The notes below the pieces were generated by a model. It was given only the letters and a program-made list of their open reading frames with translations. It had not been told where the DNA came from and did no database searches. A program made the position numbers and the translations under genes. A stretch of 64,000 nt of DNA from Rhodovarius crocodyli (GTDB lineage: Bacteria > Pseudomonadota > Alphaproteobacteria > Acetobacterales > Acetobacteraceae). Of this stretch, positions 1 to 64,000 are shown one piece after another. Where the stretch lies: the NCBI RefSeq assembly GCF_004005855.1, contig NZ_SACL01000002.1, positions 186,001 through 250,000 on the forward strand. Reading direction: 5' to 3'. Positions within the stretch are counted from its first letter, which is position 1; each line of letters opens with the position of its first letter.

Positions 1-729
1 CGGCAGGCGCTGATGTATTCGCTCGACCGCGCGCGCATCGTCGCCCAGCTGTTCGACGGGCGGCAGACGGTGGCCAACAGCAACGTGAACCCGCTGGACC
101 AGATGGCCGACCCGGCGGTGCGCCAATATCCCTATGACCTTGCCCGCGCGACCGCCTTGCTTGAGGAAGCGGGCTGGCGGCCCGGCCCCGACGGCATCCG
201 CCGCAACGAGGCCGGGCAGCGCCTGACGCTGGATCTGATGACCACGGCGGGCAACCGCTCGCGCGAACAGGTGCAGCAGGTGATGGCCGCGATGTGGCGG
301 CAGGCGGGCATCGAGGCGCGCATCCGCAACGAACCCCCGCGCGTGTTCTTCGCCGAGACCCTGTCGCGCCGCCGCCACCAGGGGCTGGCCATGTATGCCT
401 GGATCTCGGCCCCCGAATCCGTGCCGCGCAGCAGCCTGCATTCGGATGAGATCCCGACCGCCGCGCGCAATTTCTCGGGCCAGAACTACCCGGGCTTCCG
501 CAACGCGGAGATGGACCGGCTGCTGGAGCAGCTGCCCATCACCCTGTCGCCCGAGGCCCGTCGCCCCCTGTGGTCGCGGCTGCAGGCGATCTATGCCGAG
601 GAACTGCCCAGCCTGCCGCTGTATTTCCGCCAGGACGCGCATGTGTGGCCGCAATGGCTGGACGGCGTACGCCCGACCGGCCACCTGAACCCGTCCAGCC
701 TGTGGGCCGAGGAGTGGCGCGCGCGGTGA
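1..729 (+). CDS. Peptide ABC transporter substrate-binding protein (SBP_bac_5), 3' part
   Basis: The reading frame is open from the first base, so the N-terminus and signal peptide lie outside the window. The 242 visible codons are the C-terminal lobe of a family-5 extracytoplasmic solute-binding protein (DppA/OppA type). Visible family features are the early ALMYSLDRARI segment, the ALLEEAGW stretch near residue 55 and the LPSLPLYF segment near the end. Such proteins capture oligopeptides, opines or similar ligands in the periplasm and deliver them to two inner-membrane permeases. The stop codon overlaps the next start (GTGA), so it is translationally coupled to the first permease. The substrate cannot be read from this fragment. 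Confidence 0.9.
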   Translation, partial: RQALMYSLDRARIVAQLFDGRQTVANSNVNPLDQMADPAVRQYPYDLARATALLEEAGWRPGPDGIRRNEAGQRLTLDLMTTAGNRSREQVQQVMAAMWRQAGIEARIRNEPPRVFFAETLSRRRHQGLAMYAWISAPESVPRSSLHSDEIPTAARNFSGQNYPGFRNAEMDRLLEQLPITLSPEARRPLWSRLQAIYAEELPSLPLYFRQDAHVWPQWLDGVRPTGHLNPSSLWAEEWRAR

Positions 730-1649
730 GCATCCCCGCGCGCCTCGTTCAGATACTGGTCACGCTGCTGGCGCTGTCCTGCGTGTTCTACCTGTTGCTG
801 GGGCTGATGCCCGGTGACCCGATCGACCTGGCCCTCACGCTCGACCCGCGGCTGACACCCGCCGATGTGGAGCGCCTGCGGGCGCTGCACGGGTTGGATC
901 GCCCGCTCTGGGCGCGTTACCTCGCCTGGGCGGGGGCCGTGCTGCGGGGTGATTTCGGCTATTCGCGGCTGTTCGCGCAGCCGGTTTTCGCGCTGGTGGG
1001 GCCGGCCCTGTGGTCCAGCCTGCAATTGCTGGGTGCGGCACTCGGCCTTGCGGTGCTGGTGGGGGTGGGGCTGGGCATGCTGGCGGCACTTCGTCCGCGC
1101 CTGTCGCCGCTGGTGCAGGGGCTGGCGGCCATCGCCCAGGCGATGCCGGGCTTCTGGCTGGGCATCCTGCTGATCATCCTGTTCGCGGTCACGCTGGGCA
1201 TGCTGCCGGCCGGTGGCGTGGCCGAGGCCGGCGAGCCCGGCTGGCGCTTCCTGGTGCTGCCGGTTGCCACCCTCGGCTTCGGGCACATGGCCGCCTATGC
1301 CCGCCACGCGCTGTCGGCGATGCGCGGCGCGATGACCGACCCGTGGATCCGCAGCGCGCGCGCCCGCGGTGCGTCCGAGGGACGGATCGCGCTGGCGCAC
1401 GCCCTGCCCAACGCGGCGGTGCCGCTGATTACGCTGCTGGGCCTCGATGCCGGGGCGCTGGTCTCGGGGGCGGTGATCACCGAGACGCTGTTCGCGCGGC
1501 CCGGCATGGGCAAGCTGATCTTCGATGCGGTGATGGGCAATGACTACAACCTCGCCCTCGTCGCGCTGCTGCTGGTCGCGGGTGTGACCATGCTGGGCAA
1601 CCTCGCCGCCGACCTCGCGCAGCGGGCGCTGGACCCGCGCCTGGCATGA
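726..1649 (+). CDS. ABC transporter permease, DppB/OppB type
   Basis: Inner-membrane permease of a peptide-type importer, 307 aa. The start is taken as GTG at 726, overlapping the upstream stop; upstream in-frame extensions run into the binding-protein gene. The protein begins with a membrane segment (LVQILVTLLALSCVFYLLL) followed by LMPGDPIDLAL, typical of DppB. The BPD_transp_1 domain occupies the C-terminal two thirds, with the EAA-loop region RSARARGASEGRI and the late LFARPGMGKLIFDAV segment. Its stop overlaps the next permease by ATGA. The ATPase subunits are not encoded downstream and may lie upstream of the window. Confidence 0.93.
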   Translation: MSIPARLVQILVTLLALSCVFYLLLGLMPGDPIDLALTLDPRLTPADVERLRALHGLDRPLWARYLAWAGAVLRGDFGYSRLFAQPVFALVGPALWSSLQLLGAALGLAVLVGVGLGMLAALRPRLSPLVQGLAAIAQAMPGFWLGILLIILFAVTLGMLPAGGVAEAGEPGWRFLVLPVATLGFGHMAAYARHALSAMRGAMTDPWIRSARARGASEGRIALAHALPNAAVPLITLLGLDAGALVSGAVITETLFARPGMGKLIFDAVMGNDYNLALVALLLVAGVTMLGNLAADLAQRALDPRLA

Positions 1650-2461
1650 GGCTGTGGGCAGGGTTATCGCTGCTGTGCATCGTGCTGCTCTCGGCGTTGT
1701 CGGCCGATCTGGTGGGGGCGTGGCTGGGGCTCGATGCCGCGACACCCGACCTGTTCGCGCGCTATGCCGAACCATCCGCCGCACACCCGCTCGGCACCGA
1801 TGATTTGGGGCGTGATGTGGCGATGCGGCTGCTGCACGGGGCGCGGGTGTCGCTGGCCGTGGGGCTGGCGGCGGCGGCCATCGGCGCGGTGCTGGGCACG
1901 GCGGCCGGGGTGCTGGCCGCCTGGCGCGGCGGCTGGGCCGACGCGGTGCTGATGCGCCTGGCCGACGCGCTGCTGGCGCTGCCGGCCTTGCCGCTGCTGA
2001 TCATCCTCTCGGCGCTGGACCCCGCGCCGATCGGCCTGCCGCGCGGAGAGGCCGCGGCCGATATTCTGCGCGTGGCGGTCATCCTCGCGATCTTCGGCTG
2101 GGTGGGCGTGGCGCGGCTGGCGCGCGCGGCGGCGATGTCGGTGCTGGCGATGGATTTCATCCGCGCCGCCCGCGCGCTCGGCGTGCCGGAGGGCCGGCTG
2201 CTGCGCCGGCACGTGCTGCCCGCCTTGATGGGGCCGGTCGGGGTGGCCACCGCGCTGTCCGTCGGCGGGGCGATCCTGGCCGAAAGCGCGCTGTCCTTCC
2301 TCGGCCTCGGCATCGCGCCCCCGGCCTCCAGCTGGGGCAACATGCTGGCCGGCGCGCAGGAGGCGGTGTTCCAGGCCCCGCTGGTCGCGCTGTGGCCGGG
2401 CCTCGCCATCCTGCTGACGGTGCTGGGCTGCAATCTGGTGGCGGACGGGCTGCGGCGGTAG
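1646..2461 (+). CDS. ABC transporter permease, DppC/OppC type
   Basis: Second permease of the peptide-type importer, 271 aa. It starts with ATG in an ATGA overlap with the first permease. DppC hallmarks are HPLGTDDLGRDV near residue 47, the EAA loop FIRAARALGVPEGRLLRRHVLP near residues 171-192, and AESALSFLGLGIAPPASSWG near residues 212-231. It has about six membrane segments. It should pair with the upstream permease to form the translocation channel. A peptidase-family gene follows after only 9 bp, so the two may share a transcript. Confidence 0.93.
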   Translation: MRLWAGLSLLCIVLLSALSADLVGAWLGLDAATPDLFARYAEPSAAHPLGTDDLGRDVAMRLLHGARVSLAVGLAAAAIGAVLGTAAGVLAAWRGGWADAVLMRLADALLALPALPLLIILSALDPAPIGLPRGEAAADILRVAVILAIFGWVGVARLARAAAMSVLAMDFIRAARALGVPEGRLLRRHVLPALMGPVGVATALSVGGAILAESALSFLGLGIAPPASSWGNMLAGAQEAVFQAPLVALWPGLAILLTVLGCNLVADGLRR

Positions 2462-2470
2462 CTTCGCCGC

Positions 2471-4522
2471 ATGGACCCGCGCCCGACCCTTTCCGCCCCC
2501 GACGACGACCCCTGGCTGTGGCTGGAGGAGATCGAAGCCCCCCGCGCCACCGCCTGGGCCGATGAGCAATCCGCGCGCACCATGGCGGCCTTCGCCGATG
2601 CGCGCTTCGCCGCCGACCGCGACGCGGTGCGCACCGCGCTCGACCGGCCGGACAAGCTGCCGCATGTCACCCGGCGCGGGGATTGGCTGTATAATTTCTG
2701 GACCGATGCCGCGAACCCCAAGGGGATCTGGCGGCGCACCACCTTGGCCTCCTACCGCTCCGCCGTGCCCGAATGGCAGCTTTTGCTGGACGTGGACGCG
2801 CTGGCCCGCGAGGAAGCCGAGGATTGGGTCTGGACCGGGGCCGGCACGCTGCCCGGCAGCCATGATCGCGCGCTGCTGCGCCTGTCGCGCGGCGGCGGGG
2901 ACGCGGTGGTGCTGCGGGAGTTCGATCTGGTCGCGCTGCGCATGGTCGAGGGCGGCTTCGTGCTGCCCGAGGCCAAGGGCGGTGCCGACTGGCTGGACCG
3001 GGACACGCTGGTCGTGTCCTCGGCCTATGGTGAGGGCATGGCGACCCGCGCCGGCTACGCGCGCACCGTGCGCCTGTGGCAGCGCGGCACCGACCCCGCA
3101 GCCGCCCGGGTGATCTTCGAGGTTCCCGACGACCACATGGGTGCCTGGGGCAGCTATGAGGCGGAGGAGGACCGGCTGGTCTTCGTGGATCAGCAGGGCT
3201 TTTACGACACGGCCGTGCATCTGGGCGGGCGCGACGGCCCGGCGCAGCGCATCGACCTGCCGACCGATATGGGCTTTCGCTGGCAGCGCGGCTGGGTGGC
3301 GCTGCGCCCGCGCAGCCCCTGGACCCATGCCGGGGTGACGCACCCGGCCGACACGCTGCTGGTGGCCAGCCTGGAATCCGTCCTCGCGGGTGCGCCGGAT
3401 TGCCGGGTGATCTTCACCCCCGGCGAGCGCACCGCGCTGCAGGGCTTTTTCTGGTGCGACGGCCGGCTGGTGGTGTCGGTGCTGGACGAGCTGCGCCCGC
3501 GCTTCACCATCTTCACCCCCGGCGGGGATTGGCAGGGCAGGGAGCTGTCGGGTCTCTCGGAGAATGGGGTCGCCAGCCTCTGGCCGCTCGACACCGAGGA
3601 CGACGAATCCGACGGCAGCCTGCTGGTGCAGACCGAGGACCCGATCACCCCGCCCAGCCTGCTGCTGACCAATGTGGGGCTGGCCACGCCCGAACTGCTG
3701 CGCCGGTCCTCGGCCGTCTATGACGCGGCGGGGCTGGTGGTGACGCGGCACGAGGCGGTTTCGGAAGACGGGGAGCGCATCCCCTATGTCGTGACCGGCC
3801 CGGCGGCGGAAACCGGACAGGCGCCGGTGCATCTGTCGGGCTATGGCGGTTTCCGGATTTCGCGGCTGCCGCACTACCAGGGCATGATGGGCAAGCTGTG
3901 GCTGGAGAAGGGCGGCACCACCGTCATCGCCAATATCCGCGGCGGCGGGGAGTTCGGCACACGCTGGCATGAGGCCGGGCGGCGGGAGCGCAAGGCGCTG
4001 TCCCACGCCGACTTCGCCGCCGTGGCGGCCGATCTGGTGCGGCGCGGTGTCACGACCCCCGGGCGGATCGCGGCCGAGGGCGGGTCCAATGGCGGGCTGC
4101 TGATCGCCAACATGCTCACGCGCTACCCGGAGCGCTTCGGCGCCTTGTTCTGCACCATCCCGCTGATCGACATGCGCCGCTACACTAGGCTGCTGGCCGG
4201 GGCGAGCTGGATCGCGGAATACGGCGACCCGGATGTGGCGGAGGATTGGGCCTTTCTGCAGCACATCTCGGCCTATCAGGTGGCGGCGCCGGGCCGTTCC
4301 TATCCGCCCATCCTGCTCGCGACCGCGCGCAAGGATGACCGGGTGCACCCCGGCCACGCCCGCAAGATGGCGGCCAAGCTGCAGGCCATGGGCTACCCGG
4401 CCTGGTTCTATGAGCCGCCCGCCGGTGGCCATGGCTATGGCAAGGACAATGCGGAGGTCGCGAGCTTCGCCGCGTTGGGGGCGGCCTTCCTGCGGCGCTC
4501 GATCGGGTGGGAGAAGGCCTGA
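2471..4522 (+). CDS. Prolyl oligopeptidase family serine peptidase (S9A)
   Basis: A 683-residue protein, close to the usual length of prolyl oligopeptidase/oligopeptidase B. The N-terminal half has the propeller-type repeats of the family (early PWLWLEEIEAPRA). The C-terminal half is an alpha/beta hydrolase with all three catalytic elements: Ser539 in GGSNGGLL, Asp622 or Asp623 in ARKDDRVHPGH, and His654 in GGHGYG. No signal peptide is seen, so it is probably cytoplasmic and cleaves short peptides. Its position 9 bp after a peptide permease suggests it processes the imported peptides, which is an inference from context. The stop is only 3 bp from the convergent DUF6311 gene. Confidence 0.92.
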   Translation: MDPRPTLSAPDDDPWLWLEEIEAPRATAWADEQSARTMAAFADARFAADRDAVRTALDRPDKLPHVTRRGDWLYNFWTDAANPKGIWRRTTLASYRSAVPEWQLLLDVDALAREEAEDWVWTGAGTLPGSHDRALLRLSRGGGDAVVLREFDLVALRMVEGGFVLPEAKGGADWLDRDTLVVSSAYGEGMATRAGYARTVRLWQRGTDPAAARVIFEVPDDHMGAWGSYEAEEDRLVFVDQQGFYDTAVHLGGRDGPAQRIDLPTDMGFRWQRGWVALRPRSPWTHAGVTHPADTLLVASLESVLAGAPDCRVIFTPGERTALQGFFWCDGRLVVSVLDELRPRFTIFTPGGDWQGRELSGLSENGVASLWPLDTEDDESDGSLLVQTEDPITPPSLLLTNVGLATPELLRRSSAVYDAAGLVVTRHEAVSEDGERIPYVVTGPAAETGQAPVHLSGYGGFRISRLPHYQGMMGKLWLEKGGTTVIANIRGGGEFGTRWHEAGRRERKALSHADFAAVAADLVRRGVTTPGRIAAEGGSNGGLLIANMLTRYPERFGALFCTIPLIDMRRYTRLLAGASWIAEYGDPDVAEDWAFLQHISAYQVAAPGRSYPPILLATARKDDRVHPGHARKMAAKLQAMGYPAWFYEPPAGGHGYGKDNAEVASFAALGAAFLRRSIGWEKA

Positions 4523-4525
4523 CGC

Positions 4526-6097
4526 CTACTCCCAGCGGCCGTTGCGCCAGGTCAGGCGCAGCTCACCGGGGGCAGGGGCACCGGCCACCGGCTCACAGAC
4601 CGGCGGCACCCGCCAGCGCGCGGCATACATGGTGTTCACCGGGCGCGGATTTTCGCTGATCAGCGCCAGCAGCTCCAGGATGGCCTCGCGCGTCTCATGG
4701 TCGTCGGGCGAGGTGCAGACCCAGCTCGGCACCAGCGTGACGCGGGTGGCCGCCGCGATGGCGGGGCGCAGGCGGTCCGCATCGATGCGCCAGTCGGGGC
4801 GCTGGGCGGCCCAGGCCGAGAACGCCGCGCGCTGCGGCGCCGCGTCGATGAACTGCAGCACGGCCAGCGCCGCCAGCGCGATGGTGCCGGTGCGGCCGGC
4901 GCGGGACAGCACGGCGGCCACCCCCAGCAGGATCGCGGCACCCACGGGCCAGAAGAAGCGGCCCGAGGCGCGGAACTGCTCCAGCGCGGCGGGCGGCGTG
5001 CCCAAATCCAGCAGCACCGCATGGCCCAGCCCCACCCGCATCGAGACGGCCAGCAGCGTCAGCCCCAGGCACACCGCGACCAGCCCGGCATGGGAGCGCA
5101 GCCCGCGCAGGGCGGTTCGCCCATGCCCCAGCACAACCAGAAAGAGAGCCAGAATCAGGCCCGTACCGAGCCAGTTATACCCTTCCCAACCGCCATGACC
5201 GGTCGCGTCTATTTCGGTGCCGACAAGACCCCCAAGGAAAAACGACCGGAACGGCCATATCGGTGAAAGCAGGTTCAGGGCGAAGGCACCGTACCAGCGC
5301 TGCCCGTCGCCCACCGCGCCGAGATAGCCGAAGGCCGCCATCACCCCGACGACGCCGGCCAGCGCCGCGGCCATGCCCAGCGCCGCGCCGATGAAGTTCC
5401 GCCCCCGCAGCAGCAGCGTGGCGGGCACGGCGGCCAGCAGCGCCAGCGTCATCACCGCCAGATAGGGATGGATCAGCAGCGTGGCGGCCTGCAGCAGCAC
5501 GGCGCCCGCCCACAGGCCCCGCTTGCGCGGCCGCGCCTCATCCACCAGCCGCAGATACAGGCCGAGGCCGAGCCACAGCACCGTGTGCCCGCACAGCGCG
5601 GCATGGCCGAAGCGCATGATGAAGGCAGGCATGGAAACGGCGGCCACGGCCATGCACAGCAAGGGTAGGGGCCGCCTTTCGCCGGTGCCGGCGAAAGCCC
5701 AGGCGGCGGCTGGCGGCAATGTGGCCCAGGCGATGGCGTACCACAGCCCGATGCCGTGAAAGCCTGGCGGCAGCCATTCCCGCACCGCCTTCAGCGGCAG
5801 GGCCAGCAGGGGGATGCCGTCCGCGAAGGCCAGGTTCAGCCCGCCCATCAGCCCGATGTCCAGCGGCGGCCAGCCCCAGTCGGAGGCGATGAAGAACCGC
5901 TGCGCCACCGCGTGCTGGGCCGCATCGCCCACGGGGCGCCATGGCAGCCCCGCACCGGGGAACAGAAATGTGGCAGGCAGCAACAATGCCGCCATGAGCA
6001 GGCCAAAAAGCCCGGCGATCGTCAGGGGTATGAGAACGGAGCGCTTCACCCCGAACTGGTCGCACCCCCAGGGTCTCACGGCAAGGGCCGGGGGCAT
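4526..6097 (-). CDS. DUF6311-like polytopic membrane protein
   Basis: A large inner-membrane protein with roughly ten hydrophobic segments and a soluble C-terminal tail of about 120 residues. The pattern resembles DUF6311 proteins, which have glycosyltransferase-C-like architecture and often lie by polysaccharide genes; the assignment is from recall. Motif-like pieces include DWGWPPLD, FGHAALCGHT and GWEGYNWLG. The start is uncertain. The frame is open to a GTG at 6154, an ATG lies at 6097, and a GTG at 6049 sits just before the first membrane helix (KRSVLIPLTIAG). It diverges from the sugar-transferase gene, so a role in exporting, polymerising or decorating the surface glycan is plausible but unproven. 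Confidence 0.7.
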   Translation of the reverse strand: MPPALAVRPWGCDQFGVKRSVLIPLTIAGLFGLLMAALLLPATFLFPGAGLPWRPVGDAAQHAVAQRFFIASDWGWPPLDIGLMGGLNLAFADGIPLLALPLKAVREWLPPGFHGIGLWYAIAWATLPPAAAWAFAGTGERRPLPLLCMAVAAVSMPAFIMRFGHAALCGHTVLWLGLGLYLRLVDEARPRKRGLWAGAVLLQAATLLIHPYLAVMTLALLAAVPATLLLRGRNFIGAALGMAAALAGVVGVMAAFGYLGAVGDGQRWYGAFALNLLSPIWPFRSFFLGGLVGTEIDATGHGGWEGYNWLGTGLILALFLVVLGHGRTALRGLRSHAGLVAVCLGLTLLAVSMRVGLGHAVLLDLGTPPAALEQFRASGRFFWPVGAAILLGVAAVLSRAGRTGTIALAALAVLQFIDAAPQRAAFSAWAAQRPDWRIDADRLRPAIAAATRVTLVPSWVCTSPDDHETREAILELLALISENPRPVNTMYAARWRVPPVCEPVAGAPAPGELRLTWRNGRWE

Positions 6098-6257
6098 CTC
6101 GGCAAGAGTCAGCCCGGCTGGCCCATTTATATGCCGAAAAATGTTGCCTGCCACAATTTTGCCCCAACTCCACCACGCGGGCGCCCGTTACTTCCCCCAA
6201 ATGGATCATGCCAGGTCGCCCCTCACCCTGGCGTTTCAAGGAACCGGATTGGTAGCC

Positions 6258-6968
6258 ATGCCTGGCCTCGATACCTTTTCTGCCTCCATTTCCCCCGAGA
6301 CGCTGGCGCGTCAGACCCCCGCGGTCGCGCTGCCCGCCGTTCCCGGCCATTCCCCCTTTGGCGCCGCGGTGAAGCGCGCGATGGATGTTATCGGCGCCGG
6401 CGCCCTGCTGGTGCTGCTGGCCCCGGTCTTCCTGGTGCTGACCTTCCTGGTCCGCCGTGACGGCGGCCCGGCCTTCTATGGCCACCAGCGCGTCGGCCAG
6501 GACGGCCGCATGTTCGGCTGCCTGAAGTTCCGCTCCATGGTGATCGACAGCGACGCGCGCCTGAAGGCGCTGCTGGCCAGCGACCCCGTGGCCCGCATCG
6601 AGTGGGAAGCCAGCCGCAAGCTGCGCAACGACCCGCGCGTGACCGCCGTCGGCCGCTTCCTGCGCAAGACCTCGCTGGATGAGCTGCCGCAGCTGCTCAA
6701 CGTGCTGCGCGGTGAGATGAGCCTGGTCGGCCCCCGCCCCGTCACCGCGACGGAGCTGGCCACCTATTATGGCCCGGCCACCTCGCTCTATGCCTCCGTC
6801 CGCCCCGGCATCACCGGCCTGTGGCAGGTCAGCGGCCGCTCCGACTGCAGCTACGCCCAGCGCGTGGCGCTCGATGTGGACTATGCGGCCAACCAGTCGG
6901 TCTGGTCGGACGTCAAGATCCTGCTGCGCACCCCCGCCGTGGTGCTGGCCCGGAAGGGCGCGGTCTGA
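6258..6968 (+). CDS. Undecaprenyl-phosphate sugar phosphotransferase (bacterial sugar transferase family)
   Basis: A 236-aa short-form, WbaP/GumD-like phosphoglycosyl transferase. It would transfer a sugar-1-phosphate from a nucleotide sugar to undecaprenyl phosphate, the first step of surface polysaccharide assembly. One hydrophobic membrane hairpin (GALLVLLAPVFLVLTFLV) is followed by the cytosolic domain with KFRSMV, RKTSLDELPQ (catalytic Asp-Glu), SLVGPRPV and PGITGLWQVSGRS. The ATG at 6258 has an AAGGAA-like site upstream; an in-frame ATG at 6201 would add 19 residues. It heads a plus-strand cluster of a flippase and four glycosyltransferases. The donor sugar cannot be read from the sequence. 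Confidence 0.93.
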   Translation: MPGLDTFSASISPETLARQTPAVALPAVPGHSPFGAAVKRAMDVIGAGALLVLLAPVFLVLTFLVRRDGGPAFYGHQRVGQDGRMFGCLKFRSMVIDSDARLKALLASDPVARIEWEASRKLRNDPRVTAVGRFLRKTSLDELPQLLNVLRGEMSLVGPRPVTATELATYYGPATSLYASVRPGITGLWQVSGRSDCSYAQRVALDVDYAANQSVWSDVKILLRTPAVVLARKGAV

Positions 6969-7004
6969 AGATCCCGCAAGGGCGCGGTCCAGGGACCCGC
7001 CTTT

Positions 7005-7029
7005 CCCTCGGGGGTTTCACCCCCGGGGG
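7005..7029 (+). terminator. GC-rich hairpin after the sugar transferase gene
   Basis: The sequence CTCGGGGGT TTC ACCCCCGGGG forms a strong stem-loop in the 97-bp gap between the sugar transferase and flippase genes. There is no T-run, so it is more likely a transcript-processing or pausing structure, or a weak terminator, than a classical intrinsic terminator. Confidence 0.4.
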
Positions 7030-7065
7030 CTAAGACTTCCCCCGAAAAAGCTGTAGGAAGCCGTC

Positions 7066-8574
7066 ATGACGACGGATGCCGCCACACGCGCCGGGGCCGG
7101 AAGGCTCTTTTCCGGCGTGGTGTGGAACGCGCTGGGCAGGGGGCTTCCCCTTCTCATCGCCCTTCTGCTGACGCCCGTGCTGCTCCGCCTGATGGGCGTG
7201 GAGCGATGGGGCCTCTTTACCCTGGCGCTGGCGATGGTGGGGGTGATGGGCGTGCTGGACCTGGGCGTGGGCCCGGCCCTGACGCGCACCCTCTCCGCGC
7301 GCATGCACGACCACACGGCCGAGCAGCAGGCCTCCCTCGTGCGGGCCGGCATCGCGGCGCTGGGCGGGGTCTCGGTGCTGGTCACGGCCGGGCTGTGGTT
7401 CGCGGTGCCCGGCATCGTCACCCATGCGCTGAACGTGCCCGAGGCGATGCGCCCGGAGGCCGCGGCCGCGATCCGCGTGCTGGCGCTCGCCATTCCGCTG
7501 GTGGTGGTGAATGCGGCGCTGTGGGGCGTGATGGCGGCCTATCAGCGTTTCGCGGCGGCCAACCTCGTCACGGTGCCGGTCAACCTGATGTATTATCTGG
7601 GTCCGGTGCTGGCGCTGCTGGCCTGGGATGACCTGTCGGGCGTGATGTGGACGCTGGTGGCCTGCCGCGCCGTCAACACCGTGACCTATACCTGGCTGGT
7701 CAGGCGGGACCTGCCGACCCTGTGGCATGGCCTGCCGGAGCTTCGGCTGGCCGCGCCGCTGCTGAAGCTCGGCGGCTGGATCACCTTCGCCTCCGTCACG
7801 GGCCAGGCGCTGCTCTACGCGGATCGCTTCCTGATCGGTGCCTTGGTGACGCTGACGGCGGTTGCCTATTACGCCACGCCGCTCGACCTGGTGATGCGGC
7901 TATGGATCCTGCCGGTCGCCGTCTCTCAGGCGCTGCTGCCGGCCATGGCCAGCGCCTATGCCAGCCTGCCGATCGCGACGGCCGCGCTGCTGCGCCGGGG
8001 CGGGATCCTGATCCTGCTGCTGGTGTTTCCGGCCGCCGCCATCCTGGCTGGGGCCGGGCATGAGATCCTGTGGCTGTGGCTGGGCCGGGAGATGGCCGAT
8101 GGCGGCGGGCAGGTGCTGGCGGTGCTGGCGGTGGGCGGGCTGTTCTCCTGCTTCGCCTATGCCCCCAACGCGCTGCTGGAGGCGATGGGCCGCCCCGATG
8201 TGACCGCCCGTTTCGTGCTGGTGCAGGTGGTGGTGTTCATGCCGCTGTCAGCGGGCGCGCTGATGCTGGCCGGCATCCAGGGCGCCGCCCTGGCCTGGGC
8301 GTTGCGCGTGGTGGTGGATGCGCTGGGAAAGATGTTCTTCGTCAGCTGGCTGTATCCCAAGGCCGGCACGGCCATCCGCTCCCTGGTGCCGCCGCTGCTG
8401 GTGGCGGGCGCCACGCTGGGGCTGCTGACCTCGGCGGATAGCTGGACGGCCAAGGCCATCATCCTGGCGGTGGGTGGCGTGGCGCTGCTGGCGCTGTGCT
8501 GGCGCGCGCTGGAACCCGAGGAAAGGCTGGCCCTGCGCAACCCGCGCGGCTGGCGGGGATTGATGCGGGCATGA
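7066..8574 (+). CDS. Polysaccharide flippase (Wzx/MOP superfamily)
   Basis: A 502-aa polytopic protein with about 12-14 hydrophobic segments. It begins with a short cytosolic stretch then FSGVVWNALGRGLPLLIALLL and LLRLMGVERWGLFTLALAMVG, typical of O-antigen/teichoic-acid flippases of the MOP exporter superfamily. It would move undecaprenyl-diphosphate-linked glycan units across the inner membrane. Its stop overlaps the next glycosyltransferase start (ATGA), so both are in one operon. No Wzy-type polymerase is recognisable beside it. Confidence 0.88.
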   Translation: MTTDAATRAGAGRLFSGVVWNALGRGLPLLIALLLTPVLLRLMGVERWGLFTLALAMVGVMGVLDLGVGPALTRTLSARMHDHTAEQQASLVRAGIAALGGVSVLVTAGLWFAVPGIVTHALNVPEAMRPEAAAAIRVLALAIPLVVVNAALWGVMAAYQRFAAANLVTVPVNLMYYLGPVLALLAWDDLSGVMWTLVACRAVNTVTYTWLVRRDLPTLWHGLPELRLAAPLLKLGGWITFASVTGQALLYADRFLIGALVTLTAVAYYATPLDLVMRLWILPVAVSQALLPAMASAYASLPIATAALLRRGGILILLLVFPAAAILAGAGHEILWLWLGREMADGGGQVLAVLAVGGLFSCFAYAPNALLEAMGRPDVTARFVLVQVVVFMPLSAGALMLAGIQGAALAWALRVVVDALGKMFFVSWLYPKAGTAIRSLVPPLLVAGATLGLLTSADSWTAKAIILAVGGVALLALCWRALEPEERLALRNPRGWRGLMRA

Positions 8575-9563
8575 ACCAAACCCTGTTCGTCAACGGCCGC
8601 TACACCACCCAGGCGATGACCGGCGTGCAGCGCTTCGCCGCCGAGGTGGCGGCGCATCTGCCCGGCGCGCAGGTGTTGACCCCCAGCGGCCGCCTGCGCG
8701 GCCAGGCCTGGGAGCAGCTGTCGCTGCCCGGCGCCGCGCGCGGCGGGCTGCTGCTGAACCTGGGCAACACCGCGCCGCTGATCCGCCGCGGGCGCCAGGC
8801 GGTGGTGATCCATGACGCGGGCGTGTTCGACACGCCCGAGAGCTATTCGGCGGCCTTTCGCCTCTGGTACCGCACGCTGCACTGGGGGCTGGCGCGAAAC
8901 GGGTCGCGGCTGATCACGGTCAGCAACTTCTCCCGCACGCGGCTGGCGCTGGCCCTCGGCGTGCCGGAAAGCCGCTTCGGCGTCGTGCCCGAGGGCGGCG
9001 AGCATATCCTGCGCCAGCAGGCCGATACCGCCGTGCTGGCGAAACACGGGCTGGAGCCGGGCCGCTATGCGCTGGCCGTCGGCACCCGCGCCGCGCACAA
9101 GAACCTCGCCGCGCTGGAAGGCGCCGCCGCCCTGCTGGAGCAGCACGGCATGGCACTGGCGCTCGCCGGTGCGCGCGATGCCAGCGTGTTCCGCGCCCAG
9201 GGTGCCGAGGCCGCCCGCCCGCTGGGTCGCGTGAGCGATGCCGAACTGCGCGCACTGTATGAGAACGCGCTCTGCCTGCTGTTCCCCAGCCGCTATGAGG
9301 GCTTCGGCATTCCCCCGCTGGAGGCGATGTGGTGCGGCTGCCCGGTGCTGGCGAGTGCCGCCGGCGCCGTGCCCGAGGTCTGCGGCGATGCCGCGCTGTG
9401 GTTCCAGGCCGATGCGCCCGAGACCATACGCGCCCAGCTGGAGCGCCTGATCACCGAGCCCGGCCTGCGCGAAACCATGGCATCCACCGGCCGGTGTCGG
9501 GCACAAGCCTATTCCTGGCCCGAGGCCGCGCGGCAGGTGCTGGCCCTGGCGGAGGAAGCGTGA
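8571..9563 (+). CDS. Glycosyltransferase family 4 protein
   Basis: A 330-aa GT-B fold transferase. Start ATG overlaps the flippase stop. The N-terminal half contains QAMTGVQRFAAEV, typical of mannosyltransferase-like GT4 enzymes. The C-terminal donor-binding half has the EX7E-type motif RYEGFGIPPLEAMWCG near residues 242-257 and the following PVLASAAGAVPEVCGDAA. It would add one sugar to the lipid-linked repeat unit on the cytosolic face. Donor and acceptor sugars are unknown. A 79-bp gap separates it from the next transferase. Confidence 0.9.
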   Translation: MNQTLFVNGRYTTQAMTGVQRFAAEVAAHLPGAQVLTPSGRLRGQAWEQLSLPGAARGGLLLNLGNTAPLIRRGRQAVVIHDAGVFDTPESYSAAFRLWYRTLHWGLARNGSRLITVSNFSRTRLALALGVPESRFGVVPEGGEHILRQQADTAVLAKHGLEPGRYALAVGTRAAHKNLAALEGAAALLEQHGMALALAGARDASVFRAQGAEAARPLGRVSDAELRALYENALCLLFPSRYEGFGIPPLEAMWCGCPVLASAAGAVPEVCGDAALWFQADAPETIRAQLERLITEPGLRETMASTGRCRAQAYSWPEAARQVLALAEEA

Positions 9564-9642
9564 TGACCATGATGATCTTCCCGGCCGCAGCACGGCCGGC
9601 GGCGCCCACATGCCCTTCCCGCCCGGCGCCTGAGGGCACGAC

Positions 9643-10740
9643 ATGACCAGAATAGCCATCGTCCATGAATGGCTCGACAGCTACGCCGGCTCCGAACGCG
9701 TGCTGGAGCAGATGCTGATCGCCTTCCCCGAGGCCGATCTGTTCGCGCTGTGCGACTTCCTGCCCGAGAATGAGCGCGGCTTCCTCAACGGCCGGGTGCC
9801 GCGCACCAGCTTCATCCAGCGCATGCCCTTCGCGCGGAAGCGCTTCCGCAACTACCTGCAGCTGATGCCCATCGCGGTCGAGCAGTTCGATCTGTCGGGC
9901 TATGACGTGGTGCTGTCCTCCTCGCATGCGGTGGCCAAGGGCGCTATCACCGGGCCGGGGCAGCGGCATATCAGCTACGTCCATTCCCCCATGCGCTATG
10001 CCTGGGATTTGCAGCACCAGTACCTGCGCGAGGCCGGGCTGACGCGGGGGCTGAAGTCGCTCTACACGCGCTGGCTGCTGCACAAGCTGCGCATGTGGGA
10101 CCAGGCGAGCGCTGCCCGCCCGGACGTGCTGCTGGGCAATTCCACCTATATCGCGGAGCGTATCCGCAAGGCCTGGGGCCGCGAGGCGGGCGTGCTGCAT
10201 CCGCCGGTCGACCTCGACGGCTTCCCGATGCAGCGGGACAAGGCGGGGCATTTCCTCGTGGCTTCCCGCCAGGTGCCCTACAAGCGCGTGGAGCTGGTGG
10301 TCGAGGCCTTCGCCGGCATGCCGGACCTGGTGCTGAAAGTGGCGGGCGACGGCCCCTCCGGCCCGCGCGTGCGGGCGGCGGCCGCCGGCGCGCAGAACGT
10401 GCATGTGCTGGGCCGGGTGTCGCGCGGGGAGCTGATCGGCCTGACCCAATCCGCCCGCGCCTTCGTCTTCGCCGCCGAGGAGGATTTCGGCATCGCGATG
10501 GTCGAGGCCCAGGCGGCGGGCACGCCGCTCATCGCCTATGGCAAGGGCGGCGCCGTGGACATCGTGCAGCCGGGCGAGACGGGGCTGCTGTTCCGCGAAC
10601 AATCCGTGCCCGCCATCCAGGCTGCGGTGCGGGAGTTCCTGGCCGGCCCCGGCATCGCGCCCGAGGCCTGCCGCGCCAATGCCGAGCGCTTCTCGGAGCA
10701 GGGATTCCGTGAGGCATTGCAGGCCATGGTGGGGTCATGA
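9643..10740 (+). CDS. Glycosyltransferase family 4 protein (WbaZ-like)
   Basis: A 365-aa GT-B transferase. The N-terminus RIAIVHEWLDSYAGSERVLE and the segments VVLSSSHAVAKG and YVHSPMRYAWD match the WbaZ/mannosyltransferase-type branch of GT4 as I recall it. The donor site shows ASRQVPYKRVELVVEAF and the EX7E motif EEDFGIAMVEAQAAGTPLIAYG near residues 281-302. It is predicted to extend the polysaccharide unit in the cytosol. The stop overlaps the next gene by ATGA. Confidence 0.92.
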   Translation: MTRIAIVHEWLDSYAGSERVLEQMLIAFPEADLFALCDFLPENERGFLNGRVPRTSFIQRMPFARKRFRNYLQLMPIAVEQFDLSGYDVVLSSSHAVAKGAITGPGQRHISYVHSPMRYAWDLQHQYLREAGLTRGLKSLYTRWLLHKLRMWDQASAARPDVLLGNSTYIAERIRKAWGREAGVLHPPVDLDGFPMQRDKAGHFLVASRQVPYKRVELVVEAFAGMPDLVLKVAGDGPSGPRVRAAAAGAQNVHVLGRVSRGELIGLTQSARAFVFAAEEDFGIAMVEAQAAGTPLIAYGKGGAVDIVQPGETGLLFREQSVPAIQAAVREFLAGPGIAPEACRANAERFSEQGFREALQAMVGS

Positions 10741-11588
10741 CGCGCTTTTCCCTCGTCGTCGCCACCATGGGGCGCGACGCCGATATCGCCGTGCTGCTCG
10801 ACAGCGTGCTGGCCCAGGCCTGGCCGGACGTGGAGATCATCATCGTCGACCAGAACAAGGACAACCGGGTGGCCCCGGTGGTCGCTGCCTATGAGAAGCG
10901 GTTGCCGATCATCCACATCCGCACCCCGCGCCCGCATGCCAATGCCGCCCGCAACCTGGGGCTGGGCCGGGCAGGGGGCGATGTGGTCGCCTTCCCGGAC
11001 GATGACTGCATCCTGCCGCCCGGCACCCTGTCCAAGGTGGCGCGCACCATGGAGCATGAGGGCGCCGATGTGCTGACCGGGCCTTCCGCCTCACCCGCCG
11101 GGGGGCTCGGCTCCGGCCGCTGGCAGCCGGAAAGCGCGCCCATCACGCTGCGCAACGTCTGGACCAGCGTCATCGAATTCAATCTGTGGCTGAAGCGCGG
11201 CGTGGCCGTGGCGCTCGGCGGCTTCGACGAGAAGCTCGGCCCCGGCAGCGTCTATGGCAGCGCCGAGGGCAATGACCTGGTCGCGCGTGCCATCGCCGCC
11301 GGCCATCGCTGCTGGTACGAGCGCCCGCTGGAGGTCATCCACCCCGACAAGCGCCTGACCGACGTGGCCACCGCGCGCGCCTATACCTATGGCGCCGGTC
11401 TGGGCGTGGTGCTGGCCCGGCATCGGCCGCCCTTCATGACGTGGTTCGCCTTCTTCTGGCGGCCGCTGGTGGGGGTTGCGGTGTCTCTGCTGCGCGGGCG
11501 CAGGCACCATGCGGGCTATTACTGGCAGACCTTCCGGGGGCGTCTGGCGGGTTTCCGCGCGCAGCCCGGTCTGGACGGCGCGGCATGA
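10737..11588 (+). CDS. Glycosyltransferase family 2 protein
   Basis: A 283-aa GT-A fold transferase. It begins FSLVVATMGRDADIAVLLDS and has the metal-binding region FPDDDCILPPGTL near residues 86-98. GGFDEKLGPGSVYGSAEGNDL near 161-181 is the acceptor/catalytic region of many GT2 enzymes. A weakly hydrophobic C-terminal stretch (FFWRPLVGVAVSLL) may associate with the membrane. It sits between two other transferases with 4-nt overlaps on both sides, so all three are made together. Confidence 0.9.
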   Translation: MTRFSLVVATMGRDADIAVLLDSVLAQAWPDVEIIIVDQNKDNRVAPVVAAYEKRLPIIHIRTPRPHANAARNLGLGRAGGDVVAFPDDDCILPPGTLSKVARTMEHEGADVLTGPSASPAGGLGSGRWQPESAPITLRNVWTSVIEFNLWLKRGVAVALGGFDEKLGPGSVYGSAEGNDLVARAIAAGHRCWYERPLEVIHPDKRLTDVATARAYTYGAGLGVVLARHRPPFMTWFAFFWRPLVGVAVSLLRGRRHHAGYYWQTFRGRLAGFRAQPGLDGAA

Positions 11589-12457
11589 ACATCACCATCG
11601 GCATCGCCACCCGCGGCCGCCCGGCCATCCTGGCCGAGGTGCTGGCCGAGCTGGACCGCCAGACCCGCCCGCCCGAGGCGATCGTGATCTGCCCCGTGGG
11701 CCCCGAGGATGTGGCCGGCATCGCGGAACGCTTCCCCGGCGTGCGCATCATCTCGGGCCCCGTGGGGCTGACGCGCCAGCGCAACGCCATCATGGACGCC
11801 TCGCCCGACGCGGACGTGATCCTGTTCCTCGATGATGACTTCCTCTGTGCCCCCGAATGGCTGGCGGTGCTGGAGGAGGTGATGCAGCGTGAACCCGATT
11901 GCGTGGTCGCCACCGGCACGGTCATCGCCGATGGCGCCAAGGGCCCGGGCATCACGGTGGAGGAAGGCCGCGCCTTCCTGGCCGCCGACACCGCACCCGC
12001 CGACCCGCTGGCCACCATCCCGCATTTCAACGGCTATGGCTGCAACATGGCCGTCCGCATGGCGCCCGTGCGCGCCCATGGCCTGCGCTTCGACGAGGCG
12101 CTGCCGGCCTATGGCTGGTATGAGGACCTGGATTTCACCCGCCGCCTGCTGCCCTACGGCACGATCCGCCGCCTGGCGGGCGCGCGCGGCGTGCATATGG
12201 GCGCCAAGGTGGGCCGCACCCCGGGCAGGAAGCTGGGCTACAGCCAGGTGGTGAATTCCATCTACCTGGCGCGCAAGGGCAGCTACCCGTGGTCCCACGC
12301 GCTGCGCAGCGCGGGACGGCATCTGCTGATCAACGGGTTGAAGTCGCTGCGGCCGGAACCGGAAGTGGATCGCTGGGGGCGCTTCCAGGGCAATCTGCGC
12401 GGGCTGTGGCATGTGCTGACCGGGCAGGCGCATCCGGGCAGGATCAGTGAGCTATAA
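11585..12457 (+). CDS. Glycosyltransferase family 2 protein
   Basis: A 290-aa GT-A fold transferase starting at the ATG overlapping the previous stop; longer in-frame extensions run into that gene. Nucleotide-sugar binding features are ITIGIATRGRPAILAEVL at the N-terminus, GLTRQRNAIMD near 61-71 and the DXD-like ILFLDDDFLCAPEWL near 79-93. YGWYEDLDFTRRLLPYG near 177-193 resembles the ED catalytic region. It is the last gene of the polysaccharide operon and is followed directly by an AT-rich hairpin repeat that probably terminates transcription. Confidence 0.9.
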   Translation: MNITIGIATRGRPAILAEVLAELDRQTRPPEAIVICPVGPEDVAGIAERFPGVRIISGPVGLTRQRNAIMDASPDADVILFLDDDFLCAPEWLAVLEEVMQREPDCVVATGTVIADGAKGPGITVEEGRAFLAADTAPADPLATIPHFNGYGCNMAVRMAPVRAHGLRFDEALPAYGWYEDLDFTRRLLPYGTIRRLAGARGVHMGAKVGRTPGRKLGYSQVVNSIYLARKGSYPWSHALRSAGRHLLINGLKSLRPEPEVDRWGRFQGNLRGLWHVLTGQAHPGRISEL

Positions 12458-12465
12458 TAGTAATC

Positions 12466-12585
12466 GTTCTTTTTTGTAAAAAAGAACCAAAAAACTTTTA
12501 GCTTTTTGGTGTCGCGCCGAAGGGTTGTCTTCCGGCGCGCCAAACTCGAAAAGTCTTTTTGCTTCTTTTTCTTCAGAAAAAGAAG
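12466..12585. repeat. AT-rich paired-hairpin repeat, copy A
   Basis: A 120-bp AT-rich island in GC-rich DNA. It starts with a perfect hairpin, GTTCTTTTTT GT AAAAAAGAAC (12466-12487). Then follow ACCAAAAA...TTTTTGGT (12486-12510) and an imperfect CGCGCCGAAG/CTTCCGGCGCG stem. It ends with a perfect hairpin, CTTCTTTTTC TTCA GAAAAAGAAG (12562-12585). Related copies lie at 44849-44934 (inverted) and 58997-59085. It fills the gap between two converging genes and is well placed to terminate both transcripts. Confidence 0.85.
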
Positions 12586-12591
12586 AATCCT

Positions 12592-13545
12592 TTAACCCAA
12601 AATCCTTTCCACGACTTCCTGCACCTCCAGCGCTTCCCGCAGCGTCGCCAGGTTCTGCGCCTCGCCCTTGGTCAGTGCCGCCAGCTTGTTCAGCTGGCCC
12701 TGCAGCACCATCGGGCGCATCTTCTCGTTCGGCAGCGCGTCGGGGGCGGGGGCGAAGCCGTCGGGGCCCAGCCTTTCCGCGATGGACCAGTTGCGCAGGC
12801 GGATGGTGCCGCCCTCGCATTCCAGCCGCCATTCGTTGAACTCATCCTCGGCGATCTGGCCGACGTCGCCGGTGATGCTGACGGGCACGCCGCCGGCCGA
12901 CAGCGTCGCGCTGATCGCCAGCTCGCTGCCGTCACCGGGGGGGAAGGTGGCCTCGTGCTCCCGCAGGTCCAGCGCGCCCAGCTGGCGGCGCGTCAGGAAC
13001 AGGAAGTGGGACAGCACCTCACGCGTGAAGCCGCCCTCGGCGCGCTTGGCCAGCCAGCCGGCCGCGCCGTGCTGCCAGCCGCGCGGCCACTTCCCGAAAC
13101 GCACGGCGATGCTGAGGGATTTCGGCGCGCCCAGCTCCTGCCGCCAGGCGGTCAGCTGCGCCACCGCCGGGGAGGACGCCATGGGAAAGTTCACCCCGGC
13201 GCGTTCGGCCGCATGCGCCGTGACGAAGGCGCGGGCGGCCGCGACATCGGCGGCCAGCGGCTTTTCCAGGAATACCGAGCGCCCCGCCGCGAAGGCGGCG
13301 CCGGCATGTTCCAGATGCGATGACGGCGGAGAGGCGACATACAGCGCATCGCAGGCCTGGATCACGGCCTGGGCGCTGGCCATCAGCGGCAGGTTGGGCG
13401 CGATGCCGGCCAGCTTCTCGGCCGCGCCCGGTGCCGGGTCCCAGACCGCGACGGGGCGGATCACCGCCTGGTCGTGGTTCAGCGCCGCGCGCAGCAGCCG
13501 CTCACCCATGATGCCGAGGCCGATGATGCCCAGTGCCACCGCCAT
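12592..13545 (-). CDS. Gfo/Idh/MocA family oxidoreductase
   Basis: A 317-aa NAD(P)-dependent sugar or cyclitol dehydrogenase-like protein. The ATG at 13545 is preferred because GGGAG lies just upstream and the Rossmann motif GIIGLGIMGERLL follows at once; the frame extends upstream to 13632 without support. ALYVASPPSSHLEHAGAAFAAG and VFLEKPLAADV (the EKP lysine motif near residues 95-97) are family hallmarks. The C-terminal alpha/beta domain would bind the sugar. It faces the polysaccharide cluster and may supply a modified sugar, which is an inference from position only. Confidence 0.88.
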   Translation of the reverse strand: MAVALGIIGLGIMGERLLRAALNHDQAVIRPVAVWDPAPGAAEKLAGIAPNLPLMASAQAVIQACDALYVASPPSSHLEHAGAAFAAGRSVFLEKPLAADVAAARAFVTAHAAERAGVNFPMASSPAVAQLTAWRQELGAPKSLSIAVRFGKWPRGWQHGAAGWLAKRAEGGFTREVLSHFLFLTRRQLGALDLREHEATFPPGDGSELAISATLSAGGVPVSITGDVGQIAEDEFNEWRLECEGGTIRLRNWSIAERLGPDGFAPAPDALPNEKMRPMVLQGQLNKLAALTKGEAQNLATLREALEVQEVVERILG

Positions 13546-13639
13546 GCCGAATCTCCCGGAGAAATGCGCGCGGAGGCTACAGCCTGCCCGCCCCGGCGCC
13601 AATGCGGGCGGGGAGAAGGCATATCGGGGCATCCTGACT

Positions 13640-13654
13640 GATTGTTAGACAATC
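13640..13654. promoter_or_regulatory. Perfect palindrome GATTGT-TAG-ACAATC, candidate GntR-type operator
   Basis: A perfect 6-3-6 inverted repeat in the divergent gap between the oxidoreductase and a TctC gene, 46 bp before the TctC start. The half-site TTGT...ACAA fits the (N)yGT..AC(r)N pattern of GntR-family repressors (PdhR sites also have a 3-nt centre). No GntR gene is in the window, so the regulator is unknown. Confidence 0.4.
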
Positions 13655-13699
13655 TGGCCTCGGTTAGATTTCACTGAAATGAATGAGCCGGAGATTTCC

Positions 13700-14689
13700 A
13701 TGACCATCGCCCCCTCCCGTCGCCATGTTCTGGCGGGGCTTACCGGCAGCCTCGCCCTGCCGGGCCTGGCCCGCGCGCAGGAGAATTGGCCGAACCGCCC
13801 GATCAAGGTCGTGGTGCCCTTCGCGGCCGGCGGCGCCACCGATGTCAGCGCGCGCATTATCGCCCAGAAGCTGACCGAGATCCTGGGCCAGCCGGTGGTG
13901 GTGGAGAACCGCCCCGGCGCCGGCGGCACGGCGGGCATGGACTATGTCGTGAAGTCCGCGCCGGACGGCTACACCTTCGTCATGGGCTCCGTCTCCAACA
14001 CGGCGCTCGCCATGGGGCTGTACTCGCGCCTGCCCTATGACCCGGTGCGGGATCTCGCCTGCGTGACGCCCTGCGTGTTGGCGCCGCTGGCGCTGGTGGT
14101 GCGCAAGGAACTGCCGGTGAACACGCTGCAGGAGTTCATCGCGCTGCTGAAGGCGAGCCCCAACCGCTACAGCTACGGCACGGCGGGCAACGGCAGCTCG
14201 GGCCATATCTCCTGGGTGGGCTTCCTGCAGATGACGGGCACCCAGGCCACCCATGTGCCCTATCGCGGCAGCGGGCCGGTGTTCAACGATCTGCTGGGCG
14301 GCGTGATCGACGCCACCATCGACGTACCGGGCCTGATCAAGCCCCATACCGACACGGGCGCGCTGAAGGCGCTGGTGATGGCGACGCGTGAGCGTTCCTC
14401 GGTGCTGCCCGACGTGCCCACCATCGTCGAGGCCGGGCTGCCCGACTACAAGGCCTATTCCTGGTTCGGCCTGTTCGGCCCCGCGGGCACCCCGGAACCC
14501 ATCCGCGCCAAGCTGGCGGAGGCCACCCAGGCCGCCATGGCGGACCCCGTGATCACCCGCCGCCTGGACAATGAGATGGGCCTGCCGCCCATGCGCGGCT
14601 ACAACCCCGCCCGCTTCGAGGAATTCCTGCGCAGCGAGATCGCCTATTGGACGCCGCTGGTGCGTGCCAGCGGCGCCCGGGCGGACTGA
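13700..14689 (+). CDS. Tripartite tricarboxylate transporter substrate-binding protein (TctC/Bug)
   Basis: A 329-aa periplasmic binding protein. The ATG at 13700 is chosen because GGAG lies 6-7 nt upstream; an in-frame ATG at 13679 would add 7 residues. A signal peptide with an Arg pair (SRRHVLAGLTGSLALPGLARAQ) is followed by the Bug signatures WPNRPIKVVVPFAAGGATD, VVVENRPGAGGTAG and HVPYRGSGPVFNDLLGG. The family binds carboxylates or related small acids and normally works with TctA/TctB membrane subunits, none of which are in the window. It is divergent from the oxidoreductase behind a palindromic site at 13640-13654. Confidence 0.94.
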   Translation: MTIAPSRRHVLAGLTGSLALPGLARAQENWPNRPIKVVVPFAAGGATDVSARIIAQKLTEILGQPVVVENRPGAGGTAGMDYVVKSAPDGYTFVMGSVSNTALAMGLYSRLPYDPVRDLACVTPCVLAPLALVVRKELPVNTLQEFIALLKASPNRYSYGTAGNGSSGHISWVGFLQMTGTQATHVPYRGSGPVFNDLLGGVIDATIDVPGLIKPHTDTGALKALVMATRERSSVLPDVPTIVEAGLPDYKAYSWFGLFGPAGTPEPIRAKLAEATQAAMADPVITRRLDNEMGLPPMRGYNPARFEEFLRSEIAYWTPLVRASGARAD

Positions 14690-14754
14690 GCGGGGTTCTT
14701 GGACCGGGGCCATTGCTTCCCCATCTCTGACGCTCTGCGGCAAGGGCGACGCGC

Positions 14755-15018
14755 ATGGCGACGGGATGGGCCCCGGACGGGGCGGTGCAGGACCAGATCG
14801 ACGACACGGTGACGGATGGCGTGCTGCGGGCCCGCGCCGCGATACCGGCCGGGGAGGGCAGCACCCACTGCGTCGAATGCGGTGAGCCCATTCCCGAGGC
14901 CCGGCGCCGGGCCATCGGCGGCGTGCGGACCTGCGTGGACTGCCAGGCAGTGCGGGACAGCCGGCCGGCCAGCTTCGGCATCAACCGCCGGGGCAGCAAG
15001 GACAGCCAGCTGAAGTAG
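14755..15018 (+). CDS. DksA/TraR-type C4 zinc-finger protein
   Basis: An 87-aa protein with the C4 zinc finger of the DksA/TraR family: Cys39 and Cys42 in HCVECGEPIP, Cys60 and Cys63 in TCVDCQ. It is far shorter than DksA (about 150 aa) and lacks the long coiled coil, like the YbiI/TraR subgroup. It may bind RNA polymerase near the secondary channel, but the acidic tip cannot be confirmed in such a short protein. Its stop is 3 bp from the convergent DUF72 gene. Confidence 0.85.
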   Translation: MATGWAPDGAVQDQIDDTVTDGVLRARAAIPAGEGSTHCVECGEPIPEARRRAIGGVRTCVDCQAVRDSRPASFGINRRGSKDSQLK

Positions 15019-15021
15019 CGG

Positions 15022-15825
15022 TCAGCCCGCCACCTTCTCCGCGATGGCCATGGCGGCCGCGGGGTTCAGCACCTTGTGGCCGCTGATGACATACAGGAAC
15101 ACGTCGCGCGGCTTGCCGGCCTCGGGTTTGCCGACATAGTCCAGCCCCTCCGGCGCGCGGCCGGCCGCCCAGTCCTTCGCGCGCCCTGCCCAGGCGTCCA
15201 GCGCCTGCTCCGGATAGCCCTTCTCCTCACCCTCCTGCGTGCCCATGATGCGGGCATAGACGAAGGGGGCCGTCTGGTCCGCGATCTGCGGGTATTGGCT
15301 GTCGGCCGCCATCACGATGGCCACGCCATGCTCGCGCGCCAGATCGATGAAGGCCGGGCAGCGGAAGCTGTCATGCCGCACCTCCACCGCATGGCGCAGC
15401 GGCAACCCTTCGGCCTGCTGCGGCAGCAGGGCCAGGAAGGCGCCGAAATCGGCGGCGTCGAAGGCCTTGGTGGGGGCGAACTGCCAGTTGATGGGGCCTA
15501 GCTTCTGTTTCAGCTCGGTCACCCCGCTCTCGATGAAGCGGCGGATGGAATCGCCGGCCTCCGCCAGCACGCGGCGGTTGGTCGCGAAGCGCGGGGCCTT
15601 CAGCGAGAAGACGAAATCATCCGGCGTCTGGTCGTGCCAGGCGCGGAAGCTCTCGGGTTTCTGGCTGCCGTAGAAGGTGCCGTTGATCTCGATCGTGGCC
15701 AGTTGGCGGCCGGCGTATTCCAGCTCCCGCTTCTGCGGGTGCCTGGGCGGGTAGAACACCCCGCGCCAGGGTTCATAGGTCCATCCGCCGATGCCGGTGC
15801 GGATGGTGGGCGAGGCTGCGTTCAT
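15022..15825 (-). CDS. DUF72 domain-containing protein
   Basis: A 267-aa protein of the YecE/DUF72 family, a TIM-barrel-like fold of unknown function. Typical segments are RTGIGGWTYEPWRGVFYP at the N-terminus, EINGTFYGSQKPESF near 47-61, FSLKAPRFATNRRVL and AVEVRHDSF. It lacks a signal peptide. It is the last gene of a minus-strand series (DsbD, redoxin, LysR, DoxX, DUF72), 38 bp after DoxX. Confidence 0.92.
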   Translation of the reverse strand: MNAASPTIRTGIGGWTYEPWRGVFYPPRHPQKRELEYAGRQLATIEINGTFYGSQKPESFRAWHDQTPDDFVFSLKAPRFATNRRVLAEAGDSIRRFIESGVTELKQKLGPINWQFAPTKAFDAADFGAFLALLPQQAEGLPLRHAVEVRHDSFRCPAFIDLAREHGVAIVMAADSQYPQIADQTAPFVYARIMGTQEGEEKGYPEQALDAWAGRAKDWAAGRAPEGLDYVGKPEAGKPRDVFLYVISGHKVLNPAAAMAIAEKVAG

Positions 15826-15863
15826 GGCGCCATCATGCCATGAAGCGCGGCCCCGCGCAGGCG

Positions 15864-16256
15864 TTACTTGTTGCGCAGCTTGGCATCCAGGCTGATCGGC
15901 CCGCCGCCCACCAGGCTCAGATACAGGAAGACGAAGCTGTAGAGGGCCGCCAGCTCACCGCCGTTCAGGATCGGGTAGAAGCCCCTGGGCGCATGGGCCA
16001 TGAAATAGGCCACCGCCGTGAAGCCCGAGGCCAGGAAGGCCGCCGGCCGGGTGAACAGCCCCGCCGCGATCAGGATGCCGCAGACCAGTTCGATCACGCC
16101 CGAGAACCACGTGAGCGAGCCGAACTCGATGGGGCGGGGATAGGCGGCGGGGAAGCCCAGCATCTTCTGCGTGCCGTGCTGCAGCAGAAGCAGGCCCGAC
16201 ATGAGGCGAAGCAGGCTCAGCGCCAGGGGGCCGCCAGAGGCGAAAATACGGTTCAT
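15864..16256 (-). CDS. DoxX family membrane protein
   Basis: A 130-aa protein with four hydrophobic segments, starting at the ATG at 16256; a frame extension to 16316 adds a non-membrane stretch and is not favoured. LLRLMSGLLLLQHGTQKMLG and WFSGVIELVCGILIAAGLFTRPAAFL are typical of DoxX/DoxD-like proteins, membrane proteins linked to quinone or thiol redox chemistry in some bacteria. Its exact role here is unknown. It lies in the same minus-strand run as redoxin and DsbD, which fits a redox theme. Confidence 0.9.
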   Translation of the reverse strand: MNRIFASGGPLALSLLRLMSGLLLLQHGTQKMLGFPAAYPRPIEFGSLTWFSGVIELVCGILIAAGLFTRPAAFLASGFTAVAYFMAHAPRGFYPILNGGELAALYSFVFLYLSLVGGGPISLDAKLRNK

Positions 16257-16357
16257 GAGGTTGAAGCGCTCCGGGTGATGTCGCGAACCGCCTTTAGCGG
16301 CGATTCTTAACGCCATGTTACCCGGTTACAGTTTCGATGTTATTTCAGTTGTGTATA

Positions 16358-17245
16358 TTACGACTGCGTCTCAATCGCGGCGCACAATGGCGGCAGCAGC
16401 TCCCTCAGCCGATGCAGCAGGGGCGATTCCTGGCTGTGCATCAGCGTGATGTCGCGGCGCACCTCAGGCAGGAAGGGGCGTGCCACCACGCCTTCCGGCA
16501 GGCGCATCCGCACCAGCCCGTCGAGGATGGCATAGCCCAGCCCCTCCTGCACCATCGCCACCGCCGTGACGGCGCTGCCTACCTCCACCGACAACTGCCT
16601 GTCGACCCCCTCCTGCGCGAAGGCGGCCTCCACGCTTTGGCCGAAATCCTGCCACCCGGCGAAGCCGATCTCGGGCTCACCGGCCAGCAGGCTGGGGCGC
16701 AGCACGGCCTCGCCGGCCAGCCGATGCCCCGCCGGCAGCAGCACCACGCAGGTCGTGCTGGCCACACGCTCCGTCGTCAGCCCCGGCAAGGACAGCGGGG
16801 TGAGGGAGAGCGCGACATCCAGCCGCCGCGCCAGCAGCGCCTCGGCCAGTTCGCGCACCGGCAGCAGATGCACGGTCAACCGGGCGGAGCGGCGCTCGGC
16901 GCGCAGCATCGCCACCGCGCGCGGCACCACCGTGACCGCCAGGGATGAGGAGGCGCCGAGCCTCAGCAGCCCGCCGCGATGGCTGCCCAGGTCACGCGCG
17001 AAGGATTTGAAGCCCTGCAGCTCGGCATGCAGCCGCTCGGCTTCCGGCAGCAGGGTCTCGGCCTCGGCGGTCGGCACCAGGCGGCCGGCCAGGCGTTGGA
17101 ACAGGGAAAAGCCCAGCCGGTCCTCGCAATGGCGCACGGCCTTGGAGAGGGCGGGCTGGGACACGCCGAGATACTCCGCGGCCGCGCGCAGCGTGCGGCA
17201 CTGCATCACGGCGCGGAAGATCTCGATGTCGCGGGCGGTCATCAT
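16358..17245 (-). CDS. LysR family transcriptional regulator
   Basis: A 295-aa regulator with an N-terminal winged helix-turn-helix (about residues 5-63, IFRAVMQCRTLRAAAEYLGV then SQPALSKAVRHCEDRLG). An effector-binding domain follows from about residue 90. The paired ATG-ATG start leaves M1 or M2 possible. It lies 33 bp downstream of the redoxin gene in the same direction and upstream of DoxX, so it is not in the classical divergent arrangement. The regulated gene and inducer cannot be told from the sequence. Confidence 0.94.
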   Translation of the reverse strand: MMTARDIEIFRAVMQCRTLRAAAEYLGVSQPALSKAVRHCEDRLGFSLFQRLAGRLVPTAEAETLLPEAERLHAELQGFKSFARDLGSHRGGLLRLGASSSLAVTVVPRAVAMLRAERRSARLTVHLLPVRELAEALLARRLDVALSLTPLSLPGLTTERVASTTCVVLLPAGHRLAGEAVLRPSLLAGEPEIGFAGWQDFGQSVEAAFAQEGVDRQLSVEVGSAVTAVAMVQEGLGYAILDGLVRMRLPEGVVARPFLPEVRRDITLMHSQESPLLHRLRELLPPLCAAIETQS

Positions 17246-17278
17246 GCCCGCGACCTATAGCCCCCGTTGGGCGGGGCG

Positions 17279-17905
17279 TCAGGCGTCGATGTACTTGATC
17301 GCGCAGCCATAGGGCGGTGTGGAGGCCCGCGCCGGGGCCCGCCCCTCGGAAACCGCGATCATCGCGTCCTTCGCCCAGGTCTCGGCGCGGGCCACATCCT
17401 CGACGCGGGTGGAGCGGATGCTGTCGATCGCGCCGTTGTAGCGGATGATGCCTTGCGCATCGATCACGATGATCTGGGGCGTCACGGTCGCGCCATAGGC
17501 CCGGGCGGCGACCGAGCGGTGGTCCAGCAGCACGAAGGCCGGGGCCGCCTGGCGGCTCGCAGTCAGTTCCCTGGCGCGGGCACCGGTGACATGGCCCTGC
17601 TCCCCTTCGGGCGAGGACGCCATGGAGATCCAGGTGATGCCCTTGGCCGCGGCCTCACGCTGCAGGTTCTGCATGTTGCTGCTGGTGTAGTGCTTGCGCA
17701 CGAAGGGGCACTCGAAGTTTTCCCACTGGATCACGACCGTGCGGCCGCGCAGCGCGGAAAGGCTGCGCGCCGTGCCGTCCTGGTCGGGCAGGGTGAAGTC
17801 GGGGGCCTGGGTTCCGGGCGCCACGGTGGCATGCGCGGCAAAGGGAATGGCAGCAGCTGGCAAGGCAAGCCCAGCGGCCAGGGTGGTGCGACGTGACATC
17901 AGCAT
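17279..17905 (-). CDS. Exported redoxin/AhpC-TSA family protein
   Basis: A 208-aa thioredoxin-fold protein. The N-terminal MSRRTTLAAGLALPAAAIP is a twin-Arg-like signal ending near AHA, so it is probably periplasmic. APDFTLPDQDG and WENFECPFVRKHY give a single active-site Cys66 in an ECPF motif, with no second Cys two residues away; a late Cys lies in YGCAIKY. GGAG precedes the start by 8 nt. It is 30 bp downstream of the DsbD-type gene and likely co-transcribed, suggesting it receives reducing power from that protein (inference). Confidence 0.87.
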   Translation of the reverse strand: MLMSRRTTLAAGLALPAAAIPFAAHATVAPGTQAPDFTLPDQDGTARSLSALRGRTVVIQWENFECPFVRKHYTSSNMQNLQREAAAKGITWISMASSPEGEQGHVTGARARELTASRQAAPAFVLLDHRSVAARAYGATVTPQIIVIDAQGIIRYNGAIDSIRSTRVEDVARAETWAKDAMIAVSEGRAPARASTPPYGCAIKYIDA

Positions 17906-17935
17906 CTTCTGGTCTCCGGTTGTCGTGTCGTGTGT

Positions 17936-19987
17936 CTATGTCTGGGCGCCGACGAGCCGCAGCAGCATTCCCTCGGTCAAGATCTGCGGCAGCACCACGG
18001 GGGCGCCGCCGCCCGCGGGATAGAAGATATAGAGCGGCACCCCCTCGCGCCCATGCTCACGTAGCACGGATGTGATCGCGGGGTCGCCGCGCGTCCAGTC
18101 GCCGGTCAGGCGCGTCACGCCGCGGGCCTCGAAGGCCGCGAGCGTCGCGGTGGTGTCCAGCGCCACGCGCTCGTTCACCTTGCAGGAAATGCACCAGGCC
18201 GCCGTCAGGTTCACGAAGACGGGCTTGCCCTCGGCCCGCAGGGCGGCCACGCGGTCGGCCGACCAGGGCTCCCCATGCGCGGCGGCGGTGGCGGTGGGGG
18301 AAGGCGCGTCGGCCAGGCGGGGCAGCAGCGCGGCGGCCCCGGCCAACGCCAGCAGCGCCAGCCCCCGGCCGACCCAGCTGCCGCCCGCGCGCTGCGCGAT
18401 ACCCAGCGCCCAGGCGGCGAAGCCCACCAGCACGCCGCCCACCAGCACCGCCAGCACGCCTGTGGCACCCGACTGCTCCGCCAGCACCCAGGCCAGCCAG
18501 GCGGCCGCGCCGTACATCGGGAAGGCCAGCCCCTGTTTCAGGTATTCCATCCACATGCCCGGGCGCGGGAAGTGCTGCGCGATGCCCGGCAGCAGCCCGA
18601 TCAATGCGTAGGGCAGGGCCATGCCCAGCCCCATGGCGGCGAAGACCGACAGCATGGCGACAGGCGGCATCGCCATGGCCGCGCCCAGCGCCGCCGCCAT
18701 GAAGGGCGCGGTGCACGGGGTGGCGACCAGCACGGCCAGCGCGCCGGTGAAGAAGCTGCCGGCATGCCCGCCCTTGCCGGCCAGCCCCTGGCCGGCCGAG
18801 ACCGGCCCGCCCACATGGAACACGCCCGACAGGTTGAGGCCCACGGCCAGCATCAGCCAGGCCATGCAGGCCACGAAGACCGGCGAGGTGAACTGGAAGC
18901 CCCAGCCCGCCACGCCGCCGGCCAGCCGCAACCCGAGCAGCGCCCCGCCGACCGCCACGAAGCTGAGCACCACCCCCGCCGTATAGCTGGCGGCATGGGC
19001 GCGGATCTCACCGCGCGCGGCACCCGACATGCGGGCCAGGCCCAGTGCCTTCATGGCCAGGATGGGAAACACGCAGGGCATCAGGTTCAGGATCAGCCCG
19101 CCCAGCGCCGCGAACAGCACGGCCTGCCACAGCGGCAGCCCGGCGGCGGCCGAAGGCACGGGCCCCGGCGTGGCCGAGACCAGATAGGCCCCGCGCACCC
19201 CCTGCGCGTCGGTGATGGTCACGATGCCGTCCACCCGGGCCGGCACATCGCCCAGACCCCGCGTCAGGGAAAGCCGCAACGCGCCATCGCGCAGCGACAT
19301 CTCCTGCGGGGCGGGGTTGTCGATCAGCTGCTCGGTGGTGGGGAAGAAGGCGGCCTCCCGCACGGCGCCCGGGGCGATGCCGGGGCCCGCGATCTCGATG
19401 GCGCCGCCGCGCCCCTCGAAGCCCAGCCGCACCTGGAAGGGGGCCTCGCGCGGCAGGGCGGCATCGGCGGCGGCGAAGCGGCTGGCGGTCTCGGGCTCGG
19501 GGCGGGGGGCGGCCTCGACCGGAAGGGTCAGGGTGAAGCTGCCTTCCTCGGGGATGCAGACGCGCTCGCACACCAGCCAGGTGGCCTCGGCCGAGATGGT
19601 GATGGTCTCGCCGGGGCGGGCATCAGGGGGCACGGTCAGCGTGACCGGGAACAGCGCCTGGCCCTCATAGCCGAAATTCATCAGCGGCCCGTAGGGGATG
19701 CGGTGCGGCGCGGGGAATTGCAGCGGGCCGGCGGAGGCACCCTCGGGCAGGGTGAAGGTCACCTCGGGCGGGCTGCCGGCGTCGCCCGGATTGGTCCAGT
19801 AGGTATGCCAGCCCGCCGTCAGGTCCTGCTGCAGCGCCAGGCGGAACGGCCGGCCGGGGGCCACCGCCGCGTCCTCGCTGATGATCGTGACACTGGCCCG
19901 GGGGGAGCTGACGCGCGGTGCCTCGGCCGCGCGGGCGGGCAGCGCGGCAGTCAGCGCGAGGGCAAGAAGCGGCAGGGCACGAAGCAT
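17936..19987 (-). CDS. DsbD family thiol:disulfide interchange protein (cytochrome c biogenesis-type)
   Basis: A 683-aa membrane protein that carries electrons from cytosolic thioredoxin to periplasmic thiol proteins. It starts at the ATG at 19987 with signal LRALPLLALALTAALPARA; the longer open frame upstream lies antisense to hisS. The N-terminal periplasmic domain has LVCERVCIPEEGSF. The central membrane domain has LMPCVFPILAMKALGLA and ATPCTAPFMAAALG, each with the key Cys-Pro-like pair. The C-terminal thioredoxin domain has W598-C599-I-S-C602. All three redox modules are therefore present. It is divergent from hisS and followed by the exported redoxin. Confidence 0.92.
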   Translation of the reverse strand: MLRALPLLALALTAALPARAAEAPRVSSPRASVTIISEDAAVAPGRPFRLALQQDLTAGWHTYWTNPGDAGSPPEVTFTLPEGASAGPLQFPAPHRIPYGPLMNFGYEGQALFPVTLTVPPDARPGETITISAEATWLVCERVCIPEEGSFTLTLPVEAAPRPEPETASRFAAADAALPREAPFQVRLGFEGRGGAIEIAGPGIAPGAVREAAFFPTTEQLIDNPAPQEMSLRDGALRLSLTRGLGDVPARVDGIVTITDAQGVRGAYLVSATPGPVPSAAAGLPLWQAVLFAALGGLILNLMPCVFPILAMKALGLARMSGAARGEIRAHAASYTAGVVLSFVAVGGALLGLRLAGGVAGWGFQFTSPVFVACMAWLMLAVGLNLSGVFHVGGPVSAGQGLAGKGGHAGSFFTGALAVLVATPCTAPFMAAALGAAMAMPPVAMLSVFAAMGLGMALPYALIGLLPGIAQHFPRPGMWMEYLKQGLAFPMYGAAAWLAWVLAEQSGATGVLAVLVGGVLVGFAAWALGIAQRAGGSWVGRGLALLALAGAAALLPRLADAPSPTATAAAHGEPWSADRVAALRAEGKPVFVNLTAAWCISCKVNERVALDTTATLAAFEARGVTRLTGDWTRGDPAITSVLREHGREGVPLYIFYPAGGGAPVVLPQILTEGMLLRLVGAQT

Positions 19988-20050
19988 GCGCCTTAATGTG
20001 CTGCCGCGCACCGGGATGACAAGCGCCAAAATCCGCGCCATAGCCCGGAC

Positions 20051-21289
20051 ATGAGCAGCAAGATGCAACCGGTGCGCGGCACGCGCGATCTCATTGGCGC
20101 GGATGCCCGCCGCCACCACCATGTGGCCGAGACCGCGCGCCATACCGCCGGGCTCTATGGCTTCGAGGAGTGGTTCACCCCCATCTTCGAGGATACGGGC
20201 GTGTTCGCGCGCGGCCTGGGCGACACCTCGGACGTCGTCTCGAAGGAGATGTACAGCTTCGAGGACCGCGGCGGCGACAGCATCACCCTGCGCCCCGAAG
20301 GCACCGCCGGCGTCTGCCGCGCCCTCGTCTCCAACGGCCTGACCCAGACCCTGCCGCAGAAGGTGTTCTACGCGGGCCCCATGTTCCGCTACGAACGCCC
20401 GCAGAAGGGCCGCTACCGCCAGTTCCACCAGATCGGCATCGAGGTGCTGGGCGCCGCCGAGCCGCTGGCCGATGCCGAGGTGATCGCCTGCGGCTGGCAG
20501 ATCCTGAACCGGCTGGGCGTGGCCGACGGCGTGGTGCTGGAAATCAACACGCTGGGCGACGACGCCAGCCGCGATGCCTATCGCGCGGCCCTGGTCGAGC
20601 ATTTCTCGGCCCAGGCCGACAAGCTCTCCCACGACAGCAAGCTGCGGCTGGAAAAGAACCCCCAGCGCATCCTGGACAGCAAGGACGAAGGCGACCGCGC
20701 GATCGTGGCCACCGCGCCCACCATCGACGCCTACCTCACGCCCGAAGCCGCCGCCTTCTTCGAGGCGGTGCAGAAGTACCTGACCCAGTTCGGCGTGCCC
20801 TTCCGCCGCAACCCGCGCATCGTGCGCGGCCTGGACTACTACAGCCACACCGCCTTCGAGTTCGTGACCGACCGCCTGGGCGCCCAGGGCACCGTGATGG
20901 GCGGCGGGCGCTACAACGGCCTGGTCGAGGAAATGGGCGGCCCCGCCACCCCCTCGGTCGGCTGGGCGGCCGGCATGGAACGGCTGTCCCTGCTGATGGA
21001 AGTGGTGGGCAACAACCCGCAGCCGCCGCGCCCCGTGGCCGTCATCCCGCAGGGCGACGCCGCCGAAACCCCGGCCCTGGCCCTGATCCAGAAGCTGCGC
21101 CAGGCGGGCATCACCGCCGAGATCGGCTATCGCGGCAACCTCAAGCGCCGGATGGAACGCGCCAACCGCCAGAACGCGCGCGCCGCCCTGTTCGTGGACG
21201 AAGCCGGCGCCATCCAGCTGAAAGACCTGGACAGCGGCGAACAGCGCGCCGTCAGCGAAGACGCGGCGGTGGCTGCGCTCGGGGGGTGA
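20051..21289 (+). CDS. hisS: Histidine--tRNA ligase
   Basis: Class II aminoacyl-tRNA synthetase, 412 aa, that charges tRNA-His. Motif 1 region lies near the N-terminus ([11 protein letters not shown]). Motif 2 is visible as [24 protein letters not shown] near residues 110-133. The histidine-specific motifs [13 protein letters not shown] and motif 3 [14 protein letters not shown] are near 258-305. An anticodon-binding domain forms the last 90 residues. It diverges from the DsbD-type gene over 63 bp and is followed by a structured GC-rich repeat. Confidence 0.97.
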
Positions 21290-21345
21290 GGGCGTGCTCC
21301 GGGGGCCTTGCCCCCGGTCCCCCGCGCAGGGGCTCTGCCCCTGCA

Positions 21346-21498
21346 CCCCGCCAAAGGCCGAAAGGCCTTTGGAAACCGGGAGCTGAAAGTTTGGGGAAGG
21401 GGCGCCGAGCGCGCTACGGCCCCATGCGTGTTCTGAGCCCCTTCCCCACACTTTCAGATAACTCATGGGTTCCAAGGGTCGTTACGACCCTTGGCGGG
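21346..21498. repeat. GC-rich structured intergenic element, copy 1 (divergent member)
   Basis: It starts CCCCGCCA and ends TGGCGGG, like the copies at 25580 and 41413, but with different stem sequences. Left hairpin: CCAAAGGCC GAAA GGCCTTTGG (21351-21372). Right hairpin: CCAAGGGTCG TTA CGACCCTTGG (21472-21494). A longer central inverted repeat pairs GAAAGTTTGGGGAAGGGGC with the complementary strand near 21437-21456. Further GGGGC/GCCCC hairpins flank it (about 21300-21345 and 21499-21544). It fills the convergent gap between hisS and the TonB receptor. Confidence 0.75.
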
Positions 21499-21554
21499 TG
21501 TCCAGAGGGCGGAGCCCTTTGGTGGGGCCCGGGGCAAAGCCCCGGCGCGCGCCC

Positions 21555-23648
21555 TCAGAACTCCGTGCTCAGCCCTGCCAGCACGGCGCGGCGCAGGCCG
21601 TATTGCGGCGCGCCCACGCCGATGCCGGTGCCGTCGCGCAGCATGTAGCGTCGGTCGAACAGGTTGATCACGTCCAGCCGTGCCACCCATTGCCCGGCGC
21701 GCGGCAGGGTGAAGCGGTGGCTGACGCCCAGGTTGACCGTGACATAGGGCGTGACGGACTGGCTGTTCGCGAAGCCCCGCCGCATGCCGCTGCCGTAGAG
21801 CAGGCTGGCGTTCACGGTGCCGCCTTCCCAGCCTTGCCAGCTGGCGCCGGCGGAGCCGGTGATGAGCTGGTCGTGGTCGGTGCGGACGTATTTGCTCGCG
21901 ACCTGGGCCTGTTCGGCGGCGCTCCAGACATATTGGCTGGAGATCAGCCCGCGCCCTTCGGAGCGGGAGATGGCGAGGCTGGCCTGGGCCGAGAGGGAGC
22001 CGCGCCGCCAGCCGGCCGAGAACTCCACGCCATGCGCCCGGCCGCGCTGGTAGTTGTAGGGGCTGAACACGAGCGCCCGGCCGAACTGGCCCAGGTCCTG
22101 CATGTCCCGCACGGTGCGGTGATACAGCTCCACGCCCAGCGTCACTTCCTCATTCAGGCGGTGGCGGATGCCCAGGTTGATGTAGTGCGCGCGTTCGGGC
22201 CGCACCGGGTCGTTGCGGAACACCTCCGGCTGCAGGGTGCTGCCGGCGTAGCGCGCGAGGGCGGGCAGGGCGAGCAGCTCGGCGGGGGCGGGGGTGAAAG
22301 TGCGGGCGTAGCCGAGGGAGACGCTGGTCTTTTCCGTCGCCTGCCACACCAGGGAGGCCCGGGGCGACAGCTGGCTGGCCGTCACCTGCTGGTCCATGTG
22401 GTCGAAGCGCGCGCCCAGGTTCAGCGTCAGATCGGGCGTCAGGCGCCACTCGTCGAGCGCATAGAGGCCGAACAGGCGTGAGGCGATGCGCCCGCGCTCG
22501 CTGATCGTATAGGGGGTGTCGGGGCCGCTCAGGGGCAGCACGGTGTTGTCGCTGGCGTTGCGGGTGATGTCGTGGCTGGCGGTGAAGCCGGCGCGCAGGG
22601 TGTGCGCCTCGTTCAGCCGCCAGGTCACGTCGCCCTGGGCGCCGATCGACAGGTTCTGCCGCAGTACGCGTGAGGCGACGCCGCCGCCCAGCAGCTCTCC
22701 CTGCACATCCGGCAGGTAGTTGAGCGAGGTCTGGCGCAGGTTCAGCGCCAGCACCGCCTCCCAGGGGCCGCTTTCATAGCGCGCGCCGGCGATGGCGAAA
22801 TGGCTGCGGTTCCATTGGCGGGATCGCAGGGCCCCGCTGTCGAACATGGTGTTGCCCAGCACGGAATAGGCGGCGGGCTGGCCCGCGATGTTCGGGATCT
22901 GGAAGCGCTGTTGCACCGTGCCCGCGATCAGGATGGCGCGGGTGGTGTCGGTGACGGGATAGGAAAGCTGCACCACCCCGCGGCCCTGCCGGGTCTCGTT
23001 ATGCAGGGAGGACGCGCTGCCGGTCGGGTTTTCCAGCCCCCGGTCGCTGAACAGCAGGTTGCCGCTCATGAAATAGCGCAGGCCGCCGGCGGCGCCGCCG
23101 TAGCTGGCGCCGGGCTGGATCAACCCGTTGGACCCGCCGGAGATGCCGATGCTGCCGCCCGGGTCGGTCAGTCCGTCGCGCAGCCGGATATCCACCACGG
23201 CGGCCGTGCGCTGGCCGTATTGCGCGGGCAGGGCGCCCGTGACGAGAGAGACGGAGGAGACCGAGCGCCCTTCCAGCAGCGCGCCGAAGCCGCTGATGCC
23301 CTCGGGGATGGCGATGCCCTCGATGCGGTACTGCAGGTTGCGGTGGTCGCCGCGCACATGCAGGTCGCCCGCTGCCTCCTGCACCACGCCTGGCGCGAAG
23401 AGCAGCACCTGGTTCAGTGTCGCGGCCTCACCCTGGGGCAGGGCCTGGATTTCCTCACGCCCGAAGCGCGTGACGGAGGCGCCCGAGCCCGGGTCCTGCC
23501 CGGTGCGGCTGGCGGCGGCGCGGGCGGTTTCCACCACCAGCTCCGGCAGTTCTGCGAAGCTTGCGGCCTCCTGCGCCAGGGCGGGCATGGGCAGCGCCAG
23601 CACCAACATCTGAACAGGCCTACATATGTATAGGTTCAATGCCCGCAC
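21555..23648 (-). CDS. TonB-dependent outer-membrane receptor
   Basis: A roughly 697-aa receptor with an N-terminal plug (LPELVVETARAAASRTG then DLHVRGDHRNLQYRIEGIAIPEGIS) and a long beta-barrel ending in INLFDRRY...LSTEF with a terminal Phe. The start is set at GTG 23648 because AGAGG lies about 9 nt upstream and it gives a 26-residue signal ending ALPMPALAQ. The ATG at 23609 would leave only 13 residues, too short for a signal peptide. The larger open frame upstream is antisense to the GMC gene. Ligand unknown; no siderophore genes are nearby. Confidence 0.9.
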   Translation of the reverse strand: MRALNLYICRPVQMLVLALPMPALAQEAASFAELPELVVETARAAASRTGQDPGSGASVTRFGREEIQALPQGEAATLNQVLLFAPGVVQEAAGDLHVRGDHRNLQYRIEGIAIPEGISGFGALLEGRSVSSVSLVTGALPAQYGQRTAAVVDIRLRDGLTDPGGSIGISGGSNGLIQPGASYGGAAGGLRYFMSGNLLFSDRGLENPTGSASSLHNETRQGRGVVQLSYPVTDTTRAILIAGTVQQRFQIPNIAGQPAAYSVLGNTMFDSGALRSRQWNRSHFAIAGARYESGPWEAVLALNLRQTSLNYLPDVQGELLGGGVASRVLRQNLSIGAQGDVTWRLNEAHTLRAGFTASHDITRNASDNTVLPLSGPDTPYTISERGRIASRLFGLYALDEWRLTPDLTLNLGARFDHMDQQVTASQLSPRASLVWQATEKTSVSLGYARTFTPAPAELLALPALARYAGSTLQPEVFRNDPVRPERAHYINLGIRHRLNEEVTLGVELYHRTVRDMQDLGQFGRALVFSPYNYQRGRAHGVEFSAGWRRGSLSAQASLAISRSEGRGLISSQYVWSAAEQAQVASKYVRTDHDQLITGSAGASWQGWEGGTVNASLLYGSGMRRGFANSQSVTPYVTVNLGVSHRFTLPRAGQWVARLDVINLFDRRYMLRDGTGIGVGAPQYGLRRAVLAGLSTEF

Positions 23649-23759
23649 AGCTTTACACCTCTTCAGATAATTGTTTGTTTTCAATGGTTTATTCGAAAGG
23701 CTCGGCTGCGATCCGTCAAGCGGGCAAATCGCGCTTGGCCGCGCGCGGGCGCGGGTGCC
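23649..23759. promoter_or_regulatory. AT-rich divergent promoter region (TonB receptor / GMC oxidoreductase)
   Basis: A 111-bp gap that is clearly more AT-rich than its surroundings in its left half (stretch with TAATTGTTTGTTTTCAATGG near 23668-23687). It must hold the promoters of both divergent genes. I do not see an unambiguous -35/-10 pair or a convincing Fur-type palindrome. Confidence 0.4.
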
Positions 23760-25526
23760 ATGCTCGCGGCCAAGAAGAACGACACGAGGAAGCGGCGCTT
23801 GTCCGAGAACCTGTTCGACCATGTGATCTGCGGGGGCGGCTCCGCGGGCTCGGTACTGGCCGCGCGCCTGTCGGAGGACCCGGGGCGCCGTGTCTGCCTG
23901 GTCGAGGCCGGGCCCGACACGCCGCCGGATGCCGTGCCGGCCGATATCCGGCTGAGCTACCATGGCCACGCCGTCTACAACCCGGATTTCCTGTGGCGCG
24001 GGCTGAAGGTCACGCTGCCGCACCGCCCGCACAACCAGCCCGGTGAGGGCCCGAAGCCCCGCAGCTATGAGCAGGCGCGGGTGATGGGCGGGGGCAGCTC
24101 CATCAACGGCCAGCTCGGCAACCGGGGCGTGCCCAGCGATTACGACGACTGGGCACGCGAGGGTGCGGCGGGCTGGAGCTGGGAGGAGGTGCTGCCCTTC
24201 TTCCGCCGGCTGGAGACGGACCTCGATTTCGGGGAGACGCCGCTGCATGGCGGCCAGGGCCCCATCCCGGTGCGGCGCATCCCGCGCGATAGCTGGCCCG
24301 GCTACAGCCGCGCGGCGGCCGCGGCGTGGGAGGCCTCGGGCCTGCCCTACCTGCCGGACCAGAACGGGGACTTCCGCGACGGCTGGTTCGCGCTGACCAC
24401 GGCCAATGCGGCGGCCGACCACCGCGTCTCGGCCGCCATGGGCTATCTGACCGAGGCGGTGCGCGCGCGGCCCAACCTGACCATCCTGGCGCGGCACCAG
24501 GCGCTGGGGCTGGATTTCAATGAGGCGGGCAGGGCGGTGGCGGTGCGTCTGCGCGCCCCCGATGGTGCCGAGCGCCGGCTGGAGGCGCGGCGCGACATCA
24601 TCCTGTCCATGGGGGCCATCCGCTCACCCGCCTTCCTGCAGAGCCAGGGCATCGGCGACCCCGCGGATTTCGCGCCGCACGGCATCGCCACGCGCAACCA
24701 CCGCGCCGGCGTGGGCCGCAACCTGCAGGAGCACCCGACCATGGGCATGGCCGCCCTGCTGCCGGCCGAAAGCCGGATGCCGGGCGCGCTGACCCAGCGC
24801 AACATCCACGCGGGGGTGCGCTGGTCCTCCGGCCTGCCGGGCATCGCGGGGGGCGACATGTTCGCGCTGGCGATCGCGCGCCCCTCCTGGCACGCCGTCG
24901 GCGCCCGGCTGGGGGCCATCCAGGCCTGGGTCAACCGCAGCTACAGCCAGGGCAGCGTGCGCATCCGCTCGGCCGACGCGACCGAGCATCCGGAGGTGAA
25001 CCTCAACCTGCTGTCGGATGCGCGCGATGCCGAGCGGCTGATGGACGCGCTGCGCCGCATCGCGCTGTGGCACGCGCTGCCCAGCCTGCGCGGGGCCATC
25101 CGCTATGCCTTTCCGGCCGTCTATAACGAGGCCGTGCGCAAGGTGGCCGTGCGGGGGCTGAAGAACGACATCATGACGCGCCTGCTGGCGCCCATCCTGG
25201 AACTGCCCGGGCCCATCCACCGTGCGGCCGTGCATGCCTTCATCACGGAAGGGCCGCCCATCGGCCAGTTGCTGGGCGACGACGATCGGTTGGAAGCCTT
25301 TGTTCGCGCCAATGCCACCGGGCAATGGCATGTCAGCTGCACCTGCCGCATGGGCCGCGAGGACGACCCGATGGCCGTGACCGACAGCGCCGGGCGCGTG
25401 CACGGCACGCCGGGGCTGCGCGTGTGCGATGCCTCGGTGTTTCCCTTTGTGCCGAGCGCCAACACGAATTTTCCCACGCTGATGACGGCGGAGAAGATGG
25501 CGGCGGGGATACGGGCGGAGGGGTAG
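23760..25526 (+). CDS. GMC family FAD-dependent oxidoreductase
   Basis: A 588-aa flavoenzyme of the glucose-methanol-choline family. The FAD-binding motif ICGGGSAGSVLAARLSED sits near residues 23-40, the GMC signature VMGGGSSINGQLGNRG near 110-125, and the C-terminal SANTNFPTLMTAEKMAAG region near 567-584. The usual active-site His segment appears as WHVSCTCRMG. It would oxidise an alcohol or sugar; choline dehydrogenase-like is the nearest description but the substrate is open. A TTG at 23799 preceded by GAGGA is a credible alternative start, giving SENLFDHVICGGG. Divergent from the TonB receptor. Confidence 0.92.
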   Translation: MLAAKKNDTRKRRLSENLFDHVICGGGSAGSVLAARLSEDPGRRVCLVEAGPDTPPDAVPADIRLSYHGHAVYNPDFLWRGLKVTLPHRPHNQPGEGPKPRSYEQARVMGGGSSINGQLGNRGVPSDYDDWAREGAAGWSWEEVLPFFRRLETDLDFGETPLHGGQGPIPVRRIPRDSWPGYSRAAAAAWEASGLPYLPDQNGDFRDGWFALTTANAAADHRVSAAMGYLTEAVRARPNLTILARHQALGLDFNEAGRAVAVRLRAPDGAERRLEARRDIILSMGAIRSPAFLQSQGIGDPADFAPHGIATRNHRAGVGRNLQEHPTMGMAALLPAESRMPGALTQRNIHAGVRWSSGLPGIAGGDMFALAIARPSWHAVGARLGAIQAWVNRSYSQGSVRIRSADATEHPEVNLNLLSDARDAERLMDALRRIALWHALPSLRGAIRYAFPAVYNEAVRKVAVRGLKNDIMTRLLAPILELPGPIHRAAVHAFITEGPPIGQLLGDDDRLEAFVRANATGQWHVSCTCRMGREDDPMAVTDSAGRVHGTPGLRVCDASVFPFVPSANTNFPTLMTAEKMAAGIRAEG

Positions 25527-25579
25527 AAGTCAGGGGCTTTGCCCCCGACACCCCGACCAAGGCGCTCTGCCCCTTGGAG

Positions 25580-25737
25580 CCCCGCCAGGAGATAATATCT
25601 CCTGGACCTGATCATAGCTTGGCGCCTTACCTGCGCAGGTCGGGCGCCATTTTCATTATCAATATCAACAAGAAAAACCTTGGTAGGGTGCGGTGCCAAA
25701 CTCCTCGCGGTCCAGGGCCGCTACGGTCCTGGCGGGG
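25580..25737. repeat. GC-rich structured intergenic element, copy 2
   Basis: A 158-bp element with CCCCGCCA at the left end and TGGCGGGG at the right. Left hairpin arms CCAGGAGATA and TATCTCCTGG (25585-25605); right hairpin CCAGGGCCG CTA CGGTCCTGG (25712-25732); AT-rich centre (about 25650-25680). Ends and both hairpins are identical to the copy at 41413-41570, which is also 158 bp long. GGGGC/GCCCC stem-loops flank it (about 25533-25579 and 25742-25784). It lies between the convergent GMC and TctC genes. Confidence 0.85.
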
Positions 25738-25784
25738 ATGCAAGGGGCAGGGCCCCTTGCTGGGGCCCGGGGCAAGGCCCCGCC

Positions 25785-26750
25785 TTAAGACAGTCGAAGC
25801 CCGAGACGCTGAATCAGCGCCCGTTCCTCATCCATCGTCCGCCGCACGAAGCTCGTATATTCGTCCGTGTTCATCGGCATCGGCGCCATGTCGTAGCGGT
25901 CCAGGATCTCGATATGCCTGGGGTCCATGGTCGCCGCGCGGAAGGCCTGGTCCAGCGTGCGCACCACGGCCGGGTCCATGCCCTTCGGCCCCGCGAGCCC
26001 ATAGGGGCTGGCCGAGACCACGTCGATGCCGCTTTCCTTCAGGGTGGGCGTGTTGGGGAAGCGCTTGGCGCGCTCCGCGCCCCAGGTGGCCAGCAGCTTC
26101 ATCTGCCCGTCCATCACCGCCGGCGCCCAGCCGGAGCTGTCGGCCACGATGTCGATCTGCCGCCCCAGCAGCGCCTGCGCATTCTCGGCATAGCCACGGA
26201 AGGGCACATGCACCCATTCGATGCCGGCGCGCTGGGCGATCAGCTCCATCGTCAGGTGCAGGGAACTGCCGACGCCCGGCGTGCCATAGGTCAGCTTGCC
26301 CGGATTGGCGCGTGCATAGGCCACCAGATCCTGCATGCTGTTCCAGGGCGCATCGGGGCGCACCACCGTGCCGAACAGATAGCCGGAGATGTGGGAGATG
26401 TAGGTGAAATCCGTCAGCGGGTCGAACAGCGCGCGGCTGTTCAGCAGGGGCTGGCGGAACACGCTGATGGGGATCTGGCTGATCGTGTAGCCGTCGGGCC
26501 GGGCCGAGAGCAGCGCCTGCGCACCCAGCACGCCGCCCGCACCCGCGCGGTTCTCCACCACCACCGGCTGGCCGATGCGGCGGGAAACCTGGTCGGCCAA
26601 CGCGCGCATCTGCACATCCGTGGTGCCGCCCGCGCCCCAGGGGCAGATCAGCCGGATGGGGGCGTTGGGAAAGCCCGACTGGGCGAAAGCGGGAGCGGCA
26701 AGCCCCAGGGGCAGCGCGGCCAGGGCACGGCGCGTTACGTTCATGGACAT
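25785..26750 (-). CDS. Tripartite tricarboxylate transporter substrate-binding protein (TctC/Bug)
   Basis: A 321-aa binding protein with signal NVTRRALAALPLGLAAPAFAQ and family segments FPNAPIRLICPWGAGGTTD, VVVENRAGAGGVLGAQ, GVGSSLHLTMELIAQRAG and HVPFRGYAENAQALLG. The WGAGG variant of the usual PxxAGG motif is seen in part of the family. It lies downstream of the liv operon on the same strand but behind a strong terminator hairpin, so it probably has its own promoter. No TctA/TctB partner is near. Confidence 0.93.
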   Translation of the reverse strand: MSMNVTRRALAALPLGLAAPAFAQSGFPNAPIRLICPWGAGGTTDVQMRALADQVSRRIGQPVVVENRAGAGGVLGAQALLSARPDGYTISQIPISVFRQPLLNSRALFDPLTDFTYISHISGYLFGTVVRPDAPWNSMQDLVAYARANPGKLTYGTPGVGSSLHLTMELIAQRAGIEWVHVPFRGYAENAQALLGRQIDIVADSSGWAPAVMDGQMKLLATWGAERAKRFPNTPTLKESGIDVVSASPYGLAGPKGMDPAVVRTLDQAFRAATMDPRHIEILDRYDMAPMPMNTDEYTSFVRRTMDEERALIQRLGLRLS

Positions 26751-26806
26751 CCTCGGCGGGTTTTTCTGACTTTACATATCTGGGCAGACCCCGCCGGGGT
26801 CAATGC

Positions 26807-26819
26807 GTCGCATTGCGAC
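26807..26819. promoter_or_regulatory. Palindrome GTCGCA-T-TGCGAC upstream of the TctC gene
   Basis: A perfect 6-1-6 inverted repeat 57 bp upstream of the TctC start at 26750, just beyond the livF-side terminator. Position and symmetry suit an operator, but no cognate regulator is identifiable. Confidence 0.3.
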
Positions 26820-26847
26820 AAAATGTCGGGGGCAGGCAGCCCCCGAC
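26820..26847 (-). terminator. Intrinsic terminator of the liv-type operon
   Basis: Read on the minus strand, a perfect 9-bp stem GTCGGGGGC / GCCCCCGAC with a 5-nt loop (26825-26847) begins 5 nt after the last ATPase gene and is followed by ATTTTGT. It is a good rho-independent terminator for the five-gene ABC operon. Confidence 0.75.
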
Positions 26848-26851
26848 GGCG

Positions 26852-27508
26852 TCACGCAACCCCGATCTCGCCGCGCTCGATGATGAAGCTCTGCTCCACC
26901 AGCGGGATCAGCAATTCCGGGTTGCTCTCGCTGATCAGGATCGCGACATCGGGCAGCGCGTCCTTCAGCCGCTTCAGCGCGTCGGCGTAGCGCAGCGCCA
27001 GGGCCGGGGCCAGGCCCTGGAAGGGCTCGTCCAGCAGCACGGCGCGGGTGCCCACCATCAGCGCGCGGCCGAGGGCCACCATCTTGCCCTGGCCGCCCGA
27101 CAGCCCCGCCGCCTTGCGCGGCGCCAGCGTCTTCAGCTCCGGCAGCAGGGTATAGACCTGCTCCAGCCGGCGGTTGATCTCGGCGCGCGGCAGCTTCAGC
27201 ACCTCGGCCGGCAGCAGCATGTTGGCTTCCACCGTGAAGCTGCCGAACAGGCGCCGTTCCTCGGGCGCATAGCCGATGCCGAGGCGCGCGCGATGGTGCG
27301 CGGGGATGGCGGTCGCGTCCTGCCCGTCCAGAAGCACACGCCCGGCATCGGGCTCCAGCAGCCCCATCAGGGTGCGGAAGGTCGTGGTCTTGCCCGCGCC
27401 GTTGCGCCCGATCAGGGCCACGCGACCGCCGGCGGGCACGGCCAGCTGCACCGCGCGCAGCACCGGCGCGCCGGCGATGGAAACCGAAACACCCTCAAGC
27501 CGCAGCAT
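26852..27508 (-). CDS. livF: Branched-chain amino acid-type ABC transporter ATPase (LivF-like)
   Basis: A 218-aa ATP-binding subunit. The ATG at 27508 is preferred because GGAGGA lies 5 nt upstream; it overlaps the livG-like gene by 14 nt. Walker A is GRNGAGKTT near residue 36, the signature is LSGGQGKMVALGRAL near 131-145, and Walker B AVLLDEPFQGL near 152-162. It powers import through the LivH/LivM-type channel. Last gene of the operon. The symbol reflects subfamily position, and the true substrate could be another amino acid or amide. Confidence 0.93.
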   Translation of the reverse strand: MLRLEGVSVSIAGAPVLRAVQLAVPAGGRVALIGRNGAGKTTTFRTLMGLLEPDAGRVLLDGQDATAIPAHHRARLGIGYAPEERRLFGSFTVEANMLLPAEVLKLPRAEINRRLEQVYTLLPELKTLAPRKAAGLSGGQGKMVALGRALMVGTRAVLLDEPFQGLAPALALRYADALKRLKDALPDVAILISESNPELLIPLVEQSFIIERGEIGVA

Positions 27509-28265
27509 GGCTTCCTCCGGTCTCGATGCCGATGACCTCACGCCGCACGTCGGGGTCGTTCAGGATGTGGTCCGGCGTGCCGAGGGCGGCGATGCGCCCC
27601 TGGCTCCAGACCGCCACGCGGTCCGCGAAGCGTCCCACCACCTCCATGTCATGCTCGACGAACACGGCGGTGACGCGGGCATCACGCAGCACCGTGGCCA
27701 GGCGCTCCACGATCGCCATCTTCTCCGATGCCGCGACGCCGCTGGTGGGCTCGTCCATCAGCAGCAGGCGGGGCTTGAGGGCCACGGCCATGGCGATGTC
27801 GGCCAGCTTGCGCGCGCCCTCGTTCAGCGCGTCGGCGCGGGTATGGGCGATGCCGGTCAGGCCGAAGCGTTCCAGCAGCTCCATCGCTTCCTCCCGCCAG
27901 CGCGGGCGCAGCAGGGGCGTCAGCGCGGAGAAGAACCCCTCGCGCGAGGCCACGGCCAGCGCCGCGTTTTCCAGCACCGTGTGCTCGGTGAACAATTGCG
28001 GCAGCTGGAAGCTGCGCCCCACCCCCTTGCGCACGATGGCGCGCGGCGACAGGCCGAGGATGCGCTCACCCGCGAAGGAGATCTCCCCGCCTTGGGGCTT
28101 CAGGTAGCCGGTGGACATGTTGATGAAGGTGGTCTTGCCGGCGCCGTTGGGCCCGATGATGGCGAGGAACTCGCCCTCCATCACGTCCAGGTCGATGCCG
28201 TCCGCGGCCTTCACGCCGCCGAAGGCCAGCCGTAGCCCCTTCGCTGAGAGCAGAACCCCGCTCAT
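27495..28265 (-). CDS. livG: Branched-chain amino acid-type ABC transporter ATPase (LivG-like)
   Basis: A 256-aa ATPase. The ATG at 28265 overlaps the LivM-like stop (ATGA) and has GGGAGG about 6 nt upstream, so the longer frame to 28301 is rejected. AKGLRLAFGGVKAADGIDLDV, Walker A GPNGAGKTT near residue 38, ALNEGARKLADIAMALA-type signature (NEGARKLADIAMAV) and Walker B LLLMDEPTSGVA are visible. The signature has NEGAR in place of the usual LSxGQ, which is common in LivG-type subunits. Works with LivF as the ATPase pair. Confidence 0.94.
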   Translation of the reverse strand: MSGVLLSAKGLRLAFGGVKAADGIDLDVMEGEFLAIIGPNGAGKTTFINMSTGYLKPQGGEISFAGERILGLSPRAIVRKGVGRSFQLPQLFTEHTVLENAALAVASREGFFSALTPLLRPRWREEAMELLERFGLTGIAHTRADALNEGARKLADIAMAVALKPRLLLMDEPTSGVAASEKMAIVERLATVLRDARVTAVFVEHDMEVVGRFADRVAVWSQGRIAALGTPDHILNDPDVRREVIGIETGGSHAAA

Positions 28266-29197
28266 GCGCGCCTCCCTGTCAGCTTCAGGACAAGCCCCCA
28301 CAGCCCGCCGCGCGCGAACATGATGACGAGCAGCAGCGTGGTGCCCAGGATGAGCTGCCAGGCATCGGCGAAGCTGGCGGCGGCATAGACGCGCACCAGC
28401 TCGAAGGCGATGGCGCCCAGGAACGGCCCGATCACCCCGCCGGCACCGCCCAGGATGGCGATGAACACCAGCTCACCCGAAGCGGTCCAGTAGCCCAGGT
28501 GCGGCGTGACGTGGCGGGACGTCATGGCGATGATCGCACCGGCCATGCCTGCCATCAGCGCGGAAATCACATAGGCCGAGAGCAGCACCAGCCGCGCCGA
28601 GACGCCCATGAATTCCAGCCGCGCCTCGCGCGTCTTGATGGCCGACAGGCCCTGGCCCATGGGCGAGGCGAGGTAGATGCGCGCGAACACTGCGCACGCC
28701 ACCGCCAGCACCAGCGCCGTGACCAGCACCGCCCATTCATAGGCATGGCGTTCCAGCGCCATCCCGAAAAAGCGGGGCAGGGAGACGCGGATGCCGTCCG
28801 TGCCGTGGGTGATGGTGTAGAGCTTCTCCAGCAGCGAATAGAACACCATGGACAGCGCCAGGTTCAGCATGCCGAAGAAGATCTCCCGGTAGCGCACGAC
28901 GAAGGCGCCGACGACGAGGCCCAGCGCCATGGCGGCCAGCGCCCCGAGGGGAAGCAGCAGCGCCACATCGTTCAGCACCGGCGCCAGGAAGGCGACCGTA
29001 TAGGCCGAGAAGGCCACGAACAGCGCATGGCCGAAACTGACCTGCCCCGCGCGCAGCAGCAGCAGGATGCCCAGCACCGCGATGCCCTTGGCGGTCGCGA
29101 TGGTCAGGATGAAGATCAGCCAGGGCGAGACGGCGGCAGCGGCCAGCACGGCTGCGACCAGCAGCGCCGCGAGAACGGCTTCGTGTTTGGCGATCAT
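28262..29197 (-). CDS. livM: Branched-chain amino acid-type ABC transporter permease (LivM-like)
   Basis: A 311-aa polytopic permease. LLLLRAGQVSFGHALFVAFSAYT near residues 46-68 and GYWTASGELVFIAILGGAGGVIGPFLGAIAFE near 236-267 are typical of LivM. It overlaps both neighbours by ATGA (29194-29197 and 28262-28265), so H, M and G subunits are translationally coupled. It forms the membrane channel with LivH. Confidence 0.93.
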   Translation of the reverse strand: MIAKHEAVLAALLVAAVLAAAAVSPWLIFILTIATAKGIAVLGILLLLRAGQVSFGHALFVAFSAYTVAFLAPVLNDVALLLPLGALAAMALGLVVGAFVVRYREIFFGMLNLALSMVFYSLLEKLYTITHGTDGIRVSLPRFFGMALERHAYEWAVLVTALVLAVACAVFARIYLASPMGQGLSAIKTREARLEFMGVSARLVLLSAYVISALMAGMAGAIIAMTSRHVTPHLGYWTASGELVFIAILGGAGGVIGPFLGAIAFELVRVYAAASFADAWQLILGTTLLLVIMFARGGLWGLVLKLTGRRA

Positions 29198-30129
29198 ATC
29201 CGGCGCGTCTCCACCACCCCGAACAGCCCGTTGGGCCGCACCAGCAGCACGCCCACCATGATGATGTAGGGCACCAGCACCTCGGCCTCGGGCAGGAAAT
29301 AGACGGCGATGGACCGGCCGAGCCCGATCATCAGGGCGGCGATGGCGGCGCCCTCGATCTGGCCGAGGCCCGCGGTCGCCACCACGGCGAAGGACAGCAC
29401 CATGGTGCCCGCGCCCACGCCCGGCACCAGCGCGGCCGTGGGAGAGGACAGCGCCCCACCCAGGGCCGCCAGCGCCGCGCCGAAGGTGAAGGTCAGCAGG
29501 AACACCTTCTTGGCGTCGATGCCCATCGCGGTCGCGGCCTCGCGGTCGGTCGTGACCGCCACGATGACGCGGCCCGTCAGGGTGCGGCGCAGGAACCAGG
29601 CCAACCCCACCAGCGTGAACAGCGCCACACCGGGCAGGACATAGAGCTGGTAGGCGGTGAAGGGGATGCTGTCGTGCCCGAAGGGCACATCCACCGTGCC
29701 CAGCAGCCGCATCGCGGCGTCATGGTGCACGGGCTGCACGCCCCAGATCAGCTTCTGCACGTCCTCCAGGATCATGAACAAGGCGAAGGTGACCAGAAGC
29801 TGCAGCACCGGTTCCTCGGCGTAGATGCGCCGCAGGATGAAGCGTTCGATCAGCGGGCCGGCGATGCCGCCGACGACGACCGCCGCCAGCACCAGCACCG
29901 GCAGGGCCAGCCATTCCGGCAGGCCCCGCGCCATCACGAACGCCCCGATCGAGGCGGCCGTATAGCCGCCGATCGCGAAGAAGCTGCCATGCGCCACGTT
30001 CAGGATGCGCAGCACGCCGAACACCAGGTTCAGCCCCACCGCCACCATGAACACCAATGCCGCGTAGGCGAGCCCGTCCAGCAGGGCGAGCCCGAGCAGC
30101 AGCCCGTTATCGGCGAACCAATCGGCCAT
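29194..30129 (-). CDS. livH: Branched-chain amino acid-type ABC transporter permease (LivH-like)
   Basis: A 311-aa permease. LDGLAYAALVFMVAVGLNLVFGVLRILNVAHGSFFAIGGY near residues 18-57 is the LivH hallmark, and GMDAKK-type TDREAATAMGIDAKKVFLLTF and GAGTMVLSFAVVATAGLGQIEGAAIAAL follow. It comes 9 bp after the substrate-binding gene and overlaps the LivM-like gene by 4 nt, as expected for an operon KHMGF. Confidence 0.93.
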   Translation of the reverse strand: MADWFADNGLLLGLALLDGLAYAALVFMVAVGLNLVFGVLRILNVAHGSFFAIGGYTAASIGAFVMARGLPEWLALPVLVLAAVVVGGIAGPLIERFILRRIYAEEPVLQLLVTFALFMILEDVQKLIWGVQPVHHDAAMRLLGTVDVPFGHDSIPFTAYQLYVLPGVALFTLVGLAWFLRRTLTGRVIVAVTTDREAATAMGIDAKKVFLLTFTFGAALAALGGALSSPTAALVPGVGAGTMVLSFAVVATAGLGQIEGAAIAALMIGLGRSIAVYFLPEAEVLVPYIIMVGVLLVRPNGLFGVVETRRI

Positions 30130-30138
30130 GAAGCGACC

Positions 30139-31443
30139 TCAGCCCGGCACGCGGTTCAGGTAGTCGGGCGTCAGCGTCTTCAGCCAGTCCACGCTCTTCT
30201 GGCCCACGGGCGGGTAGAGCAGTTCAGGCGGATACACGACCATGTCGTTCATGATGGGGAACGGATAGTCGGGGCTGCGCACGGTGGTGCCGATCAGCTG
30301 CGCCTCCAGCCCCTGGCCGTCCTCGCGGATCTTCATGCGGCTGGTCAGCGTGTCGTATTCCAGGCCCCGGAAGGCGGCGGCCAGCTGCGCGTCGGAAGGC
30401 CAGGCGCCGCCGGCGGCCGGAATGGCCTTGGCATAGGCGGCCTGCATGGCGCTGACGGCCTGATACATGTGGTGCGTGCAGTAGATCGGCCAGGCATTGA
30501 AGCGGCGGCGGTAGTTCTCGGTGAAGGCGCGCAGCTTCGCGGGGTCAGCCGGGTTCGGGTGCAGGTGCCAATGGTCGCCGCGCGCGCCGATGAAGTGGCC
30601 GGGGGGCAGGGCATTGCCCACGCGCTCCAGCGAGGATTCGGCCAGCGGCATCACCAGCGTCGAGCGCTCGAACAGGCGGCGCTCCGAAGCCTGCTTGATG
30701 AAGGTATCCAGCTCCCCACCCCAGGAGGTGGTGAAGATCACTTCCGGGCGCAGGGCCAGCAGGCGGGTGATCTCGGTGCTGAAATCGGTGGAGTTGAAGC
30801 GCGGGAACAGCTCCGCCACCACGCGCACGCCGGGCTTCAGCGCGTCCATGCCGGTCTTCCACAGCTCCCAGCTGTCGCGGCCCCAGGCGTAGTCCTGGTT
30901 GATGACCGCGAGCGTGCGCAGGTTGGGCTTGCGCTTCAGCGTGTAGAGCAGCGGGGCCAGAACCTCGGGCGTGCCGTTGGCCTGGGTGCGGAAGGCGTAT
31001 TCGTAGCGGCGGTCCTCGAAGATGCGCTGCGTGCCGCAATCCCACAGCAGAACGGTCTTCTTCAGTTCTTCCGCGACCGGGGTGCAGGCGAGGCACGAAC
31101 CCGAGGAGATGGAGGAGAACAGGATGTCCACGCGCTCGTTCTGCACGAGGCGGCGGATCTCACCCAGCGTGTGCTCCACGCCCGGGCCTTCGTCGACGAA
31201 GATGGGGCGGACGGGAACGCCGCCGATGCCGCCGGCGCGGTTGATCTCGTCGAACAGCATCTCGGCCGCCTGGCGGCCGGGCACGCCGAACACGCTGGCC
31301 GGCCCCGAGAGGATGGTCACGATGCCGACCTTGATCTCGGCCGGCTTGTTCGCGGGCTGCGCGTGAGAGAGCGAGGCAGGCATCAGCATGCCGCCAAAGC
31401 CCGTTGCCAGCAGCGCATCGCGCCGCGACAGGGTGTTGTGCAT
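30139..31443 (-). CDS. ABC transporter substrate-binding protein (LivK/Leu-Ile-Val-binding family)
   Basis: A 434-aa periplasmic binding protein with an Arg-pair signal (LSRRDALLATGFGGMLMPASLSHA). The Peripla_BP_6-type region starts IKVGIVTILSGPASVFGVPGRQAAEMLFDEIN. It is longer than classical LivK (about 370 aa) and resembles the broader amide/aromatic-ligand branch, so the substrate need not be leucine, isoleucine or valine. First gene of the liv-type operon; its promoter should lie in the 64-bp gap before the ABC-F gene or further upstream. Confidence 0.9.
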   Translation of the reverse strand: MHNTLSRRDALLATGFGGMLMPASLSHAQPANKPAEIKVGIVTILSGPASVFGVPGRQAAEMLFDEINRAGGIGGVPVRPIFVDEGPGVEHTLGEIRRLVQNERVDILFSSISSGSCLACTPVAEELKKTVLLWDCGTQRIFEDRRYEYAFRTQANGTPEVLAPLLYTLKRKPNLRTLAVINQDYAWGRDSWELWKTGMDALKPGVRVVAELFPRFNSTDFSTEITRLLALRPEVIFTTSWGGELDTFIKQASERRLFERSTLVMPLAESSLERVGNALPPGHFIGARGDHWHLHPNPADPAKLRAFTENYRRRFNAWPIYCTHHMYQAVSAMQAAYAKAIPAAGGAWPSDAQLAAAFRGLEYDTLTSRMKIREDGQGLEAQLIGTTVRSPDYPFPIMNDMVVYPPELLYPPVGQKSVDWLKTLTPDYLNRVPG

Positions 31444-31507
31444 CAGGACGTTCCCTTAAGGGTTTATCCGCCGACTATGCACAAACCCCGCCGAGGCGGT
31501 CCAGCCC

Positions 31508-32962
31508 TCACATGACCAGCTCCGCCTTCACGATACGGGCATGGCGGCTGCCCGCGATCTCGGCGAAGCGGCGGTCATGGGTGACGATGATGCCGCTGAC
31601 GTCATGGGCCAGCAGCTCCGCCTCCAGCGCCTCGCGGCCCGGGATGTCCAGGTGGTTGGTGGGTTCGTCCAGCAGCACGAAATTGGGCTCGGTCAGGCGG
31701 AAGGCGAGCATGGCCAGCCGCGCCCGCTGGCCGGGCGAGAGCTGCGCGACCGGCCGGTGCTGGCGGTCCGGCGGGATGCCAGCGCCGGCCAGCAGCGACA
31801 GCGTGCGCTGGTCCGCCTGCCCGAAGCGGGAGATGGCGGCGAAGGGCGTCTCGGCCGTGGCCGCCGCATGCTGGTCGAGGTGAAAGGGCAGCAGGGTGGC
31901 GCTGGGGCGGATGCCCGGCACGGCTTGCGTCAGCGCGCGCCGCACCAGCGCGAGCAGCGAGGACTTCCCGCTGCCGTTCGGCCCGCGCAGCACCAGCCTT
32001 TCTCCCTGGCGCAGCACAAGCCGGGGAATGCGCAAAAGCGGGCGCCCGTCGGGGGCCGTGACGGTGGTGTTCTCGATATCCAGCAGGATGCGGGCATGGG
32101 TCGTGCCGGCCGCCAGTTGCAGCCGCGCCGCGCGCGCCTTCGGGGCTTCGCGCAGGGTGGCTTCCAGGGCCTCTGCGCGTCGCCTGATCTGCGCGGATTT
32201 GTGCTGGGCGGCATCGCTGCGGCTGTTGATGCCGATGTTGCGCAGCTCGGCAGCGCTGCGGCGCAGGCGGGCGGCCTCGCGGCTGTCGCGCTCGAAGCGG
32301 TCGGCCTGGGCGGCGTCGTCGGCGGCCAGCAGCTCCCGCGCGCGGGAGAACGGGTGGTCGAACAGCGCGGACGCGCCCGGCCGCAGGAACAGCGTGCGGT
32401 TGGTGCAGGCATCCAGGAAGGCGCGGTCATGGCTCGCGATCACCATGGGCACGCCCAGGCCCCACAGCCAGTTCTCCAGCCAGGCGATGCGGTCCTCATC
32501 CAGGTGGTTGGTGGGCTCGTCCAGCAGCAGCAGGTCTGGCCCTGCCAGGGCGGCGCGCGCCAGCAGGGCCAGGCGCTGCCAGCCGCCCGACAGCGCGCCG
32601 AGCGCCGTGCCGCGCAGGGCAGGCGGGGTGTCGAGCTCGTCCAGCATGGCTTCCGCGCGCCAGGCCTCAGCGGCGCGGCGCTCGGCCGGGATGGCCCGCC
32701 GCAGGGCCTCGGCCAGCGACAGGCCCGGCAGATGGGGCGGCACCTCCTGCTCGACGAGCGCCACGCGCAGGCCGCGGGCGCGGGTGATGGTGCCGGCCTG
32801 CAGCTCCGCCTGGCCTGCCAAGCAGCGCAGCAGGGTGGATTTGCCGGCGCCGTTCGGGGCGACCAGCCCCAGCCGGTCATCAGCGGTGATGGAGAGGGTG
32901 AGGTTGCTGAACAGCGGCGCCGGCGACAGCGCGCCGGCGCCCTTCAGGGCGATGGAAACCAT
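31508..32962 (-). CDS. ABC-F family ATPase (ribosome-associated type)
   Basis: A 484-aa soluble protein with two ABC domains and no membrane segment, the layout of ABC-F translation factors or antibiotic-resistance factors. First domain: Walker A APNGAGKST near residue 35, signature LSGGWQRLALLARA, Walker B LLLLDEPTNHLD. Second domain: Walker A GPNGSGKSS, signature LSPGQRARLAMLAF, Walker B FVLLDEPTNHLD. The linker has basic stretches (RRSAAELRNIG, IRRRAEALEATL). The start lacks a clear Shine-Dalgarno, and a candidate leader ORF plus hairpins lie 93-150 bp upstream, suggesting regulated expression. Confidence 0.92.
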   Translation of the reverse strand: MVSIALKGAGALSPAPLFSNLTLSITADDRLGLVAPNGAGKSTLLRCLAGQAELQAGTITRARGLRVALVEQEVPPHLPGLSLAEALRRAIPAERRAAEAWRAEAMLDELDTPPALRGTALGALSGGWQRLALLARAALAGPDLLLLDEPTNHLDEDRIAWLENWLWGLGVPMVIASHDRAFLDACTNRTLFLRPGASALFDHPFSRARELLAADDAAQADRFERDSREAARLRRSAAELRNIGINSRSDAAQHKSAQIRRRAEALEATLREAPKARAARLQLAAGTTHARILLDIENTTVTAPDGRPLLRIPRLVLRQGERLVLRGPNGSGKSSLLALVRRALTQAVPGIRPSATLLPFHLDQHAAATAETPFAAISRFGQADQRTLSLLAGAGIPPDRQHRPVAQLSPGQRARLAMLAFRLTEPNFVLLDEPTNHLDIPGREALEAELLAHDVSGIIVTHDRRFAEIAGSRHARIVKAELVM

Positions 32963-32995
32963 GATGCATGAACCCGGGTATTCGGCGCGCGCGCC

Positions 32996-33015
32996 GCATC
33001 CTTCAGAAAGGACGC
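32996..33015 (-). promoter_or_regulatory. Stem-loop between leader ORF and ABC-F gene
   Basis: On the minus strand GCGTCCTT TCTG AAGGATGC forms an 8-bp stem with one G-T pair, about 34 nt before the ABC-F start codon. It may be the downstream structure of an attenuator together with the hairpin at 33042-33067. Confidence 0.4.
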
Positions 33016-33041
33016 CGTTCCATCGGTGAGGGATGGATCGT

Positions 33042-33067
33042 CGCCCTGCGAGAGCTATCGCAGGGCG
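33042..33067 (-). promoter_or_regulatory. Hairpin overlapping the end of the leader ORF
   Basis: Perfect 10-bp stem CGCCCTGCGA / TCGCAGGGCG with a 6-nt loop. On the minus strand its 5' arm is made by the last sense codons of the leader ORF and the loop holds its TAG stop, so a ribosome finishing or stalled on the leader would control whether it folds. Confidence 0.55.
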
Positions 33068-33108
33068 GAAACGGGACCGCGCGGATGGCGCTGGTTGTAG
33101 TCGGACAC
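33055..33108 (-). CDS. Candidate 17-aa leader peptide upstream of ABC-F gene
   Basis: A short ORF starting GTG at 33108 and ending TAG at 33055. A very strong Shine-Dalgarno, GGGAGGG (33113-33119), lies 4 nt before the start. The peptide reads MSDYNQRHPRGPVSALR. It is rich in Arg and Pro (RHPRGP), residues often found in ribosome-stalling leaders. Its 3' end forms one arm of a perfect hairpin, and the ABC-F gene starts 93 bp after its stop. ABC-F resistance factors in other bacteria are known to be controlled by such leaders; here the assignment is inference from layout. Confidence 0.5.
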   Translation of the reverse strand: MSDYNQRHPRGPVSALR

Positions 33109-33188
33109 GGCACCCTCCCGGGCTCAGGTTGAGGCATCAGGCTATGGAAACCCGCAGCCGGAAGCAAGCGGGATCGGCCGTGGCGCGG

Positions 33189-33869
33189 CTATTCCGCCGC
33201 TCGCGCCAGGCTCGGCATCTCACGCGCCGCCAGCACCGCCGCGATCGCGGCCGCGGCCGCGGCCTGGGCGGGTTCGATCACCGGCACGCCCGCCGCGTCC
33301 TCGGCGGCCGCGCGGTGCTTGGCCATGCCGGCGCAGCCCAGGATGATGGCCTTGGCGCCGTTGGCGGCCAGTTCCTTCGCGGTGGCGGCGATGCGCTCGC
33401 GCGGCGCCACCGGGTCGGTCAGCACCTCCATGCCCAGGTTCAGCGGGATCCAGGCGGCGACCCGGTTCTCCACCCCCAGGGATTGCAGCACCTTGGCATG
33501 GCGCTCGCGGGAGGCATCGGTGAAGCCGATCACGCCGAAATGCTCGGCGCGGTTCATCGCCGCCGTGATGGCGCTGCGCAGCATGCCGAAGACGGGCTTG
33601 GCGGTGGCCACGCGGGCCGCGTCATAGCCGGGGTCGGAGACGCAGCCGATGATGAAGGCGTCCGCCGCATGGCTTTCGACGATGCGGCAGATGGGCTCTG
33701 CCACGCTGAACCATTCGCGCCAGTTGGTGATCGCCGGCGGGCCTTCGGCGATGCGCATCACCTCCAGCTTCGGCAGGCCGGGGGCCGCGAAGCCCGCCAC
33801 GGCCTCTCCGATGCCGTCGGTGCAGGAGACGGAGGAGTTCGGATTGATGATCAGGATGCGCTCGGACAT
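33189..33869 (-). CDS. Aspartate/glutamate/hydantoin racemase family protein
   Basis: A 226-aa enzyme of the Asp/Glu racemase superfamily, nearest to hydantoin racemases. The start is the ATG at 33869 giving SERILIINPNSSVSCTDGIG; the extension to 34079 has no support. The two catalytic cysteines are present: Cys76 in FIIGCVSDPGYDAAR and Cys179 in IILGCAGMAKHR. It would racemise a hydantoin or amino-acid-like substrate by a two-Cys acid/base mechanism. It lies 80 bp upstream of the ABC-F leader on the same strand, with no clear functional tie to it. Confidence 0.85.
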   Translation of the reverse strand: MSERILIINPNSSVSCTDGIGEAVAGFAAPGLPKLEVMRIAEGPPAITNWREWFSVAEPICRIVESHAADAFIIGCVSDPGYDAARVATAKPVFGMLRSAITAAMNRAEHFGVIGFTDASRERHAKVLQSLGVENRVAAWIPLNLGMEVLTDPVAPRERIAATAKELAANGAKAIILGCAGMAKHRAAAEDAAGVPVIEPAQAAAAAAIAAVLAAREMPSLARAAE

Positions 33870-34077
33870 GGCGGGCAGGGTGGGCCCAGGCGGCGCGCCG
33901 CGCAAGGCTGGGCTGCGCGCCGGGGCTTGCCGTAAGGGTGGATTTGCTGGACATCTGGGCGCAGAGGATGCACTGTTGCTGCAACGCACAAGACGCCGTG
34001 CGGGCAACGACATGATAACGCCAGATCGAAAAACAGGCCCGGGACACGCCGCGGGCCGCTCACCCGGGGCCTGATCC
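33870..34077. promoter_or_regulatory. Divergent intergenic region (racemase / DUF983)
   Basis: 208 bp between divergent genes, so it should hold two promoters. I see a GTTGC-T-GCAAC palindrome at 33975-33985 and a GGCCCGGGACACGCCGCGGGCC stem-loop near 34041-34062, but no clear promoter boxes. Confidence 0.3.
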
Positions 34078-34560
34078 ATGACCGAAACACCCGTTGCGGC
34101 GGCGCCGGAGCCTGTCCGCCCGGACCCCGTTCGTTGGGTGCCGCCCTCAGGTCAGGCGGGCGCCGAGCAGCCCCGGCCGCCGCTGATGCTGGCGATGCGG
34201 CGCGGCGTGATGAACCGCTGCCCGGTCTGCGGCGAGGGCCATGTCTTCCGTTCCTTCCTGAAGCTGGTGCCGGCCTGCGAGAGCTGCGGCACCCGGCTGG
34301 GCAAGCTGCGCCCCGATGACGCCGCGCCCTATTTCGTCATCCTGATCGCGGGCCATGTGCTGATGCCGCCCATCTTCTGGATCGACCGTGCCTATGAGCC
34401 GCCGGTGTGGCTGCACATGGTGGTGTGGCTGCCGCTGTTCGCGGTGCTGTGCACGCTGCTGCTGCGCCCGGTGAAGGGCGCCATCGTCGGGCTTCTGTGC
34501 CGGCTGGGCATCACCGGGAATACCGATGATCCCAACCTGTACGGCGACGCGCCGCGCTAG
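34078..34560 (+). CDS. DUF983 family membrane protein
   Basis: A 160-aa protein. A Pro-rich cytosolic N-terminus precedes a zinc-ribbon-like part (NRCPVCGEGHVF and PACESCGTRLG, two CxxC pairs). Two hydrophobic segments follow, around YFVILIAGHVLMPPIFWI and WLHMVVWLPLFAVLCTLLL. DUF983 proteins are small alphaproteobacterial membrane proteins of unknown function. It is 3 bp before the UPF0262 gene and starts the cluster that leads into acpS, lepB, rnc and era. Confidence 0.9.
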   Translation: MTETPVAAAPEPVRPDPVRWVPPSGQAGAEQPRPPLMLAMRRGVMNRCPVCGEGHVFRSFLKLVPACESCGTRLGKLRPDDAAPYFVILIAGHVLMPPIFWIDRAYEPPVWLHMVVWLPLFAVLCTLLLRPVKGAIVGLLCRLGITGNTDDPNLYGDAPR

Positions 34561-34563
34561 ATC

Positions 34564-35034
34564 ATGGTGGACCGACGCCTCATCCGCGTGGACATGCCGG
34601 AAATGGCCCCGCTGCCCAGCGCCTATGCCGAGGCGGACCGGCTGCAGGCCATGCGCGACCTGCTGGCCGACAACCAGTTCGCCCCCGCCGGCATGGGGGT
34701 GGGCCCCTATGGGCTGGAACTGACGCTGCGCGAGGGCCGGCTGGTCTTCGACATCCGCGATGCCGACCATCAGCCCCTGCGCGCCATCGTGCTGGCGCTG
34801 GGGCCGTTCCGGCGCCTCATCAAGGACTATCACATGGTGGTCGACAGCCATGAGATGGCCGTGACCCAGGGCATGGGCGAGGCCCGGATCCAGGCGATCG
34901 ACATGGGCAGGCGCGGCCTGCACAACGAGGGCGCGGCCCTGCTGATGGAACGGCTGGATGGCCGCGTCGCGCTGGACCACGAGACGGCACGCCGCCTGTT
35001 CACCCTCATCTGCGCCCTGCATCAGCGGATCTGA
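34564..35034 (+). CDS. UPF0262 family protein
   Basis: A 156-aa soluble protein of the UPF0262 family, which is largely confined to alphaproteobacteria and has no assigned function. Recognisable segments are [36 protein letters not shown] and [20 protein letters not shown] at the C-terminus. It sits 4 bp upstream of acpS and is likely co-transcribed with it. Confidence 0.9.
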
Positions 35035-35038
35035 CGCC

Positions 35039-35452
35039 ATGATCATCGGGCTCGGCAGCGACATCGTGGACATCCGCCGCATCGCCTCGGCGCTGGAGCG
35101 GCACGGGGACCGGTTCCTGGACCGCATCTTCACCGCCGAGGAGCGCCGCAAGGCCGAACGCCGGGCCGAGCGCATCCGGGTCGCGACCTATGCCAAGCGC
35201 TTCGCCGCGAAGGAGGCCGCGAGCAAGGCGCTGGGCACGGGCTTCCGGGCGGGCGTGTTTTGGCGGGACCTCGGGGTGGTCAACCTCTCGACCGGGGCGC
35301 CCACCCTGCGCATGACCGGCGGTGCCGCCCTGCGCCTGGCCGCCATCACGCCGCGCGGCATGGTGTCCCAGGTCAGCCTGACGATGACCGACGAATACCC
35401 CTATGCCCAGGCGATGGTGCTGATTTCGGCCATTCCGAGCCCCATTCCTTGA
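35039..35452 (+). CDS. acpS: Holo-[acyl-carrier-protein] synthase
   Basis: A 137-aa phosphopantetheinyl transferase that moves 4'-phosphopantetheine from CoA to apo-ACP. The ATG at 35039 gives the canonical [15 protein letters not shown]; the catalytic/metal-binding Asp lies in GSDIVD and the second motif is [17 protein letters not shown] near residues 52-68. Length matches the family. The acpS-lepB-rnc-era order is a common alphaproteobacterial arrangement. Confidence 0.96.
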
Positions 35453-35519
35453 CAGGCGCGGGGTCGGCGCGCTTCATCCGCCCGTTTTATACCTCCCTTT
35501 GCCGGACAGCACCCCGCCG

Positions 35520-36266
35520 ATGAGCCATTCCATGACCAAGAAGAAGTCCGGCTGGGGCGAGAGCATCCGCACGGTGCTCTATGCCGGGCTTATCGCCATC
35601 GGCATCCGCAGCATCGCTTTCGAGCCCTTCAACATCCCCTCCGGCTCCATGATCCCGACGCTGCTGGTGGGGGATTACCTGTTCGTCTCGAAGTATTCCT
35701 ACGGCTATTCGCGCCATTCCTTCCCGTTCAGCCCCAACCTGTTCTCGGGCCGCATCCTGGGCGCCATGCCCCAGCGCGGGGATGTCGCGGTGTTCAAGCT
35801 GCCGCGCGACACCAGCCAGGACTACATCAAGCGCATCATCGGCCTGCCCGGGGACCGCATCCAGGTCATCCGCGGCATCCTGCACGTGAACGGCGAGGCG
35901 GTGCGCCGCGAATCCATCGGCCCCTATGTGACCGAGGGCGACGGCCCGCGCATGACGGTGCGCCTGTACCGTGAAGTGCTGCCGGGCGGCCGCACGCATG
36001 AGATCATCGAGCAGACCGATGACGGCGTGCTGGACAACACCCCCGAATACATCGTGCCCGCCGGCCATGTCTTCGCCATGGGCGACAACCGCGACAACAG
36101 CCTGGACAGCCGCGTGCTGTCCGCCGTGGGCTTCGTGCCGATCGAGAACCTGGTCGGCCGCGCGGAATTCATCTTCTTCTCCGTCGATGGCTCCAGCCCC
36201 ATCTGGCAGGTGTGGAACTGGCCCTTCGCCATCCGCTGGACCCGCCTGCTCAGCGCGGTGCGATGA
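35520..36266 (+). CDS. lepB: Signal peptidase I
   Basis: A 248-aa membrane-bound serine protease that removes Sec/Tat signal peptides. One N-terminal membrane segment (VLYAGLIAIGIRSIAF) is followed by box B PSGSMIPTLLVGD with the catalytic Ser, and box D DYIKRIIGLPGDRIQ with the catalytic Lys. Box E GDNRDNSLDSR is near residues 188-198. The start is the ATG at 35520; an ATG at 35532 and a TTG at 35499 are in frame. No strong ribosome site is seen. Its stop overlaps rnc by ATGA. Confidence 0.96.
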   Translation: MSHSMTKKKSGWGESIRTVLYAGLIAIGIRSIAFEPFNIPSGSMIPTLLVGDYLFVSKYSYGYSRHSFPFSPNLFSGRILGAMPQRGDVAVFKLPRDTSQDYIKRIIGLPGDRIQVIRGILHVNGEAVRRESIGPYVTEGDGPRMTVRLYREVLPGGRTHEIIEQTDDGVLDNTPEYIVPAGHVFAMGDNRDNSLDSRVLSAVGFVPIENLVGRAEFIFFSVDGSSPIWQVWNWPFAIRWTRLLSAVR

Positions 36267-36919
36267 CCGCGCCGGGGCTGGAACAACGCCTCGGCCACAG
36301 CTTCGCGAAACCCGAGCTGCTGGCCCACGCGCTGACCCACCGGTCCAGCGCGGGCGGGGCCGGCAGCAACGAGCGCCTGGAATTCCTGGGCGACCGGGTG
36401 CTGGGGCTGTGCATCGCCGAATGGCTGTCCGAGCGGTACCCCACCGAAAGCGAGGGCGCGCTGAGCAAGCGCCTGTCCTCGCTCGTCTCGCGTGAGGCGC
36501 TGGCGCCCATCGCCGAGGCCATCGGCCTGCCCGCCGCGCTGAAGCTGCCGCGTGCCGAGCGCCGCAGCGGCGTCTCGGGCAGCCTGAACGTGCTGGCCGA
36601 TGCGATGGAGGCGCTGCTGGGCGCCATCTACCTCGATGCCGGGCTGGATGCCGCGCGCGCCGTGATCCGCCGCGAATGGGCGACGGCCGTCGAGCGCGCC
36701 GCCGCCCCGCCGGTGCCGATGAAGACCCGGCTGCAGGAGCACACGCTGGGGCGTGGCGCCGGCCTGCCGGTTTATGAAACAGTCTCTGCCACCGGGCCCG
36801 CGCATGCCCCGGTCTTCGTGGTGCGGGTGCGCGCGATGGGAAGGGAGGCCGAGGGAATGGGCGATACGAAACGGGCGGCTGAATCGGCCGCCGCCGAAGC
36901 CTGGCTGGCCGCGCTGTGA
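36263..36919 (+). CDS. rnc: Ribonuclease III
   Basis: A 218-aa dsRNA endonuclease for rRNA and mRNA processing. The start ATG overlaps the lepB stop. The signature ERLEFLGDRVLGL near residues 36-48 and ADAMEALLGAIYLDAG near 112-127 supply the acidic catalytic residues. A dsRNA-binding domain forms the C-terminal 70 residues (KTRLQEHTLGRG onward). Its stop overlaps era through GTGA. Confidence 0.97.
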   Translation: MTAPGLEQRLGHSFAKPELLAHALTHRSSAGGAGSNERLEFLGDRVLGLCIAEWLSERYPTESEGALSKRLSSLVSREALAPIAEAIGLPAALKLPRAERRSGVSGSLNVLADAMEALLGAIYLDAGLDAARAVIRREWATAVERAAAPPVPMKTRLQEHTLGRGAGLPVYETVSATGPAHAPVFVVRVRAMGREAEGMGDTKRAAESAAAEAWLAAL

Positions 36920-37827
36920 GCGAGGAGGTTCAGGCCCCCCAGCGCTGCGCCATCATCGCGGTGATCGGCGCGCCGAATGCGGGCAAGTCCACGCTGGTCA
37001 ACGCCGCGTCGGGCACCAAGGTCAGCATCGTCTCGCCCAAGCCGCAGACCACGCGCTTCCGCATCCGCGCCGTCATCATGCGCCCGCCGGCGCAGCTGGT
37101 GCTGACGGATACGCCGGGCATCTTCAACCCGCGCCGCCGGCTGGACCGTGCGATGGTCGCGGCCGCCTGGGGCGGGGCCACCGATTCCGACATGGCGCTG
37201 CTGGTGGTCGATGCCCGCGCCGGCATGACCGAGGCGCTGCAGGCCATCATCGCCAAGCTGAAGAAGGTGAAGCTGCCGATCTGGCTGGTGCTGAACAAGA
37301 TCGACCTGATCCCCCGCGACCGGCTGCTGCCGCTGACGGCGGCGCTGACCGCCGAGCTGACCTTCGCCGAGACTTTCATGATCTCGGCCGAGAAGCGGGA
37401 CGGCGTGGACAAGCTGCTGCAGGCCCTGGCCGATGCGGCGCCGGAAGGACCCTGGCTGTTCCCAGAGGACGACCTCTCGGACGTGCCGAACCGCATGCTG
37501 GCGGCCGAGGTGGTGCGCGAGCAGATCCTGCGCATGACGCATGAGGAAGTGCCGCACCACGCCCATGTCGAGACCGAATCCTGGACGGAGCGGCCCGATG
37601 GTTCCGCCCGGGTGGACTGCACCATCTACGTCAACCGCGCGAGCCAGAAGGCCATCGTGATCGGGGACGGCGGCAGCCGGATCAAGGAAATCGGCCGCCG
37701 CGCGCGGCAGGAGCTGGTGGGGCTGCTGGAACGGCCGATCCATCTGTTCCTGAACGTGAAGGAGAAATCCGGCTGGGATGAGAGCCGGATGCACATCCGT
37801 GCCCTGGGCCTGGAGGATGAGGGCTAA
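36916..37827 (+). CDS. era: GTPase Era
   Basis: A 303-aa GTPase for 30S ribosome maturation that binds the 3' end of 16S rRNA. The GTG start overlaps the rnc stop. G1 GAPNAGKST near residue 18, G3 DTPGIF and G4 NKIDL are intact. The C-terminal KH domain is visible in AIVIGDGGSRIKEIGRRARQEL near 242-263. The recO gene that often follows era is absent; a convergent glycosyltransferase-like gene lies 20 bp on. Confidence 0.97.
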   Translation: MSEEVQAPQRCAIIAVIGAPNAGKSTLVNAASGTKVSIVSPKPQTTRFRIRAVIMRPPAQLVLTDTPGIFNPRRRLDRAMVAAAWGGATDSDMALLVVDARAGMTEALQAIIAKLKKVKLPIWLVLNKIDLIPRDRLLPLTAALTAELTFAETFMISAEKRDGVDKLLQALADAAPEGPWLFPEDDLSDVPNRMLAAEVVREQILRMTHEEVPHHAHVETESWTERPDGSARVDCTIYVNRASQKAIVIGDGGSRIKEIGRRARQELVGLLERPIHLFLNVKEKSGWDESRMHIRALGLEDEG

Positions 37828-37847
37828 GGCCCGCGGGGCAAGCGCCC

Positions 37848-39266
37848 CTAGGCCGCGAATTCCTCTCGCAGCGCGTCCTCATCCAGCGTGACGGCGCCGT
37901 GTGGGTGGTGCAGCACCACCCACAGCAGCCGCCACGCCAGCGGCCGGCGGTCGGACCCGGTCCCGGCCGAGAACGGGTCCAGCACATGGGAGCCCCAGGT
38001 CGAGACGGTCTTGCTCAGCATGGCGCTGTTCGGGGGCAGCGGCAGCACCACCCGGAAATCCTGCCCCGGCACTACCTGCAGCGTGGCCAGAACCTCTCCG
38101 TTCAGCATGAAGTCGAGCGTCGCGTCGGCGGGCAGGTGCGATCCGTGGATGCCCGCGATCTCCACCCGGTCGGCATGGGCTTCGCCATGGATGACGAAGC
38201 TGCCGTTGGGGCCGAACCACATGTCGTCGCGATAGAAGCCGATCGCGGAATGAACGGTATGCCGCGCCTCGCCGGGCGCGGGTGGGGCCAGCAGCGGCAT
38301 GAAGGCCGCGATCCGCGCGAAGGCCGGGTCGGTCATCAGGTCATGCAGTGACAGGCGCTTGGCCATGAAGCGCTGCCTTTCCTCCAGCAGCTGGGCCTCG
38401 ATCTCCTCGGGCGAGGGCAGGGCGGGGGCGATGTCCTCCGCCGAATGGCTGTCCTCGAACATCTCCGCGCGGGAGAAGCCGAGCCGGGAGAACTCCTCGG
38501 GCGCGTAGTTCTGCCCCACCTCGCCGATGTTGCGGGCCAGCACGGCCCGGGTGCTGATCCGCACATAGCCCAGCGTGTTGAGGGTAATGTTCTTGGCCAG
38601 GTCCTGGTTGGTGGGCATCGGCGGCCAGCCCATGCCGGCATACCAGCGCGCGATGTCCAGCGTCGGGCGGTCGCGGTAGTCGACGGCATCCAGCAGCCGC
38701 GTATAGGCGCCCATGCGCTGCTCACGCTCGTGCCAGGCGTGGCGCATCAGCCCGAAGCCCCAATTGTGGTGCATGGGGCCCACGGCGCCGCGTTCCCGGA
38801 ACTGGTCGGCCGCGGGCAGCGCGATGTCGTCGCCATAGGCACTGAACATCGCGATGCGCGGTTCCCGCAGCGCCAGCGCGTGCAGCCGCCGCATCACCGC
38901 CATGTAGCCGGGCGACAGCACCATATCGTCCTCGAAGAACAGCCCGCATTCGTAGCCGCCATCCTCGAACACCCAGCGTTCGGCACGGTGGATGTTGCGG
39001 GCGATGCCCAGGTTCTCGCCGGCGGTGCCCATCACGACGCCGTTGGGAAAAATGGCCTGGAACACGGCGACGGATTGCCGGATCAGCGCGGGGTCGGTCT
39101 TGTCGCAGCCGGAATGCCGGTTGAACACGCCGTCCTGGAACAGCAGTACCGGCCCGGCCATCCCGGCGGCCTGCCTGCTGTCGCGAAGGGTCAACAGCGT
39201 CGGTTCCAAGTAATGCGGGCGGTCGAAACTGATGATGCAGACCGGCAAATTATCGAACGCGTTCAA
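37848..39266 (-). CDS. Two-domain GT-A-like glycosyltransferase of unknown specificity
   Basis: A 472-aa protein. The N-terminal part starts LPVCIISFDRPHYLEPTLLTLRDS and has an acidic metal-site motif FFEDDMVLSPGY (Glu112, Asp113, Asp114) within a GT-A layout like that of GNT-I/GT2 enzymes. MHHNWGFGLMRHAWHERE would be in the acceptor region. After about residue 310 comes a second, beta-rich domain (HTVHSAIGFYRDDMWFGPNGSF onward) that I do not recognise and that may bind carbohydrate. It lies alone, convergent with era and divergent from ilvD. No signal peptide. Target unknown. Confidence 0.65.
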   Translation of the reverse strand: MNAFDNLPVCIISFDRPHYLEPTLLTLRDSRQAAGMAGPVLLFQDGVFNRHSGCDKTDPALIRQSVAVFQAIFPNGVVMGTAGENLGIARNIHRAERWVFEDGGYECGLFFEDDMVLSPGYMAVMRRLHALALREPRIAMFSAYGDDIALPAADQFRERGAVGPMHHNWGFGLMRHAWHEREQRMGAYTRLLDAVDYRDRPTLDIARWYAGMGWPPMPTNQDLAKNITLNTLGYVRISTRAVLARNIGEVGQNYAPEEFSRLGFSRAEMFEDSHSAEDIAPALPSPEEIEAQLLEERQRFMAKRLSLHDLMTDPAFARIAAFMPLLAPPAPGEARHTVHSAIGFYRDDMWFGPNGSFVIHGEAHADRVEIAGIHGSHLPADATLDFMLNGEVLATLQVVPGQDFRVVLPLPPNSAMLSKTVSTWGSHVLDPFSAGTGSDRRPLAWRLLWVVLHHPHGAVTLDEDALREEFAA

Positions 39267-39500
39267 ACCGATGTCTCCGGACCCAGGCGGCGCTTAGCCT
39301 TTATGTGCGCTTTCGTATCAATATAGGATTGATGGCAGCGCCGGCCAATTGCCAAGGTGGAGGAGAGCCCTCACTTCCCCTGCACCCCCCATCGGGGCTA
39401 CATTTCCGGCCGGCTAAGCCGGATAGCCAGGCCAGACCGGATCGCTCCGGCGCAGGCATGGCGGCGGCTGGCCGTCCATGTTGTCCAGGAACGCGCTGTC
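39267..39500. promoter_or_regulatory. Divergent intergenic region upstream of ilvD
   Basis: 234 bp with an AT-richer patch (about 39296-39330) likely to contain promoters. A GGCCGGCTAAGCCGG stem lies near 39409-39423. I see no run of Ile, Val or Leu codons in a short ORF, so a classical ilv peptide attenuator is not supported. Confidence 0.35.
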
Positions 39501-41357
39501 ATGCCCGCCTATCGCTCACGCACCACCACCCATGGCCGCAACATGGCCGGCGCCCGCGGCCTGTGGCGCGCCACCGGCATGAAGGACGGCGATTTCGGCA
39601 AGCCGATCATCGCCGTGGTGAACAGCTTCACCCAGTTCGTGCCCGGCCATGTGCACCTGAAGGACCTCGGCCAGCTCGTCGCGCGCCAGATCGAGGCAGC
39701 CGGCGGCGTCGCCAAGGAATTCAACACCATCGCGGTCGATGACGGCATCGCCATGGGCCATGACGGCATGCTGTACAGCCTGCCGTCCCGCGAACTGATC
39801 GCCGACAGCGTGGAATACATGGTCAACGCGCATTGCGCGGATGCCATGGTCTGCATCTCCAACTGCGACAAGATCACGCCGGGCATGCTGATGGCGTCCA
39901 TGCGCCTCAATATCCCCACCGTGTTTGTCTCGGGCGGCCCGATGGAGGCCGGCAAGGTCGAGCTGCGCGGCCACACCAAGAAGATCGACCTGATCGACGC
40001 CATGATCATGGCCGCCGACAGCAGCGTGACCGACGCCGAGGTCGAGGTGATCGAGCGTTCCGCCTGCCCGACCTGCGGCAGCTGCTCGGGCATGTTCACC
40101 GCCAATTCCATGAACTGCCTGACCGAGGCGCTGGGCCTTGCCCTGCCGGGCAACGGCACGATCGTGGCCACCCACGCCGCCCGCCGCGCCCTGTTCGAGG
40201 AAGCCGGCCGGCTGATCGTGGAGCTGTCGCGCCGCTATTACGAGACCGATGACGTGTCGGTGCTGCCGCGCTCCATCGCGACGGTGCCGGCCTTCCGCAA
40301 TGCCATGGCGCTGGACATCGCCATGGGCGGTTCGACCAACACGGTGCTGCACCTGCTGGCCGCGGCGCAGGAAGGCAATGTGGCCTTCGACATGCTGGAA
40401 ATCGACACGCTGTCCCGCAAGGTGCCGGTGCTGTGCAAGGTGGCGCCCGCCGTCGCCAACGTGCATGTCGAGGACGTGCACCGCGCGGGCGGCATCATGG
40501 GCATCCTGGGGGAGCTGGACCGCGCGGGGCTGCTCGATACCTCCGTCAGCCGCATCGACGCGCCGAGCCTGGCCGACGCGCTGGCCGGCTGGGACGTGAA
40601 GCGCACCGAGAACGAGCGCGTCCACACCCTGTTCAAGGCCGCACCGGGCGGCGTGCCGACGCAGATCGCCTTCAGCCAGTCCTCCCTGTGGGATGACCTG
40701 GACCTGGATCGCGAGAAGGGCGTGATCCGCAACAACCAGCATCCGTTCTCCAAGGATGGCGGGCTCGCGGTGCTGTACGGCAACATCGCGCTGGACGGCT
40801 GCATCGTGAAGACGGCGGGCGTGGATGAGAGCATCCTGAAGTTCACCGGCCCCGCCCGCATCTTCGAGAGCCAGGACAGCTCGGTCGAGGCGATCCTGGG
40901 CGGCAAGGTGAAGGCCGGCGACGTGGTGCTGGTGCGCTACGAAGGCCCGCGCGGCGGCCCGGGCATGCAGGAAATGCTGTACCCGACCAGCTACCTGAAG
41001 TCGAAGGGCCTGGGCAAGCAGTGCGCCCTGGTGACGGACGGCCGCTTCTCCGGCGGTTCCTCGGGCCTGTCCATCGGCCACCTGTCGCCGGAAGCGGCGG
41101 AGGGCGGCAATGTGGGCCTGATCGAGGAAGGCGACCTGATCGTCATCGACATCCCGAACCGCACCATCAACGTGGATGTCTCGGACGAGGTGCTGGCGCA
41201 TCGCCGTGCTGCCATGGAGGCGCGCGGCGCCGACGCGTGGCAGCCGACCGAGAAGCGCACGCGCAACGTGTCCACCGCGCTGAAGGCCTATGGCGCGATG
41301 GCGACCAGTGCGGCCAAGGGCGCGGTGCGGGATGTGAACGCGCTGCGGCGGCGGTAA
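39501..41357 (+). CDS. ilvD: Dihydroxy-acid dehydratase
   Basis: A 618-aa Fe-S enzyme that dehydrates dihydroxy acids in isoleucine and valine synthesis. The ATG at 39501 gives [20 protein letters not shown], which aligns with the canonical N-terminus; the open frame extending to 39357 is rejected. Cluster-ligand cysteines lie in [10 protein letters not shown] and [13 protein letters not shown], and late conserved stretches [17 protein letters not shown] are present. Length matches the family (about 616 aa). It is followed by a structured repeat element before a TctC gene. Confidence 0.97.
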
Positions 41358-41412
41358 GCGCGCCCCCGGGGCGTTGCCCCGGACCCCATTGAGGGGCGCT
41401 GCCCCTCAAACT

Positions 41413-41570
41413 CCCCGCCAGGAGATAATATCTCCTGGACCTGAAGGGAGTTTGGCGCCCGACCTTCGCAGGTGGGCGCCAATTTTATTTATAAGATTCA
41501 AGCAGAAAGGCGTTTCAAGGCAATGGCGCCAAACTGCTCGGGGTCCAGGGCCGCTACGGTCCTGGCGGGG
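41413..41570. repeat. GC-rich structured intergenic element, copy 3
   Basis: A 158-bp element with the same ends, CCCCGCCA and TGGCGGGG, and the same two hairpins as the copy at 25580-25737: arms CCAGGAGATA/TATCTCCTGG at 41418-41438 and CCAGGGCCG CTA CGGTCCTGG at 41545-41565. An internal inverted repeat AGTTTGGCGCC (41449-41459) / GGCGCCAAACT (41525-41535) is perfect. GGGGC/GCCCC stems flank it (about 41367-41412 and 41571-41591). It lies between ilvD and a TctC gene in tandem orientation. Confidence 0.85.
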
Positions 41571-41642
41571 GTGTCCGGGGCGGAGCCCCTGACATCTTTC
41601 CGTCACTCGCCGGCGTCCTTCCTTCCGCCTAAACCCCTGCTC

Positions 41643-42587
41643 ATGCTGCGCCGTACTGCCCTCGCCTTGCCGTTCCTCGCCACCGTTGCGCATGCGCAGG
41701 CCTGGCGCCCCGCCCGGCCGGTGCGCCTCGTCATCGCCTTTCCGCCCGGCGGCAGCACGGATGTGCTGGGGCGGCTGATCGCCGCGCCCATGACCGCTGG
41801 CCTGGGTCAGCCCGTGGTGCCGGAGAACCGCTCCGGTGCCGCCGGCAGCATCGGCAGCGCCTATGTCGCGCAGAGCGCCCCGGACGGCCTGACCCTGTTG
41901 CTCGATTCCGGCGGGCATGCGGTGAACCCCTACATCATGCGCGGCCTGCCCTTCGACTACGCGACGGCCTTCGCGCCCGTCACGCTGCTGGCCACCCTGC
42001 CGCTGGTGCTGGTGGTCGCCGCCGATTCCGGCATCGACAGCCTGGAGGCGCTGCGCGCCCGGGCGGCGAACGCCACTTATGGCAGCGTGGGGGTCGGCAG
42101 CCGTACCCATCTGGCGGGCGCGCTGCTGCTGCGCCGCTGGGCGCTCTCGGGCACTCATGTGCCCTATCGCGGTGGTGCCGATCAGATCACGGCGCAGCTG
42201 CGCGGCGAGACCACCTTCGGCTTCTCCTCCATCGCGCTGACGGCCGGGCTGATCCGTGAGGGCAAGCTGCGGGCGCTGGGTGTTTCCTCGCCCGGCGTGG
42301 CCTCGCAACTGCCGGGCGTGGCGCCGCTGGCGGAACAGGGCCTGTCCGGCTTCTCCATGATGGACTGGCTGGCCCTGCACGCGCCGGCGGGCACCCCTGC
42401 ACCCGTGGTCGCGGCCCATGCCGAGGCCGCGTCCGCCGCCATGGCGGAGCCCGCCATCCAGCCGCGCCTGTCCGATATGGGCCTGCTGCCGGAGGCCCAT
42501 GGCCCCACCCATCTGGCGCGCTTTCTCGCCGAGGAACGCGCGGCCATGAGCCAGCTGGTCGAGGCCGAGGGCATCCGCCTGGATTGA
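41643..42587 (+). CDS. Tripartite tricarboxylate transporter substrate-binding protein (TctC/Bug)
   Basis: A 314-aa binding protein starting at the ATG at 41643 with signal LRRTALALPFLATVAHAQ; the frame is open further upstream through the repeat element but that region is non-coding in character. Family segments are VRLVIAFPPGGSTDVLGR, VVPENRSGAAGSIGSAYVAQ, GVGSRTHLAGALLLRRW and HVPYRGGADQITAQL. An FAH-family hydrolase gene follows after 55 bp, then a second TctC, suggesting uptake and breakdown of a carboxylate. Confidence 0.93.
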   Translation: MLRRTALALPFLATVAHAQAWRPARPVRLVIAFPPGGSTDVLGRLIAAPMTAGLGQPVVPENRSGAAGSIGSAYVAQSAPDGLTLLLDSGGHAVNPYIMRGLPFDYATAFAPVTLLATLPLVLVVAADSGIDSLEALRARAANATYGSVGVGSRTHLAGALLLRRWALSGTHVPYRGGADQITAQLRGETTFGFSSIALTAGLIREGKLRALGVSSPGVASQLPGVAPLAEQGLSGFSMMDWLALHAPAGTPAPVVAAHAEAASAAMAEPAIQPRLSDMGLLPEAHGPTHLARFLAEERAAMSQLVEAEGIRLD

Positions 42588-42642
42588 GGCTTGCTCAACC
42601 CCTGCCTATGATCCCCCCAGCAACGCTTTCGGGGGAACTTCC

Positions 42643-43497
42643 ATGCGCCTGGTGACATTCGATGATGGCAAGGGCGCGCGCGTCGGCGTGCTGGATGGTG
42701 ACGCGATCCGCGACATCGGCGCCCCGGACATGCTTGGCCTGATCGCCGGCGGCGCGGCCGCGCTGGAGGCCGTGCGCGGCAAGCTGGCCACCGCCCCCGT
42801 CGTGACCGGCGCCAGGCTGCTGGCCCCCATTCCCCGCACGCCCAAGAACATCTTCTGCGTCGGCAAGAACTATCACGAGCACGCCAAGGAATTCGCGGGC
42901 AGCGGCTTCGACGGCGGCGCGAAGGAGGTGGTGCCGAGCTATCCGGTCGTGTTCTCCAAGCCGCACACCGCCATCATCGCGAACGGCGAGCCCATCCTGA
43001 GCGCGATGGATCCCACCGGCGGCCTGGACTACGAGGGCGAGCTGGCGGTCGTGATCGGCCAGGGCGGGCGCGGCATCAGCAAGGCGGACGCGCTGGCGCA
43101 TGTGTTCGGCTACACCATCGTGAACGACGTGACCGCGCGCCACATGCAGAAGCGCCACAGCCAGTGGATCCTGGGCAAGGGGCTGGACAGCTTCGCCCCC
43201 ATGGGCCCCGCCATCATGACCGCCGACGAGGCGCCGGACCCCACGAAGCTCACGCTCACCACCTGGCTGAACGGTGAGCGCCGCCAGCATGCCCCGCTGT
43301 CGGACCTGATCTTCGACATCCCGACGCTGATCGAGGCGATCTCCGCCCACATCACGCTGGAGCCGGGCGACATGATCGCCACCGGCACGCCGGCCGGTGT
43401 CGGCATCGGCTTCAACCCGCCGAAGTTCATGCAGCCGGGTGACGTGGTGCGTATCGAGGTGCCCGGCATCGGCGTGCTGGAGAACCCGGTGGTGTAG
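42643..43497 (+). CDS. Fumarylacetoacetate hydrolase (FAH) family protein
   Basis: A 284-aa enzyme of the FAH superfamily, whose members hydrolyse or decarboxylate beta-diketo or oxo acids, often in aromatic or sugar-acid breakdown. KNIFCVGKNYHEHAKEF near residues 69-85, LDYEGELAVVIG near 128-139 (metal-binding Glu residues), GYTIVNDVTARHMQKRH, KGLDSFAPMGPAIM and DMIATGTPAGVG are all family motifs. A GGGGGAACTTCC stretch before the ATG provides a weak ribosome site. It lies between two TctC genes; the substrate may be the carboxylate they bind (inference). Confidence 0.93.
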   Translation: MRLVTFDDGKGARVGVLDGDAIRDIGAPDMLGLIAGGAAALEAVRGKLATAPVVTGARLLAPIPRTPKNIFCVGKNYHEHAKEFAGSGFDGGAKEVVPSYPVVFSKPHTAIIANGEPILSAMDPTGGLDYEGELAVVIGQGGRGISKADALAHVFGYTIVNDVTARHMQKRHSQWILGKGLDSFAPMGPAIMTADEAPDPTKLTLTTWLNGERRQHAPLSDLIFDIPTLIEAISAHITLEPGDMIATGTPAGVGIGFNPPKFMQPGDVVRIEVPGIGVLENPVV

Positions 43498-43517
43498 CGA
43501 CGCAGCCCGTGTCCTGC

Positions 43518-43553
43518 CCGCCCCTGGCGTTGGATTTCCAACGTCAGGGGCGG
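43518..43553. terminator. Long stem-loop between FAH hydrolase and TctC genes
   Basis: A 16-bp stem with one G-T mismatch and an ATTT loop: CCGCCCCTGGCGTTGG pairs with CCAACGTCAGGGGCGG. It starts 20 bp after the hydrolase stop and ends 32 bp before the next gene. There is no T-run, so it may be a processing or stability hairpin or a leaky terminator. Confidence 0.5.
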
Positions 43554-43585
43554 ATCGGCAGGCCACCAGCGAGAGGAAACGACCA

Positions 43586-44566
43586 ATGAACATCGGAACA
43601 TTCGGGCGGCGCGCGGTGCTGGCTGCCTCGGCCGTTCCCGCCCTGGCGCGGGCGCAATCCGCGTGGCCGCAGGGCAGGGCGGTCAGCATGGTGGTGGCCT
43701 TCCCACCGGGTGGGCAGGCCGATGTATCGGCCCGGCCCACGGCGGCGGCCATGGAGCGCATCCTGGGCTCCGCCGTGCCGGTGGTGAACCGGGCAGGGGC
43801 GTCCGGCGCGCTGGGCAACGCCTTCGTGGCGCGGGCGCCGGCCGATGGCTCGACCCTTCTGATGGCCTTGTCCTCCGTGCTGATCCTGCCGGAATCGGAG
43901 CGCGTGAACGGCCGCCAGCCGCAATATGAGGTGGAGCAGCTGTCCCCCATCGCGCGCATCACCGCCGACCCCACCGTGCTGGTGGTGCGCGGCGACGCGC
44001 CTTGGCGCGACATCGATGCCTTCATCGCCGATGCCCGGGCACGGGCCGGGGCGATCAGCTATTCCTCCTCGGGCAACTACTCGGCGCTGCACACGCCCAT
44101 GGCCATGTTCGCCAATGCCGTCGGCATCGACATGCTTCATGTGCCTTTCCAGGGCGGCGCGCCCGCGCTGACGGCGCTGCTGTCGGGCACGGTGCAGGCG
44201 CTGGCCAGCGGCACCGGCCCCATCATGCAGCACATCCGCGCCGGCCGCCTGCGCGCCCTGGCCAGCTGGGCCGGTGAGCGCCTGCCGAGCCTGCCGGACG
44301 TGCCGACCTTCAAGGAGAAGGGGCTGGAGGAGGTGCAGTACACCATCTGGGCCGGCGTCTTTGCCCCCGCCGCCACGCCCGCGCCGGTGCAGGAGGACAT
44401 CCGCCGCTGCCTGGCCCAGGCCGCGCGCGACCCCGAGGCGCTGCGCGCCCTGGAGGCCGCGGGCAGCCCCATGGCCTATATGGACGGCGACGCCTTCCGC
44501 GGCTTCGTGGCCGAGGATCACGCACGGCTGGTGCGGGTGGTGCAGCGCATCGGCAAGGTGGAGTAG
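43586..44566 (+). CDS. Tripartite tricarboxylate transporter substrate-binding protein (TctC/Bug)
   Basis: A 326-aa binding protein. The ATG at 43586 is preceded by GAGAGGAAA, a good ribosome site. The signal GTFGRRAVLAASAVPALARAQ leads into VSMVVAFPPGGQADVSARP, VPVVNRAGASGALGNAFVAR, SSSGNYSALHTPMAMFANAVG and HVPFQGGAPALTALLSG. Same strand as the upstream hydrolase but behind a long stem-loop. BolA follows after 8 bp. Confidence 0.93.
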   Translation: MNIGTFGRRAVLAASAVPALARAQSAWPQGRAVSMVVAFPPGGQADVSARPTAAAMERILGSAVPVVNRAGASGALGNAFVARAPADGSTLLMALSSVLILPESERVNGRQPQYEVEQLSPIARITADPTVLVVRGDAPWRDIDAFIADARARAGAISYSSSGNYSALHTPMAMFANAVGIDMLHVPFQGGAPALTALLSGTVQALASGTGPIMQHIRAGRLRALASWAGERLPSLPDVPTFKEKGLEEVQYTIWAGVFAPAATPAPVQEDIRRCLAQAARDPEALRALEAAGSPMAYMDGDAFRGFVAEDHARLVRVVQRIGKVE

Positions 44567-44574
44567 AAGCGGGC

Positions 44575-44841
44575 ATGACCCGTGCCCAGCGTATCCATGC
44601 CCAGATGACCAGCCGCTTCGCGCCCGAGGCGCTGGAGGTGATCGACGACAGCGCCCTGCATGCGGGCCATGCCGGGGCGCGGCCGGGGGGCGAGACGCAT
44701 TATACGCTGGTCATGGTCAGCGCCGCCTTCGCGGGGCTGAACCGGGTGGCGCGCCAGCGCCTGGTGAATGAGGCGCTGGCGGAGGAATTCAGCACCGGGC
44801 TGCATGCCATGGCGCTGAAGTTGAAGGCCCCTGGGGAGTAA
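44575..44841 (+). CDS. BolA family protein
   Basis: An 88-aa BolA/IbaG-like protein. The family works with monothiol glutaredoxins in Fe-S cluster handling and can bind DNA. ALEVIDDSALHAGHAGARPGGETHYTLVMVS near residues 21-51 is the characteristic core with the conserved His, and RQRLVNEALAEEFSTGLHAMALKLKAP closes the domain. It lies 8 bp after a TctC gene, probably by operon accident, and ends 7 bp before an AT-rich hairpin repeat. Confidence 0.93.
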   Translation: MTRAQRIHAQMTSRFAPEALEVIDDSALHAGHAGARPGGETHYTLVMVSAAFAGLNRVARQRLVNEALAEEFSTGLHAMALKLKAPGE

Positions 44842-44848
44842 AAGCAGT

Positions 44849-44934
44849 CTTCTTTTTCTGTAGAAAAAGAAGCAAAAAGATTTTTAAGAGTTTAACTGAT
44901 AAAAGTTTTTTGGTTCTTTTTTTCAAAAAAGAAC
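44849..44934. repeat. AT-rich paired-hairpin repeat, copy B (inverted)
   Basis: An 86-bp element in the opposite orientation to copies A and C. It begins with CTTCTTTTTC TGTA GAAAAAGAAG (44849-44872, perfect 10-bp stem) and ends with GTTCTTTTTT TC AAAAAAGAAC (44913-44934, perfect 10-bp stem). The intervening 40 bp are AT-rich and include AAAAGTTTTTTGG. It lies between converging bolA and the MBL hydrolase gene and should end transcripts from both sides. Confidence 0.85.
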
Positions 44935-44937
44935 ATT

Positions 44938-45576
44938 CTATTCTTGAAGAAAAGGATTGCTCACCCTCTCCTTGCCGAAGGTGCTTCCCGGCCCGTGCCC
45001 GCAGATGAACTGGATATCGTCGCCCAGCGGCAGCAGCTTGGTCATGATCGCGGAAATCAGCGCCTCGTGGTCGCCATAGGGAAAGTCGGTGCGCCCGATC
45101 GAGCCCTGGAACAGCACGTCGCCCACGATGGCGAAACGCATGTCCTCATTCACGAACACCACATGGCCGGGCGCGTGGCCGGGGCAGTGCAGAACGGCGA
45201 AATCGGCAGCACCGATCCGCACCGTGTCGCCTTCCTCCAGCCAACGGTCGGGCGTGACGTTGCGCGCACCGTCGAAGCCATAGGCGCTGGCCTGCTTTTC
45301 CAGATTGTCGAGCAGCATCTTGTCGGCCAGCTGCGGACCCTCGACCGGCACCTTCAGGGCGGCGCGCAGCTCGTCCGCGCCCGCCGCGTGGTCGATATGG
45401 CCGTGGGTCAGCAGGATGCGCTGCACCTTGATGCCCTGGCTCTCGATGGTCGAGAGGATCCGGGGGACATCGCCCCCCGGATCGACCACCACACCTTCCA
45501 TCGTCTCGTCATCCCACAGCAGCGCGCAGTTCTGCTCGAAGGCCGTGACGGGGATGATCGCGCCCTTGAAGGCCAT
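44938..45576 (-). CDS. MBL-fold metallo-hydrolase (glyoxalase II-like)
   Basis: A 212-aa metallo-beta-lactamase-fold enzyme with a complete two-metal site: THGHIDHAAG (His58, His60, Asp62, His63), HCPGHAPGHV, GDVLFQGSIGRTDFPYGD and ICGHGPGSTFGKER. It resembles the YcbL/GloB-like subgroup. The start at ATG 45576 overlaps the previous stop (TGATG) and is preferred to one at 45594. It is the last gene of a two-gene minus-strand unit with a binding protein. Confidence 0.9.
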   Translation of the reverse strand: MAFKGAIIPVTAFEQNCALLWDDETMEGVVVDPGGDVPRILSTIESQGIKVQRILLTHGHIDHAAGADELRAALKVPVEGPQLADKMLLDNLEKQASAYGFDGARNVTPDRWLEEGDTVRIGAADFAVLHCPGHAPGHVVFVNEDMRFAIVGDVLFQGSIGRTDFPYGDHEALISAIMTKLLPLGDDIQFICGHGPGSTFGKERVSNPFLQE

Positions 45577-47129
45577 CAGCGCCACTTCGCCCAATAGAAG
45601 CGCGGCAGCTCGTCGCGCCAGGTCTGGAACTCCAGATTGCGCACATAGCCATAGGTGTTGACGTAGGTGTTGATGGGCACGAAGGCCGCCTGTTCCGTCA
45701 CGCGGCGGATGGCCGCCGAATAGGCGCGACGGCGCGCCGCCTCGTCATTGGTGGACCCGCCTTCCTCCAGCAGCCGGATGGTCTCGGCGTCGCGGAAATA
45801 GTCGTCGCCGCCGCCGCCGAACCAGGTCGGCATGAAGGAGGACGCGTCGTTGACCGAGTAGCTGCCCCAGGAACCGAGGTAGAGCGGCGCGCGGCCTTCC
45901 TGGCTGCGCTGGATGGCCGCGGCCACCTGCAACTGGGTCAGCCGGGCGCGGATGCCCACCGCCTGCAGGTAGTTCTGCACGGCGGAGCCCCACTGCGGCA
46001 GGACATAGCTGACGATCTCGGTGTCGAAGCCGTTGGGGAAGCCCGCCTCGGCCAGCAGGGCCTTCGCCTTGTTCGGGTCGTAGTCGTACTGCACCGCGGC
46101 CTCGGCATCGCAGCCGAACTGGCTGGGATAGCAGGGGGCGGGCGGCACGCGGCTGCCGCCCTGCACCAGGCGGGTCGCGATGGCGTTGCGGTCGATGGCG
46201 TGCAGGATGGCCTTGCGCACCGGCAGCTTGGTCAGCGGGTTGCCCGCCCCGGTCCGCCCGGCGCTGTCGATCGTCATGTAGCCCACGCGCATGCTTTCCT
46301 GCCGCGCCACGCGGAAGTTCGGCAGGCGCTCCAGGTTCGGCATCTGGTCGGGGTTGATGTTCCAGATCCAGTCGGTGCGGCCCGAGAGAAGCTCGGTCAG
46401 CTCCGTCGCGGCATCGGGCACGAAGCGCACGGCCAGGCGGCGGATCGCGGGTTTCCCCTTGGGGCTGTCGGCGTAATAGCCCTCATGCCGCTCGAACTCG
46501 ATCGAGGCGCCGGGATTGTTGGCCACGATCTTGTAGGGGCCGGCGGCGACCGGCGCGCGGGCATAGCCGTCGGCGCCCACGCGCTCGCGATAGGCCTTGG
46601 GCCAGATCGGATAGACGAGGGAGAAATATTCCAGCGCCGCGGGCGTCGGGCGCTTCAGGTGCACGCGCACGGAGAAATCCCCGGTCTTTTCCGCGCGGTC
46701 GATCCAGGAATAGTTACTGGGTGTCGCGGTGCGCGTCTCGGGGTTGGCCACCGTGTTGAAGGTGTAGACCACGTCGTCGGCGGTGAACGGGTCGCCGTTG
46801 TGGAAGGTCACGCCCTGGCGCAGCGTGAAGTCGATGGTGGTGGTGTCCACCCAGTTCCAGGCCGTGGCCAGCAGCGGCTTGAAGGAGAAGTCGTTGGGGT
46901 CGCGATGGACCAGGCAGTCCCAGCCCTGATGCGCCAGGATCAGCCCGGTGCGCTGGCTGTTGAAATAGGGGTCCACATTAGGCACGCCGTCGCGGAAGAC
47001 GATGCGCAGCGTGTCGCGCGCCTGCTGGGCGCTGGCGATCTCGGAGCCGGCACCCAGCATGGGCAGGGCCAGGCCGCCGGCCAGCACGCCACGCCGGCGC
47101 GGGCGAATCGTCGCGGTGATGTCACGCAT
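45576..47129 (-). CDS. ABC transporter substrate-binding protein (SBP_bac_5)
   Basis: A 517-aa family-5 binding protein for peptides or similar ligands. The ATG at 47129 has GAGGAG about 8 nt upstream. An Arg-rich signal IRPRRRGVLAGGLALPMLGAGSEIASA precedes ARDTLRIVFRDGVPNVDPYFNSQ. LRQGVTFHNGDPFTADDVVYTFN near residues 100-122 is the family signature. No permease or ATPase genes are adjacent; a hydrolase follows. It diverges from the EamA gene over 76 bp. Confidence 0.93.
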   Translation of the reverse strand: MRDITATIRPRRRGVLAGGLALPMLGAGSEIASAQQARDTLRIVFRDGVPNVDPYFNSQRTGLILAHQGWDCLVHRDPNDFSFKPLLATAWNWVDTTTIDFTLRQGVTFHNGDPFTADDVVYTFNTVANPETRTATPSNYSWIDRAEKTGDFSVRVHLKRPTPAALEYFSLVYPIWPKAYRERVGADGYARAPVAAGPYKIVANNPGASIEFERHEGYYADSPKGKPAIRRLAVRFVPDAATELTELLSGRTDWIWNINPDQMPNLERLPNFRVARQESMRVGYMTIDSAGRTGAGNPLTKLPVRKAILHAIDRNAIATRLVQGGSRVPPAPCYPSQFGCDAEAAVQYDYDPNKAKALLAEAGFPNGFDTEIVSYVLPQWGSAVQNYLQAVGIRARLTQLQVAAAIQRSQEGRAPLYLGSWGSYSVNDASSFMPTWFGGGGDDYFRDAETIRLLEEGGSTNDEAARRRAYSAAIRRVTEQAAFVPINTYVNTYGYVRNLEFQTWRDELPRFYWAKWR

Positions 47130-47205
47130 CGCATTGTCTCCTCTCGACATGACGAACAGGTTAGGGGCGGCTTGCGGGGGGCGGCAAGCGTGCCAGTCTG
47201 GGCCG

Positions 47206-48096
47206 ATGTCAGGATCGCGCCCGCTGCCCGCCAAGGCATCGCTCATCATGCTGCTGCTGTGTGCCTGCTGGGGGCTGAACATGGTGGCGATGAAGCTGGG
47301 GGTGGAGGGTATTCCGCCCGCCATGCAGGGGGCCATGCGCTCCATGGGGGCCGCCGCGCTGGGTGTCGTGTGGTGCCTGCTGCGCGGCGTGCGGCTGACG
47401 CGCGGGCTGCATGACGGCACGCTGTGGCCGGGTGTGGCGGCGGGGCTGATCTTCGGGGTGGAGTTCGGCTGCTTCTATCTCGGCGTGGCGCTGACCACGG
47501 CCTCTCGCGCCGTGCTGATGGTCTATACCGCGCCCTTCTTCGTGCTGCTTCTGTCGCGCTGGTTCCTGCCCGGCGATGTGCTGGGGCCGCGCGTGCTGGT
47601 CGGCCTGGGCGTGGCTTTCCTGGGGCTGGTGCTGTCCATGGCCGACGGGCTGCTGCGGCCGGCCGGCCCGAATGCCATCTGGGGGGACCTGCTGTGCCTG
47701 GCGGGCGGTTTCGGCTGGGCCGCCACCACGGTGCTGATCAAGGCGAGCCGCCTGTCCCGCGCCTCGCCCGAGGCCACCATGCTGTACCAGCTGGTGGTCA
47801 GCGTGCCGGTGCTGCTCGCGTTTTCCTGGCTGTTGAATGAGCCGCCGATGGCACCCACGCCGCTGGTCTGGGCGGGGCTGGCGTACCAGACCATCGCGGT
47901 GGCCTTCATCAGCTACATCGCCTGGTTCTGGCTGGTGCAGCGCCATTCGGCGGCCCGGCTGTCGGCTTTCACCTTCATCACGCCCATTTTCGGCGTGCTG
48001 GCCGGCTGGCTGGCATTGGGGGACCCGCTGGGACCGCTGTTCCTGGCCGCGCTGGTGCTGGTCTGTGCCGGGATATGGATCGTGCAGCGACGCTGA
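47206..48096 (+). CDS. EamA/DMT superfamily transporter
   Basis: A 296-aa polytopic protein with about ten hydrophobic segments in two EamA repeats (first: IMLLLCACWGLNMVAMKLGVEGI; second: LLCLAGGFGWAATTVLIKASRLS). GWLALGDPLGPLFLAALVLVCAGIWIVQRR closes the protein, as usual for this exporter family. The substrate, perhaps an amino acid or metabolite, is not predictable. Start ATG at 47206. Confidence 0.92.
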   Translation: MSGSRPLPAKASLIMLLLCACWGLNMVAMKLGVEGIPPAMQGAMRSMGAAALGVVWCLLRGVRLTRGLHDGTLWPGVAAGLIFGVEFGCFYLGVALTTASRAVLMVYTAPFFVLLLSRWFLPGDVLGPRVLVGLGVAFLGLVLSMADGLLRPAGPNAIWGDLLCLAGGFGWAATTVLIKASRLSRASPEATMLYQLVVSVPVLLAFSWLLNEPPMAPTPLVWAGLAYQTIAVAFISYIAWFWLVQRHSAARLSAFTFITPIFGVLAGWLALGDPLGPLFLAALVLVCAGIWIVQRR

Positions 48097-48283
48097 TCAT
48101 GATTCAGTGAAATGTTTCAGATGTTTGCGCGTTTCTTGGGCGAGATGATCTGTATTTGCGCCGACTCTGCGCAGTCCTTCCGGCTGGGCGCCTTCTGATC
48201 GGTTCGGTCGCCGTTGTTGCGGGCGTTTCTGCCCCACAGACTGGCAGCACCGGGACGGACCCGAACATAAGGAAGGCGAGACC

Positions 48284-49522
48284 ATGACGCTCCCCACCAT
48301 CACACGCCGCGCGGCGCTGGCCGGCATGGCCGGCAGCATGGCGCTTCCCGCCATTCATTCCGCCTCGGCGCAGGGCGCCCCCATCAAGGTGGGCGTGCTG
48401 CACAGCCTGACCGGCACCATGGCCATCAGCGAGACCGCGCTGCGCGACACCGTGCTGATGATGGTGGAAAAGCAGAACGCCGCCGGCGGCATCATGGGCC
48501 GCCGCCTGGAAGCCGTGGTGGTGGACCCCGCCTCCAACTGGCCGCTGTTTGCCGAAAAGGCGCGCGAGCTGCTGGCCGTGCACAAGGTGGACGTGACCTT
48601 CGGCTGCTGGACCTCCGTCTCCCGCAAATCCGTGCTGCCGGTGTTCGAGGAGCTGAACGGCCTGCTGTTCTACCCCGTGCAGTATGAGGGCGAGGAAGAG
48701 AGCCGGAACATCTTCTACACCGGTGCCGCGCCGAACCAGCAGGCCATCCCGGCCGTGGAATACCTGATGGGTGCCGATGGCGGCGAGGCCAAGCGCATCG
48801 TGCTGCTCGGCACCGACTATGTGTACCCGCGCACCACCAACCGCATCCTGCGCGGCTTCCTCAACTCCAAGGGCATCACCGATGCCGACATCATGGAGGA
48901 ATACACCCCCTTCGGTCACAGCGACTGGCAGGGCATCGTCACCCGCGTGAAGGCCTTCGCGGCCCAGGGCAAGAAGACCGCCATCGTCTCGACCATCAAC
49001 GGCGACGCCAACGTCCCGTTCTACCGGGAGCTGGGCAACCAGGGCATCAAGGCCGAGGACATCCCCTGCGTGGCGTTTTCGGTCGGTGAGGAAGAGCTGG
49101 CCGGCATCGACACCAAGCCGCTGGTGGGCCACCTGGCCGCCTGGAACTACTTCATGAGCGTGGATGCGCCGGCCAACCGCGAATTCATCAGCGACTGGCA
49201 CACCTTCATCCGCAACCCGCGCCGCGTGACCAACGACCCGATGGAGGCCACGCTGGTGGGCTTCAAGATGTGGGCGCAGGCCGTGGCCCAGGCCCGTTCC
49301 ACGGGCGTGGACGCGGTGCGCACCGCCATGATCGGCCAGAAGGTCGCCGCCCCCTGCGGCTTCACGCTGGAGATGCTGCCGAACCACCACCTGACCAAGC
49401 CGGTGATGATCGGCGAGATCCAGGAGAACGGGCAGTTCAACATCGTGTGGCGCACCCCGGCCCCGGTCCCGGCCGAGAACTGGTCCCGCTACATCCCCGA
49501 GAACGCGAACCGCCGCCGTTGA
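48284..49522 (+). CDS. urtA: Urea ABC transporter substrate-binding protein
   Basis: A 412-aa periplasmic binding protein with Arg-pair signal TITRRAALAGMAGSMALPAIHSASAQ. UrtA hallmarks are IKVGVLHSLTGTMAISETALRD, VVDPASNWPLFAEKARELL, VTFGCWTSVSRKSVLPVFE, GLLFYPVQYEGEE and NIFYTGAAPNQQAIPAVEYL. AAGGAAGG lies about 6 nt before the ATG. It is the first gene of a urtABCDE operon for high-affinity urea uptake, preceded by a 187-bp leader/promoter gap. No urease genes are in the window. Confidence 0.96.
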   Translation: MTLPTITRRAALAGMAGSMALPAIHSASAQGAPIKVGVLHSLTGTMAISETALRDTVLMMVEKQNAAGGIMGRRLEAVVVDPASNWPLFAEKARELLAVHKVDVTFGCWTSVSRKSVLPVFEELNGLLFYPVQYEGEEESRNIFYTGAAPNQQAIPAVEYLMGADGGEAKRIVLLGTDYVYPRTTNRILRGFLNSKGITDADIMEEYTPFGHSDWQGIVTRVKAFAAQGKKTAIVSTINGDANVPFYRELGNQGIKAEDIPCVAFSVGEEELAGIDTKPLVGHLAAWNYFMSVDAPANREFISDWHTFIRNPRRVTNDPMEATLVGFKMWAQAVAQARSTGVDAVRTAMIGQKVAAPCGFTLEMLPNHHLTKPVMIGEIQENGQFNIVWRTPAPVPAENWSRYIPENANRRR

Positions 49523-51069
49523 TCGCGCGCCTTCTCGCGGTTCTTCTGTTCTGCGCGCTGGCGGCCTCCGCCCGCGCGCAGACGAGTTTCGAGGAACTGG
49601 TACCGCGCCTGGGCGGAGGGTTCGGCCCCGCTGCCGAGGCGGCCCAGGCGCTGGGCACCCAGGGTGACCCGCGCGCCCTGCCCATCCTGCGCGCCCTGTC
49701 CGAAGGCCGCCTGCTGCGCAACGCCGAGGGCCGTGTGATCCTGGACGGGCGCGATGCCGCGACCGGAGAGGCGATCGCCGCCGAGGGCGCCACCCGCATC
49801 AACCTGAACAACCGCCTGCGCGTCGTCCTGCGCGGCGCGATCGGGCGTCTCGCCCTGTCCTCCCCCAATGCGGCCGAGCGCCGCGCCGCGGCCGATGCCG
49901 TCTTCCGCACCCGCAGCGCCGAGAACGTGCCGCTGCTGGAGGACGCGCTCTCCCGCGAGGCCATCCCCGAGATCCGCGCGCTGATGGAGCTGGCGCTGGG
50001 CGCCTCGCGCCTGCTGGTCGATGACGTGACGGTGCAGCGCGCGGGCATCATCGTGCTCAGCGGCGCGGGCACCGCCGAGGCGCGGTCCCTGCTGCTGGAG
50101 GCGCGCGCCGCCAAGCCGGAGCTGGCCGTCGACATCGATGCCGGCATCGCCACCATCGACCGCCGCCTGGCCATCCGCCGCGGCTTCGAGACGGCCTTCC
50201 AGGGCATTTCGCTGGGCTCCGTGCTGCTGCTGGCCGCACTCGGCCTGGCCATCACCTTCGGCGTGATGGGCGTGATCAACATGGCCCATGGCGAGATGGT
50301 GATGATCGGTGCCTACACCACCTTCATGGTGCAGGAAGCATTGCGCCACACCGCCTGGGCTGCCTGGTCGCTGCCGCTCTCGGTGCCGGCCGCCTTCCTG
50401 GTGACGGCGGCCGTCGGCGTGGTTCTGGAACGCTTCCTGATCCGCCACCTGTATGGCCGGCCGCTGGAGACCCTGCTGCTGACCTTCGGCATCGGCATGA
50501 TGCTGCAGCAGGGCGTGCGGCTGATCTTCGGCGCCCAGAACCGGGAGGTTCTGAGCCCCGCCTGGATGCAGGGCACGCTGATGCTGCCGGGCGGGCTGCC
50601 CGTCACGCAGAACCGGCTGTGGATCATCCTGTTCGGCCTGGCGGTGCTGGCGCTGACCATGGCGGCCATCCGCTTCACGCGCTTCGGGCTGGAGATGCGG
50701 GCCGTGGTGCAGAACCGCCGCATCGCCGCCACCATGGGCATCCGCACGGGCTGGGTGGATGCCATGACCTTCGCCTTCGGTTCGGGCCTCGCGGGGCTGG
50801 CGGGCGTCGCGCTCAGCCAGATCGACAATGTCAGTCCCAACCTCGGCACCGGCTACATCATCGACAGCTTCATGGTCGTGGTGTTCGGCGGCGTGGGCAG
50901 CCTGGTGGGCACGCTGGTGGGGGCGCTCACGCTCGGCATCGTCAACAAGCTGCTTGAGCCCTATGCGGGCGCGGTGCTGGCCAAGGTGGCGGTGCTGGTG
51001 GGCATCATGCTGTTCATCCAGCGGCGGCCCAAGGGCCTGTTCGCACTGAAGGGGCGGGCCGCGGAATGA
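49519..51069 (+). CDS. urtB: Urea ABC transporter permease UrtB
   Basis: A 516-aa permease of the long UrtB form: signal peptide (LLAVLLFCALAASARAQ), a periplasmic alpha-helical domain of about 200 residues, then the LivH-like channel part (LGLAITFGVMGVINMAHGEMVMIGAYTT onward). The start is TTG at 49519, overlapping the urtA stop as TTGA; no ATG or GTG exists at a sensible place. It overlaps urtC by ATGA. Confidence 0.94.
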   Translation: MIARLLAVLLFCALAASARAQTSFEELVPRLGGGFGPAAEAAQALGTQGDPRALPILRALSEGRLLRNAEGRVILDGRDAATGEAIAAEGATRINLNNRLRVVLRGAIGRLALSSPNAAERRAAADAVFRTRSAENVPLLEDALSREAIPEIRALMELALGASRLLVDDVTVQRAGIIVLSGAGTAEARSLLLEARAAKPELAVDIDAGIATIDRRLAIRRGFETAFQGISLGSVLLLAALGLAITFGVMGVINMAHGEMVMIGAYTTFMVQEALRHTAWAAWSLPLSVPAAFLVTAAVGVVLERFLIRHLYGRPLETLLLTFGIGMMLQQGVRLIFGAQNREVLSPAWMQGTLMLPGGLPVTQNRLWIILFGLAVLALTMAAIRFTRFGLEMRAVVQNRRIAATMGIRTGWVDAMTFAFGSGLAGLAGVALSQIDNVSPNLGTGYIIDSFMVVVFGGVGSLVGTLVGALTLGIVNKLLEPYAGAVLAKVAVLVGIMLFIQRRPKGLFALKGRAAE

Positions 51070-52097
51070 GGCGCCTGATCATCCTGGCCATCACGCTGCT
51101 GCTGGCGCTGCTGCCTGCCCTGAACCTGGCGGGGCTCGGCGTGTCGGATTTCGTGATCACCGTTGTCGGCAAATGGCTGTGCTACGCCATCCTGGCACTG
51201 TCGATCGACCTGGCCTGGGGCTATGCGGGCATCCTGTCGCTCGGCCATGGCGCGTTCTTCGCGCTCGGCGGCTATGCCATGGGCATGCATCTGATGCGGC
51301 TGATCGGGCCGCGCGGGGTGTATGGCCATCCGGTGCTGCCGGATTTCATGGTGTTCCTGGGCTATCAGGAGCTGCCCTGGTTCTGGTGGGGCTTCCAGTC
51401 ATTCCCCTTCGCCATGCTGATGGCGCTGCTGATCCCGGGGGCGCTGGCCTTCCTGGTCGGTTACCTCGCCTTCCGCAGCCGCATCACCGGCGTCTACCTG
51501 TCCATCCTGACCCAGGCGCTGACCTATGCGCTGATGCTGGCCTTTTTCCGCAATGACATGGGGCTCGGCGGCAACAACGGCTTCACCGATTTCAAGGAGC
51601 TGCTGGGTATCGCGCTCAACACGCCGCTGGCCCGCGCGCTGCTGTTCTGGTCGAGCCTCGCGGCACTCGGCGGCTGCCTTTGGCTCGGCACCTCCATCGC
51701 GCGCAGCAAGCTGGGCCGGGTGCTGGTGGGTGTGCGCGACGCCGAGGCACGGCTGCGCTTCCTGGGTTACGACACGCTGCAGCACAAGCTGTTCGTCTTC
51801 GTGCTGTCGGCCATGATGGCGGGCATCGCGGGCGCGCTGTACGTGCCGCAGGTGGGCATCATCAACCCCAGCGAGTTCAGCCCCGGCAACAGCCTGGAGG
51901 CTGTGGTCTGGGTCGCCTTCGGCGGGCGCGGCACGCTGCTGGGTGCTGTGCTGGGCGCCTTCACCGTGAACGGGCTCAAGACCTGGCTGACCTCGGTGGC
52001 GCCCGACCTGTGGCTGTTCGTGCTGGGCGCGGTGTTCGTGGCGGTCACGCTGCTGCTGCCCCGAGGGCTCATCGGCCTGCTGGAGAAACGCCGATGA
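51066..52097 (+). CDS. urtC: Urea ABC transporter permease UrtC
   Basis: A 343-aa LivM-like permease. LSIDLAWGYAGILSLGHGAFFALGGYAMGMHLMRLIG near residues 45-81, FRNDMGLGGNNGFTDFK near 158-174 and the late GRGTLLGAVLGAFTVNGLKTWLT are typical of UrtC. It overlaps both neighbours by 4 nt (ATGA), so channel and ATPase subunits are made in step. Confidence 0.96.
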   Translation: MRRLIILAITLLLALLPALNLAGLGVSDFVITVVGKWLCYAILALSIDLAWGYAGILSLGHGAFFALGGYAMGMHLMRLIGPRGVYGHPVLPDFMVFLGYQELPWFWWGFQSFPFAMLMALLIPGALAFLVGYLAFRSRITGVYLSILTQALTYALMLAFFRNDMGLGGNNGFTDFKELLGIALNTPLARALLFWSSLAALGGCLWLGTSIARSKLGRVLVGVRDAEARLRFLGYDTLQHKLFVFVLSAMMAGIAGALYVPQVGIINPSEFSPGNSLEAVVWVAFGGRGTLLGAVLGAFTVNGLKTWLTSVAPDLWLFVLGAVFVAVTLLLPRGLIGLLEKRR

Positions 52098-52831
52098 GCG
52101 GGCGCGCGCTGTATGTGGATGGCGTCTCGGTCGTGTTCGACGGGTTCCGGGCGCTGAACAACCTGTCCTTCATCATCGAGCCCGGTGAGCTGCGGGCGGT
52201 GATCGGCCCCAACGGTGCCGGCAAGACCACGATGATGGATGTCATCACCGGCAAGACGAAGCCTACCGCCGGCATCGTGAAGTTCGGCGACACCGACCTG
52301 ACGCGGCTGGACGAGCCCCGCATCGCCATGCTGGGCATCGGCCGGAAGTTCCAGAAACCCACCGTCTTCGACGCGCTGACGGTGTTCGAGAACCTGGAGC
52401 TGGCGCTGAAGGCCGTGCGCGGCCCGATCGCCTGCTGGAAGTGGCGGCTGGCGGCCGAGCAGCGCGACCGCATCGAGGCCGTGCTGCGTGAGATCGGCCT
52501 TTCCGAGCGCGGTCAGGACCTGGCCGGGCTTCTCAGTCACGGCCAGCGGCAATGGCTGGAAATCGGCATGCTGCTGATGCAGGAGCCGGAGCTGCTGCTG
52601 GTGGACGAACCCGTGGCCGGCATGACCGATCAGGAAACCGAGCACACCGCCGCCCTGCTCGCGCGCATCGCGGGCCAACGCAGCGTGGTGGTGGTGGAAC
52701 ACGATCTGGAGTTCGTCCGCGCCCTGGGCTGCAAGGTGACGGTGATGTGCGAGGGCACGGTGCTGTCCGAAGGCAGCATCGACCATGTCCAGAACGACCC
52801 GCGCGTGATCGAGGTGTATCTCGGCCGATGA
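52094..52831 (+). CDS. urtD: Urea ABC transporter ATP-binding protein UrtD
   Basis: A 245-aa LivG-like ATPase starting at the ATG overlapping urtC. Walker A GPNGAGKTT near residue 38, KFQKPTVFDALTVFENLELAL (UrtD-typical), signature LLSHGQRQWLEIGMLL and Walker B LLLVDEPVAGMTDQE are present. The SHGQ signature is usual for UrtD. The stop overlaps urtE. Confidence 0.96.
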   Translation: MSGRALYVDGVSVVFDGFRALNNLSFIIEPGELRAVIGPNGAGKTTMMDVITGKTKPTAGIVKFGDTDLTRLDEPRIAMLGIGRKFQKPTVFDALTVFENLELALKAVRGPIACWKWRLAAEQRDRIEAVLREIGLSERGQDLAGLLSHGQRQWLEIGMLLMQEPELLLVDEPVAGMTDQETEHTAALLARIAGQRSVVVVEHDLEFVRALGCKVTVMCEGTVLSEGSIDHVQNDPRVIEVYLGR

Positions 52832-53523
52832 CACTCTCCGTCGAAAACATCGACCTGTACTACGGTGCCAGCCGCTGCCTGTCGGGCGTGTCGCTGCTGG
52901 CCGAACCGGGTTCCATCACCTGCGTGCTGGGGCGCAACGGCGTGGGGAAATCCTCCCTGATGCGTTCCATCATCGGGCTGGAGCGCGTCCGCGCCGGCAA
53001 GATCATGTGGGAGGGCAGGGATGTCGCCCCCCTGGCGCCGGCCGAGCGCGCGCGCGCCGGCATCGGCTATGTGCCCCAGGGGCGGGAGATCTTCCCCTTC
53101 CTGACCGTGCGCGAGAACTTGGAGACGGCGCTGGCCGCCGCGCCGCGCGGTTCCCGCGTGCCCTCAGACGTGTTCGACCTGTTCCCCATCCTGCGGGACT
53201 TCCTGTGGCGGCGGGGCGGCGACCTGTCGGGTGGGCAGCAGCAGCAGCTGGCCATCGCCCGCGCGCTGACGGCGCGGCCGCGCCTGTTGATCCTGGATGA
53301 GCCGACCGAGGGCATCCAGCCCAACGTCATCAAGGACATCGCCAAGGTCATCCGCCACCTGGCGAAGGACCGCGGCATGGCGGTGGTGCTGGTCGAGCAA
53401 TACTACGAGTTCGCCAAGAGCCTGGCCGACCGCATCGCCGTGATGGTGCGCGGCGAGGTGGCGCTGGGCGGCATCGCCAGCGAACTGGATGATGCCGCGG
53501 TGCAGAAGCTGCTCACCGTCTGA
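52828..53523 (+). CDS. urtE: Urea ABC transporter ATP-binding protein UrtE
   Basis: A 231-aa LivF-like ATPase. VENIDLYYGASRCLSGVSL, Walker A GRNGVGKSS near residue 34, GYVPQGREIFPFLTVRENLE, signature DLSGGQQQQLAIARAL and Walker B LLILDEPTEGIQPNVIKDI are classical UrtE motifs. Last gene of the urt operon; the convergent transglycosylase gene starts its stop codon 17 bp on, leaving no room for a long terminator. Confidence 0.96.
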   Translation: MTLSVENIDLYYGASRCLSGVSLLAEPGSITCVLGRNGVGKSSLMRSIIGLERVRAGKIMWEGRDVAPLAPAERARAGIGYVPQGREIFPFLTVRENLETALAAAPRGSRVPSDVFDLFPILRDFLWRRGGDLSGGQQQQLAIARALTARPRLLILDEPTEGIQPNVIKDIAKVIRHLAKDRGMAVVLVEQYYEFAKSLADRIAVMVRGEVALGGIASELDDAAVQKLLTV

Positions 53524-53540
53524 CCCGCCCGCGCAGCGGG

Positions 53541-54344
53541 CTATCGGGTGAACAGCCCGCCGCGCGGGCCCATGCTGCCCGCGATCAGCGGCCCGGCCGC
53601 GCGGTTGGTCATGAAGATGGGGCCCGGCGGGCGCGCGGCGGTGGTGGCCACGGCCACGGCGGGCGGCGTCGGGCGGATCGCCACCACCGGGTTGGCGCGA
53701 TAGGCATCCAGGCCCCGTCCGCGTCCGGGCTGGGCTGCCGGCATCACCTGCACCTGCTCCGCGCGGTTGGACAGCATGGCGGGCGCCGGGGCAGGCGGGT
53801 CGGGGCTGCGCTGCTGCTCACCGGTCCAGGCGGCCAGCACGCGGGCGCGATAGCCTTCGGCGCGTTCCGGGGTCTGGGAATGGTAATGGCCGGCCGCCGT
53901 TTCCCAACTGCCGCTGCGTTCATACAGCGTGTTCAGGAAACGCGCCGCGTAGCGGGCATTGATGGTGGGGTCGAAGGCATCCTCCAGGCTGGGAAAGGCC
54001 GAGGCGTGATGGTGCAGGTTCACTTGCATGCAACCCACGTCGATGATCCGCACCCCGCGCCCCTGCAATTCGCGCACGGCGGCAATCGCTGCCTGCTTGT
54101 CCGGGAAGAATCTGCCCTGCCCCTCGGCATTGATGACCCAGGGCCAGGGGCCGACCTCGCCGGTTTCGGGATTCCGCCGCCCGGATTCGACCCGCGCGAT
54201 GGCCTGGAGGAGCCCCACCGGCAGATTCAGCTCTCGCTCGGCGGCGGAAATCGCAACCCGGCATTGCGCGGTAGGATTGGCCTGCGCAAAGGCCCCCGGC
54301 GCCAGGGCCAGAAAAAACAACAGGATGGCTGACATATTCCGCAT
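53541..54344 (-). CDS. Exported lytic transglycosylase domain protein
   Basis: A 267-aa secreted SLT-domain protein that would cleave peptidoglycan glycan strands. The ATG at 54344 gives signal NMSAILLFFLALAPGAFAQ; GTG at 54356 and ATG at 54335 are also in frame. The catalytic Glu53 is in LLQAIARVESGRRNP and the motif GCMQVNLHHH follows, then the AARFLNTLYERSGSWETAAGHYHS helix region. The last 90 residues are Pro/Ala-rich and low-complexity, possibly a flexible wall-spanning tail. It stands alone between urtE and the sRNA locus. Confidence 0.9.
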   Translation of the reverse strand: MRNMSAILLFFLALAPGAFAQANPTAQCRVAISAAERELNLPVGLLQAIARVESGRRNPETGEVGPWPWVINAEGQGRFFPDKQAAIAAVRELQGRGVRIIDVGCMQVNLHHHASAFPSLEDAFDPTINARYAARFLNTLYERSGSWETAAGHYHSQTPERAEGYRARVLAAWTGEQQRSPDPPAPAPAMLSNRAEQVQVMPAAQPGRGRGLDAYRANPVVAIRPTPPAVAVATTAARPPGPIFMTNRAAGPLIAGSMGPRGGLFTR

Positions 54345-54426
54345 GGAGACCGCCACGCAAGCCGCGTGCCATGGGCATCTCTCATGTTTTGGGACGGAAA
54401 TTTAATGGTGCGATGCGAAAAGTCGC

Positions 54427-54455
54427 TTGCACACGAACGATCTCTCCCGTATATC
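54427..54455 (+). promoter_or_regulatory. Sigma-70-type promoter of the sRNA
   Basis: TTGCAC (54427-54432), a 17-bp spacer and TATATC (54450-54455). Both boxes are close to consensus with ideal spacing. There is no protein gene downstream on this strand, only the sRNA, whose first base is expected near 54462-54463. Confidence 0.65.
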
Positions 54456-54462
54456 CGTCTTC

Positions 54463-54545
54463 AGCAACCGAGGGTTCTCCCTCGCTTGCCTTTCTTGGAC
54501 GTTTCCTCCCTAAACTTGGCGGGCCTTGTGCCCGCCATTTTTTTT
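54463..54545 (+). ncRNA. suhB/mmgR (alpha-r8)-like small RNA
   Basis: About 83 nt with its own promoter and terminator in a gap between two minus-strand genes. The 5' hairpin is GCAAC CGAGGG TTCT CCCTCG C TTGC (54464-54488). A single-stranded linker follows with CTTGGACGTTTCCTCCCT (54494-54511), carrying the anti-Shine-Dalgarno motif TTTCCTCCC. Then AACTT and a rho-independent terminator GGCGGGC CTTGT GCCCGCC ATTTTTTTT (54518-54545). This order matches what I recall of the suhB/mmgR family of alphaproteobacterial sRNAs, which in rhizobia base-pair with mRNA start regions via Hfq. The family match is by memory; the RNA gene itself is well supported. Confidence 0.75.
54518..54545 (+). terminator. 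Intrinsic terminator of the sRNA
   Basis: Perfect 7-bp stem GGCGGGC/GCCCGCC, 5-nt loop and a tail of A followed by eight T residues, ending 10 bp before the stop of the opposing TctC gene. The best classical rho-independent terminator in the window. Confidence 0.85.
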
Positions 54546-54555
54546 GCCCGCCACC

Positions 54556-55539
54556 CTAGTTTTCGGGGCGCAGGCCCGTCCGGCGCACCATGCCGCCCCA
54601 GCGCGTCCATTCCTCCTGTACAAATCCCCAGAAGGCTTCCGGTGTCATCGGTTCCGGTATCGCGCCTTCATCGGTCAGCCGCGCCAGCACTTCCGGCTCC
54701 CGCAGGGCCTGGGCCGCGGCGGCCTGCAGCCGGGCCAGGATCTCGGGCGGGGTGCGGATGGGCGCCATCAGCCCATACCATTGCAGCGCCTCGAAGCCCG
54801 GGATGACCTCCGCGATGGCCGGAACATCCGGCAATTGCGCCAGCCGGTGACGGGAGGTGACGCCGATCGCGACCACCCGCCCGTCGCGCAGGGCGGGCAG
54901 GGCGGCGGGCGGGCCGGTCATGCCGGAATCGATGTTGCCCGCCACCAGGTCCAGCGCCATCGGGCCGGAGCCGCGATACGGCACATGGACCATCTTCAGC
55001 CCCGATGCGTCCAGGAAGCTCGCCATGCCGATATGCACGTTGGAACCGGCACCGGCCGAGCCATAGGTGAAGGCGTCCGGTGCCGCGCGCACGCGGTCCA
55101 TGAAGGCGCGCAGGCCCCCGGCGGCCAGTTCCGGCTTTGCCAGCAGCACCATGGGCACCTTCGCCACCAGGCCGATCGGCGCGAAGTCGCGCATCGTGTC
55201 GTAGCGCAGGCGGGGATAGACATGCGGGTTCACCGCAATGGTGCCGATCATGCCGATGCCGATGCTGTAGCCGTCCGGCGCGGCCAGGGCCAATTGCTCG
55301 GTGCCCACGGCGCCTGCCGCGCCGCTGCGGTTTTCCGCCACCACCGTGCCGCCCAGTGCCGGGCCCATGGCCTGGGCCATGACCCGGCCCATCAGGTCCG
55401 TGGCGCCGCCCGGGGCGGCGGGGATCATCAGGTTGATGGGGCGGCGGGGCCAGCCGGGCTGCGCCGAGGCGGGCTGCGTCACGGCGGGGGCGGCGAGCAG
55501 CGTGCCCGCCAGGGCCCGGCGCGTATGGGTAATCGGCAT
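54556..55539 (-). CDS. Tripartite tricarboxylate transporter substrate-binding protein (TctC/Bug)
   Basis: A 327-aa binding protein with signal HTRRALAGTLLAAPAVTQPASAQ. Family segments INLMIPAAPGGATDLMGRVM, VVAENRSGAAGAVGTEQLAL, GSAGAGSNVHIGMASFLDASG and HVPYRGSGPMALDLVAG are visible. It lies 78 bp downstream of a TetR gene on the same strand, but a CCGGGC/GCCCGG stem near 55553-55568 lies between. No TctA/TctB neighbours. Confidence 0.93.
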   Translation of the reverse strand: MPITHTRRALAGTLLAAPAVTQPASAQPGWPRRPINLMIPAAPGGATDLMGRVMAQAMGPALGGTVVAENRSGAAGAVGTEQLALAAPDGYSIGIGMIGTIAVNPHVYPRLRYDTMRDFAPIGLVAKVPMVLLAKPELAAGGLRAFMDRVRAAPDAFTYGSAGAGSNVHIGMASFLDASGLKMVHVPYRGSGPMALDLVAGNIDSGMTGPPAALPALRDGRVVAIGVTSRHRLAQLPDVPAIAEVIPGFEALQWYGLMAPIRTPPEILARLQAAAAQALREPEVLARLTDEGAIPEPMTPEAFWGFVQEEWTRWGGMVRRTGLRPEN

Positions 55540-55617
55540 GTCTCTTCCCTTTCCGGGCTATGGCCCGGTTGCGGGAAGGTTCCGGCTAAACCCCGCCGGG
55601 CCGCAAGCGGAAAGACA

Positions 55618-56223
55618 TCAGGCGGCGTAGGCGCGCACCATCATCTCCACCGCCTCCGCCACGCAGGCCGCGATCTCCTCGTCACCCGCCGCGGGGCCGA
55701 GGCCCAGCCCCGCCCGCAGCCACAGGTCCGTGCGCAGCAGCGCGCCGAACTGGGTGGCCAGGCGCAGGGCAGGGACCTGCGGATCCAGCCTTCCGCGCCG
55801 TTGTTCCTCGGCCATCCATTCCGACAGCAGCAGCCGGGCCGTGCGGGGCCCCGCTTCCAGGAAGGCTTCGGCCAGGGCGGGGTCGCGGCTGGCCTCCGCC
55901 ATCACCAGCCGGTGCATCGCGATGGTGCGCGGCTGCATCAGGAAGCGCAGCAGGGTGTCGCCCACCCGCGTCAGCCCCTCTCGAATCTCCGCGTCATGGC
56001 CCGCGCCCTTCACGATGGTGCCGGCCATGGCCTGGCAGTTCGAGGCGACCACGGCGGAAAACAGCGCGTCCTTGCCCTCGAAATGGGCGTAGAGCGTGGC
56101 CTTGGAGACCCCGGCCTGCCTGGCCACCGCGTCCATGGAAACAGCGGAGTAGCCGTCGCGCAGGAACAGGTCTCCGGCGGCGTGGAGGATGGCGCGGGGC
56201 TTGGGCGGTAAATGGGTATCCAT
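55618..56223 (-). CDS. TetR/AcrR family transcriptional repressor
   Basis: A 201-aa regulator starting at the ATG at 56223; the frame extension to 56268 would run through an operator. The HTH spans about residues 10-55 (ILHAAGDLFLRDGYSAVSMDAVARQ then AGVSKATLYAHFEGKDAL). The C-terminal domain is the ligand-binding type. It is divergent from an EmrAB-like pump with two near-identical operators between, the standard layout for a repressor that controls a drug or solvent pump and itself. Confidence 0.94.
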   Translation of the reverse strand: MDTHLPPKPRAILHAAGDLFLRDGYSAVSMDAVARQAGVSKATLYAHFEGKDALFSAVVASNCQAMAGTIVKGAGHDAEIREGLTRVGDTLLRFLMQPRTIAMHRLVMAEASRDPALAEAFLEAGPRTARLLLSEWMAEEQRRGRLDPQVPALRLATQFGALLRTDLWLRAGLGLGPAAGDEEIAACVAEAVEMMVRAYAA

Positions 56224-56249
56224 GGCGACGCATAGCAGACCGCAAAAAA

Positions 56250-56267
56250 ACTGAACCGTCCAGTTCA
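56250..56267. promoter_or_regulatory. TetR operator, site 1
   Basis: ACTGAACCGTCCAGTTCA, 27 bp upstream of the tetR-type start. Its reverse complement matches site 2 (56311-56328) at 17 of 18 bases. Each site is itself an imperfect palindrome (TGAAC...GTTCA). Confidence 0.7.
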
Positions 56268-56310
56268 ATTTCTGCCTTGCGCGTCCGAAACGCCGGATGC
56301 AACTTCCGAC

Positions 56311-56328
56311 TGAACTGAACGGTTCAGT
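56311..56328. promoter_or_regulatory. TetR operator, site 2
   Basis: TGAACTGAACGGTTCAGT, ending 5 bp before the start codon of the HlyD-like gene and containing the odd palindrome CTGAAC-G-GTTCAG. It is inverted relative to site 1 and covers the position where the ribosome site and early transcript should lie, so binding would block expression of the pump. Confidence 0.7.
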
Positions 56329-56333
56329 AAGCT

Positions 56334-57410
56334 ATGCCCGACGCCCTTCCTCCCCCCTCCAAGACCGCCCCCGGCAAGCCCGCCCAGGCCGAGAAGAAGC
56401 GCAGCCCGCTGCGCACGGCGCTGATTGCCGTGGTGCTGCTGGGGGCCGCCGCCGGCGGCGGCTGGTGGTGGTATTCCGGCCTGGGCTGGGAGACGACGGA
56501 CAACGCCTATCTGGCGGGCGACATCTCGCCCCTCTCGGCCCGCATCGAGGGCGACGTGGCCGAGATCATGGTCGCCGACAACGCCCCCGTGACCGCGGGC
56601 CAGCCGCTGATCCGGCTGGAGGACGCCGATTGGCGTGCCCGCCGCGACGCCGCCGCCGCGACGGTGGCCGACGCCGAGGCCAGCATCCAGACGCTGAACG
56701 CGCAGCTCGGCCAGTCCCGCGCGCAGCTGGTCGCCGCCGAGGCCGCGGTCGCCCAGGCCGATGCCGCCCGCGTGCTGGCGGTGCAGGAGGCCAGCCGCTT
56801 CGGCACGCTGGCCAGCTCTGGGGTCGGCTCGCGGGAACGCGCGGAGCAGACCCTGGCCGAGCGCCGCCGCGCCGAGGCCGCCCAGGCCGCCGCCGATGCC
56901 CAGCGCCTGGCCGCCGCCGCCGCCATCCCCGTGATCGAGGCACAGACGCGCTCGGCCGAGGCCAAGTTGGAGCAGGCCCGCGCCAATCTGGTGCTGGCGG
57001 AAAACAACCTCTCCTACACGGTCATCCGCGCGCCCTTCGACGGCTTCGCCGCCAATCGCGCGGCCCAGCTGGGCCAGCATGTGCGCGCCGGGCAGTCGCT
57101 GATCGCCGTGACGCCGCCGCCCGCGAGGCAGTGGCTGGTGGCCAATTTCAAGGAAACCCAGCTGGCGCGGATCCGCCCCGGCCAGCGGGCCGACATCACG
57201 CTGGATGTGGGCGACCAGCGCCTGCATGGCCGGGTGGAGAGCCTGGCGGGGGCCACCGGCGCCCTGTTCAGCCTGCTGCCGCCCGAGAACGCCACCGGCA
57301 ACTTCACCCGCATCGTCCAGCGCGTGCCCGTCCGCATCGAGATCCTGGACCCGCCGGCCGGCCTGCGCCCCGGGCTTTCCGCCCGCGTCTCCGTCGAGGT
57401 CGGCAGGTGA
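56334..57410 (+). CDS. HlyD/EmrA family membrane-fusion protein
   Basis: A 358-aa periplasmic adaptor of a multidrug pump. One N-terminal membrane segment (TALIAVVLLGAAAGGGWWWY) is followed by the lipoyl-like TTDNAYLAGDISPLSARIEG, a long Ala/Gln/Glu-rich coiled-coil hairpin (about residues 90-220) and the second half ENNLSYTVIRAPFDGFAANRAAQLGQHVRAGQSL. It links the EmrB-type transporter to an outer-membrane channel. Its stop overlaps the next gene by GTGA, and TetR operator site 2 lies just upstream of the start. Confidence 0.93.
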   Translation: MPDALPPPSKTAPGKPAQAEKKRSPLRTALIAVVLLGAAAGGGWWWYSGLGWETTDNAYLAGDISPLSARIEGDVAEIMVADNAPVTAGQPLIRLEDADWRARRDAAAATVADAEASIQTLNAQLGQSRAQLVAAEAAVAQADAARVLAVQEASRFGTLASSGVGSRERAEQTLAERRRAEAAQAAADAQRLAAAAAIPVIEAQTRSAEAKLEQARANLVLAENNLSYTVIRAPFDGFAANRAAQLGQHVRAGQSLIAVTPPPARQWLVANFKETQLARIRPGQRADITLDVGDQRLHGRVESLAGATGALFSLLPPENATGNFTRIVQRVPVRIEILDPPAGLRPGLSARVSVEVGR

Positions 57411-58972
57411 GCACGCCCGCGGAGCCGGAGATCACGCCGAAGCGGCTGTTCGGCTTTTTCGCCATGGTGCTGGGCATGTTCATGGCGGTGCTGGACATCC
57501 AGATCGTCTCGGCCAGCATCGCGGACATCCAGGCGGGCCTTGCCGCCAGCCCTGACGAGGCCAGCTGGGTCCAGACCAGCTACCTGATCGCGGAGATCGT
57601 GATGATCCCGCTCTCGGGCTTCCTGTCCCGGCTGCTGTCCACCCGGGTGCTGTTCACCATCTCGGCCCTCGGCTTCACCGTCTTCTCCCTGACCTGCGCC
57701 CTGGCCAATTCGCTGGAGATGATGATCTTCTCCCGCGCGCTTCAGGGCTTCCTGGGCGGGGCGATGATCCCGACCGTGTTCGCCAGCAGCTTCCTGCTGT
57801 TTCCGGGCCCCGCGCGGGTGCGTGCCACGGTGCTGATCGGCCTGACGGCCACGCTCGCGCCGACGCTCGGCCCGACGCTCGGCGGCATGATCACGGAAGC
57901 CCTGTCCTGGCACTGGCTGTTCCTGCTGAACGTGCCGGTCGGCATCTTCATCGCCATCTCTGTCTGGCTCTGCATCGACATCGACGAGCCCGACCACTCC
58001 CTGTTCCGCCTTTTCGATTGGTGGGGGCTGGTGCTGATGGCGCTGTTCCTGGGCAGCCTGGAATATGTGCTTGAGGAGGGCGCGCGCTGGCAGTGGCTGC
58101 AGGATGAGACGGTGGCGAGCTTCGCCGTGATCGCGACCGTGTCGGGCATCGGCTTCTTCTGGCGCGCCTTCGCGGCCGAACAGCCGATCGTCGACCTGCG
58201 GGCCTTCGCGGACCGCAACTTCGCCATCGGCAGCCTGTTCGCCTTCATCCTGGGCATGGCGCTCTATGGCTCGGTCTACCTCGTGCCGCTGTTCCTGGGG
58301 CGGGTGCGGGGCTACGACTCCCTGCAGATCGGCCAGACCATGTTCGTCACGGGGGCTGCCATGTTCGTCTGCGCCCCCATCGTGGGCGCGCTGTCGCGCA
58401 AGCTGGACCTGCGCATCCTGGTCGCCTTCGGCCTGATGGTCACGGGCGTGGCGATGTACCTCACGGGCCAGTTCACCGCGCAATCGGCCCTGCCGGAGCT
58501 GTGGCTGCCGCTGCTGCTGCGCGGCGTGGGCATGATGTTCGTGATGGTGCCGGTAACGACGATCGCGCTCGGCACCTTGCCGCCGGTGCGCATCAAGAAT
58601 GCCTCGGGCCTGTTCAACCTGATGCGCAACCTGGGCGGTGCTTTCGGCCTCGCGCTGATCAACACGCTGGTGACCGACAGGGGGGCGGCGCATCGCCTGC
58701 ACCTGGCCGAGGGGCTGGGCTGGGCCCGCAATGAGGCGGTGGCGGCGCTGACCAACATGCAGAACGCCTTCGCCGACAAGATCGTGAACGGCGCGCCTTC
58801 GGATCTGGTGGCGCTGCGCCGGCTGTCGCAGCTGGTGACGCGGGAGGCCAATGTCCTGGCCTATAACGACACGCTGTTCGTGATGGCGGTGTTCTTCTTC
58901 GTGGCGGCGCCGCTGGTGTTCCTGCTGCGTGCGCCGCGCGCGATGCCGCCGGGCGAGGGCGGGGGGCATTGA
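57407..58972 (+). CDS. DHA2-family MFS drug efflux transporter (EmrB/QacA type)
   Basis: A 521-aa transporter with about 14 membrane segments. It starts at GTG 57407 in a GTGA overlap with the adaptor gene; the longer frame upstream is a shadow. FFAMVLGMFMAVLDIQIVSASIADIQ and ASWVQTSYLIAEIVMIPLSGFLSR near residues 15-70 are EmrB hallmarks, as is TLAPTLGPTLGGMITEALSWHWLFLLNVPVG. It uses the proton gradient to export hydrophobic compounds. An AT-rich hairpin repeat follows the stop by 24 bp. Confidence 0.94.
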   Translation: MSTPAEPEITPKRLFGFFAMVLGMFMAVLDIQIVSASIADIQAGLAASPDEASWVQTSYLIAEIVMIPLSGFLSRLLSTRVLFTISALGFTVFSLTCALANSLEMMIFSRALQGFLGGAMIPTVFASSFLLFPGPARVRATVLIGLTATLAPTLGPTLGGMITEALSWHWLFLLNVPVGIFIAISVWLCIDIDEPDHSLFRLFDWWGLVLMALFLGSLEYVLEEGARWQWLQDETVASFAVIATVSGIGFFWRAFAAEQPIVDLRAFADRNFAIGSLFAFILGMALYGSVYLVPLFLGRVRGYDSLQIGQTMFVTGAAMFVCAPIVGALSRKLDLRILVAFGLMVTGVAMYLTGQFTAQSALPELWLPLLLRGVGMMFVMVPVTTIALGTLPPVRIKNASGLFNLMRNLGGAFGLALINTLVTDRGAAHRLHLAEGLGWARNEAVAALTNMQNAFADKIVNGAPSDLVALRRLSQLVTREANVLAYNDTLFVMAVFFFVAAPLVFLLRAPRAMPPGEGGGH

Positions 58973-58996
58973 AGGGCGACTTGGTAGAAGATGAGT

Positions 58997-59085
58997 GTTC
59001 TTTTTTGTAAAAAAGAACCAAAAAACTTTTGTTCGTAAAAACAAACAAAAGTATTTTTGCTTCTTATTCTACAGAAAAAAGTTTC
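58997..59085. repeat. AT-rich paired-hairpin repeat, copy C
   Basis: Same orientation as copy A. It starts with GTTCTTTTTT GT AAAAAAGAAC (58997-59018), identical to copy A, followed by CAAAAAACTTTT. The second hairpin is decayed (CTTCTTATTCT ACA GAAAAAAG, 59060-59081). It fills the convergent gap between the pump operon and the small hypothetical gene. Confidence 0.85.
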
Positions 59086-59086
59086 T

Positions 59087-59515
59087 CTACTCCCACCTCA
59101 TCTGCGTTTCCAGCTGCGGATTGAAGCCTTTCATGGCCTCCCGCAGCCCTTCCGGCCAGGGCGACATCAGCGGCGGCACCGACAGGCTGCTGGTGTTGCC
59201 CACCCACAGCATGGTGGCCAGCTGCTCCGACCGCGGGTTGTAGCCCAGGAACACCCGGTGGTCGGCCAGCCGGGCCCAGCCCGCGATCCAGCCGCCCTGC
59301 CAGGCCAGCCCCGGCCCCTCTCCGCGCAGCGTATCGCTGACCTGCTTCTGCCGGCCGCGCGCCACCACGCGCAGGCGCGGCCCCACGGCGGGGTGCTGGG
59401 CCAGCGCCACCACCGGGCGGCCCGGCAGCTCCGCGAACTCGGCCGGGATCGCTTCCTCCGCCGCCAGCGCCGTGCCGGGCGCCAGCAGGAACAGCCGCCT
59501 AGTCCAGACGGACAT
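59087..59515 (-). CDS. Hypothetical exported protein
   Basis: A 142-aa protein I do not recognise. A short Arg-pair signal-like start (TRRLFLLAPGTALAAEEA) suggests export. The rest has ALAQHPAVGPRLRVVARGRQ, LAWQGGWIAGWARLADHRVFLGYNPRSEQLATMLWVGN and a C-terminus rich in Pro, Trp and Glu; it looks like a compact beta-rich domain. No Cys residues are seen. It overlaps the preceding TctC gene by 17 nt and is the last gene of the minus-strand run, so it probably shares the transcript. Confidence 0.6.
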   Translation of the reverse strand: MSVWTRRLFLLAPGTALAAEEAIPAEFAELPGRPVVALAQHPAVGPRLRVVARGRQKQVSDTLRGEGPGLAWQGGWIAGWARLADHRVFLGYNPRSEQLATMLWVGNTSSLSVPPLMSPWPEGLREAMKGFNPQLETQMRWE

Positions 59516-60461
59516 TGGCCGCCCTTACCATGTTGCCCATTTCCTCACGCCCACGCGTGACGAAGGCGGTGAAATCATCCGGCGTGGTGCCGACCGGCTC
59601 GGCGCCCAGGCCCAGCAGGCGCTCGCGCACCGCGGCCTCCTGCAGGGTGGTGGTTAGCGCGGCATAGATGGCCTGAAGCTGCGGCGCGGGGGTGCCGGCG
59701 GGGGCGAACAGGCCCACCCATTCCGACAGCTCGACACCCGGCAGCCCCGCCTCGGCGAAGGTCGGCACCTCGGGGCGCAGGGCGGAGCGCCGGGCATTGG
59801 CCACGCCCAGGAAGCGCCCGCGCCCGCTCTCGACCACCGGCCGGGCGCTGAGCACCGTGATGAACACCCCGTCCAGCGCGCCGGAGGCAAGGTCCCGCGC
59901 GGCGTCGGAGCCGCCGCGATAGGGCACATGCACCACCTCGATGCCCGCCTGCTGCATCAGCCGCAGCACGCCCATATGGCCAGCCGTCGCATTGCCCTGG
60001 GTGCCGAGGGTGATCGCGCCCGGCCGCGCCTTGGCCTGGGCGATGAACTCGGCCAGCGTGGCGGCGGGGAAGGACGGCTTCACCGCCAGGGCCTGCGGAA
60101 ACTGCGCGACCAGCGAGATCGGCGCGAAGGCGGTGGCGTAGTCGAAGGGCAGGCCACGGATCAGCGACGGGTTCACGATATGCGAGGACGCGTCGAGCAT
60201 CAGCGTGTGGCCGTCGGCGGGCGAGCGCGCCACCTCTCCGCCGCCGATGGAGCCGCTGGCGCCGGTGCGGTTCTCGACCACGAGCGACTGGCCCAGCAGC
60301 TCACCCATGCGGGGGGCGATGGCGCGGGCCGCGCTGTCCGCCGCGCCGCCGGCCGCGAAGGGCACGAGAAGGCGGATGGGGCGGTTGAACAGCGGCTGCG
60401 CGGTGGCCAGGCCTGGCAGGGCCAGGCCCGTGGCCAGAAGGGAGCGGCGGAAGATCGTCAT
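59499..60461 (-). CDS. Tripartite tricarboxylate transporter substrate-binding protein (TctC/Bug)
   Basis: A 320-aa binding protein with signal IFRRSLLATGLALPGLATAQ and motifs IRLLVPFAAGGAADSAARAIA, LVVENRTGASGSIGGGEVAR, TLGTQGNATAGHMGVLRLMQQAG and HVPYRGGSDAARDLASG. It follows another TctC gene by 50 bp in the same direction. The two are clearly diverged rather than a recent duplication, suggesting two ligands taken up under one control. Confidence 0.93.
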   Translation of the reverse strand: MTIFRRSLLATGLALPGLATAQPLFNRPIRLLVPFAAGGAADSAARAIAPRMGELLGQSLVVENRTGASGSIGGGEVARSPADGHTLMLDASSHIVNPSLIRGLPFDYATAFAPISLVAQFPQALAVKPSFPAATLAEFIAQAKARPGAITLGTQGNATAGHMGVLRLMQQAGIEVVHVPYRGGSDAARDLASGALDGVFITVLSARPVVESGRGRFLGVANARRSALRPEVPTFAEAGLPGVELSEWVGLFAPAGTPAPQLQAIYAALTTTLQEAAVRERLLGLGAEPVGTTPDDFTAFVTRGREEMGNMVRAANVRLD

Positions 60462-60511
60462 CCGCCGCCAGTCGCGCCGCGCAGGCCCGAGGTCAAGTCA
60501 ATGACGCTGCC

Positions 60512-61480
60512 CTAATCGGCGCGCATGCCGGTGCCGCCCACCACGTCGCGGAAGCGGGTGGTCTCGCTCTGCACGAAGGCGCGGAAGGTGGCGCTGTCCA
60601 TCGGGCGCGGGATGCCGCCGGCGGCGGCGATCCGCTGTGCCACGGCGGGGTCGCGCACGGCGGCCAGCGTCTCGGCCTCCAGCTTCGCGATGCGGTCGGT
60701 GGGCACGCCGGTCGCGACGAACAGCCCCCACCAGCCGGAGGTCGAGAGATCGACCCCCGCTTCCTTCAGCGTGGGCACCTGGGGCAGGGCGGCCACCCGC
60801 GCGTCGCCCGTCACGGCCAGCGCCTTCATCTGCCCGCCCTGCACCAGCTGCGACGCCGCCGAGAAGGTCTGGAAGATGGTGTCCACCCGGCCGGTCATGA
60901 CATCGGTGTTGACGGCGGAGGTGTCGCGATAGGGCACATGCTGCATCTCGATGCCCGCGGCCTTGCAGAACAGCGCGCCCGCCAGGTGCATGGAGGTGCC
61001 GTTGCCGATGGAGCCATAGGTCATGCCGGGGCGGGACTTCGCCAGCGCCACGAAATCGGCCACCGAATTCACCCGCATGGAGGGGCTCACCACCATCATG
61101 TTCGGCATCTCGCCGATCAGGGCGACGGGGGTCAGGTCGCGGTCCGGGTCATAGGGCAGGTTGTTGAACAGGAAGCGGTTGGCGGCCAGGCCCTGGGCGT
61201 GCAGCAGGATGGTGTGGCCATCCTTCTCGGCCTGCAGCACCTGCTGCGCGCCGATGTTGCCGCCCGCACCCGCGCGGTTTTCCACCAGCACGGGCTGGCC
61301 CAGCGTGGTGGTCATGCGTTCGGCCACCACCCGGCCCAGCAGGTCGGCAGCCCCCCCGGGGCCGAAGGCGATGACCAGGCGCAGCGGGCGCGTGGGGAAA
61401 CCCGGCTGCGCGAGGGCGGGAGAAGCAAGCGGGGCAAGCGCGGCCGCGAAAAGGCCGCGGCGCGGCAGAGTGATTCCCAT
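60512..61480 (-). CDS. Tripartite tricarboxylate transporter substrate-binding protein (TctC/Bug)
   Basis: A 322-aa binding protein with signal ITLPRRGLFAAALAPLASPALAQ and motifs LRLVIAFGPGGAADLLGRVVA, VLVENRAGAGGNIGAQQVL, GSIGNGTSMHLAGALFCKAAG and HVPYRDTSAVNTDVMTG. It lies 62 bp downstream of the RutD-like gene and 50 bp upstream of a second TctC. The context suggests its ligand is a substrate or product of the amidase/RutC/RutD set. Confidence 0.93.
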   Translation of the reverse strand: MGITLPRRGLFAAALAPLASPALAQPGFPTRPLRLVIAFGPGGAADLLGRVVAERMTTTLGQPVLVENRAGAGGNIGAQQVLQAEKDGHTILLHAQGLAANRFLFNNLPYDPDRDLTPVALIGEMPNMMVVSPSMRVNSVADFVALAKSRPGMTYGSIGNGTSMHLAGALFCKAAGIEMQHVPYRDTSAVNTDVMTGRVDTIFQTFSAASQLVQGGQMKALAVTGDARVAALPQVPTLKEAGVDLSTSGWWGLFVATGVPTDRIAKLEAETLAAVRDPAVAQRIAAAGGIPRPMDSATFRAFVQSETTRFRDVVGGTGMRAD

Positions 61481-61542
61481 GAGGGGCAGGCTCCAGTCAG
61501 TGCATGAGCCGCGCGCCGCGTTTTCCCGATCCCGATCAAATA

Positions 61543-62343
61543 TTACGGAGTGTCCACTTTGTCCAGGAATTCCAGCAGCATCGCGTTGAATGTGTCGGGG
61601 ACCACGGCCGTGAAGGCATGGGCCCCGTGGGGCACCTCCCTCACCACGGAACCGGGGATCAGCGCCGCCAGTTCCTCGCCCAGATAGGCCGGCACCAGCG
61701 CGTCGTCGCGGGAGATGGCGATCAGGGTGGGGGCCGCGATGCCGCGCAGCGCGTCGCGCCCGTCAAAGCCCAGGAACATGCCGATCCGGTGGTTCATCGT
61801 CTCGATGGGCGGGAAATGCGCGAGGATCTTCGCCTCATCCGCATCCAGATGCGCGGTGTTGCGCGCGATCCATTCGGGCGGGAACAGGAAGATGGGCTGG
61901 GCGCGCACATAGGCCTGCGGGCCCTGGCTGGCCAGGATGCCCTGCCGCACCTCGAAGCAGCGGCGTAGATAGTCGTCGGCATGCGCCCAGCCGTTCACCA
62001 CCGTCAGGCTGCGCACGCGGTCGGGGTGCAGCAGGGCGAATTCCAGCCCCACGATGCCGCCGATGGCATGGCCCACGACATGGGCGGCCGGGATGTCCAG
62101 CGCGTCGAGCACCGCGGCCATGTCCTCGGCCATGCCGGCCAGGTCGCGCGGGGGCAGGTGGCGGGTGCTGCGCCCGGTGCCAGCGTGGTCATACAGAATG
62201 ACCTGGTGCGTGCGCGACAGTTGCTCGACCTGCGGGGTCCAGAAGCTGCCGCTGCCGCCCATGCCGGCCGAGAACAGGATGGGCGGGCCGCTGCCGTGGC
62301 TTTCGTAATGGATGGCCGCGCCATCCCGTTCCACCGTCGGCAT
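61543..62343 (-). CDS. rutD: RutD-like alpha/beta hydrolase
   Basis: A 266-aa alpha/beta hydrolase with strong resemblance, as recalled, to E. coli RutD (putative aminoacrylate hydrolase or carbamate hydrolase of pyrimidine breakdown). Shared stretches include SAGMGGSGSFW, YDHAGTGRS, VVGHAIGGIVGLEFAL, VNGWAHADDYLRRCFEVRQ and FLFPPEWIARNTAHLDADE. As in RutD the nucleophile-elbow position reads GHAIGG, with Ala where a catalytic Ser is normal. His in PHGAHAFT is kept. The start is ATG 62343, two bases after the RutC-like stop. Confidence 0.82.
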   Translation of the reverse strand: MPTVERDGAAIHYESHGSGPPILFSAGMGGSGSFWTPQVEQLSRTHQVILYDHAGTGRSTRHLPPRDLAGMAEDMAAVLDALDIPAAHVVGHAIGGIVGLEFALLHPDRVRSLTVVNGWAHADDYLRRCFEVRQGILASQGPQAYVRAQPIFLFPPEWIARNTAHLDADEAKILAHFPPIETMNHRIGMFLGFDGRDALRGIAAPTLIAISRDDALVPAYLGEELAALIPGSVVREVPHGAHAFTAVVPDTFNAMLLEFLDKVDTP

Positions 62344-62345
62344 GT

Positions 62346-62729
62346 TCAGCGCTTGTGCGCGATGGAGGCGATCTCGACCAGCGCCTCGGGCTTCACCAGG
62401 CCGCACTGGATGCAATAGCGCGCGGGCTTCTCGCCCGGGAAATACTCGGCATAGACCGCGTTGATGGCGGCATAGTTGGCCCAGTCGGTCAGGAAGATGT
62501 GGTTGAACACCACATCGGCCATCGAGGAACCGCCGGCCTCCAGCACGCCCTTGATCGTCTCCAGCACATGGCGGGCCTGGGCGGCGGCGTCGCCGACATG
62601 GACCACGTTGTTCTTCTCGTCGAAGGGCAGGGTGCCCGACACGTAGATCACGTTGTCCGCCATCATCGCCGGGGAGAAGGGGGCGATGGGGGTGGGGGTG
62701 CCGGGGGGGATGATCGCGCGTCCGGTCAT
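62346..62729 (-). CDS. rutC: RutC-like RidA family protein
   Basis: A 127-aa YjgF/RidA protein. From ATG 62729 (GAGG upstream) it reads [19 protein letters not shown] and continues with [66 protein letters not shown]. These are the recalled features of RutC, the 3-aminoacrylate deaminase of the Rut pyrimidine pathway, and the length is the same. It is directly coupled to the RutD-like gene. RutA and RutB are not in the window. Confidence 0.85.
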
Positions 62730-62801
62730 GCTGGCCTCAACAGGTTGAGGGCGCAGCATGCACCGGGGCGCCGGATTACCCCATGGTTATCTGGCGGATG
62801 A

Positions 62802-64000
62802 TCACGCCGCCGGGGCGGCGGGTGCCTCCACCGCAAGCTCCAGCGCGCGCGCGGCGCGCAGAACCAGGTCATCGCGATACAGGGCGGCTGCCAGTTGCAC
62901 GCCGCGCGGCAGGCCGTCCTCATCCGTGCCGACCGGCACCGTGATGGCGGGCTGGCGGGTCAGGTTGAAGGCGAAGGTCCAGGGTGCCCAATCGCGCCAC
63001 AGCGCGTCGCGCGGCTTGATCTGCGGCGCGTCGGTTGCCATCGCCGCCGTGGGCGTGGTGGGGCACAGCACCAGGTCGTACTGCTGGTGGAAGCGCGCCA
63101 TGGCGTGGGCCGCCTCGATGCGCAGGGCCTCCGCGTTCAGCATGCCGATGGCATCGAAATCGCGCTCGGCCTCGGCCACTTCCAGGATGCCGGGGTCGAT
63201 CATCTCCCGCTGCTCGGCCGAAAGCCCCGCGACCAGCTTCGCCAGGGCCACGCCCCAGACGCGGCCGAAGATGTAGCGGGTGTCGGGCATCTCGGGCGAG
63301 GCTTCCTCGACGATGGCGCCCTGTTCCTGCAGCAGAGTGGCCGCGTGGTCCACTGCGGCACGGCCGGCGGGGTCCAGGGGCGTTTCGAAGCCCAGGCGCC
63401 GCACCACCGCCACGCGCAGCCCGCGCACGCCGTCCTCGATGCCCGCCAGCCAGTCGCGTTTGTCCTCCGGCAGGCAGAACGGGTCGCGCAGGTCGTAGCG
63501 GGCCATGGCGCCGAACATCAGGGCCGCATCGCGCACCGAGCGCGTCATGGGCCCGGCCACCGCCACATTGGCGAAGCTGCCATGGGGCCATTGGGGGATG
63601 CGACCGAAGCTCGGCTTGAAGCCCACCAGCCCGCACCAGGCGGCGGGGATGCGGATGGAGCCCCCCGCATCGGTGCCGATATGCAGCGGCCCGAAACAGG
63701 CCGCCCCCGCCGCACCCGCGCCCGAGGAGGAGCCGCCCGGCGTGCGGTCCCGGTTCCAGGGGTTGCGGGTGATGCCGTTCAGCGGGCAGTCGCCCGGCGT
63801 CTTCCAGCCGAATTCGGTGGTCGTCGTCTTGCCGATGATGACCGCGCCCTCGGATTTCAGGCCCATCACCGCCGGCGCGTCGGCGCCCACGGGCTTGGTG
63901 CTGGTGGCGCGGCTGCCGCGCCGGGTCGGGAAGCCCGACAGGTCCAGCAGGTCCTTCACGGTAGCGGGCACGCCGTCCAGCGCGCCCATCGGGCGGCCGG
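62802..64000 (-). CDS. Amidase signature family protein, 5' end cut by window
   Basis: At least 399 residues, running off the right edge (start lies beyond 64000). The full Ser-cisSer-Lys set is visible: catalytic Lys in LDGVPATVKDLLD, the Gly/Ser-rich loop TPGGSSSGAGAAGA and the nucleophile region TDAGGSIRIPAAWCGLVGFKPSFGR. These enzymes hydrolyse amides such as ureido or carbamoyl compounds. It precedes rutC-like and rutD-like genes by 72 bp on the same strand, so it may make the substrate that they process (inference). Confidence 0.92.
   Translation of the reverse strand, partial: GRPMGALDGVPATVKDLLDLSGFPTRRGSRATSTKPVGADAPAVMGLKSEGAVIIGKTTTTEFGWKTPGDCPLNGITRNPWNRDRTPGGSSSGAGAAGAACFGPLHIGTDAGGSIRIPAAWCGLVGFKPSFGRIPQWPHGSFANVAVAGPMTRSVRDAALMFGAMARYDLRDPFCLPEDKRDWLAGIEDGVRGLRVAVVRRLGFETPLDPAGRAAVDHAATLLQEQGAIVEEASPEMPDTRYIFGRVWGVALAKLVAGLSAEQREMIDPGILEVAEAERDFDAIGMLNAEALRIEAAHAMARFHQQYDLVLCPTTPTAAMATDAPQIKPRDALWRDWAPWTFAFNLTRQPAITVPVGTDEDGLPRGVQLAAALYRDDLVLRAARALELAVEAPAAPAA

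Follow-up and report, generated by a model that had tools for sequence, protein, structure and literature searches.

Organization of the locus

The analysed stretch (hereafter the window) comprises 64,000 nucleotides of the Rhodovarius crocodyli contig NZ_SACL01000002.1. Between two genes on the minus strand it contains a plus-strand gene for a small RNA, with the following features:

53541..54356, minus strand: divergent gene for a lytic transglycosylase with an SLT domain (Pfam SLT)
54403..54423, no strand assigned: PhaR/AniA-type box TAATGGTGCGATGCGAAAAGT, palindromic consensus WNWDDNYGCRNYGCRNHHWNW, 21/21 positions of the S. meliloti consensus
54427..54432, plus strand: -35 element TTGCAC (read from the sequence; CTTGC is largely kept there in aligned orthologues)
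54450..54455, plus strand: -10 element TATATC after a 17-nt spacer (read from the sequence)
54464..54489, plus strand: 5' stem-loop, GCAA/TTGC and CGAGGG/CCCTCG (RNAfold)
54481..54551, plus strand: match to RF00519 (suhB/mmgR), whole model 1-77 (cmscan, 57.2 bits)
54502..54511, plus strand: seed or anti-Shine-Dalgarno TTTCCTCCCT, identical to the alpha-R8 core 10-mer of PMC12559287
54517..54545, plus strand: intrinsic terminator with an 8-bp stem, a 5-nt loop and eight T residues (sequence and fold)
54556..55539, minus strand: TctC receptor gene flanking the sRNA gene

The initial annotation had proposed a suhB/mmgR-like RNA with a promoter and terminator of its own, on the strand opposite both flanking genes, and each of these elements was found in its stated position. 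The promoter TTGCAC-N17-TATATC can be read directly at 54427-54455, and from this promoter alone transcription is expected to start near 54462. The anticipated 5' hairpin is well predicted; the 5' segment (the 32 nt before the core) has a median z of -2.88 relative to shuffles and falls below -2 in 87 of 119 related copies; RNAalifold, run on a MAFFT alignment, missed the 5' stem of the sRNA. The anti-Shine-Dalgarno segment is present, but its fully unpaired state was not borne out, as a weak 3-bp hairpin in the single-sequence fold leaves three of the ten seed bases with an unpaired probability of 0.31-0.48. The seed is invariant in all 40 aligned copies, which were picked by an exact pattern covering the seed or its neighbourhood. 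The terminator consists of the stem 54517-54524/54530-54537 followed by the T run at 54538-54545, and its stem shows compensatory changes across the 40 copies of the alignment.

That the locus is a mere leader or a decayed copy, or that its transcript acts in cis, is a most improbable reading, considering that the sRNA locus has its own promoter and terminator, lies opposite both neighbours and matches the family model over its full length.

Membership of the suhB/MmgR family

At gathering thresholds, cmscan returned a single match in the whole 64 kb, to RF00519. Its score of 57.2 bits (E 3.9e-9) exceeds the gathering score of 41, so that a chance match is unlikely. The predicted RNA carries an internal UUUCCUCCCU downstream of a hairpin, with the seed partly single-stranded in the fold, between its own promoter (54427-54455) and rho-independent terminator (54517-54545). 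The order of 5' hairpin, anti-Shine-Dalgarno segment and terminator, which the initial annotation had named as that of the family, agrees with the alpha-R8 description in the accessible part of PMC12559287. The assignment to RF00519 is secure, and the predicted RNA of 54462-54545 is a further copy of the known family alpha-r8 (MmgR, SisA-D). The SorX model (RF02784) reached 32.6 bits at the sRNA, below its gathering score of 46.6. The AbcR (alpha-r15) RNAs are 114-120 nt long and have two anti-Shine-Dalgarno motifs (PMC7143759, as far as available), whereas the predicted RNA of about 84 nt has one TTTCCTCCC and fits RF00519.

The expected conservation in relatives was found as well: 42 of 60 sampled genomes, the own genome included, have a match to RF00519 at E <= 0.001, and 40 of the 60 have one above the cut-off. 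A search of named genomes for one exact 27-mer gave at least 118 stretches, copies that share ancestry. The named matches listed are mainly from Acetobacteraceae or from bins of unclassified Proteobacteria or Rhodospirillales, and a few sit in bins labelled as other phyla, possibly mislabelled. The own genome has a second match above the cut-off (C45:190521-190596, minus strand, 57.0 bits), the neighbours of which we take to be proS and the gene for RNase J. Two suhB copies were also seen close together within one record in L106 and L115, with two exact 27-mer matches each, and in L131, with two upstream regions.

The neighbour most often kept with the window-type copy is the SLT gene. A tblastn search found an SLT match in 21 of 51 sRNA loci, and among the 118 copies listed from named genomes the gene is divergently upstream in 63.

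A PhaR-type box upstream of the promoter

The S. meliloti consensus for PhaR is given as WNWD2NYGCRNYGCRNH2WNW in the available part of PMC12542648. The segment 54403-54423, which lies a short way upstream of the -35 element and was also recovered by a pattern search of the own genome, fits all 21 positions. For Bradyrhizobium the consensus TGCRNYGCASMA is reported, with phasin and pdhA sites (PMC6201568, partial text).

Of the 118 copies listed, 115 carry the core box in the 130 nt upstream, compared with a mean of 25.75 in dinucleotide shuffles and 28 of 118 in a downstream control. The full 21-nt box occurs within this distance in 42 (shuffles 0.15). If the count is limited to the stretch immediately preceding the -35 element, a zone that was set after the box positions were known, 106 of the 118 copies have the core box (mononucleotide-shuffle mean 0.64, maximum 4), as do 46 of the 52 sequence clusters. 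No box is present in either zone in five copies. A second PhaR-like box at the -10 element or start, about 40 nt before the 27-mer, is present in 45 of the 118 (L050, L054, L118 and others) and absent from the window copy; it resembles the mmgR box of S. meliloti. Within the genus, all eight window-type copies have the box versus none of the eight paralogues near the presumed proS, a count that excludes seven lower-scoring or mis-centred loci without a proper seed core. The second copy of the own genome (L002, G000:C45:190521-190596) is retained within the genus and lacks a PhaR box, and its upstream region carries a conserved block of its own. Of eight genomes from outside the taxonomic family in which a core was recognised, six carry a box no more than 150 nt away from one or more of their copies. 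Its position varies, and the evidence is weak because a width of 150 nt gives a fair number by chance.

The box could in principle belong to the divergent SLT gene rather than to the suhB-family RNA. The annotated start of the SLT gene (54356) is just 46 nt away, this gene is the neighbour usually seen, and 62 of the 63 SLT-linked copies listed have the box. However, of the 45 copies listed that lack an SLT gene although more than 900 nt of upstream sequence is present, 36 retain the box, and its core is separated from the TTG of the sRNA -35 element by 9 nt in 70 of the 106 boxed copies. The common spacing and the retention in SLT-less copies speak for a role of the box at the RNA, and we consider service to the SLT gene improbable. 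In the aligned upstream regions of SLT-linked copies the block before the -35 element is conserved, and the sequences of the promoter spacer and of the 5' stem have drifted apart. Judged from this conservation, control of the sRNA by PhaR is likely.

The putative PhaR regulon and co-occurrence of PhaR with the sRNA

The own genome encodes PhaR (PF07879 at G000:C22:299390-299572) and has two PhaC matches; with a consensus match at its promoter, the sRNA gene is thus a predicted member of the PhaR regulon. The full consensus occurs at 29 sites in this genome versus 18 for the reversed pattern, and therefore many of these sites are due to chance, the consensus being loose. Of the 25 sites inspected among the 29, several are inside ORFs, and intergenic boxes precede two Phasin_2 genes and the genes for PDH E1 alpha, HU and a MarR protein, among others. 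The AccA gene shares one box with a phasin gene. Three full-consensus boxes, 20 nt apart, precede a gene for a short-chain fatty-acid transporter (L416, G000:C44:85324-85384).

PhaR (PF07879) is present in 43 of the 60 genomes. The sRNA and PhaR occur together in 40 of these 60 and are both missing in 15; five genomes have one alone, namely the sRNA in G017 and G048 and PhaR in G045, G051 and G057. For the 36 genomes of the same family, including the own, the corresponding numbers are 31 with both, one with the sRNA only and four with neither. This co-occurrence tracks phylogeny, and related genomes are not independent. PhaC_N was found in 40 of the 60 genomes, the own among them; some genomes with PhaR as well as the sRNA lack it.

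Predicted targets

The perfect 10-mer complement of the seed, AGGGAGGAAA, occurs at eight places in the own genome (reversed control: one): in the two sRNA genes, at three places directly before an ATG and at three elsewhere. The three sites before an ATG belong to genes for a TctC protein (leader at G000:C46:139497), an SBP_bac_11 protein (C33:600737) and a 2-hydroxyacid dehydrogenase (C47:93157). Sites with an ATG 0-8 nt downstream gave 57 rows in 36 genomes, versus 19 for one permuted pattern. Removal of 13 rows outside the taxonomic family, one double and one sRNA antisense left 42, of which 38 have an ORF of at least 80 aa.

Since the seed complements resemble Shine-Dalgarno sequences, some of them are mere ribosome sites, and two Shine-Dalgarno-like patterns served as controls in genomes of the same family: AAGGAGACA, for which 57 of 58 distinct places were examined (46 with an ORF of at least 80 aa), and AGGAGGGAAA (14 places, nine with an ORF). 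A further control, AAGGAGGT-N-ATG, had an ORF of at least 80 aa at only 15 of the 30 loci inspected and was left uncounted because it contained too few real genes. Solute-binding proteins make up at least 18 of the 38 seed-site ORFs versus at least 6 of the 55 control ORFs, and TctC proteins (phmmer) 9 of 38 versus 0 of 55. The Fisher p is about 2e-4 for each excess, with few genes involved and a control that is diluted by ORFs that look spurious. The Pfam families were taken from the matches listed, the best 25 of 66 for the controls and the best 25 of 35 for the seed sites, and 20 chosen proteins were rescanned singly, so that further solute-binding proteins were possibly missed on either side. 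The energies of full-length duplexes (RNAduplex) did not separate targets from controls. Repression of uptake proteins by the sRNA is plausible, in view of what is reported for SisA of Caulobacter (see below). The own genome contains at least 110 TctC receptor genes (202 candidates), by our estimate some 2 percent of its genes, if not more, the one at 54556-55539 of the window among them.

Alternatively, the suhB-family RNA may have the targets that have been proposed for MmgR, namely phasins or further PHB genes, in which case the excess of solute-binding proteins would reflect no more than a habit of their ribosome-binding sites. The S. meliloti mutant has more PhaP1 and PhaP2 (PMC7143759 and PMC8401924, both in part). 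However, the two other Shine-Dalgarno-like patterns in the same genomes do not show a comparable share of solute-binding proteins, and none of the eight 10-mer places in the own genome is a perfect seed site before a phasin gene. We therefore hold this alternative to be rather doubtful.

A putative link between carbon storage and nutrient uptake

The observations suggest that a carbon-storage regulator switches the sRNA and that nutrient-uptake proteins may thereby be turned down. More specifically, PhaR would repress the sRNA when the storage polymer PHB is scarce. Upon formation of PHB granules PhaR would be titrated away and the sRNA would be made. Together with Hfq, its UUUCCUCCCU seed would then mask the ribosome-binding sites on a number of mRNAs, notably those for periplasmic solute-binding proteins (TctC, TRAP, ABC), so that with full carbon stores fewer uptake proteins would be made. 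On balance we consider it probable that the locus encodes such a trans-acting suhB/MmgR/alpha-r8 RNA, repressed by PhaR, released by PHB and repressing mRNAs for solute-binding proteins. More tentatively, genomes of Acetobacteraceae may each have one alpha-r8 copy that is tied to PhaR as a gauge of PHB, such that full stores lead to repression of the expanded repertoire of solute-binding proteins and storage acts back on uptake by way of an RNA, with the other copy freed from PhaR.

The proposed circuit is new in its detail and of a kind already known. The nearest relative is MmgR of S. meliloti (alpha-r8, RF00519), which matches the same covariance model as the window RNA and has a promoter with a PhaR box of the same type. 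In S. meliloti mmgR is among the PhaR-bound sites in EMSA, and titration of PhaR by PHB is supported (PMC12542648, available part), whereas here the box is a sequence match. The position differs too: the MmgR motif is placed between -35 and -10 in the part of PMC8401924 at hand and 13 nt before the start in the table of PMC12542648, whereas the window box is upstream of the -35 element. The effect reported for MmgR is on phasins, not on uptake (PMC7143759 and PMC8401924, accessible parts), and the portions of PMC12559287 and PMC7143759 available describe MmgR as without a proven direct target.

With regard to targets, SisA-D of Caulobacter crescentus (alpha-R8) are the closer parallel. According to the available part of PMC12559287, they share the UUUCCUCCCU seed, this 10-mer pairs with mRNA leaders in Caulobacter, and SisA uses it to repress transporters, TonB receptors among them. 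As here, there are multiple copies with unrelated promoters and transporters among the targets, those of the window RNA being predicted. The same source links SisA-D to FGase and includes TonB receptors among their targets, whereas the window RNA is linked to SLT and its predicted targets are solute-binding proteins. Predicted repression of solute-binding-protein mRNAs via an anti-Shine-Dalgarno motif is what the window RNA shares with AbcR (alpha-r15).

That the alpha-r8 RNA has kept a PhaR box across Acetobacteraceae, a group distant from Sinorhizobium, points to an old link from PhaR to alpha-r8, and the predicted solute-binding-protein targets offer direct tests of its purpose. In the literature, of which our coverage of journals was partial, we found nothing fitting on a connection between PhaR, alpha-r8 and uptake in Acetobacteraceae.

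No CrfA-like sponge was identified for the window RNA, in which it differs from SisA-D. As a possible sponge or antisense RNA we considered G000:C22:61409-61422, a perfect complement over 14 nt that is antisense to the leader of what is presumably dapD, and took it as a chance match. As far as compared, the matches to this 14-mer in 36 genomes are in sRNA genes by position, save this one and G016:C2:327591, and in no other member of the genus does it occur outside the sRNA. Elsewhere in the window, the plus-strand genes of HlyD type and MFS type at 56297-58972, beside a TetR gene on the minus strand, look like an efflux pump with its regulator.
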